Made by a program: the position numbers and the translations under genes. A DNA stretch of 53,726 bases, taken from contig CALCCD010000048.1 in the NCBI GenBank assembly GCA_937899645.1, positions 1 through 53,726 of the forward strand. The letters run 5' to 3'. Shown piece by piece: positions 1 to 53,726 of the stretch (positions are counted from its first letter, which is position 1; each line of letters begins with the position of its first letter). The notes under the pieces are model-generated. The model ran no database searches, had not been told where the DNA came from, and was given only the letters and a program-made list of their open reading frames with translations. Origin of the DNA: an uncultured cyanobacterium (GTDB lineage Bacteria; Cyanobacteriota; Cyanobacteriia; Cyanobacteriales; Geitlerinemataceae).

Positions 1-3
1 TGC

Positions 4-66
4 GGTGCGTTTTGGCGGCGATCGTCGATCGTAATATTCGAGGATCTTTCACGGCCAAAACACACC
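4..66. repeat. Imperfect inverted repeat at left edge
   Basis: Bases 4-15 (GGTGCGTTTTGG) and 55-66 (CCAAAACACACC) are inverted copies with one mismatch, separated by 39 bases. A related AACGCACCCT lies at 81-90, just after the stop of the SLATT-like gene. It may be a terminator remnant or the end of a mobile segment. The window edge prevents a decision. Confidence 0.35.
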
Positions 67-96
67 CTACCAAATTCAAGAACGCACCCTAAAACT

Positions 97-597
97 TTAC
101 TTTTGCGCAGAAGCGTGTTGAGACCATTCTTCTTGAGCTTGAGACCAAACATCAATTATTCGGTTTGAAAATAGTTGAAGTCTCTCCGACTCATCCTTGG
201 CATTTGCATATCCCCCGCTACATTGGCAGTACAGAAAAAGCTGAGCTTGAAATTGCTGAGAGATATTTCGTGATTGTGTCCACATCTTCTGCGAATTTGT
301 CTGACTAAGTAGTGTTGTAGATAGAGCGGCAACACCACTGATAGTAGGGACAATCCAGCTAAATGAACCAAGCACCTTGCTTGCAGATAGCGCCGAGAGA
401 ATAGTTGTGCCGACGGCAAGTGTAATACTTGTATTTTGTAGCCTTCTATATCTTTTTTTATGGCGATCAGCGCGCTTAGCAAAATCATGAATTAGATGTT
501 CGCACTGTTCAATAGCTTGCTTTTCTCGATCTTCTAAAGTTGCCGTAGGAGATGGCAATATGTACTTCGTTAGCTGTTTTTGTGGCTTAGGGGTCAT
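97..597 (-). CDS. SLATT/DUF4231-like two-helix membrane protein
   Basis: A 166-residue protein. A charged N-terminal helical part (about residues 20-52, rich in Arg/Lys) is followed by two hydrophobic segments at about 55-76 and 79-99 joined by a short loop, then a soluble helical tail. This layout matches the DUF4231/SLATT group of small two-TM proteins. SLATT proteins are often predicted membrane-acting effectors of nucleotide-signalled defence systems. That role is family knowledge; nothing here proves it. The start has GGAG four bases upstream of the ATG (ACGGAGTAATG). The gene is much more AT-rich than its neighbours and uses AT-ending codons, which suggests recent transfer. No nucleotidyltransferase or SLOG partner is visible; one could lie left of the window. 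Confidence 0.65.
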   Translation of the reverse strand: MTPKPQKQLTKYILPSPTATLEDREKQAIEQCEHLIHDFAKRADRHKKRYRRLQNTSITLAVGTTILSALSASKVLGSFSWIVPTISGVAALSTTLLSQTNSQKMWTQSRNISQQFQAQLFLYCQCSGGYANAKDESERLQLFSNRIIDVWSQAQEEWSQHASAQK

Positions 598-691
598 TAC
601 TCCGTATTACGCTATTTTTTATCTTTAAAATGTAGCGACGTAGTAGAAAGGGCTGCATTTAATGACAAGACAACCCTCCTACACTATTGAC

Positions 692-3600
692 CTACGCCTT
701 CGCCAACTCCTTCACCTCCTCAGAAGCAGCCTCAGCCGACCCAGCCTCCGACGGCGGAACCACCTGCCAGAACATCGGCAGAAACTCCGCCCAGTTCTCC
801 AGAATCCGCTTCGCCTTCAGACTGCCCCGCGCCGCCTGCGCCGTCACCAAACCCTTCAACTGCGCCTCACCCGCAGGCGAAACCACCCGCTGAATCGACA
901 CGATCTCCGGATTTACCTTCGCCGGGAAACTGCCGTCCTCATCCAGGAAATACCCCAGACCGCCCGTCATCCCCGCGCCGACATTGCGACCCACCGGCCC
1001 CAGGACGACAACGACACCACCCGTCATGTACTCACAACAGTGGTCGCCCGCACCCTCGATCACCGCCTGCGCCTTCGAGTTACGCACCGCGAAACGCTCG
1101 CCCGCACGACCCCGCGCGAATAGCGTTCCGCCCGTCGCACCGTAGAGACAGGTGTTGCCGAGGATGACGTTGTCCGCCGCCAGGATCGACGAACCCATCG
1201 GCGGCGCAATGCGGATCTCGCCGCCATTCATGCCCTTACCGACGTAGTCGTTCGCCTCGCCTTCCAGCATCAGCGTCACACCCGACAGCGTGAACGCGCC
1301 GAAGCTCTGACCGGCACTGCCCGTAAAGCGTAGGTCGATCTCACCCTGGAAGCCGTCGTTGCCGTGGCGTTTGGCGATTTGGCCGGAGACGCGCGCACCG
1401 ACGCTGCGATCGGTGTTGACGATCGCGATCGTCTTCTCAATGTGCAGGTGATTCTCGATCGCGGCCAAAATCTCGGGGTCGGCCAAGATCTCGTCGTCGA
1501 GGACGTGGCCGTTGGTGTGGACATCTTGGTAGATCGCCCAGTCGCGGTTTTCACCTTGGGGCAGCTTCAGCAGACAGTCGAGATCGAGTGCCGAAACCTT
1601 GCTGAGCTGGACGCCGCGTGCTTTTAGCAGGTCGGAGCGACCGACGATATCGCGCAGCGACTTGTAGCCGAGCTTCGCGAGCAGCGATCGCACTTCCTGC
1701 GCCACATAGAGGAAGAAGTTGACCACGTGCTCGGGAATGCCGGGGAAGCGCTTACGCAGATCGTCGCGCTGGGTCGTCACGCCCACCGGGCAGCTATTCA
1801 AGTGGCAGACGCGGGCCATCACGCAGCCTTCGGCGATCATCGCGATCGTGCCGAAGCCGTATTCATCCGCGCCGAGCATCGCCGCCTGGACGACATCCCA
1901 ACCGGTCTTCATGCCGCCGTCGGCGCGCAGCACCACGCGCTCGCGCAGACCGTTGGAAATCAGCACGCGCTGCACTTCCGCCAAACCCAGCTCCCAGGGG
2001 CTACCGGCGTGCTTGATCGAGCTGAGCGGGCTCGCGCCGGTGCCGCCGTCGTGGCCGGAGATTTGGATCACGTCGGCATTGGCTTTGGCGACGCCCGCCG
2101 CGATCGTGCCGATGCCCACCGAGGAGACCAGCTTCACCGAAACACCTGCTGCCGGGTTGATTTGGTGCAGGTCGTAGATGAGCTGCGCTAGATCTTCGAT
2201 CGAGTAGATATCGTGGTGCGGCGGCGGCGAAATCAGCGTGACGCCCGGTTTCGAGCGGCGCAGCGAAGCGATGTATTCGCTGACCTTCTTGCCGGGTAGC
2301 TGACCGCCTTCGCCGGGTTTCGCGCCCTGGGCGACCTTGATTTCTAGCTGGCGGCCGCTCATCAGGTACTCGGGCGTAACGCCAAAGCGGCCCGAAGCAA
2401 TTTGCTTGATCGCCGAGCAGGCGGTGTCGCCGTTTTTTAGGCCCATCAGCGCCGGACGGGCGGCGGAGCGACCGTTTTCGTCCACGTCGTTGAGCGGCGC
2501 AAACCGCGTCGGATCTTCGCCGCCTTCACCGGAGTTGGACTTACCGCCGATACGATTCATCGCGATCGCCAGCACCTCGTGAGCTTCGGGCGAGAGCGCA
2601 CCGAGAGACATACCACCGGTGCAGAAGACCTTGAGGATGTCCTCGATCGGCTCGACCTCATCAACCGGGATGGACTCGCGATCGCTCTCAAAGTCCAGCA
2701 GGTCGCGCAGGGTCGCGATCGGAGCCTCTTCGAGATACTTACTGTAAAACTCGTAGTGGTCGTAGTTGCCGCCGTCGCGAATCGCCTTGTGCAGGAGCTT
2801 GCTCATCTCAGGGCTGTTGCTGTGGTACTCGCCTTTTTTGCGGCACTTGATAAAGCCAAAGTCCGCTAGCTTCTTCGATTTCGGGAAGGCGTTTTTAACG
2901 AACTCAGCCGTTTCGCGCTCCAAATCGGCCAGGGTCAGGCCGCCGATGCGCGAGGTGGTTCCCTTCAGCGCCAGGTCGATCACTTCTTGGCCAAGGCCGA
3001 TCGCCTCAAATATTTGCGCGCCCTGGTAGCTGGACAGCAGTGAAATCCCCATTTTCGAGAGGATTTTCATCAGACCGGCTTCGGCGGCTTTGCGGTAGTT
3101 GGCGTATGCACCGGGGATCGAAACGGTGGGAATCCGCCCGTTCTCCATAAACTTCTGAACTTTCTCGTCGGCGTGCCAGTGACGGATCGACTCCATTGCC
3201 AGATAGGGGCATACAGCCGACGCGCCGAAGCCAATCAGGCAAGCGTAGTGGTGGGTGCTCCAACACTGGGCGGTATCGACGACGATCGAGGCGCGCATCC
3301 GCAGACCTTGTGAGATCAGATGGTGGTGTACCGCGCCGGTGGCGACGAGGGGCGAGATATAGAGGCTGTCGGGGGTGATGCCATCTTCGCTGCGATCGCT
3401 CAGCACCAGCACTTCCGCGCCGTTGTTCACCGCTTCGACGGCAGCGACACAAAGGGCGTCGATCGCGGCTTTGATGCCGGTCTCTACGGGGTATAGCGTC
3501 GAGAGGTTGACGGTTTCCAGTACCGAGTTGTGAATGCCGCTCAGGTCGTCTTCGGTCAGCACCGGGCTGTCGAGAGTCAGCAGGCGATCGACGCCGGGAT

Positions 3601-5353
3601 TGGGATCGAGCAGGTTGCCGCGTCGTCCGAGCGACATCTTCAGCGACATCACCAGACCTTCGCGTAGCGGGTCGATCGGCGGATTCGTCACCTGGGCGAA
3701 GCGCTGCTTGAAGTAGTCGTAAATCGGGTGGGGTTTGTCTGAGAGCACCGCCAGCGGAATATCGTCGCCCATCGAGTAGGTGGGCTCCTTGCCGTCGAGC
3801 GCCATGCCCGCGATCACCATCTCCACGTCTTCTTTGCCGTAGCCGAAGGCCGTTTGCTGGGTCAGCAGCTTGTCGGCATCGGCCTCGAATTTCGTGCCGT
3901 CACTGCGACCGAGGATCGGACGGGCTTTAAGCCATTCGCCATAAGGGTTGCGCGAGGCGATCGCCCGCTTCACGTCCCAATTTTTCAGCAGCTTGCCGTT
4001 TTCGAGGTCGACGACGATCGTTTGGCCGGGGCCGAGACGGCCTTTTTCAACGATCGTCGATTCGTCCAGCGGCACCGTACCGGCTTCCGAGCCGACGATC
4101 ACCATGCCGTCGCTGGTGATGGCGTAGCGCGCCGGACGCAGACCGTTGCGATCGAGGCCCGCGCCGATGGTTTTACCGTCGCAGAAGGCCAGCAGCGCCG
4201 GGCCGTCCCAAGCTTCCTGATGGCCGCTGTAGTACTCGTAAAAGTCAACAACCTCGGGATACTGTTCCAGCGCCGGTTGGTTCATGTAGGCTTCCGGCAC
4301 CAGGATCGCCAGCGCTTCCATCGGCGTACGGCCCGATCGAACCAATAGCTCGAGGACGTTATCGAGGTTTGCCGAGTCGCTGTTATTGAGATCGACGACG
4401 GGCAATAGTTCGCGGATGCGATCGCCCCAAGTGGGGTTCGACAGCTCCGCACCGCGCGAGAGCATCCAGTTGACGTTGCCCAGCAGCGTGTTGATCTCGC
4501 CGTTGTGGCCGAGCAAACGCATCGGTTGAGCCAGCGGCCAGCGGGGCATCGTGTTGGTGCTGAAGCGGCGGTGATAGACCGCAAAAGCCGAAGTGTACTC
4601 GGGATCTTTGAGATCGAGGTAAAAGTCACCGAGGATCTCGGCGCGCACCATCGCTTTGTAGACGATCGTCTTCGCCGACAGCGAGCAGATATAGAAGTTG
4701 ACTCCCCACTCGATATCGTCACGGTCGTTCATGACCTTGCCGATCGAGCGGCGTCCGAGGAACAGGTGGCGCTCCAGGTCGTCGCCGGAAAAGTTGCTGG
4801 TGACGACAAACTGCTCGATCGTCGGCTGGAGTTCCGCCGCTTGTTTGCCCAGCACGCCCGGAGCAACGGGAACCGGACGCCAGCCAACCAGCGTAAATCC
4901 TTCAGATTCTAAAGTTTGCTTAACGATATCGCGTGCGACAGCGGCGGTTTCGCTATCTTGAGGCAAGAACGTCATGCCGATAGCGGTCGTCGCGCGATTG
5001 AGTGCCGCTATGCCAGACGCCGCCGCCCAGCGATCGATCGGCGTCCACGGCACGGCAGCCAAGATCCCCGAACCGTCGCCCGAGTCGTAGTCGGCGCTAC
5101 AGCCACCCCGGTGCTCCATACAGCCCAGCGAACGCAGCGCATTTTCGATCGTTGCGTGATTCGCCTCACCGGACTGCTGAGCGATAAAGCCAACACCGCA
5201 GGCATCGCGCTCCTCTTCGAGCCAGCGCGGCCCCGTAGTTGCACTCGCCTCTGGCAAAACGGAAGAGTTAGAGTAGCCTGCCATATTGGTTGCGGTCATG
5301 TCAGTAGGTTGGGTCGCGGAATGAGCGCGGCGTTCGACGCGGTATCGGGCCAT
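692..5353 (-). CDS. gltS: Ferredoxin-dependent glutamate synthase, large subunit (Fd-GOGAT)
   Basis: Makes two glutamates from glutamine and 2-oxoglutarate using reduced ferredoxin; the core ammonium-assimilation step with glutamine synthetase. The 1553-residue product has the class II amidotransferase nucleophile Cys at about residue 52 ([11 protein letters not shown]), so an N-terminal propeptide of about 51 residues should be removed. Next come the central domain, the FMN-binding synthase domain, the 3Fe-4S cysteines ([12 protein letters not shown], about residues 1176-1187) and a C-terminal beta-helix. The text after the nucleophile ([17 protein letters not shown]) resembles the ferredoxin form rather than the NADH form (GltB). 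The frame stays open to 5665, but I chose the ATG at 5353 because a GAGGA ribosome-binding site precedes it and the extra upstream residues resemble no family. M19 is an alternative start. Confidence 0.95.
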
Positions 5354-5621
5354 CGTGGTTCCTCGTAGCGGGGAAAATTGAAATCTCGGCGAAGCCCGAG
5401 CGCGCGGGACGCCTAGATCTATCGAGACGGTTGCGCGAGCAGGCCGAATCAGCGACTCGGCAACGAGCAGCGGTCGGGCATGGTGAGTTCGCAGTTGCGG
5501 GCGATCGCGCCGGTTGGGGCGCATCGTTTCGAGGCGACCCGTCAAGTGCGAGGCATAGCCTAAATGCGGCGGACGAATCGTTTGAGCTGTAACTTCACAG
5601 TGAGCCGAGTTTAGAGGATAA

Positions 5622-5650
5622 ATACTAAATGAAAACTCATCGACTCGCAA
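5622..5650 (-). promoter_or_regulatory. Candidate gltS promoter
   Basis: Read on the minus strand, TTGCGA (5645-5650) and TAGTAT (5622-5627) are separated by exactly 17 bases, a sigma-70-like layout. Transcription would begin near 5615 and give a leader of about 260 bases before the gltS ATG. I found no perfect NtcA site (GTA-N8-TAC) nearby. Confidence 0.4.
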
Positions 5651-5733
5651 AGTTGTCGATCGCAAAACGACAGGTGCAGAAAGTCCGTCAGCTTACGTGC
5701 ATTTAATTCCGTGCGGGTCAGCCGCAGTGCAAT

Positions 5734-5802
5734 AACGAAAGAGACGGCGGATCTAAAGGGGTTAACCTCGTCTTAAGTTTCTCTTTCGTTCCACCTTATA
5801 AT
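5734..5802 (+). promoter_or_regulatory. 11-bp perfect inverted repeat followed by a TATAAT box
   Basis: AACGAAAGAGA (5734-5744) and TCTCTTTCGTT (5780-5790) are perfect inverted copies 35 bases apart. A consensus TATAAT follows at 5797-5802 on the plus strand. No protein gene follows on that strand, so it could drive a small RNA, or the arms could be an operator for gltS on the other strand. The whole stretch 5354-5920 holds no protein gene that I can support. Confidence 0.35.
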
Positions 5803-5878
5803 GCCGCACCCATCCCGCTTTTTCATCCCTCAAAGCCGTTCGTAGTCAAACGCTGACGAGACAAGCGGTACACGCGCC

Positions 5879-5916
5879 AAAGTTCTGAAGAATGGGGCCT
5901 GCCAGGCCAGAACTTT
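5879..5916. terminator. Nested hairpin between ureE and gltS
   Basis: AAAGTTCTG (5879-5887) pairs with CAGAACTTT (5908-5916). An inner palindrome GGCCTG-C-CAGGCC spans 5896-5908. It lies directly after the ureE stop on the minus strand and could end that operon. It could also end a plus-strand small RNA starting near 5809. There is no long T run on either side. Confidence 0.4.
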
Positions 5917-5920
5917 CGCC

Positions 5921-6358
5921 TTAATGCGAGCGATCGCCATAAGCACCGACCTCCGGCAAGAAAGGTGAAATTTCTGCTTCGATCCGCGCGCCGAGCTGTA
6001 AAAGCATAGCTTCGAGCACGGGGTCTGGCTGTAATCGCAAATACGTTTGCCCGATTTCTAAAGAAACGTGGCGGTTCCCGAGGTGGTAGGCGAGCTGGAG
6101 CAGGTGGTGCGCCGATCGCGCTGTGACGGTGTAGACCGGCTCTGGGCGAGCGAGAATCTCGACCGCGATCGACTCGTCAGAATCCGTCAGGCAATCCCCA
6201 GGGCACAGCACCGTGCCGCGCGGCAGATCGAGATGAAACGTCTCCCCGGCTTCGTTGGTAAAGCGGTGGCGAACGCGGCGGCGATCGTCAGCCGAGAGCG
6301 ACAGCTGGTGATGGGTCGGGCGATCGCGAGTTTGGTATTGGGTTAAAAGGTAGGCCAT
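5921..6358 (-). CDS. ureE: Urease accessory protein UreE
   Basis: A nickel-binding metallochaperone that delivers Ni to the urease active site with UreD, UreF and UreG. The 145 residues carry the UreE pattern: an LPRGTVLCPGDCL segment in the N-terminal peptide-binding domain, then YHLGNRHVSLEI and a PFLPEVGAYG ending. The enterobacterial metal-binding motif DHVL at the dimer interface reads DPVL here, so that His is absent, and there is no His-rich tail (it ends GDRSH). Metal binding may therefore be weaker or use other residues. It sits 27 bases after the DUF177 gene on the same strand, so it is probably co-transcribed with it. No other urease genes are in the window. Confidence 0.85.
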   Translation of the reverse strand: MAYLLTQYQTRDRPTHHQLSLSADDRRRVRHRFTNEAGETFHLDLPRGTVLCPGDCLTDSDESIAVEILARPEPVYTVTARSAHHLLQLAYHLGNRHVSLEIGQTYLRLQPDPVLEAMLLQLGARIEAEISPFLPEVGAYGDRSH

Positions 6359-6385
6359 CGGGCAACGGGCAATATCGCCTCATAA

Positions 6386-6886
6386 TCAGTCGGTAGCGAG
6401 CTTGTCCTGGAGCTGTTGCAGCGCAGCCCAGCGGGCATCTACCAGCGGCGTCGCGGCGTCGCTCACTTCAACGCCCGCACAGTCCGTTTGACAGTGTTTG
6501 GGGTGGGGCAGCGCGAGGCAGAGCTGCTCGTAGATCCACTCGCCCACATCGAAGCTACCGTAAGGGTCGATCGACTCTACCAAGTCTTCCATCGGCACTT
6601 CGCGCTCTTCTTCAAAGTCCTCAAGCCCCGCGTGCTCGTCGAGCCAGATCATTTCCTGGGGCGCGACGCTCAGGCGGTGGTTGTACTGCTGGAGGCAGCG
6701 ATCGCAGGTCAGCGTCACGATCGTATTCACCTGGCCCGACACTTCCAGGTAAGTTCCCTGGTGCGCGATACGGATGCGGCCCCTTACGGGCATCAGCGTC
6801 GTCAGGTCGGGTAGCGTCTCCTCAAACTCGATTTCGGCAGTTGCGTCGGGCTTTTGCAACAGGTCGGGAATATGGATCGACAGCAT
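6386..6886 (-). CDS. DUF177 (YceD-like) protein
   Basis: A 166-residue member of the DUF177/YceD family, which in other bacteria and in plastids is linked to 23S rRNA accumulation or processing. The sequence shows the typical CDRC pair in the middle (TLTCDRCLQQY) and a later Cys pair (HCQTDC), which could bind a metal. The centre and C-terminal half are acidic (EDFEEEREVPMEDL). In many bacteria the gene sits before rpmF; here it follows jag, as is usual in cyanobacteria. The gap to jag is 54 bases. The exact role in this organism is unknown. Confidence 0.85.
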   Translation of the reverse strand: MLSIHIPDLLQKPDATAEIEFEETLPDLTTLMPVRGRIRIAHQGTYLEVSGQVNTIVTLTCDRCLQQYNHRLSVAPQEMIWLDEHAGLEDFEEEREVPMEDLVESIDPYGSFDVGEWIYEQLCLALPHPKHCQTDCAGVEVSDAATPLVDARWAALQQLQDKLATD

Positions 6887-6940
6887 GACGGAAAGGTCGA
6901 AAAAGCAGTGAGAAAGTTCAGTCGTGCGGGCAGGGTCGGG

Positions 6941-7438
6941 CTAGCTCGGAGTGGCCGGTTGCTTGAGCTCGATCGACAGCTTGCGGTGGGGCTCCTGGCC
7001 GTGGCTGTGGTTGGTCAGATCGGGGTAATCCTGCAAAATGCCGTGCACCGTACGGCGTTCGGCTGAAGTGAGCCCGCCGAGATCGACCGTTTCGCCCGTC
7101 GCGCGCACCTGCTCGATCGCCGTTTCGACGATTGCTTGCAGCTCGCGCCGACGCGCCTTGCGGTAGTCGCCGATCTCTAGAGTGTAAGAGCACTGTAGTT
7201 CGCGATCGACCTCTAGATTGAGCGTGGCGTTGGCTAGATATTGCAGAGCGTCGAGGGCGTGCTCCGATCGCGCGCAGAGCGCTTCGGTCACTTCCGCCAT
7301 GCGTGCCGTCGGCTCGATCGTCAGCCACATCTCGCCATCGACTTCGCTCGCCGCAATCTCAGCCGGGAGACCGCCGAGCCGCAGCACCGAGGCCAGCCAC
7401 GCGCTCCCCCGCTCGCTCGCCTGCTGTATTTCCGTCAT
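6941..7438 (-). CDS. Jag-like R3H-domain RNA-binding protein
   Basis: A 165-residue protein of the Jag/KhpB group: a KH-like domain (about residues 60-100) followed by an R3H domain with the RRxTVHxxLxxYPDL pattern (ERRTVHGILQDYPDL), then a short tail. R3H domains bind single-stranded nucleic acid. The family almost always follows yidC, as it does here, and its usual partner is the KH protein KhpA. The frame stays open upstream to 7576. I place the start at 7438 because GGGGAGG lies just upstream and the extra 46 residues look unlike protein. A weak hairpin separates it from yidC. Confidence 0.85.
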   Translation of the reverse strand: MTEIQQASERGSAWLASVLRLGGLPAEIAASEVDGEMWLTIEPTARMAEVTEALCARSEHALDALQYLANATLNLEVDRELQCSYTLEIGDYRKARRRELQAIVETAIEQVRATGETVDLGGLTSAERRTVHGILQDYPDLTNHSHGQEPHRKLSIELKQPATPS

Positions 7439-7576
7439 TGGCAACCTCCCCGAACACGAAGTGAAGTGTGCGTCGTTCCGAATAAGACTGTAGACGATCT
7501 GCCGGAGAACCTGCACCCGTGCGGCAGCAGCTCGGCAGTGACTCCGGACAGTCGCCCGCAGCGACCGAGACGACAA

Positions 7577-7601
7577 AACCTGCCGACAAGCGACAGGTTT
7601 G
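7577..7601 (-). terminator. Weak hairpin between yidC and jag
   Basis: AAACCTG and CAGGTTT arms (7 bp, 11-base loop) followed on the minus strand by TTTTG. It could reduce read-through from yidC into jag. The short stem and short T run make it a weak candidate. Confidence 0.3.
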
Positions 7602-7647
7602 GGCGTGGCACGGGTATTGAGAAAACCGCTAGCGGCTGCAGATGCAG

Positions 7648-8799
7648 CTAGCTCGCTTTGCTTTTTTTCGACTTCTTACGCTCGAAGGGCAGTGCTTCGC
7701 GACCGTCTTCTCCAGCCTCTTTCGCCTGGGCGTCCACAATTTTCTGCAAGTTCTCCGGTAGTGGCTCGCGAGACAGGATAAAGGTTTGCAGCGTTTGGAA
7801 GACGTTGGCGATCGTCATGTACATCAACACGCCAGCAGGCAGCGGGAAAAACAAGAACATGCCCGAGAAGAGCACCGGCGTCACTTTGCCGATGGTCTCC
7901 TGCTGCGGGTTGGCGCTGGGCGTTTTGCCCTGGCCGGATAGAAGCTGATTGACGTAGAGCGTGATGCCGAAAGTCAGCACCATCGCGACGATGTCCCAGT
8001 GGATTGCGCCGTCTTCGCCGCGCGCGCCGACTCGACCGAGCGCTTCGATAAAGAGGAATCCCTTTTCCGCCGCAAGCCCGTGAATGGTTCCCTCTACCTT
8101 GGCTTTGCCGGGCTGGAGCGCCTGGAGCTGGCCGTCTTCGGTAATCGATAGGCGCTCTGCACCTTCAGTCACCGTCCATTCCGGACGCAAATCCGATGCC
8201 GTACCGTAGGAATCGACCTTGCTCTCGAGCGGCTCGCCATCAAGAGTCTGGAATTCAGCAGATGTCGTGTCGCCGACAATCAGGCGGTTACCGGCAGGCA
8301 GCAGAGCGGCAACTTTGGTGTGAACGTTGTCCGACAGGTAGATATTTTTGGCTTCGGTGGCAAATACCTGGGGCTGGATGCGCTCGATCTGCTCCTGGGG
8401 GAAGATCTCGACGTCGATGCTGTAAGTGATATCCGAGAACGGCGATCCTCGCAGCGTTGCAAACAGCGCGAACAGGACGGGCATCTGCACGAGTACGGGC
8501 AAGCAGCCTGCGAGCGGGTTGCCGAACTCTTTATAGATCGCGCTCATCTCGGACTGCTGTCGCGCCGGGTCGTCTTTATAGCGCTCCTGGACTTCCTTGA
8601 CGCGCTTTTGCATCTCGGGCTGAGCGACGCGCATCCGGCGCATGTTGCGAATCGAACCGGCGCTGAGTGGGTACAGCGCGAATCGAATCACGAGAGTCAG
8701 CGCCACGATCGCCAAGCCGTAGCTCGGCACGATTCCATAGAACAAGTCTAGGATCGGAACCATGACGTTGTTGGACAAAAAGCCGATACCGAAATCCAT
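7648..8799 (-). CDS. yidC: Membrane protein insertase YidC/Oxa1
   Basis: Inserts membrane proteins into the cytoplasmic and thylakoid membranes, alone or with the Sec translocon. The 383-residue product has the five-helix Oxa1 core: TM near residues 15-45, a charged cytoplasmic hairpin (about 50-90, [20 protein letters not shown]), then the [21 protein letters not shown] segment and later helices around 270-340. A large periplasmic or lumenal insertion (about residues 120-260) lies between helices. The C-terminus is strongly basic ([12 protein letters not shown]), a feature of ribosome-docking YidC proteins. It lies in the rpmH-rnpA-PH-yidC-jag cluster. The 269-base gap upstream holds only short inverted repeats. 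Confidence 0.95.
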
Positions 8800-9068
8800 G
8801 CGCCTCTACTGTGCTAAATGCTGAAACTCTGAGTTTTGCGTAGCGCTTCTACTCCGCGATCGAGCAGCGGAGCGGCCCCCTGCGAGGAGCGCGTCCGAAG
8901 CTTGCCAAAGCGCCGACCAACAAAGGGTCGAGACCTGACTCGCAAACTCCGAGAAGCCAGGTCTACTTTACATGACGAAACGGTTGGCGCACAGTGGCGA
9001 AACCGTACTCGCGGGGTACGGGCCAATGGGGGAGCCAACCTGGTTTCGCGCCGGGCTCGTGCGAGAAA

Positions 9069-9464
9069 CTAGCGCTTGCTGGCGACCCGGCTGGCATCGC
9101 GCGACGCGGTCGGTATGCGCTCTTGGATGTAGCTAGCGACCTCGCGGAAGTTCGGGAGCGAGCGCATCTCGAGGCGACTGCCGTCGGTCAAGGTCAAGAC
9201 CATATCGCCCCAGAGGCCGAAGCCGCGCGGGACAGTAACGAGCGAGGCGACCTCTTTGTAGATAATCTCGGTGCGATCGTTGCCGCGCCAGCCGCCCGTA
9301 ACAGAAATGCGGCGACTCGTAATCCGAAAACGCAGCCAAATTGCACGAATGACCGCGCCGAACGTCAGGGGAAGACCCATAATCGTAAACCCGATCGCGA
9401 TATTGAGAATCAGATCTCCGATGTGCGGCCCACCCTCGTAGTAAACCTCTTCACGAATCCCCAT
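9069..9464 (-). CDS. PH-domain membrane protein
   Basis: A 131-residue protein with a hydrophobic segment near residues 14-42 followed by a bacterial PH-like (bPH2) domain, with TSRRISVTGGW and a TLTDGSRLEMRSLPNF strand pair. Its function is unknown. In cyanobacteria this gene is regularly found between rnpA and yidC, which suggests a link to membrane insertion. Its start overlaps the 3' end of rnpA by 14 bases, so translation is probably coupled. Confidence 0.8.
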   Translation of the reverse strand: MGIREEVYYEGGPHIGDLILNIAIGFTIMGLPLTFGAVIRAIWLRFRITSRRISVTGGWRGNDRTEIIYKEVASLVTVPRGFGLWGDMVLTLTDGSRLEMRSLPNFREVASYIQERIPTASRDASRVASKR

Positions 9465-9846
9465 AGCCCACCTCGGCTTTTGTAACTAATTGTTTCAATT
9501 CTTGCAGAAACTGCGCCCAATTGCACTCGGCAGCGGCGGGATGGACGATGGTAATGATGTCGTACCCTGAATCGACCTGCGGGAGCAGTTGCCGCCATAC
9601 AGCGCGGATTCGGCGCTTAATCCGGTTGCGCACGACGGCGCGCTTGCTCACTTTGCGGCTGACGGAGATGCCGATGCGCGTCGCGTCTCGGGTGGTGATT
9701 CGAGTCGCGGGTTGGGTCGCACCATCGACTGACCTGCGGCGATCGTGCACGCGCAGACTCAAAAACGCGCCGCGCACGCGCCGACTCCTTTTGTAGACGT
9801 TGCTGAAGTCGTTGCGATGGCGCAAGCGATGGTGGCGTGGCAGCAC
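9451..9846 (-). CDS. rnpA: Ribonuclease P protein component
   Basis: Protein subunit of RNase P, which trims the 5' leader from precursor tRNAs together with the rnpB RNA (not in this window). The 131 residues begin LPRHHRLRHRNDFSNVYK and contain the RNR signature helix (SRKVSKRAVVRNRIKRRIR), followed by the DIITIVHPAA strand. The chosen start is a GTG at 9846, which places the conserved N-terminus at the usual distance; no better ATG is upstream. It lies 18 bases after rpmH, the standard bacterial order. A 15-residue insert after the first beta strands (DRRRSVDGATQPATR) makes it slightly longer than average. Confidence 0.93.
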   Translation of the reverse strand: MLPRHHRLRHRNDFSNVYKRSRRVRGAFLSLRVHDRRRSVDGATQPATRITTRDATRIGISVSRKVSKRAVVRNRIKRRIRAVWRQLLPQVDSGYDIITIVHPAAAECNWAQFLQELKQLVTKAEVGYGDS

Positions 9847-9864
9847 GACGCAGTGCCGAAGCTG

Positions 9865-10002
9865 CTACACCGACAGGCGCGCGCGGCCTTTGCGTCGGCG
9901 AGACTTGATGACGCGGCGACCGTTTTTAGTGCGCAGGCGGACGCGGAAACCAGATACGCGCTTGCGCTTGCGGCTCGTGCCGTGCAGTGTGCGTTGGGGC
10001 AT
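9865..10002 (-). CDS. rpmH: 50S ribosomal protein L34
   Basis: A 45-residue, very basic protein that I read directly from the minus strand. It starts [19 protein letters not shown] and continues with the L34 pattern [22 protein letters not shown], ending RLSV. It is part of the large ribosomal subunit. An AGGAGA ribosome-binding site precedes the ATG. It heads the rpmH-rnpA-PH-yidC-jag operon. A longer minus-strand frame overlaps it but is a shadow. Confidence 0.95.
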
Positions 10003-10118
10003 GGTGTTTCTCCTGAGATTGAGGGGGTTGGCGGGCTGTGCGGATAGCGACGATCGCCGCTCGCCTTAACCCACACAGTCGGACAAGACTCGCGAATGAC
10101 GAAAAGTCGCGGTTTCAC

Positions 10119-10124
10119 ATACTA
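10119..10124 (-). promoter_or_regulatory. Possible -10 box for rpmH operon
   Basis: TAGTAT on the minus strand in the context TTTTGCTAGTATGTG, about 117 bases before the rpmH ATG. No convincing -35 box is present, so this is tentative. Confidence 0.3.
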
Positions 10125-10172
10125 GCAAAAGAACCGATTTCGATCGACATAACCGAGGCGAATTCGGGGAGT

Positions 10173-10218
10173 CAACAGCAAAGCGCCCGCCGGTTGTGGT
10201 GCGGGCGCTTTGCTGTTG
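10173..10218 (-). terminator. Long perfect hairpin after the DUF2808 gene
   Basis: Two 18-base arms (10173-10190 and 10201-10218) are perfect inverted copies around a 10-base loop. The arms are GC-rich at the inner end. The hairpin lies about 80 bases after the DUF2808 stop and before the rpmH promoter region, so it probably insulates the two units. No T run follows, so it may stabilise a 3' end rather than act as a classical terminator. Confidence 0.55.
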
Positions 10219-10300
10219 GCCGATGTGGCGGATCTAATGTGGCGGATCTTCGGTGCGATCGCGCCTGCTTGATGCTCGGCGGTCGGGCGCTAACTAGATG

Positions 10301-10879
10301 CTAGTTGCCGATGCCGATTACCCAAGTGCCGAGATAGCGGGCGATCGGCAGGTCGCCGGGGCTGAAAGCGCGGGCATTGAAGAAGTACATGCCACCAAAG
10401 CGCGGATTGCTGACGTTCGAGAGAACGATCTCGACCTTCTGGCCTGCCGGGACGGGCTCTTTCGGGAAGATATCGATAACGTGGTTCTCTTCGTCCCAGA
10501 TGACCGTTTCGACCTCGACGTCTTCATAACTGCGGCCTTCCTTGATGCGGACGCGCACGGGTTGGCGACGAATTCGGCGCAGGCGGCGCTCTAGATCTTC
10601 ATCGAGTTCGATGTCGAACTCACCGTCGTAGTAGTCGGGATACTCGATCGAGAACTGCGAGACGGCGAAAGTCATTTTCGTCGCCGGGATGCGCAAGCGG
10701 TAGCGATCGCGCGGGTGGCCGTTCGAGCCGTAGTCCAGCGCGAAGTCGAGCGTGTTCCCCTGGCCGGGGCCGCCGAACAGTACGAAACCTTCCGCTGCGG
10801 CCTTGGGGATCGCGCTACCGAAGAGCGCGGCGGCGGAAAGCGTGATGGAGGCGAGTGCCACCGAAAGAGTACGGTTCAT
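10301..10879 (-). CDS. DUF2808 secreted protein
   Basis: A 192-residue protein of the cyanobacterial DUF2808 family, function unknown. It has a clear signal peptide: MNRTLSV, a hydrophobic stretch, and cleavage after the AAA of PKAAAEG near residue 29. The mature part is beta-rich with a strongly charged middle (ELDEDLERRLRRIRRQPVRVRIKEG), and it ends with the family pattern of NPRFGGMYFFNARAF and LGTWVIGIGN. It is expected in the periplasm or cell envelope. It is transcribed away from pntA. Confidence 0.8.
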   Translation of the reverse strand: MNRTLSVALASITLSAAALFGSAIPKAAAEGFVLFGGPGQGNTLDFALDYGSNGHPRDRYRLRIPATKMTFAVSQFSIEYPDYYDGEFDIELDEDLERRLRRIRRQPVRVRIKEGRSYEDVEVETVIWDEENHVIDIFPKEPVPAGQKVEIVLSNVSNPRFGGMYFFNARAFSPGDLPIARYLGTWVIGIGN

Positions 10880-11518
10880 GGTTCAAAAGTGTCGAAATGT
10901 GTCGTGTCAGGGCTGAAAAAGGCTTGAAACGAGTTTGAGACCTGTTTGGCGAAGCTTATGGGACGGCTGCCTAGCTGATTTATGTGAACAAATTTATCAA
11001 ACTCAGTGTGACGTGTCATCCGCAATCCGGAATCGCGTGCCTCGGGACAGGCAATTTCGTGGCGGTGATATGCCGACGAGCGCGATCGCCGGTCGGCTCC
11101 ATTCGGGTTTGCCGTTAAGTCCGCTGGGCAACCGTGTCTCGTTCGTCGTAACCCAAGCCAGGAGCGGCCAGAGATCGATTTAAAAACGTTCCAAATCTCG
11201 TCTGGAAAGCTTTGGGATCGCGACATAAAAGTTTGCCCTTTCATCGGTCTTTTTTCTGAAGCGGAAATCTTGTCATGTTTCCGTGATTTTCAAGCAAGAA
11301 AAAGCAACTAAAAACTTTACGTTGTGAAAAGCACGAACTCTTATCGATCGCCTAGGATCTAGGTTGCGAAGAAGCGGGCTGGAGTTCCGGAAATTACGGC
11401 CAATTTCAGCGTTTTTTTCACGTCCATCTAGAGGTTTAGATGGAGGCGAAACGTTAGACCCGATCGAACCCGATCGAGGCCGCCGCTTCTTCGCTCGTTC
11501 ACAGACGGGCACTAATTT
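10880..11518. other. Divergent intergenic region, DUF2808 gene / pntA
   Basis: A 639-base stretch without a gene I can support. It must hold promoters for both divergent genes. A hairpin TCCATCTA-GAGGTT-TAGATGGA lies at 11423-11444, 75 bases before the pntA ATG, so it is probably in the pntA leader. The direct repeat CCCGATCGA follows at about 11459-11478. I saw no convincing -35/-10 pair. Confidence 0.5.
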
Positions 11519-12676
11519 ATGAAAGTTGCAGTCGCAAAAGAACTCGCTGCCGGTGAAAGTCGCGTTGCCCTCATTCCCGACGTTGTCAGCCGCCTGGTCG
11601 ATCGCGGGTTTGAAATTCTCGTGGAGTCGGGTGCGGGCGATCGCGCCTACTTCACCGACGAGCAGTACGAAGCGGCGGGGGCGAGCGTCCTGGCCGACAC
11701 GGCGCGAGTCTGGAGCGAGGCCGACGCGATCGTCAAGGTCGCACCGCCCGCCGAGGCCGAAATCGCGCAGATGCGATCGGGCAGCGTCGTTATCGGCTTT
11801 TGCAATCCCCTCGGAGCGCCCGAGACGATCGCCCAGCTCGCCGATCGGGGCGTTACGACGTTCGCAATGGAGCTGATCCCACGCACTAGCCGCGCCCAGA
11901 GCATGGACGCGCTCTCGTCCCAGGCAGGCTTGGCAGGCTACAAAGCCGTGCTGCTCGCGGCGTCGTCGCTGCCGAAGTTCTTCCCGATGTTGACCACGGC
12001 GGCGGGAACGATCCGACCGGCGAAGGTGTTCGTCATCGGTGCGGGCGTTGCCGGTTTGCAGGCGATCGCCACCAGCCGCCGCCTCGGCGCAGTCGTCGAA
12101 GCCTTCGATATTCGCCCCGCCGTCAAAGAGGAAGTCCAAAGCCTCGGCGCGAAGTTCGTCGAGGTGAAGCTCGAGGAAGAAACCGTCGCAGCGGGCGGCT
12201 ACGCGCGCGAAATCTCCGACGACTCGAAGCGCCGCACCCAGGAGACGATCGCCGATCGTGTCGCGCAATCGGACGTGGTGATTACCACCGCGCAGGTTCC
12301 CGGCAAAGTCGCGCCGCGCATCGTCACCGACGCGATGATTGCCGCAATGAAACCCGGTTCGGTCGTGGTCGATTTGGCCGCGAATCAGGGCGGCAACTGC
12401 GAGGGCTCCGAGTCCGGTCGCACGGTGTTTCGCCACGGTGTAACCATAGTTGGCGCGGAGAATTTGCCCGCGACGATGCCGGTTCACGCCAGCCAAACCT
12501 ACGCCAAAAATATCGCCACGCTGCTGCAACTGGCGCAGGGTGAAAACGGCGAATTCGCGCTCGACTTCGACGACGACATTATCGACAGCGCCTGCATCAC
12601 TCACGCGGGCGAGATCCGTAACGATCGCGTGCGATCGCTCGTCGAATCGTCGCAGCAAGAATCGACCGTTAGCTAA
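11519..12676 (+). CDS. pntA: NAD(P) transhydrogenase subunit alpha, part 1
   Basis: NAD(H)-binding domain I of the proton-translocating transhydrogenase, which moves hydride between NADH and NADP+ at the cost of the proton gradient. At 385 residues it is the soluble alpha-1 subunit of the three-subunit type known from Rhodospirillum. The N-terminal alanine-dehydrogenase-like domain starts MKVAVAKELAAGESRVALIPDVV. A Rossmann fold at about residues 165-200 (VFVIGAGVAGLQAIATSRRLGA) binds NAD(H). It is the first gene of pntA1-pntA2-pntB; the next gene begins 101 bases downstream. Confidence 0.93.
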   Translation: MKVAVAKELAAGESRVALIPDVVSRLVDRGFEILVESGAGDRAYFTDEQYEAAGASVLADTARVWSEADAIVKVAPPAEAEIAQMRSGSVVIGFCNPLGAPETIAQLADRGVTTFAMELIPRTSRAQSMDALSSQAGLAGYKAVLLAASSLPKFFPMLTTAAGTIRPAKVFVIGAGVAGLQAIATSRRLGAVVEAFDIRPAVKEEVQSLGAKFVEVKLEEETVAAGGYAREISDDSKRRTQETIADRVAQSDVVITTAQVPGKVAPRIVTDAMIAAMKPGSVVVDLAANQGGNCEGSESGRTVFRHGVTIVGAENLPATMPVHASQTYAKNIATLLQLAQGENGEFALDFDDDIIDSACITHAGEIRNDRVRSLVESSQQESTVS

Positions 12677-12777
12677 GAAACGGCCCGAGATCTCTGAGGT
12701 TTTAGAAATCTCTGCCATCTTGAGGTCTCGACAGCAGTTCTTAATTTGGACTTCACGATCTATATCGAGAATTTTGC

Positions 12778-13071
12778 ATGAACGACCCCACTATTGCGGC
12801 GCTCTTTATCTTCGTCTTGGCCTCCTTTGCGGGCTTTGAGGTGATTAATAAAGTGCCGCCGACGCTGCACACGCCATTGATGTCCGGCGCGAACGCCATC
12901 TCTGGTATCGCCGTCCTCGGCGCGATCGTCATCGCTGGAGACACCCACACCACCGTGACGACGATCCTCGGCGCGATCGCGATTGTCCTCGCCACGATTA
13001 ACGTGGTCGGTGGCTTCCTCGTCACCGATCGCATGCTGCAAATGTTCAAGAAAAAAGAGGTGAAGGCATGA
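12778..13071 (+). CDS. NAD(P) transhydrogenase subunit alpha, part 2
   Basis: A 97-residue membrane subunit (alpha-2) of the transhydrogenase, carrying the helices that join domain I to the proton channel. It has three to four hydrophobic segments: FIFVLASFAGFEVINKVP, ISGIAVLGAIVIAG and TILGAIAIVLATINVVGGFLV. The typical THTPLMSGANAISGI motif (here LHTPLMSGANAISGI) is present. Its stop overlaps the pntB start (ATGA at 13068-13071), showing translational coupling. Confidence 0.92.
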   Translation: MNDPTIAALFIFVLASFAGFEVINKVPPTLHTPLMSGANAISGIAVLGAIVIAGDTHTTVTTILGAIAIVLATINVVGGFLVTDRMLQMFKKKEVKA

Positions 13072-14528
13072 TCGGTTCTTCTTTGGCGGCGATCGCCGCA
13101 CCTACGGCCTCGGCGGGGCTCGAAAACCTCGTCGGCAATGGCATCCAGATCGGCTATCTAATCTCCGCCTGTCTGTTTTTCGTGGGCATTAAGCGGCTCG
13201 GTTCGCCCGCCACGGCGCGCCAGGGCAATACGATTTCGTCGGTGGCGATGCTGCTGGCGATCGTCGTGACGCTGCTCGATTTCCAAGTCGTCAATTACGT
13301 CACGATTCTCGGCTGCATCGCGATCGGCTCCGCGATCGGCGCGGTGATGGCGCAGCGCGTCGAGATGACCGCAATGCCGCAGCTCGTCGGCCTGTTCAAC
13401 GGCCTGGGCGGTGCGGCGTCGGCGCTGGTGGCGATCGGCGAACTCTGGCGGCACTTCGGCACCAGCGACGTACCCGACACCGGCAGCATGGTTTCGATCT
13501 TGCTGGGCGTGCTGATCGGTGGCGTCACCCTCTCCGGCTCGCTAATCGCCTTTGCCAAACTGCAAGGTACGCTTCCCGGCGCGCCGATGACGTTCCCGTT
13601 CCAGCAGGCGTTTAACGCGGCGCTGCTGGTTAGCTTTCTGGTCGGCAGCGGCCTGCTGCTGACCGACAGCCTCAATCAGTCGATGTTCCTCGGCACGATC
13701 GCGATTTCCCTCGTGCTGGGCGTGATGTTCGTCCTGCCGATCGGCGGCGGCGATATGCCGGTGGTGATTTCCCTGCTGAACTCCCTGTCCGGTCTGGCGG
13801 CGAGCGCAGCGGGCTTCGTGGTCGGCAACAGCATGTTGATTATCGCGGGGGCGCTGGTCGGTGCGTCGGGCATCATCCTGACGGTCATCATGTGTAAAGG
13901 CATGAACCGATCGCTGACGAACGTGTTGTTTGCGGCGTTTGGCTCCGGCGAAACGGGTGGCGCGACGGCCGGTGCGTCCGGTGGTGGCGTGCAGAAACCT
14001 GTCAAGACGGTCGATCCCGAAGAGGGCGCGATGATGCTGGGTTACGCGCGATCGGTCGTGATCGTTCCCGGTTACGGTATGGCCGTCGCGCAGGCGCAGC
14101 ACGCGGTGCGCGAACTGTCGGATCAGCTCGATCGCCTCGGTGTCGAAGTCCGTTACGCCATCCACCCGGTCGCGGGACGGATGCCCGGACACATGAACGT
14201 CCTACTGGCGGAAGCGAACGTACCTTACGATCGCCTCTACGACATGGAAGACATCAACCCGCAATTCGAGCAAACCGATGTGGCGCTGGTGATTGGCGCG
14301 AACGACGTGGTGAACCCGGCGGCGCGTACGGCCAAGGACAGCCCGATTTACGGGATGCCGATTTTGGAAGCCGATCGCGCCAAGCATACGATTGTCATCA
14401 AGCGATCGCTCGGCACGGGCTTTGCGGGCGTGCAGAACGAGCTGTTCTTCGGCGACAAGACGATGATGATGTTCGGCAGTGCTAAGGACATGCTCTCGAA
14501 GCTCGTCTCGGAAGTGAAAGAGCTGTAG
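13068..14528 (+). CDS. pntB: NAD(P) transhydrogenase subunit beta
   Basis: A 486-residue membrane subunit. About nine transmembrane helices (residues 1-275) form the proton channel, followed by a Gly/Ala-rich linker (GETGGATAGASGGG) and the NADP(H)-binding domain III. Domain III shows VIVPGYGMAVAQAQHAV and the conserved DVALVIGANDVVNPAA and GMPILEADRAK motifs. It completes the transhydrogenase, which in cyanobacteria helps keep NADPH supply in balance in heterotrophic or low-light growth. It overlaps the alpha-2 gene by four bases. Confidence 0.95.
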   Translation: MIGSSLAAIAAPTASAGLENLVGNGIQIGYLISACLFFVGIKRLGSPATARQGNTISSVAMLLAIVVTLLDFQVVNYVTILGCIAIGSAIGAVMAQRVEMTAMPQLVGLFNGLGGAASALVAIGELWRHFGTSDVPDTGSMVSILLGVLIGGVTLSGSLIAFAKLQGTLPGAPMTFPFQQAFNAALLVSFLVGSGLLLTDSLNQSMFLGTIAISLVLGVMFVLPIGGGDMPVVISLLNSLSGLAASAAGFVVGNSMLIIAGALVGASGIILTVIMCKGMNRSLTNVLFAAFGSGETGGATAGASGGGVQKPVKTVDPEEGAMMLGYARSVVIVPGYGMAVAQAQHAVRELSDQLDRLGVEVRYAIHPVAGRMPGHMNVLLAEANVPYDRLYDMEDINPQFEQTDVALVIGANDVVNPAARTAKDSPIYGMPILEADRAKHTIVIKRSLGTGFAGVQNELFFGDKTMMMFGSAKDMLSKLVSEVKEL

Positions 14529-14566
14529 CCAGCTTCGGCGAGTCGCAGCACGACCGCTCCGAGAAG

Positions 14567-14633
14567 AAACCGCATTTCTGCGACCCTTGCCCCAAACTGG
14601 GAAAGTGGCCTCGCGGGAGTGCGGTTTGTTTTT
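14567..14633 (+). terminator. Candidate terminator after pntB
   Basis: AAACCGCA (14567-14574) pairs with TGCGGTTT (14620-14627), followed by GTTTTT. The 45-base loop is long, so the hairpin is loose. Directly after it, the unit TTTGCATGTCTTT occurs twice in tandem (about 14631-14657). Confidence 0.4.
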
Positions 14634-14675
14634 GCATGTCTTTTTTGCATGTCTTTTTTTGCTTTGGGAGCGGCG

Positions 14676-14921
14676 CTAGTCGCCAAAGCGTGGCGTCGCC
14701 TTATCGCGACCGGAATTTTTCTGGCATTGGCCGTGCAGGTTGACGCAAAAGGGGCAGCAGTAGCTCAGAATCCCGGAAATCCAGCGATCGCGGTTCATCG
14801 TTCCCTCGATCGCGGCTTTCCCGTGGTTAATCAAGAACAGGACAGAACCCACAATCAGGCAAACGTGCAGCGCGCTGACGTAGTTCCGGGGAGTTGCGCG
14901 GGGAAAAAGAGAAAGTCGCAC
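14676..14921 (-). CDS. nrtS: NrtS-like nitrate/nitrite transporter subunit
   Basis: An 81-residue membrane protein with two hydrophobic segments. The first is followed by INHG (VCLIVGSVLFLINHGKA) and the second begins after an RW pair (DRWISGILSYCCPFCVNLHGQ). This matches my memory of the small cyanobacterial NrtS family (GS-LF-INHG; RW-S-L-Y-P-VN-HGQ), reported as nitrate/nitrite transporters. Start is a GTG at 14921 with no strong ribosome-binding site; TATAAA lies about 16 bases upstream on the minus strand. It is convergent with pntB. The extra Cys residues and a polar tail (QKNSGRDKATPRFGD) are variable features. The family call is the main uncertainty. Confidence 0.68.
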   Translation of the reverse strand: MRLSLFPRATPRNYVSALHVCLIVGSVLFLINHGKAAIEGTMNRDRWISGILSYCCPFCVNLHGQCQKNSGRDKATPRFGD

Positions 14922-15205
14922 CGGCTGTAAATTTTTATAAAGAGCGCGTTAATGATACCCGCCCAGCTTTCGACAGTTTGTGCGTGTTCGGACAGCTTTC
15001 GGCACGCGGTTTCCGCGTCCTCGCAGCCGCGATCGCGGACGTCGCTCCTAGTGGACTGGGCTTACCGATTGGGTATTGCGCTAGGGTCTGCGCTCGATTA
15101 AGTCTGTAGCCCTTACTCCACGAGGACTCTAGGCCCGAGTGATTTGGGAGGCGAGCATGTAATCGCTTATTCCGTAAAGGTTCCGGCGCGAATTGAGGAC
15201 ACGCC

Positions 15206-16429
15206 CTAGGTCTGCGCCAACAGCTCGATCGCGCGACGGACGAACGGGTCGCGATCCGTACCCAGATCGGCGATCGTATCCGGCTTGTCCGTCACCAGAT
15301 AATCCGGCTCGATGCCCTGCTTGTTGATATCGCGGTGGTTCGGCGTTTCGTATTTCGCCACCGTCACCGCCAGCCCCGCGTCGCCCGTCAGGTCGAACAG
15401 CGACTGGATCAGCCCCTTACCGAAGGTGCGATCGCCCACCAGCAGCGCCCGCCCGTTGTCTTGCAGCGCCCCGGCCAAAATCTCGCTGGCGCTGGCCGTG
15501 CCGCGATTGACTAGCACCACGAGCGGCGCGTCGGTCAAGGCATTGTGGACGGCTTCATAGCTCTCCAAGATCGATTGGCGATTGACGGTGTAAACGATCG
15601 TCGAGTCGTTGAGCCAGAGCCGCGCGATCTCGATGCCCGCCGTCAGCAGACCGCCAGGATTGCTTCGCAGGTCGAGGACGTAGGCGTTTGCGCCCCGATC
15701 TTCAAGGTCGGCGATCGATTCGGCAACGGACTCGGTGGCGGTGGCGTTGAATTGGCTCAGGCGGATATAGCCCAGCTTCAGCTCGGGGGCGAGGTCGGTG
15801 GTCAGCAAGTTCGCGACGACAGCGTCGATCGAGATGGCGGCGCGGGTGATGTCGATGTCTTCGATGCTGCGGTCTAGACTGCGCTGTACTCGCAGGACGA
15901 CATGGGTGCCGATCGCGCCGCGCATTCGGGTCGCGGCTTCGTCGAGGCTGAGTCTGTCGGTGGGGACGCCGTCGATATTGAGGATATAGTCGCCGGGTTC
16001 GATGCCTGCAGCCTCGGCGGGCGATCCGGCGATCGGGGCGATCGTCCGCAGTTGTTTAGTCTCCGGATCGAAGGCGATTTGCAGGCCGACCCCGGTCAGC
16101 TCGCCGGAAGTGGTGACGCGCAGGTTGCGATAGGCGTCGGGGCGCAGCAGCCGCGTAAACGGCTCGTCGAGCAGGCCGAGCATCTCGTCTACGGTGTCGT
16201 AGGCGGCTTCCATCGTGTCCATGCGGCGGCGCAGGTACTGCTCGCGCAGTCGCCACCAGTTCTGGCCGTTGAAGTTTTCGTCTACGTAGGCGCGATTGAC
16301 GATGCGCCAGGCTTCGGCAACGAGCTGCCGCTGGGGGCTCAGGGCGTCGGCAGGAGCGACGTCGCCGAACCAGCTCGCGATCGCGACGATCGCCAGCAGA
16401 AGACCAAACCAAAATCCGCGTTTTTGCAT
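15206..16429 (-). CDS. ctpA: C-terminal processing protease (S41 family)
   Basis: A 407-residue periplasmic/lumenal serine protease closely resembling cyanobacterial CtpA, which removes the C-terminal extension of the photosystem II D1 precursor and so allows assembly of the manganese cluster. A signal anchor (MQKRGFWFGLLLAIVAIASW) is followed by a conserved domain (WRIVNRAYVDENFNGQNWW), a PDZ domain (GVGLQIAFDPE to GDYILNIDGVPTD) and the catalytic domain. GTASASEI holds the nucleophile Ser and GDRTFGKG the general-base Lys. The frame extends to 16498; the ATG at 16429 gives a proper signal peptide. Cyanobacteria carry paralogues (ctpB, ctpC), so the exact letter is likely but not certain. 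Confidence 0.88.
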   Translation of the reverse strand: MQKRGFWFGLLLAIVAIASWFGDVAPADALSPQRQLVAEAWRIVNRAYVDENFNGQNWWRLREQYLRRRMDTMEAAYDTVDEMLGLLDEPFTRLLRPDAYRNLRVTTSGELTGVGLQIAFDPETKQLRTIAPIAGSPAEAAGIEPGDYILNIDGVPTDRLSLDEAATRMRGAIGTHVVLRVQRSLDRSIEDIDITRAAISIDAVVANLLTTDLAPELKLGYIRLSQFNATATESVAESIADLEDRGANAYVLDLRSNPGGLLTAGIEIARLWLNDSTIVYTVNRQSILESYEAVHNALTDAPLVVLVNRGTASASEILAGALQDNGRALLVGDRTFGKGLIQSLFDLTGDAGLAVTVAKYETPNHRDINKQGIEPDYLVTDKPDTIADLGTDRDPFVRRAIELLAQT

Positions 16430-16608
16430 CCGAAACCGAGCGCGCACGGCGCAACCGAGAGCCTGTGGGAGTCGCGGGAAGCTGCGGACGAGCGGCAAGC
16501 GATCCCGTACTAAATAACTTTAGATAACTTAAACGACTCCGGGCACGTTCGATCGCTCGCGATGCGCCGATCGCGGTCGAGTTTGAGGTGTCGTGGCAAC
16601 GGAGGCAG

Positions 16609-16941
16609 CTAGTAGAGCGCCAAGATTCCCAGATCGGGGTTGTCAGTCAAAGTTTGGATATCGGCAGCGTGGACTCGCAATATGGTTTCAATATCGTTAG
16701 TGGAACAATTGCCACGACGAATCCAAACGACCTTAGGCGGAGAGCCTCTAAGCGTAAGTAGTTCGTTATAGTCGCTGTCTTTTGTGACCACCATTAAGTG
16801 GTTGCGCCGAGCGTAGTCCCAAACCTCGAGATCCTCGGCGCTGTCGAGCCCAACTTTGTAAACGTGGGTAGAGCCCGGAAAAAGATCGGCTAGCCGCCGC
16901 ACTAACCTGGGCGAAAGATTGTGATCGAAGAGCAGCTTCAT
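16609..16941 (-). CDS. DUF5615 PIN-like toxin
   Basis: A 110-residue PIN-like nuclease candidate of the DUF5615 family. Acidic residues typical of PIN folds are present: D6 (MKLLFDHNLS), DLEVWDYA, and TKDSDYNEL. It is expected to act as the RNase toxin of a toxin-antitoxin pair. Its start overlaps the stop of the DUF433 gene by four bases (16938-16941), so the two are translationally coupled, antitoxin first. Upstream in-frame residues to 16995 are shadow. Its composition is less GC-rich than that of neighbours. Confidence 0.8.
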   Translation of the reverse strand: MKLLFDHNLSPRLVRRLADLFPGSTHVYKVGLDSAEDLEVWDYARRNHLMVVTKDSDYNELLTLRGSPPKVVWIRRGNCSTNDIETILRVHAADIQTLTDNPDLGILALY

Positions 16942-17165
16942 TGCACTTGCATGAGCAGAATCCGTTGCTCGCGCTCGGCAGCATAACTCAAGCACGCAAA
17001 GATATCTTCCTGAGTCAGGTAAGGAAAGTCTTCCAAGATTTCTGCATAGGTCATGCCGGATGCCAGGTAAGACAACACGTCATAGACGGTAATTCGCATC
17101 CCGCGAATGCAAGGTTTACCGCTACGTTTACCCGGCTCTAGAGTGATTCGTTCGCGATATTCCAT
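16938..17165 (-). CDS. DUF433 antitoxin
   Basis: A 75-residue DUF433 protein with a small winged-helix/HTH-like fold, which usually neutralises a DUF5615 toxin and represses its own operon. The start MEYRERITLEPGKRSGKPCIRG is the standard DUF433 N-terminus, so I chose the ATG at 17165 over the longer frame to 17258. The middle carries the family text GMRITVYDVLSYLASGMTYAEILEDFPYLT. It precedes the DUF5615 toxin with a four-base overlap. It lies 37 bases after the receptor-channel gene on the same strand, so read-through is possible. Confidence 0.85.
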   Translation of the reverse strand: MEYRERITLEPGKRSGKPCIRGMRITVYDVLSYLASGMTYAEILEDFPYLTQEDIFACLSYAAEREQRILLMQVQ

Positions 17166-17202
17166 AATGTTCGCCAAGTCGTTTTTCGCGGCCCGCTCCG
17201 CC

Positions 17203-19293
17203 CTAATTATCCGCACCAAACCAGCGGGCGTACAGCTCGTCGTAGATACCGTTCTCACGCAGCTCCAGAAGCGCCGCGTTGACCTCCTCGCGGTAGGCGC
17301 TGTTTTCTGGCAGGACGATGCCGTAGTTTTGGTTCTCGAACACTGCGCCGACTACCTCGACTTCGCCCGCCCCGGCGTTGAGGGAGTAGTGCTGCAACAC
17401 CGGCGCGTCGTAGACCACCGCATCCAGATTTCCGAAGCGCAGCTCTCGGTAGAGCACGTCGGTGCTTTGGAAGCTGGTGGCGCGGATATCGCGATCGATC
17501 AAGAACTTCTCGGCGGTGCTGGCGTCGATCGTGCCGACGATTTTGCCTTGGAGGTCTTTTGGGTCGCCGATGGTATTTTCCAGGCGATCGACCGTAAACG
17601 TCGTCGTCACCGTGGCGATGAAATACGCGAAAACGAAGTAGCCCGCGCACATCCACACCAGCGCGAACAGCTTGCCGATCGCCGTCTGGGGCGCTTTGTC
17701 GCCGTAGCCGACCGTTGTGACCGTCACGGCCGACCACCAGAACGAGTCCCAAATGCCGCGAAAGTAGTCGCTGTGGAAGTCCGGGTTGCGGCGACGCTCC
17801 AGGAACCAGACCACGTGGGCGGCGATCGCCAGCGTCAGCACGAATAGCCCGATGCCGTAATAAAGCTGCGGTGTCGTGACGATCTGTATCAGACCGCCGA
17901 TCAGTGACTCGATCGGATGACTCGGCAGATCGCGCACCATAATTTGCAAGCCGGAGTCGAAGAACGGGTGAGAAAAGTCCACCACTTCCTCGCGCGCCAC
18001 GGTCATGCTGACGCCCGCGATGCCGATATCGGAGTCGCCAAGACGGACGTTTTCCAGCAGAGCATCGACGCTCTCGACCTTGTTCATGCGGTACTCGCGG
18101 CCGAGGTGCTTGGCGATCTCCACCCACAACTCGATGCTGAAGCCGGTGTAGGAGCCGTCTTCGTAGGTCACGAAGGGCGTAAAGGTTTTGGTGACCACCC
18201 GCAGCGGCGGCAGCTCGCCCGGCGGGAGATCGCTGCTTGCGCTCTCTGTCGTGGCCGGTTCTTCGAGCCAGGTGTCCACTGTCTCGCGGTTCTCGGCGAT
18301 CCAGTCGGCGGCGCGCTGGCGTTGGGCTTCGGAGGACTCTGCGCCGTTAAATTTGGCCAGCAGGTCGGCTTCGATGTCGTCGATCGGGATAAACAGCCGA
18401 TCGAGTAGTTGAGAGATCGCCGGGTGGCGGAGCAGAAACTCCTGGCGCGCCGCCGGTCGCAGCTCCGTGGCGACGAACCCGGTCAGGCAGGGATCGTCCG
18501 CGCAGCCCACCAGTCCCTCAATCGGCTTGGGAACCGGGCTGCCGAGTGCATCGTCGATCGCGATCGCCTCGGGCACGGTCAGCCAGCGGGTTTTTTCCTC
18601 CGGCTCGAGCAAGCGATTGATCTCGTGGGGCGTCCAGGCATAGAACAAGACCGGCTCGCCGCGCTCGTAGCGATCGAGCGTCTGGCGAATTTGGTAGTCG
18701 TAGTTCTGGCTGACCTGTTCGACCGTTTCGCCTAACTCGTAGGCTTCGATATGGCGGTCGATCGTCTCGGCGCAGACCCAGCCATCGTTGCAGCCGATCA
18801 GGTCGGCTTTGCCGTTGCCGTCGAGGTCGAACGCGGCGGCAACCTGGGGATCGCGTAGGTCGGTCAATGAGGCGATATCTAGTTTCTCGGCAGTGGCGCG
18901 GTCGATCCGGTAGCCCTGGATGGCCACGTCGGCGATCGGCGCTGCCAGGGCGATCGCCTCGCCGTCTTCGAGACCGTTCGCCGCATCGATCGCCGCATCG
19001 TGATCGGGCCATGTCTCGAGCCAGAGATCGGTCTCGCCGCGAGCGAGGGCCGCATAGAAGTCATTGGGCTCGAACACCTGGGACAGATTGACTTTGTAGC
19101 CCAGCTCTTCGAGAAGCTGCCGCGCGATCTCGACCTGGAGACTGCTGGTGTTCCACGGCGATCGCGCCAGGTTCACTTCGATCGGGTTACTGACACCCGA
19201 GAGCGGAAACAGGCCGAGCCAGAGCGTTGCCAAGCACGCACAAACACCCAACCAGAGCGCGCGCAGTTTCGCGGGAGAGATGCGTTGCTTCAC
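17203..19293 (-). CDS. Betaine-binding protein fused to glutamate-receptor-like K+ channel
   Basis: A 696-residue fusion. Signal peptide: about 1-36. Residues about 37-345 form an OpuAC/ProX-type binding domain for quaternary amines: SPWNTS (W47), LWLETWPDHD (W91, W95) and the ProX-like VLFYAWTPHEI (W220) supply aromatic residues that could cage a betaine. An EF-hand-like DLDGNGKAD loop lies at 156-164. Residues about 362-460 and 570-696 are the two halves (S1, S2) of an amino-acid-binding domain: VAREEVVDFSHPF carries the Arg (R434) matching the ligand carboxylate Arg of ionotropic glutamate receptors, and VVYDAPVL carries the matching acidic residue (D629). Between them lie TM1 (about 475-497), a pore loop with the K+ filter TTVGYGD (526-532), and TM2 (540-565). 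This is GluR0-like with an added N-terminal domain. Start is GTG. Ligand and ion choice are inferred. Confidence 0.85.
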   Translation of the reverse strand: MKQRISPAKLRALWLGVCACLATLWLGLFPLSGVSNPIEVNLARSPWNTSSLQVEIARQLLEELGYKVNLSQVFEPNDFYAALARGETDLWLETWPDHDAAIDAANGLEDGEAIALAAPIADVAIQGYRIDRATAEKLDIASLTDLRDPQVAAAFDLDGNGKADLIGCNDGWVCAETIDRHIEAYELGETVEQVSQNYDYQIRQTLDRYERGEPVLFYAWTPHEINRLLEPEEKTRWLTVPEAIAIDDALGSPVPKPIEGLVGCADDPCLTGFVATELRPAARQEFLLRHPAISQLLDRLFIPIDDIEADLLAKFNGAESSEAQRQRAADWIAENRETVDTWLEEPATTESASSDLPPGELPPLRVVTKTFTPFVTYEDGSYTGFSIELWVEIAKHLGREYRMNKVESVDALLENVRLGDSDIGIAGVSMTVAREEVVDFSHPFFDSGLQIMVRDLPSHPIESLIGGLIQIVTTPQLYYGIGLFVLTLAIAAHVVWFLERRRNPDFHSDYFRGIWDSFWWSAVTVTTVGYGDKAPQTAIGKLFALVWMCAGYFVFAYFIATVTTTFTVDRLENTIGDPKDLQGKIVGTIDASTAEKFLIDRDIRATSFQSTDVLYRELRFGNLDAVVYDAPVLQHYSLNAGAGEVEVVGAVFENQNYGIVLPENSAYREEVNAALLELRENGIYDELYARWFGADN

Positions 19294-19384
19294 CAGAGTT
19301 CAATGCCAAATTGGTTCGAGGCCCCCAAGAGCCGCCGGAATTGAAGTCGGGCTCCTCGGTCGGGCGGGCGATGCCGTCAGAATC

Positions 19385-20164
19385 TTACAGCACGAACATT
19401 TCGCACGCGCCCAACCCCGCCAGAAGGAGTCCAGCACTGCGATCGAGCCAGCGTTCGGTAAAGTGTGCGGCGAGCTGACGTCCGCAGGCCGCGCCGATGC
19501 CGATCGTGGCGAGGCTAGTCAAAGCGCTGAGCAAACTGGCCAGCTCGACGGGCACGGAAACGAGCCCCGCACTGATGCCCGTACAAAAGTTCGTTGCCGT
19601 GAGGGCCGCTCCCAGACCCCAAGCTTGCAGTAAAGATAGCGTGTTGGGTAGAGGATTGCGATCGCCGGGTACGATTCCTTTCGGCTTGGCCCGAGACTCA
19701 TCCCGAGAGTCGGCAAGCGGCTCGATCGCCGGTTCGCCAGAAACCGGTTCGCCAGAAACCGGTTCGCCAGAGGCCGGTTCACCAGAGGCCGGTTCGCCAG
19801 AGACCGGCTTGCCAGGAAAGAGAGCGACAGGAAAGAGAGCAAAAGGCTCGCGCGCGGGTTTCTCCGGGACTCTAGCATCAGGCCGATCGCCGCGATCGCG
19901 CTGCCAGCTCGCCGCCCAGGCCGCGACGCCGATCGCCACCAGCAGCGCGCCGCCGACCCGCTCGGACGCGCCGTCGGGCAGAAAGGGCGAGAGGGACGCA
20001 CCGCAGGAGATCGCCACGAAGGTACTCGCGCCCGATAGCAGCGCGATCGCCGCATTGGCGCGCCAGGTCACGATCGTGCCGCCAGCGCCGAGGGTCGCTG
20101 CGATCGCCAGGTTGTCAAGATTCGTAGACAGGGCGAGCAGGCTGGCGGTGACGAGGGCGTGCAT
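19385..20164 (-). CDS. MntP/YtaF-like membrane transporter
   Basis: A 259-residue membrane protein of the MntP/YtaF family, putative manganese or divalent-cation efflux. Two homologous three-helix halves are visible: residues 1-87, with the signature STNLDNLAIA, and about 170-259, with LTATNFCTGISAGLVS. The first half has the NxDN motif; in the second half the equivalent Asp is replaced (TNFCTG). The linker (about 95-165) is a low-complexity run of SGEP(A/V) pentapeptides encoded by 15-bp DNA repeats, so it can vary in length. It is probably in the plasma membrane. It shares strand with, but is separate from, the receptor-channel gene (91-base gap). Confidence 0.75.
   Translation of the reverse strand: MHALVTASLLALSTNLDNLAIAATLGAGGTIVTWRANAAIALLSGASTFVAISCGASLSPFLPDGASERVGGALLVAIGVAAWAASWQRDRGDRPDARVPEKPAREPFALFPVALFPGKPVSGEPASGEPASGEPVSGEPVSGEPAIEPLADSRDESRAKPKGIVPGDRNPLPNTLSLLQAWGLGAALTATNFCTGISAGLVSVPVELASLLSALTSLATIGIGAACGRQLAAHFTERWLDRSAGLLLAGLGACEMFVL
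19729..19818. repeat. 15-bp minisatellite inside the MntP-like gene
   Basis: Six tandem 15-base units based on CCGGTTCGCCAGAAA, starting at 19729, 19744, 19759, 19774, 19789 and 19804. They encode SGEP(A/V) on the minus strand. A second 15-base unit (CAGGAAAGAGAGCGA) follows twice from about 19814. In-frame copy change would lengthen or shorten the linker without a frameshift. Confidence 0.9.
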
Positions 20165-20170
20165 GGCGGT

Positions 20171-20291
20171 GGGCGAGAGCTTCAGAGGGCGAGAGCTTCA
20201 GAGGGCGAGAGCTTCAGAAGGCAGGAATTTCCGGGCGGAAACTTCCGGGCAGGAATTTCCGGGCAGAAACTTCGGGGCGGGAACTTCGGGG
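20171..20291. repeat. Intergenic tandem repeats, two unit types
   Basis: Three exact 16-base units GGGCGAGAGCTTCAGA (20171-20218) are followed by about five degenerate 15-base units of the GGCAGGAATTTCCGG / GGCGGAAACTTCCGG type (20220-20291). They lie between the MntP-like and DUF192 genes, which diverge, and so sit within or next to both promoter regions. Confidence 0.9.
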
Positions 20292-20375
20292 CGAATCGTA
20301 GAATCGAATAGTTTGAGACTGGGCGGTGCAATCACCGTTCGGCCCTACACGACGTTTCAGGAAAGATTTATCGTG

Positions 20376-20972
20376 ATGTTTTCGCTGCGACCGCGCGGAT
20401 GGATGTGGGCTCTGCTGGCCGTTCTTGCCGTTGCGATCGCATCTGGCAGCATGATCCCCAACTTCAGCTCCACCACCGGCATCGGCGCGACCGACGGCAG
20501 CGCACGCGCCAGCGAGACCGCCCCCGGCCAACTGTTGCCGATCGAGCAGCGGGCTTGGCTCGGCGATCGCTGGGTGTACTTTGAAGTGGCGCGATCGCCC
20601 GCTCAGCAGGCGACGGGATTGATGTTTCGCGAAGCACTGAGCCGCGATCGGGGCATGTTTTTCCCGTTCGATCCGCCGCGCCCGGTACGCTTCTGGATGC
20701 GGAACGTGACAATTTCCCTCGATATGGTGTTCGTGCGTAACGAGCGGGTGGTCGCGATTTCGCCCGACGTGCCGCCCTGCACGACGCCCACTTGTCCGAC
20801 CTACGGCCCGGAAAATACTGCCGTCGATGGGGTGATCGAGCTGGCGGGGGGGACGGCTGCGCGCTTCGGGATTGCCGTGGGCGATCGAGCGGAGTTCGAG
20901 TCGATCGATCCGACGCCGCCCGCCTGGTTTAGCGCGGCAGATTCGTCAGAACCGTCCGACCCCGCAGAGTAG
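20376..20972 (+). CDS. DUF192 exported protein
   Basis: A 198-residue protein with an N-terminal signal or anchor (RPRGWMWALLAVLAVAIASG) and a DUF192 domain (about residues 55-185). The domain shows the family pattern: EVARSPAQQATGLMFREAL, then MFFPFDPPRPVRFWMRNVTISLDMVFV and GVIELAGGTAARFGIAVGD. Function is unknown; the fold is a small beta barrel found in secreted or periplasmic proteins. Start: the open frame runs back to 19497, but that part is antisense to the MntP-like gene and covers tandem repeats. The ATG at 20376 has a GGAAAG upstream. Confidence 0.85.
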   Translation: MFSLRPRGWMWALLAVLAVAIASGSMIPNFSSTTGIGATDGSARASETAPGQLLPIEQRAWLGDRWVYFEVARSPAQQATGLMFREALSRDRGMFFPFDPPRPVRFWMRNVTISLDMVFVRNERVVAISPDVPPCTTPTCPTYGPENTAVDGVIELAGGTAARFGIAVGDRAEFESIDPTPPAWFSAADSSEPSDPAE

Positions 20973-21032
20973 GGGCCGTTACCAATAACCAGTACTTAAA
21001 CCCGCCGCACTGACTCCGCATGAGTCACAGCC

Positions 21033-21386
21033 CTATCGCTTGAGCGGGTTCGGCGCTTCCTCCACGCGCGGCAGGCCGAGGCTGTAGTTGGAGACGCGAT
21101 TGTCGAGGTTGTAGCGGAGCTGGCCGTCGAACAGCATCGATCGCACCAAGTGCTGGAGATCCGATCCGATCGTCCGCAGATTGTATTCCGACAATTCCTC
21201 GCCCTTGTAGTCCGCGACGAGTTCGGCGAACTTGGCGCGAACGGTTTCGAGCGCTGCGTCGTCCCAAACCAGCTCGTTATCGGGATCGATATCGAGAGTG
21301 AGGGTGTCCGCGCTGGGCACGAACTTGAGGCCTTGTACCTCGGCGGCGAAAATGCGAATGTGGCGCGTGGTGGATTTCAGCAGCAT
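21033..21386 (-). CDS. ndhM: NAD(P)H-quinone oxidoreductase subunit M
   Basis: A 117-residue peripheral subunit of the cyanobacterial/plastid NDH-1 complex (photosynthetic complex I), needed for cyclic electron flow and respiration. The sequence is typical: MLLKSTTRHIRIFAAEV, then TLTLDIDPDNELVWDDAAL, YNLRTIGSDLQHLVRSML and YNLDNRVSNYSLGLPRVEE. Start at 21386 gives the usual length; the frame to 21497 is a shadow. It stands alone and is convergent with the DUF192 gene. Confidence 0.95.
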   Translation of the reverse strand: MLLKSTTRHIRIFAAEVQGLKFVPSADTLTLDIDPDNELVWDDAALETVRAKFAELVADYKGEELSEYNLRTIGSDLQHLVRSMLFDGQLRYNLDNRVSNYSLGLPRVEEAPNPLKR

Positions 21387-21760
21387 GGTCGGGCGATTAG
21401 AGATCTGAAGTCTGGAGTGGACGTGGGGGCCGCCGCCTCGAGCGACGAGCAGCGCCGAGCCGATGTCGGAGCGATCGCGACGCCGCCCGATAGACAAGAG
21501 GACAGCGCGCGACGCCTGGAAGCCGTCGGCCTGAGGGGTATTGTAAGTCTGTCATCGGCTTCGGCTCAAGTTGCCCCCGGTTGCCGGTTTGGCCGTTTCG
21601 GGCCGGGCTGGGCGCGAGGCGCGGCAGCAGCGGCGGCGGGGTTGAGGATTTGCCGCGGTCTCGACTACGATCGAAACGAGCTTGCACTCTACCGAACGAA
21701 CTTCCCTCAATACTCCCAGACGCGAACCCTAAAACCGACCGCGATCGGTCGCCAGAGCGC
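21387..21760. other. Divergent intergenic region, ndhM / membrane protein
   Basis: A 374-base stretch without a gene. It must contain promoters for ndhM (minus) and the 21761 gene (plus). I see no strong promoter pair or hairpin. Confidence 0.5.
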
Positions 21761-22774
21761 ATGCACGACCATCCAGATCCGCCCGAGCGCGATTTCGCCA
21801 CGCCGGACTTTTTGCCCGTCCGCGACACCTACGAGACGATCGACCCGAGTGACGATATCGCCCAGCAGGCCGCCTCTGGCAGCGTGGCGGCGATCGTGCA
21901 AGTTCTCAACCAGCAGCTCGCCGAGCGCGGCGTCCGCACGCGGGCGATTTTTGAAGGGGGCTGCTTGCAGTTGCTCTGCGAGTCCGTCGATCGCGATGCC
22001 CTGACGCGCGAGACCCTGCTCGATCGCGTGCGCGCCCTGCTCGAAGACATCGACCCGGCCAAAATTCGCCGCGCCCGGGTCAACGCCCGCCTCGCCCGCG
22101 AACAACAGCTTCTCTGGCTCGACGATATTCGCCGCCAACCCAAGCAGCTTCTCTGGAGCGAGTCGCTGCGACTGCGCCCATCCGGCGGGCTACGGCGCTG
22201 GTGGAAGTCGATCGCTCGTCGCGATCGGCGCACCAAACCGATTGTGGCGCGATCGACCCCCCTTAGTTCGCGATCGTCCGGCCTCGGGCGCGGCATCGCC
22301 ATCGGTCTCGCGATCGCCGTACTAGCCGGGCTGGCCTACCGTCAGTGGGGGGCGGGCCTCGCGCCCGGTGGCCCCGCCGCCCAGCAAACGCCCGGTTCGT
22401 CCGATCTGCAAAATTCGCCTGACCCGCTCGACTCGCCCGATTCGCCGAACTCCTCCGGCCCGGCAAGCTTCTACGAACCGCCCGCCGCCGACTCCGAATC
22501 CAATTCTTCAGCCGCTCCTCAAGCCGAGCCCGAAGCGGCCCCTGAAGTCAGTCCCGATCCGTTCGCTGCTGCCGTCGTGCTCGCGACCCAAGCAGCGAAC
22601 GACGGCCAAACCGCTACAACCGCCTCCGAATGGCTCGACCTTTCGGCCCGCTGGCAGCGCGCCGCCGAGCTGATGGAGCAGCTCCCGACGGACGACGCCC
22701 GCTACCAAACCGCCCGCGATCGCGCCGCCACCTACCGCCAGAACAGCCAGATAGCCCAGCAGCAGGCCCGGTGA
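21761..22774 (+). CDS. Cyanobacterial single-pass membrane protein, unknown function
   Basis: A 337-residue protein. The N-terminal part (about residues 28-115) has a pattern I know from cyanobacterial proteins of unknown role (AASGSVAAIVQVLNQQLAERGVRTRAIFEGGCLQLLCES). A basic stretch (WWKSIARRDRRTK) precedes one TM helix (about 165-183, GIAIGLAIAVLAGLAYRQW). Then comes a Pro/Ser/Glu-rich linker and a C-terminal helical module (SEWLDLSARWQRAAELMEQLP to RAATYRQNSQIAQQQ), also common in cyanobacteria. The ATG at 21761 was chosen over a longer frame without family features. I cannot name a function. Confidence 0.7.
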   Translation: MHDHPDPPERDFATPDFLPVRDTYETIDPSDDIAQQAASGSVAAIVQVLNQQLAERGVRTRAIFEGGCLQLLCESVDRDALTRETLLDRVRALLEDIDPAKIRRARVNARLAREQQLLWLDDIRRQPKQLLWSESLRLRPSGGLRRWWKSIARRDRRTKPIVARSTPLSSRSSGLGRGIAIGLAIAVLAGLAYRQWGAGLAPGGPAAQQTPGSSDLQNSPDPLDSPDSPNSSGPASFYEPPAADSESNSSAAPQAEPEAAPEVSPDPFAAAVVLATQAANDGQTATTASEWLDLSARWQRAAELMEQLPTDDARYQTARDRAATYRQNSQIAQQQAR

Positions 22775-23078
22775 GGCAGGTCAGCTGACCGATTAGCTCG
22801 ACTGGATTATGGGGCGGCTCCGGCGCGATCGCCCACGCCACCATGTCAGGATCTGTCCGGACTGCCGGTCTCGAAATTCCCGGTCTCGGAAATTGACACT
22901 TATAATGCTCGTACGTCGTTGAGATTTGTCCCTCAATCCCCAAAAGGGATCGGCATGGGATGCAGGCGACTCCTTTCGGAGCGCGCCCTGTTGCGCGATC
23001 GCACAGTTGCGAATTGCGCAGTTGCAATCTCAGACCACCGACGTTCACGGCTCCAAACACTTACCGCAACCGATCGTT
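22775..23078 (+). promoter_or_regulatory. Upstream region of the DICT/HD gene
   Basis: A 304-base region without a gene. A consensus TATAAT lies at 22901-22906 on the plus strand, about 173 bases before the chosen ATG. A TTGACA is present at 22893-22898, but only two bases before it, so it cannot be the matching -35 box. Confidence 0.35.
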
Positions 23079-24488
23079 ATGTTACGGGGATCGATCCTGC
23101 AAACGCTTGTAGATTCGTGCCGCGAGCGCACGAACCAGTCACCGTTTAGCTACGGCGTTTATTACAAAAATACGCTCGTCTCGTTGTGCCACGCCCTCGA
23201 AGACAGCATCTTGGCAATGGACTGCCAGCCGATCGTCATGACGGCTTTCCAGCGCGGGAAGTGGTATCTCCAGGAGGCCGATCGCTACGCCGAAATTTCT
23301 GAAAAAGCCCGCCACGTCACGATTCTCGCCTCGCCCGATGCAGGCTTTGCCGAACACCCCACCGGGCAGAAGGACAACGTCTCTCTGGTATCGCTGCTGC
23401 CGGAAGATCCCGTGGCCCAAGAGTGGCACTTGGTTATCCTGTCGCCGACCTACACGGCAATGGTGATGTGTCAGGAGCTGACGGAAGAAGACTACGGCCC
23501 CGGTGGCCAGCCAGAAGACGACGTCGCCCGTAAGTTCTACGGGTTTTGGACGTTCGAGTCGGCGCTGATCGTCGAGACTGCCGGACTGATGCTGGACTGC
23601 TGCGATCGCTACGACCCTTCGCTGCGGCCGATCTTGCAGCCCCACGTCGATGAGATCGCCAACACCCTAGCCCAGCCGGACACCAGCGGGCTGCTGGGCG
23701 GTACGGTCAGCCGGGTGGTCAGCTACCTGCAGGAGCGCCAGCAGACCCTCGCCAATGACTTGCTAGAAGACGAGCACGCCCTCGGTCGCAACCTCAATGC
23801 CAACGAGCTACAGGCATTCCTGCGGATGGCGCAGTCGATCGATTTGAGCGATACGGCCAACCCGATGGCCGCTTCGGAGGTGGCGTCTCTGTGCGAGGCG
23901 CTCGGTCAGCTTCTCGACTTGCCCGCATGGCAAATCAAGCGCCTGCGACTGGCGGGTATGCTGCACCGCATCGACTACCTGCCCGGCACCGGCCAGCCCT
24001 TGATGGCGGTGACTCCAGATGCCGACGACGATCGCTTCGCTCCCTTTTGCCCGCTGCCCGCCGGAGCTCAGGCCCTGCGCGTGATGCCGAAGCTGCGCGC
24101 GATCGCCCAAATCGTCAACCACTACACCGAGCGCTGGGACGGCAGCGGCCAACCAGCGGGGCTAAGCGCCGACACCATCCCGCTCGAATCGCGCATCCTC
24201 GGCTTGATCGCGGCTTTCCAGCGCTACGCTGCCGAGGGCGCGCTGCGTCAGGGGCTCCCCGATGGAGAGGCGATCGCGGCGGCCCTAGAGCGCTGCAAAA
24301 ACGAGACCGGCACGCACTGGGATCCGAAGCTGGTCGAGTCGCTACAATTATTGATCCTGGGACTACAGCAGGGACTGAGCCTACCGTCGGGCAACTTTAA
24401 GATCAGCGCGGGCCTCTGGTCGCTCGACGATGAGTCTTTTAGCACGCCAGCGACTGATAGTAACGTCTTGTCGCCGCGCCGTTCCTGA
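23079..24488 (+). CDS. DICT-domain protein with degenerate HD-GYP-like domain
   Basis: A 469-residue signalling protein. The N-terminal half (about 1-190) fits the DICT sensory domain, which is found next to diguanylate cyclases and two-component proteins. The C-terminal half (about 255-455) is HD-related: VNHYTERWDGSGQPAGLSADTIPLESRILGLI matches the HD-GYP segment (H-x-E-x-x-D-G-x-G-x-P-x-G), although GYP reads GQP. The canonical HD dyad position reads MLHRIDYLP, so the metal-binding Asp is displaced. Cyclic-di-GMP hydrolysis is therefore doubtful; it may be a sensor or adaptor. The ATG at 23079 is chosen; an earlier in-frame ATG at 22926 adds residues without a recognisable pattern. Confidence 0.7.
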   Translation: MLRGSILQTLVDSCRERTNQSPFSYGVYYKNTLVSLCHALEDSILAMDCQPIVMTAFQRGKWYLQEADRYAEISEKARHVTILASPDAGFAEHPTGQKDNVSLVSLLPEDPVAQEWHLVILSPTYTAMVMCQELTEEDYGPGGQPEDDVARKFYGFWTFESALIVETAGLMLDCCDRYDPSLRPILQPHVDEIANTLAQPDTSGLLGGTVSRVVSYLQERQQTLANDLLEDEHALGRNLNANELQAFLRMAQSIDLSDTANPMAASEVASLCEALGQLLDLPAWQIKRLRLAGMLHRIDYLPGTGQPLMAVTPDADDDRFAPFCPLPAGAQALRVMPKLRAIAQIVNHYTERWDGSGQPAGLSADTIPLESRILGLIAAFQRYAAEGALRQGLPDGEAIAAALERCKNETGTHWDPKLVESLQLLILGLQQGLSLPSGNFKISAGLWSLDDESFSTPATDSNVLSPRRS

Positions 24489-24552
24489 ACCGCCGATCGC
24501 TGCTATCGTGCCCCAAGCACACCCCGACCTTACCTCTGCCGACTCGCCCGCA

Positions 24553-25218
24553 ATGCCCTCTATTACGCCCGATACAATTCGCTCTGGAGAAATTCGCCAG
24601 CTCGCAGGTTGCGACCTCGAAGACTTCGATCTGTCCTCCGCTCAGCTTTCCGGTCTGTCTCTAATTGGGGCGAACTTGGTCGGCAGCGAGCTAACGAGCG
24701 CAAATCTCCAGGGAGCGAGCCTCCAGGGCGCAAATCTGCTCGGGGCGGCGCTGGTGCGTGCCGATCTGCGCGCCACCCTAACCGGAGCGAACCTAATGCA
24801 GGCCGATATGACAATGGCCGATCTGCGCGGCTGCAACCTGCGCGGTGCAAATCTGATGGGTGCGACGCTGCTGCGGGCTTCGCTGGGGGGTGCGTTCCTC
24901 AGTGGGGCGAACGCGATCGGCGCGAACCTGTCCGGGGCAGACCTGCGCGGCGCGGACTTGCGCGGCGCGAACCTGAGCAACGCCAACCTCGAAGGGGCCG
25001 ACCTGAGCGGGGCGGATATGAGCGGGACGCTACTCCAGGAGGCCAATCTCCAGGAAACCAACCTCCAGCAGGTGAACCTGGTTGGGGCCAGCTGCACCCG
25101 CGCTAATTTCCTCTGTGCGAATACGGAAGGCGCGATCGCTCTCGGAGCTAGCTTTATGGGCGCTTGCATGACCGGCACGAATTTCGATCGTTTCTCGAAC
25201 CCCAAGGCCGAGGGCTAG
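24553..25218 (+). CDS. Pentapeptide-repeat protein
   Basis: A 221-residue protein made almost wholly of A(D/N)LxG-type pentapeptide repeats, about 30 units from residue 30 on (SGLSLIGANLVGSELTSANL and similar). Such proteins form a right-handed quadrilateral beta-helix. They are abundant in cyanobacteria and mostly of unknown role; no gyrase-protection feature can be deduced. The N-terminus (MPSITPDTIRSGEIRQLAGCDLED) is cytosolic in character, without a signal peptide. A strong terminator follows at 25250. Confidence 0.9.
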   Translation: MPSITPDTIRSGEIRQLAGCDLEDFDLSSAQLSGLSLIGANLVGSELTSANLQGASLQGANLLGAALVRADLRATLTGANLMQADMTMADLRGCNLRGANLMGATLLRASLGGAFLSGANAIGANLSGADLRGADLRGANLSNANLEGADLSGADMSGTLLQEANLQETNLQQVNLVGASCTRANFLCANTEGAIALGASFMGACMTGTNFDRFSNPKAEG

Positions 25219-25249
25219 CGGGAATTCGAGCGTGTGGAACCTCCGATCG

Positions 25250-25274
25250 CGGCGCACGGCAGTGCGCCGTTTTT
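25250..25274 (+). terminator. Rho-independent-type terminator after the pentapeptide gene
   Basis: CGGCGCAC-GGCA-GTGCGCCG hairpin (8-bp perfect stem, 4-base loop) followed directly by TTTTT. It lies 31 bases after the stop codon and separates two convergent genes. Confidence 0.8.
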
Positions 25275-25374
25275 CGTCGTTAAGCGGAGCGCCTGAAGAG
25301 ACCCCCCATCCCAAAGCACCCGTCGCTGCAACTTCACCGAAACTAGTGAGACGCCCGCGCCCTCTAAGTTCGCC

Positions 25375-27537
25375 CTAATTCGCGTCCGACTGGCGCGGCG
25401 CGAGTCGCAGGTGCAGCTCGTCCTGGAAGTACTCATCCGTGGCCTGGGTCGATTCGCTCAGGCTGCGTAGCGAGCGGATGGCGCGGGCGGGGTCGAACTC
25501 GGGCGTTACCGGGAGCGTGTTCCAGAACGCGGGGCCGACGAAGGCATTGGCCATCGTCAAGACCGTGCCGAAGTTGACGTGCAGGCGGCTGACGCTGGGG
25601 CGATCGAAGGGCTCGAAACCGGCCTGGAAGCTGAAGTCGTCCGAAAGCGACAGGTATGGCTCCGGCACGAGCGGCGAGATTAGCGGCGCTCCGGCCACGA
25701 GCAGCAGCGTATCGTCCGTGACCCAGGTGTGGGCGGCGAAGCTGGCTGGCGCGCCGAAGAAGGTCTGTGCGTTCCAGCTCGTCACCTCGAAGCCTTCAAC
25801 GTCTTGCAGCTCGAGCGCGACCATTTCGTCGTCACCGCCCGTGTTTTCGCTCCAGAGGCGATCGAGGCCGCCCAGAAGCCGCTCGAACGTGGGGCGATCG
25901 CTCGTTTCCACGGTCATGGCGATACCGATGGGCGAGAAGCCGGTGAGCGGATGGTAGTCGTTACGGTTACTGGTCGTTGGGAAGACGAAAAAGGCCAGAT
26001 CGCCATCGAACAGCGGCAGGATTTCCGTATCGAGGTCGAGGCCGAGGTTGGCGCGAATTTCGTCGCGCGCGATGTCGAGCTGGGTGGCGATCTGGGGGAT
26101 GCGATCGTAGGCGGCCAGCAGCTCCGGCAGGATGATATCCAGGCCGCGCGTCGTCAGGGCCAGGGCGCTGGAGGCGGGGATCTGCGCCAGGGTCTCCTCG
26201 TCTGGGCGAGTGAGGGCCGTTAGCTGCGGCTGCGGCTCGTCAGTATAGGCCCGGAACTGCAAGCGCGCGCCGGAAGCCTCAAACCACAGAAATGCCTCTA
26301 GCGTTGAGGGCGTAAAGCTAATGTCGTCCCACATCGCGAAGGCGTCTGACGGGACGGTGCCGTCGGGAGCGGGCATATTCAGCAGCGGCAGGGCGCGGAA
26401 CGCTTCGACTAGTCGGGGCATATCGGCATAGACGATCGCGGCGGCAGGGTCGGCAGGCTCGCGATCGAGCATCCGGCGGAAGTCGGGGTTTTGGGCCAGT
26501 GTCGGCGCGGGGAGCAGGACGTCGCCGACTTCGGACTCGATGGCCTCGGTCAGTTCGTTCGATTCGCTCGGCTCTCCCGGTTCGGCCAGCTCGGCGGGTT
26601 CGGCGGGTTCGGCTGGCGCATCCGGCAGCAGGGGGCTCCCCAGATCGAGATCGTCGATATAGAGCAGCAGATCCTTGGCGGAGGTGGCGAAGACCAGCCG
26701 ATCGTCGAGCTGGGCGATCGCAAACTGTCTGCCCGGCGGGATAAAGGCGCTGGCGATTTCTTCAACCGGCTTCTCGGCCAGGGTTTCTTCGGGTTGGGCG
26801 ATCGCCTTACGAGCGAACTCGATCGCGCCCGTCAGCGAGAGCGTCGGCAGCTCGTCGCTGGGCGGCTCGGGAGCTGGCTCTGGGGCGAGATCTGGGGCTG
26901 GCTCGGCCTCCGACTCAGAATCCGGGATTGCAAACGAGTCGGGCGTCGTAGTGGGCGGTTCCGTCTGCGGCTCGGACGGCTGCAGCACCAAAATCTCTAC
27001 ACCCCGGTAGGTTTGAGTTGCCGTATTCCCCGGCCAGCTCGCCGACAGCGCCTCGCGGTAGCCCGCCGCCGCCGCGCGATCGGCCAGCGGCGCGATCGAC
27101 ACGAGGTAGCTCCCCTGCTCCGATACGTCCGACCGCACCCAGGCGATCGCCACGTGCTCCCCCGCCCAGTCCCGCAGAGTCGCCTCGAAGTCGCGCCCCG
27201 GAATGGCGGGCATCATCGGAAAGCCGGGCAGACCTTCAATTTCTTGAGGGAACGTATCGAACTGATTGATGCCCTGCCAGTCTCCGCCGACATCGACGAT
27301 AACCGTTGCGATCGTCTCTTCCGGCAGCATCTGACCGACCTTTGCCGCCGTTACGTCCATGGGCAGCAGATCGTCGGCCATCATCGCCCGCCCGGGCTCG
27401 CTGAGCGCGCTTGCGCCGAACCACACTGCTACCGCGCTGCCGACCGCCGCGCCCAGCGTCCGGAGCGCTCGGGACTGACGCCGACAGGGGGCTGCCGGGG
27501 TCGCGTTGTTGCGTCGTTCGCCAAACTCAAATTCCAT
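25375..27537 (-). CDS. DUF3352 exported protein
   Basis: A 720-residue protein of the cyanobacterial DUF3352 family, function unknown. A basic N-terminus is followed by a hydrophobic segment (about residues 30-55, LGAAVGSAVAVWFGASALS). The folded region begins LLPMDVTAAKVGQMLPEETIATVIVDVG and includes DWAGEHVAIAW and DLAFFVFPT. Two low-complexity inserts are present: one Pro/Glu-rich (EPAPDLAPEPAPEPPSDE) and one with EPAEPAEPAELAEP. It probably faces the periplasm. The start is uncertain: ATG at 27537 or, 15 codons earlier, 27582. Confidence 0.7.
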   Translation of the reverse strand: MEFEFGERRNNATPAAPCRRQSRALRTLGAAVGSAVAVWFGASALSEPGRAMMADDLLPMDVTAAKVGQMLPEETIATVIVDVGGDWQGINQFDTFPQEIEGLPGFPMMPAIPGRDFEATLRDWAGEHVAIAWVRSDVSEQGSYLVSIAPLADRAAAAGYREALSASWPGNTATQTYRGVEILVLQPSEPQTEPPTTTPDSFAIPDSESEAEPAPDLAPEPAPEPPSDELPTLSLTGAIEFARKAIAQPEETLAEKPVEEIASAFIPPGRQFAIAQLDDRLVFATSAKDLLLYIDDLDLGSPLLPDAPAEPAEPAELAEPGEPSESNELTEAIESEVGDVLLPAPTLAQNPDFRRMLDREPADPAAAIVYADMPRLVEAFRALPLLNMPAPDGTVPSDAFAMWDDISFTPSTLEAFLWFEASGARLQFRAYTDEPQPQLTALTRPDEETLAQIPASSALALTTRGLDIILPELLAAYDRIPQIATQLDIARDEIRANLGLDLDTEILPLFDGDLAFFVFPTTSNRNDYHPLTGFSPIGIAMTVETSDRPTFERLLGGLDRLWSENTGGDDEMVALELQDVEGFEVTSWNAQTFFGAPASFAAHTWVTDDTLLLVAGAPLISPLVPEPYLSLSDDFSFQAGFEPFDRPSVSRLHVNFGTVLTMANAFVGPAFWNTLPVTPEFDPARAIRSLRSLSESTQATDEYFQDELHLRLAPRQSDAN

Positions 27538-27766
27538 AGCCCCAAACACGTCTCCGAAAAAGGCCGAGTATTGCTGCACCATAGGGCGCGGATTCCACTC
27601 TAACAACTGTATTTCCAGTTGACTTTCCGGAGGTGGCGGGTGCGCGCGATCGCTCGAGATCGGCAAGTTCGCCTCCCAGCGGCGATCGAGCGCTAGGATC
27701 GTCTGGCGCGATCTCGCAGTTTCGCGGTTTCAACGCGCCGCTGCCCCGTGCTCCGAATCTCGTTTC

Positions 27767-28561
27767 ATGTTGTATCGACCTCGAGCGATGCCGAACCTGC
27801 CCCATCCGCGTCTTCTGCCGACCGCACTGGCGATCGCGATCTCCGTCCTGGCGATCGGCTGTCAGTCCGACGACCCGACCCTCGACGATCCGATCGCCAA
27901 CGATGCCGCCAGCCCCACCAGCCCTGCCGACCCGACCAGCGAGCCCAACCCAGTGGCCGTCGAGGACGAGACTGGCAGCGACGCCGACGAGTCGCTCGAA
28001 GGCGACGGCGACGCGGCGGCAGACGAGGAAGAAGACGAGTTCGCCGACGGCAACTTCGGTGAAGTGGACGTAGACAACACCTACCGACCGCGCAACCTGG
28101 AATTCGAGGTGACGCTGCCTGACGAATACGAGATTCAGCCCCAGCGCGACGGGGTCGCCTTTATTTCCAACGATGGCGGCTTCGGCGGCGAAGTGGTGTT
28201 TTTCGAGGAGGGCGACCCCCTCGACGCTGACGATCTCGAGGATCGGCTCAAGGATATTTACGACGAGCTGCTCAATGGCGTGTCCTGGCAGCTTTCCGAG
28301 ATTCAGCCCGACGGCAGCGTCCGCCTCGACTGGCGCGGCACGACTCCCGAGGGTAGCGAACTCGACGCCGTGAGCTATATCGAGCAGCGCGATGACGTGG
28401 TGTTTATTCTGAATGTTTATGGCATCGATCGTCCTTACGACTCGTTCCTCGACGACAGCCAGACGATTATCGGCAGCTATCTCACCTGGCCCGAGGAAGA
28501 CGACCTCGAGGACGATCTCGAAGATCCGAGCTTCGACGAGTCTGAGGATGCCGAGTTGTGA
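27767..28561 (+). CDS. Acidic lipoprotein, unknown function
   Basis: A 264-residue predicted lipoprotein. A signal peptide ends in the lipobox LAIGC, with the lipid-bearing Cys at about residue 32. A very acidic linker (about 35-100, many Asp/Glu) leads to a compact domain (about 105-235, NTYRPRNLEFEVTLPDEYEIQP to FILNVYGIDRPYDSF) that could be a PsbP-like or similar envelope fold, though I cannot confirm this. The tail is again acidic (EEDDLEDDLEDPSFDE). The high acidity may suit a saline habitat. M8 (27788) is an equally likely start. Confidence 0.65.
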   Translation: MLYRPRAMPNLPHPRLLPTALAIAISVLAIGCQSDDPTLDDPIANDAASPTSPADPTSEPNPVAVEDETGSDADESLEGDGDAAADEEEDEFADGNFGEVDVDNTYRPRNLEFEVTLPDEYEIQPQRDGVAFISNDGGFGGEVVFFEEGDPLDADDLEDRLKDIYDELLNGVSWQLSEIQPDGSVRLDWRGTTPEGSELDAVSYIEQRDDVVFILNVYGIDRPYDSFLDDSQTIIGSYLTWPEEDDLEDDLEDPSFDESEDAEL

Positions 28562-28584
28562 CCGCGTGAATCGGATCGCTTGAC

Positions 28585-28652
28585 GAGCTTGCCCGAATTG
28601 CCCGAATCGCTCGAACGACTGAGCTTGCCCGAATCGCCCGAATCGCTCGAAC
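28585..28652. repeat. Two 32-bp direct repeats before lepB
   Basis: Copies at 28585-28616 and 28621-28652, both starting GAGCTTGCCCGAAT, differ at one position. They are 36 bases apart start to start. They lie between the lipoprotein and lepB genes; no function is evident. Confidence 0.8.
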
Positions 28653-28661
28653 CGCCCGCCG

Positions 28662-29342
28662 ATGAAGCCACCCAACGCCCCCCAAGGCTCTCAAGATTCC
28701 TCACGAGATTCCCCCAAAGAATCCACACCCTCGACGTCGAGCGAGGTCACTAGCTGGCGCGCCTTCGTGCGTGGCAACCTCCAGCCCCTGGCGATCGCCT
28801 TTAGCATCGCGCTGCTGCTGCGGATTTTTATCGCCGAGCCGCGCTTTATTCCCTCGGCGTCGATGTTTCCGACCCTAGATCTGGGCGATCGGCTGCTGGT
28901 CGAGAAAGTGTCGTATCACTTACACGAGCCCCAGCGCGGCGAGATCGTCGTCTTCAGCCCGCCGGACTCGCTCCAGCGCCAGGGCTTTACGGCCAACCAG
29001 GCATTTATCAAGCGCGTCGTCGCCGTGGCGGGCGATACGATCGCCGTCGATCGCGGTCAGCTCCGGGTCAACCGCGCCCCGATCGCCGAAACTTACATCG
29101 CCGAACCGCCGAGCTACACCTGGGGGCCGTTTGTCGTGCCGCCGGGAGCCGTAGCCGTGATGGGCGACAACCGCAATAACAGCAACGACTCCCATGTCTG
29201 GGGCTTCCTGCCGACCGACCGGATTATCGGGCGAGCCTGCTTCCGGTTTTGGCCGCTCGATCGTTGGGGCGGGCTGGCGGCAGGTACGTCCTCTCCACCT
29301 CTCGAAGCGCTGGGTGACGGTTCGGACTGGCGACGGGTCTGA
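28662..29342 (+). CDS. lepB: Signal peptidase I
   Basis: A 226-residue type I signal peptidase that removes signal peptides from exported proteins. A Ser/Thr-rich N-terminal tail precedes one TM helix (about 41-57, QPLAIAFSIALLLRIFI). The catalytic Ser is S67 (PSASMFPTL) and the catalytic Lys is K117 (FIKRVVAV). Later boxes are GDTIAVDRGQLRVN and the conserved VMGDNRNNSNDSHVWGFLP. The last 20 residues form a divergent tail. A partly matching copy of the tail-coding DNA (29297-29329) follows the gene at 29347-29379. Confidence 0.93.
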   Translation: MKPPNAPQGSQDSSRDSPKESTPSTSSEVTSWRAFVRGNLQPLAIAFSIALLLRIFIAEPRFIPSASMFPTLDLGDRLLVEKVSYHLHEPQRGEIVVFSPPDSLQRQGFTANQAFIKRVVAVAGDTIAVDRGQLRVNRAPIAETYIAEPPSYTWGPFVVPPGAVAVMGDNRNNSNDSHVWGFLPTDRIIGRACFRFWPLDRWGGLAAGTSSPPLEALGDGSDWRRV

Positions 29343-29441
29343 CCTCACCACCGCTCGAAGCCCTCAGAGACGGCTCGGACGCGATTTCGTAGCGCGATCG
29401 GCAACCCCTAGAAGTCCGACTTCTCAGCCCCCGCGAGAAGC

Positions 29442-29972
29442 TCAGTCGTAGGACAGCAGCGAGACGATCGGCACGTCCGGGAGTTTGGCGCGGCCCCCTA
29501 AGCCCGTCAGCTCGATCGCAAAGCCAAACCCGGCCAGGGTTCCCCCCGCCCGCTCGACCAGCTCGACCGCCGCCGCCGCCGTACCGCCTGTCGCGATCAG
29601 ATCGTCGAGGATAGCGACGCGCTGGCCGGGGACGATCGCGTCTTGGTGCAGCTCGAGGCGATCGGTGCCGTACTCCAGATCGTATTCGGCGGCGTAGGTG
29701 GCGGCGGGCAGCTTACCGGGCTTGCGAGCGGGCACGAATCCGACCCCGAGCCGATCGGCCACGGGCATCCCAAAAATAAACCCGCGCGACTCGATGCCGA
29801 GGATGAGATCCGGCGCGAGCGGTCGGCAAAGGTCGGTCAGGCCATCGATCGCGGCGCTCAGTCCCGCCGGGTTGGCGAGCAGCGGCGTGATGTCGCGAAA
29901 CAGAATTCCGGGCCTTGGGAAGTCGGGAACGTCGCGAACGAGGCCAGCCAGGTCGAAAGAGCGATCGGTCAT
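29442..29972 (-). CDS. apt: Adenine phosphoribosyltransferase
   Basis: Salvages adenine to AMP using PRPP. At 176 residues it has the normal length. Recognised parts: the N-terminal [21 protein letters not shown], the purine-site segment [16 protein letters not shown], and the PRPP-binding loop [20 protein letters not shown]. It is cytosolic. It is convergent with lepB and divergent from the DUF3038 gene. Confidence 0.95.
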
Positions 29973-30008
29973 TGAGATTCACCGTTAAGCGAGACAAGAT
30001 TCAGCATA

Positions 30009-30044
30009 GTCGCCAGAGCCGTCGCCAGAGCCGTCGCCAGAGTC
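30009..30044. repeat. Three 12-bp tandem repeats
   Basis: GTCGCCAGAGCC at 30009, 30021 and 30033 (last copy GTCGCCAGAGTC), in the 335-base gene-free region 29973-30307 upstream of apt. Confidence 0.85.
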
Positions 30045-30131
30045 GTCGAAGCGCGCCGAGCCAGACCCCGCCGCCAGAACTGCCCCGATTGACGTGCTGC
30101 CGCCCGTAGATCGAGCCAAGGGGTCGAGCCC

Positions 30132-30246
30132 GCGTCGAACGGTGGACGTCAAGCCACGCCCACCACCGCCCCGCGAGACATCACTGCTACACTATTCTCC
30201 GGGCGATTTGGCGGTTTCCGCGCGCCCGACGTCCACCGTTCGACGC
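30132..30246. repeat. 19-bp perfect inverted repeat flanking 77 bp
   Basis: Bases 30132-30150 (GCGTCGAACGGTGGACGTC) recur as the exact reverse complement at 30228-30246. The region is gene-free, between apt and the DUF3038 gene. It could be a large RNA stem-loop or a short miniature element. I find no target-site duplication. Confidence 0.75.
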
Positions 30247-30307
30247 CTGAGACCGACGGCTCTGCCCGTTCGCGATCGACCTTCTTACCGCCGAGTTTCC
30301 GCGCGCA

Positions 30308-30913
30308 ATGCTCTCTACCCCCACCGCTGAATCTGCTCCCGCTTCACCCCTCGAGCGGCTTCCGGACTTCGATCTAACGGACAAGGGCTGCCCTCGCCGC
30401 GCCCGCACTCAGCTCGATCTGACCCTGCTGGCGATCGAAGCGATTAACCTCAAGGGAACCCACGACATCCTCAGCTTGGCCGATCGGCTCGGGTTCGGCG
30501 CGATCGTCCCCAACCGCGTAACGCTCTGGCGCATCCGCAACACCAACCCCCTGCGCCGCTTCAGCCGCCGCCGCCCCATGAGCCTCGAGGAGGCCAAAGT
30601 CCTAACCGCGATCGCCTGCCACATCACCCGCCGCATGAACGTCGTCATCCGCCAGCTTCTGGCCGAGGCCATTAAGTTGCGCGCGAAAGGCCGCCCCTAC
30701 GACGACAGCCCCCACCTCGCCCACTACCTCGAGCGGTTCCGCGCCCACTTTCGCAGCCGGATGAACGCGCGCCGCGCCGCGATCGCCCTCTACGACACCA
30801 ACGACAAGCTCGACGCCCTGGCGATCGAATTGCTCGGCAAGCTGCTGTTCTGCACGGGAACGGCTGGCCTCCAGCGGTTTTGGGCGAGCCTGTTCAACGG
30901 AGAAATTTCATGA
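30308..30913 (+). CDS. DUF3038 protein
   Basis: A 201-residue soluble, helical, basic protein of the cyanobacterial DUF3038 family; function unknown. Typical text: RARTQLDLTLLAIEAINLKG and PNRVTLWRIRNTNPLRR. It is followed by the DUF4335 gene with a four-base ATGA overlap (30910-30913), an arrangement that recurs in cyanobacteria and suggests that the two proteins work together. Confidence 0.8.
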   Translation: MLSTPTAESAPASPLERLPDFDLTDKGCPRRARTQLDLTLLAIEAINLKGTHDILSLADRLGFGAIVPNRVTLWRIRNTNPLRRFSRRRPMSLEEAKVLTAIACHITRRMNVVIRQLLAEAIKLRAKGRPYDDSPHLAHYLERFRAHFRSRMNARRAAIALYDTNDKLDALAIELLGKLLFCTGTAGLQRFWASLFNGEIS

Positions 30914-32379
30914 GCGTCCGACGCAAGTACAGTTTGCCGGGCTGCACCCTCATCCTCGAAGGGGTCGCCGCCGACACCGACGAACGCCGCCCGACGATTT
31001 CGGCGGTGGTTAATGCCGAGTGTCATATCCACGGGCAGGGACATATCCTGTCGGGCGGCCAGGGCTTTCTGAGGCAGCTCGTCGAGACCCTCAGCGCCTA
31101 CTCCCAGAGCCTGCTGAGCAGCATCGAGCCACTCGTCCCCGAGGGCCATATCCGCATCGAGCCGATCGCGCCGCTCCAGCACCGGCTGACGATTTCCGAT
31201 CCGGGCCTGGATGCGCCCGTGTCCCTGGAGCTGACCACGCTCCAGCTTTTCGACCTGATCGAGAGCCTCGACCAGATGCTCTCCGATACGCGCACTTTGC
31301 CCGACTGGTCGCTCGACCTTCAGCCACTGACCCGCCACCAGGCACGCCTCGACCCACCGATCGCCGAGCGGGCCACTCCCGTGGCGGTTGGCGCATCGGG
31401 CTTGGCGATCGCGGCCCTGGCGATGTTCTTTATGCCCGTGCCGGAGGTGCGCCGCCCCGAGGAACCCGTGCCAGTCTCGACCGAGGCCACCACCGAAGAC
31501 AGCACCGGCATCGAGCCGCCGGATGACGACGACCCCGATGCGATCGAGCCGCCGCTCGGCCCCGATGGCTCCGGAGCGGCCAGCTTCGAGGGCGCTGACG
31601 ATAGCGACGAGGCGGCCGATCTCGATGGCGAAACAGGCGAGACGGATGAAGCCGACAGCACCGACAGCGCCGAAGCCGCAGCGGACGGGCTGGGCGAGTT
31701 GGGCGAGTTGGGCGAAACTATCACCGACAGCGATCGGCTCTACGCCTTGAGCATCAAGCTCGATCGCGAACTGACCCAAAACTGGGGCGAAGACGCCGAG
31801 CCGAGTAGCGATCGCGAATACCGCGTCAACGTCGGCCAAGACGGCGCGATCGTCGGCTTTATCAGCAGTAACGCCGCCGCCGAAACCTACCTAGACTCGA
31901 CGCCACTGCCCGACCTGCTCTACGTCCCGGCCAATGCCGAGCGCGCTGACGCCGAAGCCCGCGCCGAATTTCGCGTCGTATTTTCCGAGTCCGGCACGAT
32001 CGAAGTCAGCCCCTGGGACGGCTACGAGCGCGAGCCTAACGCCGCTCCCAGCCTCACCGAAGCCGATATTGTCGAAGCGCGCCTCGATGCTCTCAGCGAC
32101 GACCTCTACGAGATTTTTCCGGAAGATCCGGGCATCGATCGCGAGCTGGAATATCGCCTCGGCGTCACGCCCGACGGCGTTCTGGCTCAGTGGGAGCCGC
32201 TGACGGGAGACGCGCGCACCTTCTACGACGAAACGCCGCTGCCCGAGCTGTACGAGCCCTCGGCGGCGATCGCCACTGACGAAGCCGGTGTGACCCTCGC
32301 GCCGCTGGTCGAGTTCCGCGTTGTCTTTACGCCCAGTGGCACGATCGAGATCGCTCCGTGGTTCGGACTGCCCGAGTAG
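30910..32379 (+). CDS. DUF4335 membrane protein
   Basis: A 489-residue protein. The N-terminal DUF4335 domain (about 1-150) begins MSVRRKYSLPGCTLILEG. A hydrophobic helix (about 160-180, VGASGLAIAALAMFFMPV) follows, then a long acidic, Ser/Asp/Glu-rich linker (about 190-275). The C-terminal part holds two related modules of about 100 residues (from LYALSIKLDRELTQNWG and from LDALSDDLYEIFPEDPG), each ending in EFRVVF(S/T)xSGTIE(V/I)xPW. The modules look like an internal duplication. Function unknown; translationally coupled to DUF3038. Confidence 0.75.
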   Translation: MSVRRKYSLPGCTLILEGVAADTDERRPTISAVVNAECHIHGQGHILSGGQGFLRQLVETLSAYSQSLLSSIEPLVPEGHIRIEPIAPLQHRLTISDPGLDAPVSLELTTLQLFDLIESLDQMLSDTRTLPDWSLDLQPLTRHQARLDPPIAERATPVAVGASGLAIAALAMFFMPVPEVRRPEEPVPVSTEATTEDSTGIEPPDDDDPDAIEPPLGPDGSGAASFEGADDSDEAADLDGETGETDEADSTDSAEAAADGLGELGELGETITDSDRLYALSIKLDRELTQNWGEDAEPSSDREYRVNVGQDGAIVGFISSNAAAETYLDSTPLPDLLYVPANAERADAEARAEFRVVFSESGTIEVSPWDGYEREPNAAPSLTEADIVEARLDALSDDLYEIFPEDPGIDRELEYRLGVTPDGVLAQWEPLTGDARTFYDETPLPELYEPSAAIATDEAGVTLAPLVEFRVVFTPSGTIEIAPWFGLPE

Positions 32380-32423
32380 GAGGCTGGCGATAGCGCGTGC
32401 CGTTCGCTCTCAATTGATAGCCC

Positions 32424-34259
32424 CTAGCCCGAGCGCAGCCACTGCAAAGCCGCGATCGCCTCGGGTTCGAGTGGCCGCGTCGGGTCGCCGCCAGTCGGCC
32501 AGTACACCAGCGAGCGATCGAGGCGGCAAGATCGGCCGCGGACGCTCGGCGCATCGAAAATAATGCAGGGAACCGCCAGCCGTTCGGCTAACGGCTCGAT
32601 CTCTGACAGCAGAGATCCCCCAAGCCCTGCGCCGCCAAAGCAAAAAATCGCGTCGGGCTGCCAGATGTCGGCAAACAGTTCCGCCGATCCCAGGTCGCGT
32701 ATCTCGACCGTCCGGCAGCAGTGGTGACGCAGCCGCCCGGCGATCGCCTCACGATCGACCGGCCCGACGCGCAAATCGAGCAGCATCACCGTCGCTTCGC
32801 GCTGCACTCGCGCGGCAAAACACAGCTCTACAGCTTCTGCTACGGGGGGATAGCGAAGGCTGTGAAGGTTTTGGCTCGCTCCCGCGCCGCTCTCCCAACG
32901 AGTCGGCGCGTCGATCGTCGCGATGGTTAAGTTGCGATCGGCCACGAGATTCGACAGCTTTAGCCGCTCGCCGCTCGCCTGTCGATCGCGATCGCGGGCG
33001 TAGTCGAGAAACACGACCTGAGGCGCGAGGCGCTCGATCTTGGCCAGCAGCTCGGCCACCGATGTCGCCACCGCCACGTAGCAGCCCGCTTGCCACAGCG
33101 CACCCAACTCGCGCGGCGATGCCAGCGTCCAGACGATCGCCCGATCGCAGGTCGTCGGCGCGCTTCCGGCAGTCGGCGACTCGTACGGCCCCGCCGTCTT
33201 CGATCGTTCGATCGGCGATCGTTCGATTGGCGATTGCTCGGCTAGCCTCGCCGCCCTAGTGACGCCTAGCTCTGCTAAGTCCGCTGTTGTCGCGACACCC
33301 GGCAGCAGCAGCGACAGCCTGCGACCCGCCCCGTCGCGCCACAAACTCGCATCGCCACCGATCGCGCCCACCAAAGTCTGCAAACCGTCGAGAGCCACCG
33401 CCTCTTCCGGCCCCTGTTCGTTTAGAGGCCGGTCATGGGGGGCGTCCGACCTGCCGCCCGCGATCGAGACGATCGCATCGCGCCCGACGACATCCGCCTC
33501 GATTTGGATGCTGGCCGCGAACCGCCCGCCCGCCACCTCGATCGCTGCTGTCAGCAAGTGCAGGGCATAGCGGCGATCGAGAGAGACCGACGCCGCCGTC
33601 GCCGCCACCTTCCGGGCAATATCGCGCCCCGCGAGCGCCCGCTCGAGCGCCTGCTGACAGAGTTCTTCCAAGGCGATCGGCTCGGGATAGAACGTCGTGC
33701 GCTCGGCCTGAACCCGCGTCAGCCAGTCCAGCCGCTCGAGTTCGTCGGCGATGCGTTCGGCACTGCGACGTAAGGCAGCTAGCCGGTCGCGCTGAGGTGC
33801 GCTCAGCGGTGCGAGGCGTACGTCTTCCAGGAGCGTCGCCAAACTGAGGACGCCCATCAGCGGCGTAGCGGCCTCGTGAGCAAAGCGTTCGACCCCGCTG
33901 TCAAAGTCGCGATCGCGCGCCTCCGGTAGCGCTAGCAAATCGACCAGGCCAATCGCCGCTCCTCGCCCGTCCACCGCGATCGCGTAACGCTCGGCAGGGC
34001 CGCGAGCCAAGCAGGCCATGTCGCAGAGGCGAGCCAGACTAACCGCCGCATCGACGCAGGGCGCAGCCGTCAGCGCTCCGGCGGCGATTGTTTCCAAACG
34101 CGTCTGTGGATGCAGTCCCTCCGCCAGCAGCCCGTGGGCGAACACCAGCCCCAGCGGCAGACGATCGCGATCGACCGCGATCGCCGGACGCCCACCCAGG
34201 CGAGCGAGCTGCCAGCGCGCCTCTGCCACCGAGACCCGTTCGCAAAGCTGGGCCGTCAT
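32424..34259 (-). CDS. CBS-domain, degenerate histidine-kinase-like protein
   Basis: A 611-residue protein. The N-terminal 120 residues resemble a pair of CBS motifs (RPAIAVDRDRLPLGLV; RYAIAVDGRGAAIGLVDLL). A dimerisation-like helix holds an H-box resembling HisKA (FAHEAATPLMGVLSLATLL, His at about 128). The ATPase-like part lacks a clear N-box Asn (YALHLLTAAIEVAG) and has only weak G-box text, so kinase activity is doubtful. The C-terminal about 250 residues contain receiver-like stretches (APQVVFLDYARDRD). It diverges from kaiA, so it may be a clock output or input component; that is inference. Start: a TTG at 34292 or the ATG at 34259; I used the ATG. Confidence 0.6.
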   Translation of the reverse strand: MTAQLCERVSVAEARWQLARLGGRPAIAVDRDRLPLGLVFAHGLLAEGLHPQTRLETIAAGALTAAPCVDAAVSLARLCDMACLARGPAERYAIAVDGRGAAIGLVDLLALPEARDRDFDSGVERFAHEAATPLMGVLSLATLLEDVRLAPLSAPQRDRLAALRRSAERIADELERLDWLTRVQAERTTFYPEPIALEELCQQALERALAGRDIARKVAATAASVSLDRRYALHLLTAAIEVAGGRFAASIQIEADVVGRDAIVSIAGGRSDAPHDRPLNEQGPEEAVALDGLQTLVGAIGGDASLWRDGAGRRLSLLLPGVATTADLAELGVTRAARLAEQSPIERSPIERSKTAGPYESPTAGSAPTTCDRAIVWTLASPRELGALWQAGCYVAVATSVAELLAKIERLAPQVVFLDYARDRDRQASGERLKLSNLVADRNLTIATIDAPTRWESGAGASQNLHSLRYPPVAEAVELCFAARVQREATVMLLDLRVGPVDREAIAGRLRHHCCRTVEIRDLGSAELFADIWQPDAIFCFGGAGLGGSLLSEIEPLAERLAVPCIIFDAPSVRGRSCRLDRSLVYWPTGGDPTRPLEPEAIAALQWLRSG

Positions 34260-34597
34260 TTCAATCGGCACAGAAAAAGAAGGAATGCTCAAGCGCGGTT
34301 CGACTCAGCAATTTGAACTCAGCGATTTACAAAGATTGCGTAATCTACCCAGCGCGGGGGTTCGATCGCAAGGGCTCCGGAATAAAGAATTAATTCAAAA
34401 TGTTACTATCTCGATACCGCTCGACCGAAAGGCCGTCTTCAACTTACTTCAGCCCACCGCCCCGATCCGAGCCAGGAAGCGGGCTTCTCGCGCCACGGAG
34501 CCGCTTCGATCGGCCGCTCGCGCCACCGCAAGATCTGGCAAAAACTGAAAAGGCGCCTTAGAGTCGAGCGATTTGTCCGCCGTAAGCCCCCTTCGCG
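34260..34597. other. Divergent intergenic region upstream of kaiA
   Basis: A 338-base stretch without a gene. It must hold the kaiA promoter and that of the kinase-like gene. It is AT-rich around 34300-34400 and has a near-duplicate CTCGCGCCAC pair at about 34487-34525. There is no clear ribosome-binding site in front of the kaiA ATG. Confidence 0.5.
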
Positions 34598-35527
34598 ATG
34601 CCCGCATTGCCTGCGTTCGCTATTTGCGCGTTTGTAACCGATGAGACCCTCATCGAACAGCTTCGTGCGGCCCTCGACTCGGATCGCTATAACCTAACGG
34701 CCTGCAACTCGCACCGCGAGCTGATCGACACCCTCGCCAGCGAGTGGTCTCATTTCGACTGCCTCGTCCTCAACCTTCACGACAGCCTCCCGGCCCTGAC
34801 TCGAGACCTGCGTCAAGCCGAGCTCCTGATGCCAACGGCGATCCTCTCTGCTTCCGGCGACGCCCCGAGCGAGGGGACGGGCGCGACGGGCGAGACCTCG
34901 AAGCCGACTGCCGCCGAATCAGCCTCGCAGTCCGTCCCCTCGCCGACCTCGCACTACTACCACCAGGCCGAAGTGCGCCACAACCTGGACTCGCCGACCA
35001 AAAGCCTCGATGCCTGCCTAGCTCAGGCCGTCAGTGATTTTTTGAATCTGAGCCCGTCCGAGCGTAGCGATAGTCTTCGACTTCAGCCGACGAATAAAGC
35101 GGCCTTGCTCCTCGAAGAAAAGCAGTGGATCCTCACCGAAAAACTCAAAGAGCGCTTGGGATACCTCGGCGTATACTACAAGCGAAATCCCCAGCGCTTT
35201 CTACGCAATCTTGCCTCCAACGACGCGATCGAACTCATCGAGCAGCTGCAAATCCTTTACCGGGATATCGTTCTTAGCTATTTCGACAAAAGCGGGCAGG
35301 CTAACTCGCGCATCGATGAATTTGTCTACCAGGCATTCTTTGCCGACATTTCCGTCACGCGCGTCGTTGAGATCCACATGAACCTGATGGACGAATTCTC
35401 AAAACAGCTACAATTAGAGGGCCGTAGCGAAGAGATTTTGCTCGACTACCGGCTGACCTTAATCGACGTTATCGCCCACCTGTGCGAGATTTATCGCCGA
35501 TCTATCCCCCGCGACCCGAAGTCGTAA
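34598..35527 (+). CDS. kaiA: Circadian clock protein KaiA
   Basis: Stimulates KaiC autophosphorylation by binding the KaiC C-terminal tail. This is a full-length KaiA of 309 residues. It has an N-terminal pseudo-receiver domain (about 1-125, FAICAFVTDETLIEQLRAAL; FDCLVLNLHD), a variable linker, and the C-terminal four-helix dimer domain (about 160-305, including EKLKERLGYLGVYYKRNPQRF and VVEIHMNLMDEFSKQL). Some filamentous cyanobacteria have only the C-terminal domain; this one is complete. kaiB follows after 144 bases. Confidence 0.95.
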   Translation: MPALPAFAICAFVTDETLIEQLRAALDSDRYNLTACNSHRELIDTLASEWSHFDCLVLNLHDSLPALTRDLRQAELLMPTAILSASGDAPSEGTGATGETSKPTAAESASQSVPSPTSHYYHQAEVRHNLDSPTKSLDACLAQAVSDFLNLSPSERSDSLRLQPTNKAALLLEEKQWILTEKLKERLGYLGVYYKRNPQRFLRNLASNDAIELIEQLQILYRDIVLSYFDKSGQANSRIDEFVYQAFFADISVTRVVEIHMNLMDEFSKQLQLEGRSEEILLDYRLTLIDVIAHLCEIYRRSIPRDPKS

Positions 35528-35671
35528 CCCGCTCGCCCGACGCCTTCCTCGGCCTGTGACGCTGCTCGCATTTCAACAGCGCGCGCCACGATCTCGACTT
35601 TCCGTAGAGGGCGGACGAGCAGACTGCTGCGCTCTGCTTTTCTACGCCGATTCCAACCGAATTTCGGGTTT

Positions 35672-35986
35672 ATGACACCTCCCAAAAAGACATACGTTCT
35701 TAAGCTATACGTGGCAGGAAATACGCCGAATTCAGTTCGCGCGCTCAGAATGCTCAACGATATTCTCGAGCGAGAATTTCAGGGCGTCTACGCACTTAAG
35801 GTGATTGATGTCTTCAAAAACCCCCAGCTTGCAGAAGAAGATAAAATTCTCGCAACGCCGACGCTCTCTAAAATCTTGCCCCCTCCCGTTCGCAAAATTA
35901 TCGGCGACTTATCTAACAGAGAGAAAGTTTTAATCGGTCTCGACTTGCTCTATGAGGAGCTAACCGAACACGGTGCCGATATTTGA
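35672..35986 (+). CDS. kaiB: Circadian clock protein KaiB
   Basis: A 104-residue fold-switching thioredoxin-like clock protein that binds KaiC in the night phase and sequesters KaiA. The sequence is strongly conserved: [53 protein letters not shown] and the [12 protein letters not shown] motif. The acidic C-terminal tail is short. The following gap to kaiC is 365 bases, longer than the close kaiBC spacing I know from model strains. Confidence 0.96.
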
Positions 35987-36176
35987 GCTCGCTCTTAATG
36001 CTTCGGAGTCTGTCTGCCAAAATTCGCCGTCACGATCGAAATCGCGCGATCGCGGCAGAGCCACCCGCTCGCGCTTTGCACACCGGGCTCTACCGGGGCC
36101 TCTGCTTGCTGCCCGTCGCACCCCTCACGCTCGCGACGCTCGCGAACTTGATTCTGTAGCGCTCGGAAACGCGTGG

Positions 36177-36210
36177 TTGACGACCTCGGCCTATTTTTTC
36201 ATCATATACT
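36177..36210 (+). promoter_or_regulatory. Promoter-like elements between kaiB and kaiC
   Basis: In the gene-free gap 35987-36351, TTGACG lies at 36177-36182 and TATACT at 36205-36210 (spacing 22, longer than the ideal 17). CATCAT, 17 bases after TTGACG, is a poorer -10. The stretch around 36190-36230 is distinctly AT-rich. It could give kaiC its own transcript. Confidence 0.35.
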
Positions 36211-36351
36211 CAGATAAAATTACGGACTGTTTTCGTCTTGCGTCAGGTTCGTCACAAAGCGCGAACAGCCGGGGATCGCCCTGCACTTTTTTAATAAATC
36301 CGGAACACTTCAGTCGGTCGGAGTTCGCACCGCGACCAGATAACAAAATTG

Positions 36352-37935
36352 ATGGAAAACAACACCGATCGCAGTAACCCCCAGGAAGCGTGGGGCGTTC
36401 AGAAAATCCGGACGATGATCGAGGGGTTCGATGACATCAGCCACGGTGGCCTTCCGGCGGGACGCACGACCCTGGTCAGCGGCACGTCCGGCACGGGCAA
36501 GACCCTCTTCGCAATTCAGTTTCTCTACAACGGCATCACTTACTTCAACGAGGCCGGGGTCTTCGTCACCTTCGAGGAGTCTCCTGCCGACTTGATCAAA
36601 AATGCCCAGAGCTTCGGCTGGGACTTGCAGGGGCTGATCGACGAAGGCAAGCTGTTCATCCTCGATGCCTCGCCCGACCCGGAAGGTCAGGACGTGGTCG
36701 GCAACTTCGATCTGTCGGCGCTGATCGAGCGTATCCAGTACGGCATCCGTAAATACAAAGCCAAGCGCGTGTCGATCGACTCGGTGACGGCGGTCTTTCA
36801 GCAGTACGAAGCCGCGCCGGTGATCCGCCGCGAAATCTACCGCCTGGTGGCGAGGCTCAAGCAGCTCCACACGACGACGGTGATGACCACCGAGCGTATT
36901 GAAGAGTACGGCCCGGTGGCGCGTTTCGGTGTTGAAGAATTCGTCTCGGATAACGTGGCGATCGTCCGTAACGTCCTGGAAGGCGAGCGGCGGCGGCGAA
37001 CGATCGAAATCCTGAAGCTGCGCGGCACGACTCATATGAAGGGCGAGTATCCCTTCACGATGACCAGCAACGGCATCAACATTTTCCCACTGGGGGCGAT
37101 GCGCCTCACGCAGCGATCGTCGAACGTGCGCGTCTCGTCTGGCGTCGATACCCTCGACAACATGTGCGGCGGCGGCTTCTTCAAGGATTCGATTATCCTG
37201 GCGACCGGCGCGACCGGAACTGGGAAGACGCTGCTGGTCAGCAAGTTCACCCAGGAAGCCTGCCTCAAGGGCGAGCGAGCGATCCTGTTCGCCTACGAAG
37301 AGTCGCGGGCGCAGCTGCTCCGCAACGCCTACTCCTGGGGCATCGACTTCGAGGAAATGGAGCAGCGCGGCCTGCTGAAGATCCTCTGCGCCTATCCGGA
37401 GTCGGCGGGCCTCGAGGATCACCTGCAAATCATCAAAACCGAGATCGTTAACTTCAAGCCGTCGCGGATCGCGATCGACTCGCTCTCGGCCCTGGCACGC
37501 GGCGTCAGCAACAACGCCTTCCGCCAGTTTGTTATCGGCGTCACGGGCTACGCCAAGCAGGAAGAGATCACCGGCTTCTTTACCAACACCACCGATCAGT
37601 TCATGGGCTCGAACTCGATCACCGATTCGCACATCTCGACGATCACCGACACGATCATCATGCTCCAGTACGTGGAGATTCGCGGCGAAATGTCGCGGGC
37701 GATCAACGTCTTCAAGATGCGCGGCTCCTGGCATGACACGGGCATCCGCGAGTACACGATCAGCGCCAACGGCCCGGATATCAAAGACTCGTTCCGTAAC
37801 TACGAGGGCATCATCAGCGGCTCGCCGTCGCGAATCTCGGTGGACGAGAAGAGCGAGCTGTCGCGGATCGTGCGTGGGGTGCAGCTCGGGACGCCGAAGC
37901 CGCTAACCGAGCCCGAAGATACGGAGAGCACCTGA
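36352..37935 (+). CDS. kaiC: Circadian clock ATPase/kinase KaiC
   Basis: The core clock protein: a double RecA-like hexameric ATPase with autokinase and autophosphatase activity. The 527 residues contain two P-loops, GTSGTGKT (44-51, CI) and GATGTGKT (286-293, CII), and the catalytic Glu pairs in VTFEES (CI) and AYEES (CII). The phosphosite region SITDSHISTITD keeps all three positions equivalent to T426, S431 and T432 (here T424, S429, T430). The C-terminal tail (A-loop and KaiA-binding segment, residues about 485-527) is present. The ATG at 36352 is preferred over the TTG one codon earlier. Confidence 0.97.
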   Translation: MENNTDRSNPQEAWGVQKIRTMIEGFDDISHGGLPAGRTTLVSGTSGTGKTLFAIQFLYNGITYFNEAGVFVTFEESPADLIKNAQSFGWDLQGLIDEGKLFILDASPDPEGQDVVGNFDLSALIERIQYGIRKYKAKRVSIDSVTAVFQQYEAAPVIRREIYRLVARLKQLHTTTVMTTERIEEYGPVARFGVEEFVSDNVAIVRNVLEGERRRRTIEILKLRGTTHMKGEYPFTMTSNGINIFPLGAMRLTQRSSNVRVSSGVDTLDNMCGGGFFKDSIILATGATGTGKTLLVSKFTQEACLKGERAILFAYEESRAQLLRNAYSWGIDFEEMEQRGLLKILCAYPESAGLEDHLQIIKTEIVNFKPSRIAIDSLSALARGVSNNAFRQFVIGVTGYAKQEEITGFFTNTTDQFMGSNSITDSHISTITDTIIMLQYVEIRGEMSRAINVFKMRGSWHDTGIREYTISANGPDIKDSFRNYEGIISGSPSRISVDEKSELSRIVRGVQLGTPKPLTEPEDTEST

Positions 37936-37989
37936 GGCGATCGCGAGTTTTGAGGCCGATCGCGCCAGAGCGCAGCCGGAAAGAAGCCG

Positions 37990-38025
37990 GACAGCATGCC
38001 CTGGCGATCGCCAGGGCATGCTGTC
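37990..38025. terminator. 36-bp perfect palindrome after kaiC
   Basis: Two 18-base half-sites are exact reverse complements with no loop, starting GACAGCATGCCCTGG and centred on the HIP1-type GGCGATCGCC. It lies 55 bases after the kaiC stop. It can form a hairpin and may end the kaiC transcript, but there is no T run. Confidence 0.6.
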
Positions 38026-38114
38026 GATGCCGATCGTTCGTGACGGTCGAGCCGCGAGCAACTTCAGATTTTCTACAGCAACGAAAGGCGATCGCAGCCA
38101 CGACAATAGAGCCC

Positions 38115-39185
38115 GTGGACAACACAAACGGGGATATTGCCTTGGCCATTTTTCGGACGCCCGAGCTTGAAGACAAGGAAAACTCGGCGGCTCGCCTGCG
38201 GATCGAGACCCTGGGGGCCAGCATCGATCGCGTTGCCTCCGAAGCTGCCGATCGCGCCGAAGTCCTCCACGGGCTCGCCCAACCACAAAAAACCCTGCCC
38301 GCCAAATACTTCTACGACGCGCGCGGCTCGCAGCTATTCGAGGAAATCTGCGGCCTGCCGGAATATTACCCAACCCGCACCGAAGCCTGGATTCTCGATC
38401 GCTACGCTGTGGAAGTCGCCGACGCCACCGGCCCCTGCGAGCTGGTCGAACTCGGCAGCGGCAGCTCGACGAAAACGCGGGCGCTGCTCGACGCCTACCG
38501 CAACCTGGGCGGGGCGTTGCGCTACGTGCCGATCGATGTGAGCCGCACGATCCTGACCGAGAGCGCGAAACAGCTCCTGCGCGACTACCCGACGCTGGAA
38601 GTGCGCGGCGCGGTTGCCACCTACGATCGCGCCCTCGCCGCCCTGAGCTTTAAGTTCGCTCCCACCGACCTGCCGTCGCGGATGCTGGTGTTCCTCGGTA
38701 GCTCGTTGGGGAACTTGACGCTGGAGGAGTGCGATCGCTTTTTCGGGCAGGTGCGCGGCTTCCTCGACGCGGGCGAATATTTCTTGCTGGGGGTCGATTT
38801 GCACAAGTCCACGGCGCAGCTCGACGCGGCCTACAACGATTCGCGGGGCGTGACGGCGGCGTTTAATCTCAATATGTTGGCGCATCTAAATCGGCGGTTT
38901 GGGGCGGATTTCGATCGCGCGAACTTTCAGCACCGGGCGTTTTATAACGAAGGCGATCGGCAAATCGAGATGCATTTGCGCTGCCTGCATAGCCATGAGG
39001 TTCAGCTAGGCGATCGGCGGTTTGCCTTCACCGAAGGCGAGACGATCCGCACGGAAATCTCGCGTAAATTCGACGTGGACGCCGTGCGAGCGCAGCTCGA
39101 TCGCTACGACCTCGAGCCGGTCAACATCTGGCGCGACCCCCAGGGCTGGTTCGCCTCGATCCTGTCGCGGCGGCGGGTTCGTTAA
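38115..39185 (+). CDS. egtD: L-histidine N-alpha-methyltransferase
   Basis: Trimethylates histidine to hercynine with SAM, the first step of ergothioneine synthesis. The 356-residue product has the EgtD layout: an N-terminal domain (VLHGLAQPQKTLPAKYFYDARGSQLFEEI to PEYYPTRTEAWIL), the SAM-binding motif VELGSGSSTKTRALLDA, and the later LVFLGSSLGNL and HRAFYNEGDRQIEMHL segments. Start is a GTG at 38115; the frame extends to 37950, but that part overlaps the palindrome downstream of kaiC. The sulfoxide synthase gene follows after 118 bases, completing a two-gene pathway. Confidence 0.92.
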   Translation: MDNTNGDIALAIFRTPELEDKENSAARLRIETLGASIDRVASEAADRAEVLHGLAQPQKTLPAKYFYDARGSQLFEEICGLPEYYPTRTEAWILDRYAVEVADATGPCELVELGSGSSTKTRALLDAYRNLGGALRYVPIDVSRTILTESAKQLLRDYPTLEVRGAVATYDRALAALSFKFAPTDLPSRMLVFLGSSLGNLTLEECDRFFGQVRGFLDAGEYFLLGVDLHKSTAQLDAAYNDSRGVTAAFNLNMLAHLNRRFGADFDRANFQHRAFYNEGDRQIEMHLRCLHSHEVQLGDRRFAFTEGETIRTEISRKFDVDAVRAQLDRYDLEPVNIWRDPQGWFASILSRRRVR

Positions 39186-39303
39186 GCTAGTTGCGGGCTT
39201 CCCAACTCGCTCGCTTGGGACGCAAAATTTTGCGGGCGCACTGCCTGACGCCCCTACTGTTGATGCTCTGTGTTGACCTAAACACGCCGCTTTGAGGGAT
39301 ATC

Positions 39304-40611
39304 GTGCTGTCATCTCTGCCCGTGCCTCGTCTGAATCGCTGCGATCGCGCCGAGCTGCTCGCCTACTTCGAGAACGCCTGGGACATCGAAGACTGCCTGC
39401 TCGGGTCGCTGCGCTCCGATGACGCCTTCTATCTCAGCCCCGACCCGCTGCGAAACCGGCTGATTTTCTACCTCGGCCACTCGGCGGTTTTTTATATCAA
39501 CAAATTGATACGGGTCGGCTGGCTCGATCGGCGCATCGAACCGCACTTCGAGATCCTGTTCGAGATCGGCGTCGATCCGTCCACGCCGGAAGAGCTGGAG
39601 TCAGCGATGGCAAACGTGCAGTGGCCAGAGGTCGATCGCGTCTGGGCTTACCGCCGCAGCGCCCGCGAGGAAGTCGCCCGCACGATCCGCACCGCAACGC
39701 TGGACGAAGCAAGCGATCGTCCCTTGCAAGACCGACCGCTCTGGGCGCTGATGATGGGCATCGAACACCAGCGCATCCACTTCGAGACCTCCTCGATGCT
39801 GCTGCGCCAGCTCGACGCCGATCGCCTGCGCCGCCCCGAGGAGTGGGGCTATGCCCCGACTGCGGGTAAAGCCAACAATACCCTCGTGCCGGTGGCTGGT
39901 GGCCGCGCGATGCTGGGCAAGCCGCGCAGCTCGGACACCTACGGCTGGGACAGCGACTACGGTTCGCGCGAAGTCACCGTCAAACCATTCCTGGCGGGCC
40001 AGACGCCGGTCACGAACGGCGAATTTTTCAAATTCGTGCGCGACGGCGGCTACGAGAATCCCGAATTTTGGGGCGCGCAACCACCGGATTCGTCGCACCC
40101 GAAGTTTTGGCAAATCGAGCGCGATCACGTCCGCTACCGCACCGTCTTTGAGGAGATCGACCTGCCGCTGAGCTGGCCGGTGGAGGTCAACCACCACGAG
40201 GCAATGGCCTACTGCCGGTGGTACGGCGAAAGGACGCGGCTGATGTCCGAGGCGGAGTGGCAGGTGGCGAGTCGCGCTGCATCCGATCGCTCAGACGCGG
40301 CAAACCTCGATTTACAGTTCGGCTCGCCCAGTCCGGTGGGCTCGTTCGAGCGCGAGCGCGACGGCCTCTACGACCTGCGCGGCAACGTCTGGGAATGGCT
40401 CGGCGACGACTTCACAGGGCTACCGGGCTTCGAGCCGCACCCGCTCTACGCCGACTACTCCGAGCCCTTTTTCAAAGATCGGCACGACGGCCAGCACAAG
40501 GTGATGCGCGGCGGCTCCTGGGCGAGTACCGGAGCGTATGCGTCCAGCCGCAACTGGTTTCGCCCGTATTTCTACCAGCACGCCGGATTCCGCATCGCGC
40601 GGGATGCTTGA
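39304..40611 (+). CDS. egtB: OvoA-like sulfoxide synthase (cyanobacterial EgtB type)
   Basis: A 435-residue non-haem iron enzyme that joins a cysteine-type sulfur donor to hercynine. The N-terminal DinB-like domain carries the iron ligands: H59 (LIFYLGHSAVFYINKL), H155 and H159 (EHQRIHFE). The C-terminal formylglycine-generating-enzyme fold includes GQTPVTNGEFFKFV, GLYDLRGNVWEWLGDDF and MRGGSWAS, ending NWFRPYFYQHAGFRIA. The N-terminus matches OvoA-type proteins more than mycobacterial EgtB, but the OvoA methyltransferase domain is absent; EgtD supplies hercynine. This fits the cyanobacterial EgtB described as derived from OvoA and using cysteine directly. The GTG at 39304 has GAGGG upstream; TTG at 39292 is an alternative. 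Confidence 0.85.
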   Translation: MLSSLPVPRLNRCDRAELLAYFENAWDIEDCLLGSLRSDDAFYLSPDPLRNRLIFYLGHSAVFYINKLIRVGWLDRRIEPHFEILFEIGVDPSTPEELESAMANVQWPEVDRVWAYRRSAREEVARTIRTATLDEASDRPLQDRPLWALMMGIEHQRIHFETSSMLLRQLDADRLRRPEEWGYAPTAGKANNTLVPVAGGRAMLGKPRSSDTYGWDSDYGSREVTVKPFLAGQTPVTNGEFFKFVRDGGYENPEFWGAQPPDSSHPKFWQIERDHVRYRTVFEEIDLPLSWPVEVNHHEAMAYCRWYGERTRLMSEAEWQVASRAASDRSDAANLDLQFGSPSPVGSFERERDGLYDLRGNVWEWLGDDFTGLPGFEPHPLYADYSEPFFKDRHDGQHKVMRGGSWASTGAYASSRNWFRPYFYQHAGFRIARDA

Positions 40612-40634
40612 GTAAACTTTCCAGGAAAAACACC

Positions 40635-41429
40635 ATGTTTCGCCCCACGCCCATCCCCCCCGAACCCGGTCAAGAATCCGTCTGGGACTACCCCCGCCCC
40701 GCCTGCTGGCAGGCGACCGACAAGCGCATCAAAATCGTCTTCAACGATGTCGTTATCGCCGACACCCGAAACGCCAAGCGCGTCCTAGAAACGAGCCACC
40801 CGCCCAGCTACTACCTCCCGCCGGAGGACATCAACTTCGATTACCTCAAGGTGATGCCCCGCCAGACCTTCTGCGAGTGGAAAGGCATCGCGTCGTACCT
40901 GACAGTGGCAGTGGGCGATCGCACGGCGGAGAACGCCGCGTGGCAGTACGTCAACCCGACGCCGAACTTCGCTGAGATCGAAGACCACTGCGCTTTCTAC
41001 GCGCAAATGATGGACGCCTGCACGGTCGATGGCCAGGGTAAACGCATCTAATTTAGTTAGCCACTATACAGAAAAATATCTTCATCCTTGAGATTCGATG
41101 AGTTCACCCGCTTTCCCACCCCATTTAGCCATCGACACTCTGTAGATCCTGTTCCGATCGCCTCAGCAGGTGGAGAAAATCTAAAAAGCAAGCTCTTTGT
41201 TAAGCCGAGTGGCGCAAGAGATGCCGAATTACTCCACAATTTGTTGTTTGGAGGCATTTGTTTTGGCTTTCGGACAATTTTTCTGTATGGAAAGATACGA
41301 AATTAGATGCGTTCACCCTGGGTCGATGGCGAACAGGTGACGCCCCAACCGGGCGGCTTCTACGGCGGCTGGATCACTTCGGACGTGGTCGGCCCTTTTA
41401 AGGGCGAGCCCGGTACGATGGGCTGGTAA
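40635..41429 (+). pseudogene. DUF427 gene split by a MITE
   Basis: The 5' part (40635-41051) encodes MFRPTPIPPEPGQESVWDYPRP onwards, a DUF427 domain to DACTVDG, then GQGKRI and a stop supplied by the inserted element. The 3' part (up to the TAA at 41427-41429) encodes VDGEQVTPQPGGFYGGWITSD and ends GTMGW, the usual DUF427 C-terminus. Removing the element and one target copy restores one frame of 165 residues, the normal family length. As it stands the protein is 138 residues and lacks the conserved GGFYGGW tail. The tail can be read from an ATG inside the element (41307) as a 40-residue peptide. It lies 23 bases after egtB, so it may once have been the third gene of that operon. Confidence 0.88.
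41033..41321. mobile_element. 289-bp MITE with long terminal inverted repeats
   Basis: The element begins CCAGGGTAAACGCATCTAAT and ends with its near-exact reverse complement. The first 22 bases match with one mismatch, and a second matching block (ATACAGAAAAAT) is reached at positions 34-45 of each arm. The flanking 8-bp sequence GTCGATGG occurs at 41025-41032 and again at 41322-41329, a target-site duplication. The element is AT-rich compared with its neighbours and encodes no transposase; short frames inside resemble no family I know. It must rely on a transposase elsewhere in the genome. Confidence 0.9.
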
Positions 41430-41447
41430 TCACCGTTCCCTAACGCT

Positions 41448-42881
41448 ATGCCGCCGACCCTGCCGATCGCGATTAGCTTCGTCGCCTTTATGTTGCTGTT
41501 CACCGGGGTCGGCCTGTTCGCCGCCACGCGCAAGCAGAACACCACCGCTGACTACCTCCTCGCCAGCCGCAGCGTCAACCCCTGGCTGACCGGACTTTCG
41601 GCCTTCGCGACGGCGCACAGCGGCGGCATGTTCATCAGCTCGATCGGCTGGACGTATCAGGTGGGAATTTCGGGCGCTTGGTTGCTCGTGGGTTGGTTCC
41701 TCGGGGACTATATGGCCTGGTTTTTCGTCCATCGGCGGCTCCGCGTGGTCTCGGAGGAGACGAACTCGGAGACGATCGGGGCCTTTCTCGCCGGGGGAGA
41801 TCGGCAGAATCGCCCGATCGCGGTAACGTCGGCACTAACGACGATCGCCTTCCTCGGAACCTACGCCGCAGCTCAGCTCCTGGCAGGCAGCAAAGCCCTC
41901 CACGCAACCTTCGGCTGGAGCTATGGCTTCGGGATCGTCCTCGGTGCGGTCATCGTTGTCGCCTACTGCTTCTCCGGCGGGATTCGCGCCTCGATTTGGA
42001 CGGACGCGATCCAGGCGGTGGTAATGATGGTGGCGATGGTGGCGATGGTGGTGGTAGCGCTGGTGGCCTGTCGTGGCTTTGGCGGGATGTGGGAGCAGCT
42101 CGCAACGATCGACCCGTCGCTAATCGATCCCGTGCCGCAGGGGTTGCAGTTTGGTTTCGGGCTATTTTTGCTGAGCTGGCTGGTGGCGGGCTTCGGCGCG
42201 GTCGGACAGCCCCACATCATGGTGCGGGCGATGGCGATCGATCGCGCCGAGAATATGGGCATTACGCGCAATATTTACGCAGTGTCGTACGTGGTGTTTT
42301 CAGCGGCGGCGGTGCTGGTGGGGTTGAGTGCGCGAGTGCTGCTGCCGAACCTCATGCAGAACGGCGATCCGGAGCTGGCGCTGCCGATCCTGGCCGTAGA
42401 CCTGCTGCCCGCGCTGGCCATCGGCGCGATCCTGGCCGGGGTGTTCGCAGCGGTGGTCTCGACGGCGGACTCGCAGATTTTGTCCTGCTCGGCGGCGCTC
42501 ACCCAAGATTTATTTCCCCGCTGGTCGCACTCCTACAAACTCGCGAAGGTGGGGACGATCCTCGTGACGGCGATCGTCTTGGCGATCGCGCTGGCGAGCA
42601 ATAAAGAAGTATTCGCGCTGGGGGTCTTCGCCTGGTCGGCGTTGGGGTCGGGGCTGGGGCCGCTGCTGGTGGTGCGGGCGTGGCGGTGGCCGGTGGGCAA
42701 TAGCGTCGCGGTGGCGATGATACTGGTGGGGATTGCGGTGGCGGCAGTCTGGAATGCGGTGTTGGGACTCTCGGGGTCGATCTACGAGGTGCTGCCGGGG
42801 ATGGCGGCAGGGTTTGCGGTGTACGGCGCGGCGCGGGCGTTTGGTGCGGGAGGCGATCGCCGAGCGGCGGGCGAACCGTAA
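41448..42881 (+). CDS. Sodium:solute symporter, PutP-like
   Basis: A 477-residue membrane protein of the SSS family (sodium-coupled uptake of proline, betaine, pantothenate, sugars and others), with about 13 TM helices. Family text: FATAHSGGMFISSIGWTYQVG (TM2 region), GIRASIWTDAIQAVVMM and the conserved AGVFAAVVSTADSQILSCSAALTQDL with the sodium-site Ser/Thr residues. Overall it looks closest to proline/betaine-type members, but the substrate cannot be fixed by eye. It begins 18 bases after the split DUF427 gene. It might supply compatible solutes. Confidence 0.88.
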   Translation: MPPTLPIAISFVAFMLLFTGVGLFAATRKQNTTADYLLASRSVNPWLTGLSAFATAHSGGMFISSIGWTYQVGISGAWLLVGWFLGDYMAWFFVHRRLRVVSEETNSETIGAFLAGGDRQNRPIAVTSALTTIAFLGTYAAAQLLAGSKALHATFGWSYGFGIVLGAVIVVAYCFSGGIRASIWTDAIQAVVMMVAMVAMVVVALVACRGFGGMWEQLATIDPSLIDPVPQGLQFGFGLFLLSWLVAGFGAVGQPHIMVRAMAIDRAENMGITRNIYAVSYVVFSAAAVLVGLSARVLLPNLMQNGDPELALPILAVDLLPALAIGAILAGVFAAVVSTADSQILSCSAALTQDLFPRWSHSYKLAKVGTILVTAIVLAIALASNKEVFALGVFAWSALGSGLGPLLVVRAWRWPVGNSVAVAMILVGIAVAAVWNAVLGLSGSIYEVLPGMAAGFAVYGAARAFGAGGDRRAAGEP

Positions 42882-43016
42882 TGGCGCATCGCGACGCCCA
42901 GCAGATGGGCGAGATCGGAAACGTCAGCCCTCCTGATGCTCCTGGCGGGCTGGCAGTTCGTGAGCCAGGGCTGGGGGCGGCCACGAATTAAGACCGACAG
43001 CGCTTACCCGATGGGG

Positions 43017-43058
43017 GTTTCAGCCCCTAGCCTTATTTTGGGTCGGGCGCTCAACTGC
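43017..43058 (+). repeat. Dispersed repeat, copy 1
   Basis: A 42-base sequence beginning GTTTCAGCCCCTAG and ending GGGCGCTCAACTGC. A second copy lies on the opposite strand at 48918-48960, between cas2 and cas4-cas1. The two differ only in the middle, at a few bases and by one base in length. It lies between the symporter and the recJ end, in a 201-base gap without other features. Confidence 0.85.
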
Positions 43059-43082
43059 TTACCTCGTAAGGTGATGGCGACA

Positions 43083-45194
43083 CTACAGCTCCAGCGCGCC
43101 CATCGCCGCCTTAATCAAAGTGTAAAAACGCGGCTCCGACACCGCCACCTCCCGCGCGTCGTCGCGGCTCGTGCCCAGCAGCCCCGTCTTGCTACCCTTG
43201 ACCACCGACAGCACCTGGCCGCGATCGTTGCGAATACGCAGCTCGCGCCCGCGATCGCCGGAATACAGCCCGCAGTTGTACGTTCGCGACTCGTGGCGAA
43301 ACGAAGCGTGCTTGAGACGCTTGGGCGGTTTCGCGGCGGTTGCGGCCTGCGGGGCGATCGCGGTGGCGAGCGCGGGCTCGGACGTGATTGCGGGTTCGGA
43401 CTCGCGGGATGGGGCTGCGGGTGAAGGCGCGGGCAGGGCAGTTTTCTCGGTGGCGCGCACGCCCAGCAGACACAGCTCGACGCTGACTTTGCCCTGCCAC
43501 TCGTTCTCTTGCAGCTTAAAAGCCACATCCAGCGGCGACGGCAGCGGGCAATATTCCGCCCAGCCCCAGGCGATCGCCTTGAGGTCGCGGCGACCGGCGG
43601 GCGTTTCCTGGCGTAGCAGCAGCTTGAGGCCGTCTTTCCCGACTTTATTTTGCTCGACTGGCCGAACATTTCTGGCCCAGAAGACCGGGCTGGCGTTGCC
43701 GATGCCGCAAGGGTGCAGGCGATCGATCTCGCGGTACAGATCGAGGTCGATATCCTCGAATCCGGCTTCGGCATCGATCGCGATCGACGGCTTGAGGTCG
43801 TCGGGACGGAGGCAGTCGCAGGCGAACTGGCTGAGGCGCTCGCGAAACGCCTCGAGGTTTTCTCCGGGCATCGAAAAGCCGCCCGCCGCCGGGTGTCCGC
43901 CATATTTCCCGAGCAGGTCGCCGCAGGCATTGAGCCCGTCGAAGACGTTGAACTCGGGAATGCCCCGCGCCGAGCCGCGCAGTTCGGTTTGGGCCGCGTC
44001 TTCGTACGTGCCGATAAACACCGGGACGCCATAGCGCTCCACGAGGCGCGAGGCGACGATGCCGATGACGCCGTGGTGCCATCCCGGCTGCACGACCACC
44101 AGAACGCGATCGCGCCGAATCCGCTCGGTGCCGTAGTTCTCGCACCAGGCGATCGCCTCGTCCTGGATAGCGCTGCACATATCCTGGCGCTCTTTGTTGG
44201 TCTGCTCGCAAACCATCGCCTGCTCCAGCGCCGCGCCCTCATCGTCGGTGGTCAGCAGCTCGATAACGGCCTTCGGATCGCCGATACGCCCGATCGCATT
44301 AATCCGAGGCCCGAGCCGAAAGCCGATCGCGTCGGGTTTGAGCGCCTTTTTGCTCGTCGAGCCCGACACCTGCGTCAGCGCCCGAATGCCGGGAATCTGC
44401 GAGTGGGGAATCAGCTTTAGGCCGCGCTGCACCCAGCGGCGGTTGACGCCTTCGAGGGGGGCCAGGTCGGCGATCGTCCCTAGGGTCAGCAGCTCCAACA
44501 TCGGCAGCTCTAGCTTTTGAGTCTGCCCGTAGGCTTCGGCCAGCACCATCGCCAGCAGATAGGCCACGCCGACCCCCGCCATGCCCCGATAGGGCGACTC
44601 GGGGTCGATCGCCTTGGGGTTCAAAATCGCGGAGGCGGGCGGCAGGACTTCGGGGAGGTCGTGGTGGTCGGTGACGATTACGTCCAGGCCCAGGTCGCGG
44701 GCGCGGGCGATCGCGTCGTAGGCCGCAATGCCGTTATCGACCGTGACGATCAGCACCACGCCATCGTCGGCGAGGCGCTCGACGATGCGAGCATTAATGC
44801 CGTAGCCGTCGGTCATGCGGCTGGGGATGGCGTAGTCGATCTGCGCGCCGAACGTCCGCAGCGCCCGCAGCAGCAGCGCCGTGCTGGTCATGCCGTCGGC
44901 GTCGTAGTCGCCGCAGATGGCAATTTTTTGATTTTCGGTTATCGCTTCGTGGATCAGGTCGATCGCGATCGACAGATCCGCAAAGTCCTCGAGCGGGTCG
45001 GTCAGCTCGACGCGATCGGGGTTGAGAAAGCGCTTCGCCGCTTCAGCGTTTTCGTGGCCGCGATTGTAGAGAACGCGGGCGAGCAGGTTTGGCAGGCCGG
45101 TGGCGAGGCTCAACTCGGCGATCGCCCAGCCCGGCGGGTCGGCAATGTTCCAGCGCTGGTCGGGAAAGTTACGATCTGATTGGCGATCGGGCAT
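43083..45194 (-). CDS. recJ: Single-stranded-DNA exonuclease RecJ
   Basis: A 5'-to-3' ssDNA exonuclease for recombination and repair, with a DHH phosphoesterase core. The 703 residues contain the metal motifs ICGDYDADGMTST and VTDHHDLPE, then DHHA1-type GWHHGVIGIVASRL and KYGGHPAAGGFSM. The C-terminal OB domain is present (NVRPVEQNKVGKDGLKLLL), followed by an Ala/Pro-rich extension of about 110 residues with a basic end domain (PPKRLKHASFRHESRTY) that is longer than in E. coli RecJ. Start at 45194; acylphosphatase diverges from it. Confidence 0.94.
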   Translation of the reverse strand: MPDRQSDRNFPDQRWNIADPPGWAIAELSLATGLPNLLARVLYNRGHENAEAAKRFLNPDRVELTDPLEDFADLSIAIDLIHEAITENQKIAICGDYDADGMTSTALLLRALRTFGAQIDYAIPSRMTDGYGINARIVERLADDGVVLIVTVDNGIAAYDAIARARDLGLDVIVTDHHDLPEVLPPASAILNPKAIDPESPYRGMAGVGVAYLLAMVLAEAYGQTQKLELPMLELLTLGTIADLAPLEGVNRRWVQRGLKLIPHSQIPGIRALTQVSGSTSKKALKPDAIGFRLGPRINAIGRIGDPKAVIELLTTDDEGAALEQAMVCEQTNKERQDMCSAIQDEAIAWCENYGTERIRRDRVLVVVQPGWHHGVIGIVASRLVERYGVPVFIGTYEDAAQTELRGSARGIPEFNVFDGLNACGDLLGKYGGHPAAGGFSMPGENLEAFRERLSQFACDCLRPDDLKPSIAIDAEAGFEDIDLDLYREIDRLHPCGIGNASPVFWARNVRPVEQNKVGKDGLKLLLRQETPAGRRDLKAIAWGWAEYCPLPSPLDVAFKLQENEWQGKVSVELCLLGVRATEKTALPAPSPAAPSRESEPAITSEPALATAIAPQAATAAKPPKRLKHASFRHESRTYNCGLYSGDRGRELRIRNDRGQVLSVVKGSKTGLLGTSRDDAREVAVSEPRFYTLIKAAMGALEL

Positions 45195-45381
45195 TGCAGT
45201 CGGCTCAGCGGGGTACGGCTCGATCTTAGGTCGCGGTTCGGGGTGGGGGCAACTGTTAAGGTTCGTGGCGGCGTTCGCGATCGCGTTCGTGATGGTTCCG
45301 GCGCGTTCGGCTGCCGATTCGCCATCGGTCGAGGGCGCACTCTACACTGTCAGACAAGCTTGTCACCACAGGAGAGCGAAG

Positions 45382-45681
45382 ATGACAGACGAGCAGTGCT
45401 GCGTACGCCTAGAGATTTACGGGCGCGTGCAGGGTGTGGGGTTTCGCTACGCGACGAAGGCCGAGGCGCAGCGCCTGCGGGTATGCGGCTGGGTGCGCAA
45501 CCAGCGCGATGGCTCGGTGGAGGCGTGTTTTGCGGGCGATCGCGATCGGGTCGATGCGCTGGTGCAGTGGTGTCGTCGCGGCCCGGAGCTGGCCCAGGTC
45601 GATGACGTGATCCTGCGCCCAGTGGAGAGCTGCGACACGATTTTGAGCACCGACGGCTTCGAGATCCGCACGTTGGCTTAA
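45382..45681 (+). CDS. acyP: Acylphosphatase
   Basis: A 99-residue small enzyme that hydrolyses acyl phosphates. The catalytic Arg lies in RVQGVGFR and the catalytic Asn in WVRNQRDGSVEA. The ATG at 45382 has AGGAGA upstream, so I reject the much longer open frame from 45100, which is antisense to recJ. The fold is a small alpha/beta domain. Its cellular role in bacteria is mostly unclear. Confidence 0.93.
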   Translation: MTDEQCCVRLEIYGRVQGVGFRYATKAEAQRLRVCGWVRNQRDGSVEACFAGDRDRVDALVQWCRRGPELAQVDDVILRPVESCDTILSTDGFEIRTLA

Positions 45682-45805
45682 CGCGATCGCGACAAGGCTC
45701 GGCTGGCGACCGATCGAAGTGGTGGCTGGTGAAAAGTTTGCTATTCTAAGGCACTATCAGCGCATTCGCTCGGGCGATTTGTCCGATCGAGGGTGTGCCG
45801 AACAT

Positions 45806-45878
45806 GCTGGTGTAGCTCAGTTGGTAGAGCAGCTGATTTGTAATCAGCCGGTCGCAAGTTCGAGTCTTGTCACCAGCT
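45806..45878 (+). tRNA. tRNA-Thr (anticodon TGT)
   Basis: Complete cloverleaf by eye: acceptor GCTGGTG/CACCAGC, D-arm GCTCAGTTGGTAGAGC, anticodon arm GCTGA-TTTGTAA-TCAGC with anticodon TGT, and T-arm GCAAG-TTCGAGT-CTTGT. The CCA end is not encoded. It lies about 120 bases upstream of the leader-distal end of the CRISPR array. Confidence 0.96.
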
Positions 45879-45883
45879 TCTTT

Positions 45884-45896
45884 GCCCTCTAAGGGC
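45884..45896 (+). terminator. Small hairpin after tRNA-Thr
   Basis: GCCCT-CTA-AGGGC stem-loop five bases after the tRNA, followed by TCGATTGTTTTG. It may help end the tRNA transcript; the stem is short. The rest of 45897-46000 holds nothing I recognise beyond the array end. Confidence 0.4.
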
Positions 45897-46000
45897 TCGA
45901 TTGTTTTGTCGCGTGAGTACGAGAGGCCGACTTGCTTAGGTTTGGCCTTGTCGGAGGCGGTGTGCTTTTTAAGCTGCGGGAGATTCGAGGGGAAACCTTG

Positions 46001-48267
46001 GTGCTCAACGCCTAATGGCGATCGAAGGTGACGCACGCGAAACCCCCGTCGCCGAACGCGAAAACATCCTCTAGTGCTCAACGCCTAACGGCGATCGAAG
46101 GTGACGCACAACCCCCCGCAATTTCAGCTCGGCGCGGTGGAATTTGTGCTCAACGCCTAACGGCGATCGAAGGTGACGCACTGGAATTTCATTGGCTGGA
46201 TCGGGCGATCGATCGGTAGTGCTCAACGCCTAACGGCGATCGAAGGTGACGCACCCCTTCGACACCGAGCGAACTGACTGCCTACTCAAGTGCTCAACGC
46301 CTAACGGCGATCGAAGGTGACGCACCACGCCGCCCCGCCACACCCCGCAGGAGCTATGCGTGCTCAACGCCTAATGGCGATCGAAGGTGACGCACGAAAA
46401 GCGTGCCATCGCTGAGATAGCAGCCGACCTGTGCTCAACGCCTAATGGCGATCGAAGGTGACGCACAGCATCCCCGCGACCGGCTGATAAACGTGCTGGT
46501 CGTGCTCAACGCCTAACGGCGATCGAAGGTGACGCACACGCCAGAGCCGACGGGAAAGGCAAGGTCGCCAATGTGCTCAACGCCTAACGGCGATCGAAGG
46601 TGACGCACAACCGGAGAGTGTCGATGAACAACCCAAAAGCAGAGTGCTCAACGCCTAACGGCGATCGAAGGTGACGCACCTTGCGGGGGCAACCCTGCTA
46701 GAGGAGGGCCTTCGGTGCTCAACGCCTAACGGCGATCGAAGGTGACGCACAAGGCTCCGGCTCTATCCCGGCTCGCCCGTTCATGGGGTGCTCAACGCCT
46801 AACGGCGATCGAAGGTGACGCACCCCAGGGCCGAGCGAGGCATCATCGACGCACCGGTGGTGCTCAACGCCTAACGGCGATCGAAGGTGACGCACCCACG
46901 CGAGCCGCGAAAGCCCCCTGCGAGCCATAGTGCTCAACGCCTAACGGCGATCGAAGGTGACGCACCTGAGATGTTGGCAAAAGCCACGGACACGCGCGAG
47001 TGCTCAACGCCTAACGGCGATCGAAGGTGACGCACCACACTATCCCAGGAGCTAGTCAACAATTGGCCATGGTGCTCAACGCCTAACGGCGATCGAAGGT
47101 GACGCACTTCGCCGGAGGGTCGCCATCGCGGGGCGCGTAGTAGTAGTGCTCAACGCCTAACGGCGATCGAAGGTGACGCACCGAAAAATATCCGTTCGTT
47201 GTGTCAGTTCAGGAGCAGTGCTCAACGCCTAACGGCGATCGAAGGTGACGCACCAATTGCCGCTCCAATACAGCAGTGTCTCGACGAATAGTGCTCAACG
47301 CCTAACGGCGATCGAAGGTGACGCACTTTCGTTTTGGCGGGTGTTCGACTCTTGGGGTTCGCCTGTGCTCAACGCCTAACGGCGATCGAAGGTGACGCAC
47401 CGGGCTGGGATTGAACGAAAGATGCCGTTTCCAAAGTGCTCAACGCCTAACGGCGATCGAAGGTGACGCACTCTCTTTTTCCAACCTGCCGACTGCTGCG
47501 CAGGACTCGTGCTCAACGCCTAACGGCGATCGAAGGTGACGCACCACAGGACACGGCGAGCGGGATTCTTCCGATCCAGTGTGCTCAACGCCTAACGGCG
47601 ATCGAAGGTGACGCACCCGAATAATCAATATTCTCACTCTCGTCTCTACTCTTGTGCTCAACGCCTAACGGCGATCGAAGGTGACGCACAGCGCCAGCTA
47701 ACAACGAGATTATCGTCAATGTCCGTGCTCAACGCCTAACGGCGATCGAAGGTGACGCACCAGGGCGGGCTTTTCGGCCTGCTCGGGATGAGTCCCAGTG
47801 CTCAACGCCTAACGGCGATCGAAGGTGACGCACGTCCTCCGGCGTCTCCGTCGGGGGGCTTTCTTGTTGGGAGTGCTCAACGCCTAACGGCGATCGAAGG
47901 TGACGCACTGATGTTGTGGTTGCGGAGCAACCCAAGGTATCTGGAGTGCTCAACGCCTAACGGCGATCGAAGGTGACGCACTGCTGAGCTTGCCCAGAGT
48001 TCGGCTCGCCGTTTTCGTGCTCAACGCCTAACGGCGATCGAAGGTGACGCACTGGCTCTGCTGGGTCTCCTGTGGTGCAGATAGCGCGTGCTCAACGCCT
48101 AACGGCGATCGAAGGTGACGCACCAGATTTTTTGCGCCGACCCATCGGTGAACTTAATGTGCTCAACGCCTAACGGCGATCGAAGGTGACGCACGCGGCT
48201 AAGCCGAGGGCGACTCTGTATTGCCGTCCGTGTGCTCAACGCCTAACGGCGATCGAAGGTGACGCAC
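46001..48267 (-). CRISPR. CRISPR array: 32 repeats of 36 bp, 31 spacers
   Basis: Thirty-two 36-base repeats (plus strand: GTGCTCAACGCCTAACGGCG then ATCGAAGGTGACGCAC) with spacers of about 34-39 bases. I infer transcription on the minus strand. In that direction a CGCC-GTTA-GGCG hairpin sits at repeat bases 17-28 and leaves exactly eight bases (TTGAGCAC) after it, as expected for a Cas6-made 5' handle. The only variant repeats, with TAAT instead of TAAC in the loop, are at 46001, 46360 and 46431, near the end distal to cas2, which fits old repeats at the trailer. No spacer is duplicated that I noticed. Short open frames that run through the array are artefacts. Confidence 0.97.
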
Positions 48268-48519
48268 GGCCGCGCCTGAAACCCTTAGCCCAGCACGCCT
48301 CAGAAGCCATCATACAAGCATCATTAGTCCGAGCCCACTCCACGCTCGAAGTCACCCGAAAATCGCAAGAACCAGATCGCCAAACCGTATGCACCACAAG
48401 CCCTCCAGAAAAATGTGAGGTAGAGACACCCACGATAAACACCCCAACCCCAGCCTCCATAAGGCTTACAGCACAACTAACAGCACCAGATCCCCGATCG
48501 CAGCGCCAAGCCCGCAAAA
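48268..48519 (-). promoter_or_regulatory. CRISPR leader region
   Basis: A 252-base gene-free segment between the cas2 stop and the first repeat in the inferred transcription direction. It should contain the array promoter and the adaptation signals. It is less GC-rich than the flanks. I cannot point to a clear -10 box or IHF-like site. Confidence 0.65.
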
Positions 48520-48813
48520 TCAGACAATCCGAAACGGCTCCTCATCACGCGGCCACGCATCCGAGCGATTGTACTGCGGCAAACTACGCACGCACTGCCG
48601 AGACAAACGCACCAACAACAAATCGTCCTCCGGCAACAAAATTTCCTCCAACAACCAACGCAGCTTCTCCCGCTCGCGCGGACTCAACCAACACCGAAAC
48701 ATCGAAAGCTGCACCCGCGAACCATATCCTTGCAGCAGCTTGTAAGCTCGACGCCAACGCTTTTGAGAACGAATATCGTACGCAATCAAATACCAATGAT
48801 GTAACTCAGCCAT
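48520..48813 (-). CDS. cas2: CRISPR adaptation protein Cas2
   Basis: A 97-residue Cas2, the dimer that bridges two Cas1 dimers during spacer capture. The N-terminus HHWYLIAYDIRSQKRWRRAYKLLQGYGSRVQLSMFRCWLS is typical, with the ferredoxin-like beta1 strand ending in the conserved Asp (YDI). The start lies 31 bases after a terminator-like hairpin and 186 bases after the cas4-cas1 stop. That is a larger gap than usual for cas1-cas2, where genes often touch. The C-terminus is slightly longer than in short Cas2 proteins. Confidence 0.93.
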   Translation of the reverse strand: MAELHHWYLIAYDIRSQKRWRRAYKLLQGYGSRVQLSMFRCWLSPREREKLRWLLEEILLPEDDLLLVRLSRQCVRSLPQYNRSDAWPRDEEPFRIV

Positions 48814-48843
48814 AGCGCAAAATTAAAAGGCAAAAAACAACAG

Positions 48844-48865
48844 GCTCCCCGCACGCGCGGGGAGC
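48844..48865 (-). terminator. GC-rich hairpin with T run just before cas2
   Basis: GCTCCCCGC-GCGT-GCGGGGAGC (minus strand), a perfect 9-bp stem with a four-base loop, followed by CTGTTGTTTTTTG. It looks like an intrinsic terminator but lies inside the cas gene cluster, directly upstream of cas2. The core also resembles the palindrome of type I-E repeats, so a relic single repeat is an alternative. Confidence 0.65.
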
Positions 48866-48917
48866 GAAACAGACCTAGAGCGTGCCATCAATTAGCGTCA
48901 GACCCTTCCTGGGGCAT

Positions 48918-48960
48918 GCAGTTGAGCGCCCGCCCCAAAAATAAAACTAGGGGCTGAAAC
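48918..48960 (-). repeat. Dispersed repeat, copy 2
   Basis: A 43-base sequence (minus strand) beginning GTTTCAGCCCCTAG and ending GGGCGGGCGCTCAACTGC, matching 43017-43058. It lies in the 186-base gap between cas4-cas1 and cas2, together with the hairpin at 48844. A shorter related AGCCCCTAG also occurs at about 48995. Confidence 0.85.
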
Positions 48961-48999
48961 TCGCTGGGTCAGGACTGCAAATTGAATTGATGACAGCCC

Positions 49000-50682
49000 C
49001 TAGCGCACCGTCAAGCGCCCGAAAACACCACCCTCACCCGACCACTCCTTCTCGAGTAACCGCACCTCCAGCTCCAGCAATCGCCGGTACGTCAGCGAAT
49101 AACCCAACACCGGATGCTTCCAAGACTCCGACTTCCGGCGCTCGTATAGCTCCACAAACTTCCGACGCCCCGAAGCGCTCAGCCACACCTGCACCCCCCG
49201 CAGCTCAAAATCTGCCGCCGCATCCCACCAGCCACGATTCACCGAACCCAGCACCGGCATATCCACCAGCGGCACGCGAAAAATCTCCATCAAATCCAAC
49301 GCCAACGGCGGCGCTTGCGTCCGAGGCTGGTGGTAAAAACCCAGCGCCGGTTCCAAACCGACCGCCAAAATTGCATTCGCCACATCCTTCAGGAGCAGCG
49401 CGTAGCCAAACCCCAGCAGCGCATTAAAACGATCCTTCGGCGGGCGGCGATTCCGCCCCGCAAACGCCAGTTCCGGCGGCTGCTCCGACGAAACCGCCAG
49501 CGACAGCCCCGAAAAATATAGCGCCGCCAGGTTGCCTTCCAAACCCAATAGCTCCGATCGCGACATTGCCCGATCGACCCCCTTCAACCCCGCCTTCATC
49601 TGCTTGACGATCGCTTCCATTTGCTCCCGCACCGCCGACCCCGACGCCATGCTGCGCTTGCAGCGCATCAAAAACGCCCGCTGCCCACCCGCACGACAGC
49701 TCACCAACAGCCGCGCCAGCCGCACGCAAAACGCCTCATCCGCCAGCGCCGCATACTGCCCGCACCGCCGCTGCACGCTACCCGCTCGCCGATCGACGCT
49801 GCCCACATAGCGGCCACCGCCCGAAATCCAGTGAACTCCGATATCCTGCGCCGCGCAGAGGTGCAGCGCCTGCGTCGAAATCTGCGAAAAGCTGTGCAGC
49901 ACGACTTGCGAAACCTGCCGGATCGCCACCTCATCTACCGAACGATCGCGATGCGTCACCTTCAGCCGTTCGCCCTTGCGCCCAACTCGACTGCCCGCCT
50001 CCAGGACATGCAGCACCTGCCGCTCGTCATCCGCTGGAAACAGCCGCGTCGGTTGGTAGTCTGCCGCTACCTGTTCCGCGACGGCAAAGCGCGTTTCCTC
50101 TGGCAAACACACCGGTGCAAGCGAGCAGTTCTGGCACAGCCGCTCGTTATCCGCCACCGGAGGGCGTGTTCCGCCTTCCCGAAGTGCTCGTGCCCGCGCG
50201 ATCGACGCCACGACCTCAGCCCGACCCGCCTCATCGAACGGCACTTTTACCAGTGCGTTATCGGCGTGATAGCGGATACGGCCTTCGCGAATCGGGCGTG
50301 TCGCCACCGTTTCCAGCAGGCAACAATACGCCAAAACTTGCAGGCGATCGCTGTCCCACGCCTGGGGCTTTTTGTCCGCATCGCGCCGCGCTCGACCTTT
50401 CTTGTGCTCGTAGGCCAGCAGCTCGCCGCCGCGCAAACGCAACGCATCGACCCGGCCACGCAGCCCCAACTCTTCATCGGATAGGAACAGATCTTCCCAC
50501 TCGCCCTCCTCGTCGCGATCGAGTTCGACGTGCAAGCGTCGCCCCTCGAATACCGACTGATTTTGCGTATACAGCTCCTCCACTTCTTCCAGGTAAAATA
50601 GCCGTGGGCAGTAGGCCAAAGCGTGCAGCGCACAGACCCGTAAAGTCCCTTGCGTGCGAGTTTTCTTCTCAGAAAAAAACAT
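49000..50682 (-). CDS. Cas4-Cas1 fusion protein
   Basis: A 560-residue fusion. The Cas4 part (about 1-200) is a RecB-like nuclease with an Fe-S cluster; it trims prespacers and selects PAM-bearing ends. It shows C25 (CPRLFYLE), D79 (GRVDA), E92-K94 (YEHKKG) and the cysteines C183, C186 and C192 (CQNCSLAPVC). The Cas1 part (about 210-560) is the integrase, with metal ligands E382 (LEGNLAALYF), H451 (GFYHQPR) and E466 (DLMEIFR). Both active sites look intact. Such fusions occur in MYXAN/I-B-like and I-G systems. It begins 89 bases after cas5. Confidence 0.93.
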   Translation of the reverse strand: MFFSEKKTRTQGTLRVCALHALAYCPRLFYLEEVEELYTQNQSVFEGRRLHVELDRDEEGEWEDLFLSDEELGLRGRVDALRLRGGELLAYEHKKGRARRDADKKPQAWDSDRLQVLAYCCLLETVATRPIREGRIRYHADNALVKVPFDEAGRAEVVASIARARALREGGTRPPVADNERLCQNCSLAPVCLPEETRFAVAEQVAADYQPTRLFPADDERQVLHVLEAGSRVGRKGERLKVTHRDRSVDEVAIRQVSQVVLHSFSQISTQALHLCAAQDIGVHWISGGGRYVGSVDRRAGSVQRRCGQYAALADEAFCVRLARLLVSCRAGGQRAFLMRCKRSMASGSAVREQMEAIVKQMKAGLKGVDRAMSRSELLGLEGNLAALYFSGLSLAVSSEQPPELAFAGRNRRPPKDRFNALLGFGYALLLKDVANAILAVGLEPALGFYHQPRTQAPPLALDLMEIFRVPLVDMPVLGSVNRGWWDAAADFELRGVQVWLSASGRRKFVELYERRKSESWKHPVLGYSLTYRRLLELEVRLLEKEWSGEGGVFGRLTVR

Positions 50683-50771
50683 AATCTCGACCGTGTTAGA
50701 AACATCACGATCGAGAATAAAAAATCAGATCTGCACTCAGTTTTCAGAGCTTGGAAATATCGATCGAAACT

Positions 50772-51467
50772 TTACGATCGCCGCTTGGATTTCCTGGCCT
50801 TTTTCGGCTTAGTTTCGATCGGCGCAACGATTTTCACCCATGCCCGCTCGTCCGACTCTAGCGTGAAGTCACCCAACGAAAACCGCCGAAACGTTCCCCG
50901 CGTCGTCTGCTCGCGATCGATCCACACCGGCAGCGCAATCAATCCGCGATCGTCCCGGCACAACCAACGCACCGCGCCATCATCGTCCCGATAGCGCCGC
51001 ACCCCATTCACCATCGCCCAGGACTCACCCAAACTCAGCCCGCCAAACCGCGAGATCTGACCCGGACTCGTCAGCGCGATCGCCACGCGATCGGCGAGCG
51101 TTACCGCTCCCGACTTTGCACCCGTCTCCGACGACGAATTGAGCCGCAACACCACCCGCAAATCCGTCAAAACCTCCTGAAAATTCGGCTTAGAAAATTG
51201 CGCCGCCGGGTAGGTTCCCAGGTGCTTTTTGCCAAACTTATGGCTGCGATTTTTACGTAGTACTCGCGAGATCGGCGAATCCTCTCCCACGACTCCGATC
51301 GCCAGCTTCACGCCCAGATGCGATCGCAGGTCGGACTCACCCACCAGCGACAGCAAAAAGCCATAGAGCGTAGACGGCGGCGGGTAGCAGTAGGTCTCCT
51401 TGTAGTCGCGCGCAAAACTCCGAGGAAAGCTCGTGCAGGGACAGTCGATATAGAGCCAGTCGTTCAT
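50772..51467 (-). CDS. cas5: Cas5, DevS-like Cascade subunit
   Basis: A 231-residue Cas5 of the DevS type. The start, MNDWLYIDCPCTSFPRSFARDYKETYCYPPPSTLYGFLLSLVGE, fits the RAMP-fold N-terminus (PPSTLYGFL motif) that holds the crRNA 5' handle. A later family segment is ISRFGGLSLGESWAMVN. The C-terminus is basic (KPKKARKSKRRS). Its ATG overlaps the cas7 stop by four bases (51464-51467), so expression is coupled. Confidence 0.85.
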   Translation of the reverse strand: MNDWLYIDCPCTSFPRSFARDYKETYCYPPPSTLYGFLLSLVGESDLRSHLGVKLAIGVVGEDSPISRVLRKNRSHKFGKKHLGTYPAAQFSKPNFQEVLTDLRVVLRLNSSSETGAKSGAVTLADRVAIALTSPGQISRFGGLSLGESWAMVNGVRRYRDDDGAVRWLCRDDRGLIALPVWIDREQTTRGTFRRFSLGDFTLESDERAWVKIVAPIETKPKKARKSKRRS

Positions 51468-52330
51468 GACGCGATCGCCCCCAGTTCCACGAGCTTCGCC
51501 TTCGCCGCATTCTTCGCCGCCTTCACCCCATCGAACAGATTAACGCCCAACTCCTTGAGATTTTTCCCGTAAGGCGTCGTCGCGATCTTGCCGCCAACGA
51601 ACAGCTCGCCCGCCGCCACATCTTCCGCCTGAATCGATCGCTCCAACTCCGCACAGCCGACCCCCTCGCCGACCCGCTGGAAACAGCCCATAATCCACGG
51701 ACTCGGATCGTCCGTCACCCGCAGCACGATCGACTCCGGGCGAAACTCATACAAAAACCGCGCGTGGTTGCCGCCCACATGACGAATCCCCACCAGCGCA
51801 TCGAGCAATAGCCCCGCGCGATCGGCTTGCTTGAGCGATCCCGGCGTCAGGGCGATCGTGTATTGGTACGCCGTCAGGTGCATCTGCGTCTGGTGAATCG
51901 AGGTTTTGCCCTTCTGGCCGCCCTTCGAGCCAAACGCCACATCGCCCCAAAACGGATCGAGGCTCACCGCCCGACAGACCTCCACCGCGCCGCGCCGCTT
52001 GACGGTGGCGTTGTTGTTGTTCTTGTCCTTCTTAGCGTCCATATAGCCGAACAGGTCGTCATCGATAAATTTCTCGGCGCTGCACTTTTCGTCCTGGAAG
52101 TCGTATTTTTCCAAGTCGGGATCGAAGGTGCGATTGACCTGGCTCGCGTCGAGATCCTGGAAATATTCCCGCAGCGCCCAGCGAATCGCGTCGGCGCTGA
52201 CGGTGGTGTACTGGTCGTTGCCGCGCGTGATGGTTTGCAGCGTTGCGAGGGTGCTGCCGTCGCCTTCGCCGCGATTGTTGGCAGCAACGGCGGTGGGGGT
52301 GACGATCGTGGCGAAAAGATGAGTAGACAT
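51464..52330 (-). CDS. cas7: Cas7, DevR-family Cascade backbone
   Basis: A 288-residue DevR-type Cas7 that coats the crRNA spacer as the helical backbone. N-terminus: MSTHLFATIVTPTAVAANNRGEG. TTVSADAIRWALREYF and the later DALVGIRHVGGNHARFLYEF segment are typical. Start at 52330 gives the family length; the open frame continues to 52864 but overlaps cas8 in another frame and lacks family features. It lies 64 bases after cas8. Confidence 0.88.
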   Translation of the reverse strand: MSTHLFATIVTPTAVAANNRGEGDGSTLATLQTITRGNDQYTTVSADAIRWALREYFQDLDASQVNRTFDPDLEKYDFQDEKCSAEKFIDDDLFGYMDAKKDKNNNNATVKRRGAVEVCRAVSLDPFWGDVAFGSKGGQKGKTSIHQTQMHLTAYQYTIALTPGSLKQADRAGLLLDALVGIRHVGGNHARFLYEFRPESIVLRVTDDPSPWIMGCFQRVGEGVGCAELERSIQAEDVAAGELFVGGKIATTPYGKNLKELGVNLFDGVKAAKNAAKAKLVELGAIAS

Positions 52331-52394
52331 GGTGTTGATGGCCTCATGGGCTGAGGTTGAATAGGTAACCGCTGGTGTAGAGAAGATGCCAGCG

Positions 52395-53726
52395 CTATGA
52401 AAATTCGGTGTATGGCGAGTCCGACTCCGCTTCCGAAGCTTCGATTGCGTTGGACTCTTCTTTTGATTTGCCCACGTAAGTCGCGATCGCCAACATCGCC
52501 AGATCCCTGGACTGCTGCCACTGGCGATCGGAGTGCAGCCGTGCGGCAATCTCCAGGCCATTTCCCCGAGCAGCACTGCTGCGGTAGCGGCTGAGAAAGT
52601 CCACCAGCGCCGAGGCGAATTGCTGTTGCGTGCTCGGTCGCTGAAGGCGATAGATCGCCTTATTACTGACCTGCTTGTAGTCGAGCGATCGTCCTTGCTT
52701 GCTGGCCTGTTTGCCTTCTTCGTAAAGCAGGGTGCGAAACGCGCCCTGTACGGCGTCGAATAAAACTCGATCGCGTTCGTTGATGTGTTCGTGCATTTTG
52801 ACGAGTCCCGATCGGTCTTCGGGGTAGATAGTGTTTGCTTTACGAAACTCGAAAAATCCGGCATGCCAAGGTCGCTCTGCGATTAAGTTTTCCGCGACCC
52901 ACGGCAACACTTTTGAGATCGCGAGCCAGGATTCGCCTTTGTCGTTGAGACGTACCTTGGAAGGAAAGAAACCGAGCGCATCCTGATACAGCGCCAGCAT
53001 CTCCGGCTTGGCGCGAATGCGATAGACCTGCTGCTTGAGATAGGACTGATTGCCGTCCCACATTTGCTTGCCGAGCTGATAGACCTCGCAGTAGTCGATC
53101 GCCGACTTCCGAAGCTCATCGCTCGATTTGTCCCACACGAAAAAGCGCAGTCCAGCTTCCCCAGCTCCACCAGCGCAAAACTGTTGGTATGTTTCGCCAG
53201 CGCGCTTTTTCCGGCGGCGCACCCAGGCATTTAGACTGCTGACTTCTGGGATGACGAGCGCCGATCGCAAACTGGGCAGGCGATAGTATCCGCAGGCCAG
53301 CGGCAAAAACAGCAGCGCGATAAAGTTTTCGGGCGACTCTTGGTATGCACCGTTAGCAAAGCATTCCACGAGTCCTGGAAGATGGTGGCCTTTGACAGAA
53401 ATGGCGGGCTTGAGTTTACCTTTGCTCGTAAAGGCGTCCTTGAAATCTCGGGTGTAGTAGCAGTCGAGGAGGGGGCGGAAGTTCAGCGAGAGTTCCGGCT
53501 GACCTTCATCGATCGCGAATTGCAGAGTTTGCGATTCTTTGGCGAGCGTTCGCTGCTTGCTGTGTTGTAGGAGCGTCGAGGTAATCCCTTGCGTGAAGGT
53601 GTAACGCCTTTGTTTCTCGAGCCGCAGAGCGGGAGGATCGAGATAGCCATCTTTGATTCGATAGGTTTGTGCTAGTGCAGCGTCAAGACTAAAGCTTAGG
53701 GGAAAGGGTATGGTGAGAGGCATGGA
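52395..53726 (-). CDS. Cas8 (Csx13-like) large subunit, partial at window edge
   Basis: At least 443 residues; the frame is open at the right edge. An ATG exists at 53721-53723, but comparison with the Csx13 pattern (an N-terminal part before a TYRIKDGYLDPPAL-type segment and TLLQHSKQR) suggests that about 50-80 residues lie outside the window. Other family-like text: ISVKGHHLPGLVECFANG, FIALLFLPLACGYYRLP. The C-terminal half is helical (small-subunit-like). This is probably the PAM-recognising subunit of the effector. The family match is from memory, so the subtype is tentative. Confidence 0.75.
   Translation of the reverse strand, partial: SMPLTIPFPLSFSLDAALAQTYRIKDGYLDPPALRLEKQRRYTFTQGITSTLLQHSKQRTLAKESQTLQFAIDEGQPELSLNFRPLLDCYYTRDFKDAFTSKGKLKPAISVKGHHLPGLVECFANGAYQESPENFIALLFLPLACGYYRLPSLRSALVIPEVSSLNAWVRRRKKRAGETYQQFCAGGAGEAGLRFFVWDKSSDELRKSAIDYCEVYQLGKQMWDGNQSYLKQQVYRIRAKPEMLALYQDALGFFPSKVRLNDKGESWLAISKVLPWVAENLIAERPWHAGFFEFRKANTIYPEDRSGLVKMHEHINERDRVLFDAVQGAFRTLLYEEGKQASKQGRSLDYKQVSNKAIYRLQRPSTQQQFASALVDFLSRYRSSAARGNGLEIAARLHSDRQWQQSRDLAMLAIATYVGKSKEESNAIEASEAESDSPYTEFS

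Follow-up and report, generated by a model that had tools for sequence, protein, structure and literature searches.

Why would a bacterial channel of the glutamate receptor type carry a second binding domain, and which compound might that domain sense? The question is raised by a single gene within the 53,726 nucleotides of cyanobacterial DNA analysed here (the window, from genome G000). Little is known about what prokaryotic glutamate receptor channels naturally bind and do, and a second sensor of predictable ligand class would provide a direct handle on these questions. In the portions consulted, a survey from 2010 reports 22 putative channels, 12 of them with a K+ filter, and its main text has no match to OpuAC, betaine, osmo, proline, fusion or N-terminal (PMC2950845). 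The first-pass annotation of the window knew of no described example of a betaine sensor fused to a GluR0-type channel. This was borne out within the open-licence literature, where no such description was found among the matches listed; domain databases may contain the architecture as an uncommented entry. The gene represents a real and conserved variant of the GluR0-type channels, apparently one that has not been described so far.

One gene joins a ProX-type domain to a complete GluR0-type unit

The gene is one open frame of 696 codons plus stop, with a GTG start and no internal stops, in which a signal region is followed by a complete ProX/OpuAC-type domain, a linker and a complete GluR0-type unit (Table 1). 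Pfam placed OpuAC (residues 39-334, E 1.1e-43, 150 bits against a cut-off of 21), SBP_bac_3 (residues 367-693, interrupted by the pore, E 8e-29) and Ion_trans_2 (residues 487-566, E 2e-15) all on this one protein, with Lig_chan and Lig_chan-Glu_bd also above their cut-offs. The NCBIfam ProX model covers residues 36-347 with 243 bits against a cut-off of 215. The closest solved structures are E. coli ProX (1r9l, E 1e-42) for the N-terminal part and the ligand-binding core of Nostoc GluR0 (2pyy, E 5e-48) for the channel part, and GluA1/GluA2 structures align over about 380-692. A chance domain match is ruled out by the Pfam, NCBIfam and solved-structure matches. The annotation had read the gene as a join of an OpuAC/ProX-like domain and a complete GluR0-like unit, and both the join and the OpuAC assignment were upheld. 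Alignment and hydropathy likewise agree with its mention of S1, S2, TM1, TM2, the TTVGYGD filter and the ligand-type pair R434 and D629. An Arg in S1 and an Asp in S2 as contacts of the bound amino acid are used as a criterion in the consulted part of the 2010 survey (PMC2950845).

Table 1. Positions of the features of the fusion gene and of related genes (window coordinates unless a locus is named)
Feature	Position	Strand	Basis
Whole fusion gene	17203..19293	-	Reading frame, Pfam, NCBIfam
Signal region, residues 1-35 (hydrophobic 10-35)	19189..19293	-	Hydropathy
N-terminal ProX/OpuAC-type domain, residues 36-350	18244..19188	-	Pfam, NCBIfam, structure match 1r9l
Cage residue W95 (E. coli ProX W65)	19009..19011	-	Alignment; W in 16/16 fused proteins
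Cage residue W172 (E. coli W140)	18778..18780	-	Alignment; W in 16/16 fused proteins
Cage residue W220 (E. coli W188)	18634..18636	-	Alignment; W 13/16, F 3/16
Short linker, residues about 348-360, between ProX/OpuAC domain and S1			
S1 half of glutamate-type binding domain, residues 361-460, with R434	17914..18213	-	Pfam, alignment
TM1, residues 476-500	17794..17868	-	Hydropathy
Pore filter TTVGYGD, residues 526-532	17698..17718	-	Alignment, hydropathy
TM2, residues 537-564	17602..17685	-	Hydropathy
S2 half of binding domain, residues 575-694, with D629	17212..17571	-	Pfam, alignment
Channel with shrunken ProX domain, cage region gone	L113 284-1936	-	
Channel with shrunken ProX domain, cage region gone	L114 9530-11335	+	

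The channel part resembles GluR0 of Group 1 (Synechocystis slr1257; Nostoc core 2pyy) in its S1-TM1-pore-TM2-S2 order, its TVGYGD filter, the Arg in S1 and the Asp in S2. In the GluR0 sources, as far as consulted, the soluble regions are S1 and S2 only, whereas the window protein has a complete ProX-type domain (about 315 residues) in addition. This domain is similar to ProX/OpuAC binding proteins such as E. coli ProX (1r9l) in whole-domain sequence, fold and aromatic cage. However, those proteins are free or permease-bound parts of importers, while the window domain is joined to a channel, carries Val at the position of G141 and has the extra cysteines C264 and C269. A ProX domain attached to a membrane part is also known from ProW-ProX permease fusions, four of which were encountered, one of them in G176, a genome that also carries the channel fusion. 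In those, an ABC permease forms the membrane part (BPD_transp_1 in the two analysed with Pfam) and ProX is C-terminal, in contrast to the channel and the N-terminal ProX domain of the window protein. An N-terminal clamshell followed by a ligand-binding clamshell that is divided by the pore is shared with eukaryotic ionotropic glutamate receptors. In these receptors the N-terminal domain belongs to the LIVBP type and a further membrane helix (M4) follows S2; the window protein instead has a ProX-type domain and, by hydropathy, two hydrophobic spans after the signal region and none beyond S2.

The fusion recurs in two phyla

The same architecture was found in 16 genomes. Twelve are cyanobacterial (G000, G001, G002, G003, G005, G036, G061, G176, G388, G954, G956 and G967), so that relatives with this layout, as looked for among other cyanobacteria, do exist, and four are actinobacterial. 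G000, the genome of the window, has one copy; the copy of G001 is cut by a contig end, with a match up to residue 507. In genomes of the order, the fusion occurred in 7/195 of a first draw (E <= 1e-20) and in 10/388 of a second (E <= 1e-108). A draw of the cyanobacterial phylum yielded G000 and G388 (2/386, E <= 1e-60); these cyanobacterial draws overlap one another. Three of 66 genomes in the class of Salsipaludibacter albus are carriers (G197, G198 and G225), and its phylum added one more, G822, among 396 genomes. The actinobacterial records include a Nitriliruptorales MAG (L003) and Salsipaludibacter albus itself (L004). Phyla beyond these two were sampled by a pattern scan that requires exact short peptide matches and by a plasmid search, in which none of the 77 matching records covers at least 80% of the query in one place.

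OpuAC, SBP_bac_3 and Ion_trans_2 were all detected by Pfam in 15/15 complete proteins. The TVGYGD filter is present in every fused protein with the pore in hand (15/15), and the equivalents of R434 and D629 in every one with the channel part in hand (15/15). An artefact, that is a frameshift or misassembly uniting two genes, or chance, is next to impossible: the same join is present in 16 genomes, 15 of which encode it as complete single frames with both parts in Pfam, and a frameshift or misassembly is excluded because this layout recurs in other genomes. The host phylum was called cyanobacterial since psbA was detected in nine out of nine cyanobacterial relatives tested and in none of the four actinobacterial genomes. 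In the G000 assembly itself psbA was not found, which we read as a probable assembly gap.

The ligand pocket keeps its aromatic cage

A model of the N-terminal domain, built from five sequences (mean pLDDT 70), matched betaine-bound ProX (1r9l) best, with a Z score of 24.6 over 297 aligned residues (rmsd 3.5) against 18.2 for the next-best row; Foldseek gave an E value of 4e-22 for the same pair. Structure prediction thus delivered the ProX fold for the domain alone. It was poor for the whole chain, and that model (pLDDT 44) was set aside.

In the consulted part of the E. coli ProX data, the ligand residues are W65, H69, W140, G141, C142 and W188 (PMC10087775, Table 2). Alignment gives W95, H98, W172, V173, C174 and W220 as their counterparts in the window protein, so that five of the six are retained, with G141 to V173 as the exception. 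The first-pass annotation had named W47, W95 and W220 as the cage. W95 and W220 stand, but W47 aligns with E. coli I17, which is none of the ligand residues listed in that part of the source, and W172 had been overlooked. The cage positions are aromatic and C174 is present in 16/16 fused proteins. At the position of H98, His is found in 11 of the 16, the three late-found proteins being among those without it. Position 173 is Gly in 1/16 fused domains versus 14/15 actinobacterial free ProX proteins. The absence of Gly at this position had been a candidate signature of the fusion, perfect on 13 fused proteins and the only column out of 315 to pass the filter. It was dropped; as one of three later-found fused proteins has Gly, this is a trend and no rule. 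C264 and C269 occur in all 16 fused domains, in all 15 actinobacterial free ProX proteins and in none of the 23 cyanobacterial free or permease-fused forms. In the alignment, the side of the pocket that would receive a quaternary ammonium group is constant, and the side that contacts the carboxylate varies. This pattern fits a quaternary-amine sensor with retuned affinity or preference, without proving binding.

The domain might instead sense another ligand, such as choline, proline betaine, trimethylamine oxide, DMSP, hercynine or ergothioneine. Binders of choline, TMAO, DMSP and ergothioneine were also among the matches of the fold search, the carboxylate contacts are variable, and EgtD/EgtB-like (histidine-betaine) genes are present in the same window, though about 19 kb off. 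On the other hand, the nearest structure and the NCBIfam model are both those of the glycine betaine/proline ProX, and most of the E. coli ligand residues are kept. It seems quite improbable that one of these other compounds is the ligand.

Evolution of the sensor domain

Three short matches (in L059, L060 and L073) and near-identical copies were left out of a 51-domain ProX tree, in which a branch with 100/100 support splits the fused and the actinobacterial free domains from the cyanobacterial free and permease-fused forms. A single clade of fused domains apart from free ProX is absent from the unconstrained tree, yet it is compatible with the data (p 0.296). A long branch of 1.09 leads to the window and its two congeners, so their domain has evolved rapidly after its separation from the others. 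For the congener pair G001 and G002, dN/dS was 0.092 for the sensor domain and 0.085 for the channel, so the sensor domain is under purifying selection comparable to that on the channel in this pair. For the window versus G002, the values were 0.161 for the sensor domain and 0.092 for the channel, with dS near saturation.

A probable single fusion followed by losses

A 61-row tree of the channel domain places all intact and all shrunken fusions in one 23-row clade (89/89). Also inside this clade are seven channels without the N-terminal domain (NTD), which come from a different genus of the window's family, as well as the G227 remnant and an NTD-less alphaproteobacterial channel whose placement is uncertain. 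An exclusive clade of the 14 fused and shrunken rows was rejected (AU p 2.3e-5), because the NTD-less channels of the other genus nest inside. With the seven NTD-less rows and the G227 remnant held together with these 14, a set chosen after the tree was known, the constraint was not rejected (AU p 0.417). Both AU tests were run on the 61-row tree, which predates three late proteins. Once these had been included and three long rows taken out, the clade comprised 26 rows (90/97). L058, L061, L062 and G001 (L112, L010) were left out of the 61-row tree for low channel coverage, and L057, L094 and L006 additionally out of the later one for their long branches.

The shrunken forms G190 (601 aa) and G166 (550 aa) are sisters of the intact G967 and G956 of the same family (100/96). 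In the 601-aa form, Pfam sees only the last 63 of 257 OpuAC positions, and it gives no OpuAC match for the 550-aa form at E <= 0.001. The NTD is absent in seven genomes of one other genus of the window's family, and the cage region is gone in two genomes of another family. The channel-domain trees favour a single fusion followed by losses. Loss is the simpler reading because of the nesting; trees by themselves give no direction of change. The natural series of intact, shrunken and lost domains allows the role of the extra domain to be asked.

One answer would be that the ProX-type domain serves purely for assembly or spacing: it would aid channel formation or anchor a partner, its pocket being a relic. 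The domain has indeed been lost or shrunk while the channel survives, carboxylate contacts vary among the fused domains, and some eukaryotic receptor N-terminal domains mainly guide assembly. However, the aromatic cage is kept in all 16 intact domains across two phyla. The two shrunken forms keep part of the domain without the cage, and therefore something maintains the pocket where the domain is whole. We consider a mere assembly role rather unlikely.

Gene neighbourhood of the fusion

A BCCT carrier gene and a free ProX gene adjoin the channel gene in five out of five actinobacterial loci (four intact, one remnant). Pfam was run on the BCCT and ProX genes of this neighbourhood in L004, where the pair (9977-12861, minus strand) overlaps by four bases; it is also seen in L003, L102, L103 and L111. 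In the last of these (G227; 10583-11434, minus strand), only a 283-codon remnant of the channel gene is left, with neither the N-terminal domain nor TM1, beside an intact BCCT-ProX pair. As BCCT carriers are not known to work with binding proteins, a BCCT system assisted by such a protein may exist.

In the fetched flanks of nine cyanobacterial loci, two of which are covered mostly to one side, we observed no BCCT or second ProX-type gene; the three late loci, fetched with short flanks, are not among the nine. G176 has a further OpuAC gene about 13 kb off on the same contig, outside the fetched flank. Among the cyanobacterial genomes searched, BCCT matches were seen only in G176, G388 and G166, on contigs other than that of the channel. 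G000 has no BCCT carrier at E <= 1e-10, and its sole OpuAC match at E <= 1e-5 is the domain inside the channel. The channel's own domain is the sole OpuAC match in G002 (86% complete) and G005, too; other carriers have more. With no BCCT match and no OpuAC outside the channel, it is unlikely that the domain in G000 is a spare part of an OpuAC-based importer. The actinobacterial BCCT linkage could also mean that the fusion is a tethered receptor that passes its solute to a membrane carrier, with the channel part secondary. We regard this as highly improbable, as G000 lacks both a BCCT match and another OpuAC match, free ProX is already present in the actinobacterial loci, and the filter is conserved in all 15 proteins that include the pore.

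A putative K+ channel with two periplasmic sensors

Our preferred reading, to which we assign a probability of about 0.6, is that the protein is a K+-selective channel of the GluR0 class with a second periplasmic sensor, through which a quaternary amine, probably glycine betaine, tunes the glutamate-type gating. The anatomy and its conservation, the intact cage, the purifying selection on the domain and the actinobacterial linkage are observations, whereas the ligands, the gating, the stacking geometry, the sign of the effect and the physiological role are inferred. We counted in favour of the tuned channel the separate complete domains, the 1r9l match, the cage in 16/16 proteins, the dN/dS values of G001 versus G002, the occurrence in two phyla, the BCCT-ProX linkage, the sole OpuAC match of G000 and, as far as its source was consulted, Synechocystis GluR0. 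Counted against it were the loss or shrinkage of the domain with the channel kept, the variable carboxylate contacts, the dN/dS of 0.161, the missing BCCT linkage in the nine cyanobacterial loci and the poor whole-chain model.

By analogy with GluR0, the channel would be a tetramer whose pore opens when glutamate or a related amino acid occupies the S1-S2 clamshell. The ProX-type clamshell stacked on the N-terminus would bind a quaternary amine, most likely glycine betaine, and this might shift opening, in the way that some eukaryotic glutamate receptors are tuned by their N-terminal domains. Depending on whether glutamate and an organic osmolyte are found outside the membrane, the cell could then adjust K+ flux, for example by releasing K+ once betaine has replaced K+-glutamate. 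Closure of the N-terminal clamshell by betaine might favour opening and K+ release; this sign is a guess, and inhibition would fit as well. In the consulted parts of a study on Synechocystis GluR0, the channel rescues growth of K+-uptake-deficient E. coli and slows shrinkage after KCl upshock, and its authors propose that glutamate leaving the cell activates GluR0 when non-ionic compatible solutes replace K+-glutamate (PMC13099474). A betaine sensor would report the other half of this switch from K+-glutamate to compatible solutes. Since two distant bacterial phyla have both retained the join, a two-sensor channel that reads salt-stress chemistry is suggested.

A bolder version is tentative, and we would not bet on it: the two clamshells, stacked and reading an amino acid and a quaternary-amine osmolyte respectively, may form a coincidence detector for the change from K+-glutamate to organic osmolytes. 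The NTD layout of eukaryotic receptors would then have evolved here independently from a different binding-protein family, and stages of a return to an ordinary GluR0 would be visible in the lineages that later dropped the sensor. If true, the stacking of a second clamshell on a glutamate receptor core arose more than once.

Other genes in the window

No ABC permease or ATPase is among the five nearest neighbours of the window gene, which by Pfam are an S41 peptidase, DUF5615, DUF433, an MntP-like and a DUF192 gene. Among the top 40 neighbour groups, the DUF192 gene is the most widely shared neighbour of the cyanobacterial form (five loci, all of one family), and the S41 peptidase gene is common to three loci (window, G002 and G036). 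Directly behind the channel gene lies the DUF433 and DUF5615 gene pair (16612-17258, minus strand), which we take to be possibly toxin-antitoxin-like. Further along, an EgtD-like histidine methyltransferase gene and an EgtB-like (FGE-sulfatase/DinB_2) gene, named from our reading of the Pfam matches, form an ergothioneine-type pair (37950-40608, plus strand), followed by a sodium:solute symporter (SSF) gene (41448-42878, plus strand). At 49003-50682 (minus strand), Cas4 and Cas1 domains share one frame and thus represent a fused Cas4-Cas1 protein.
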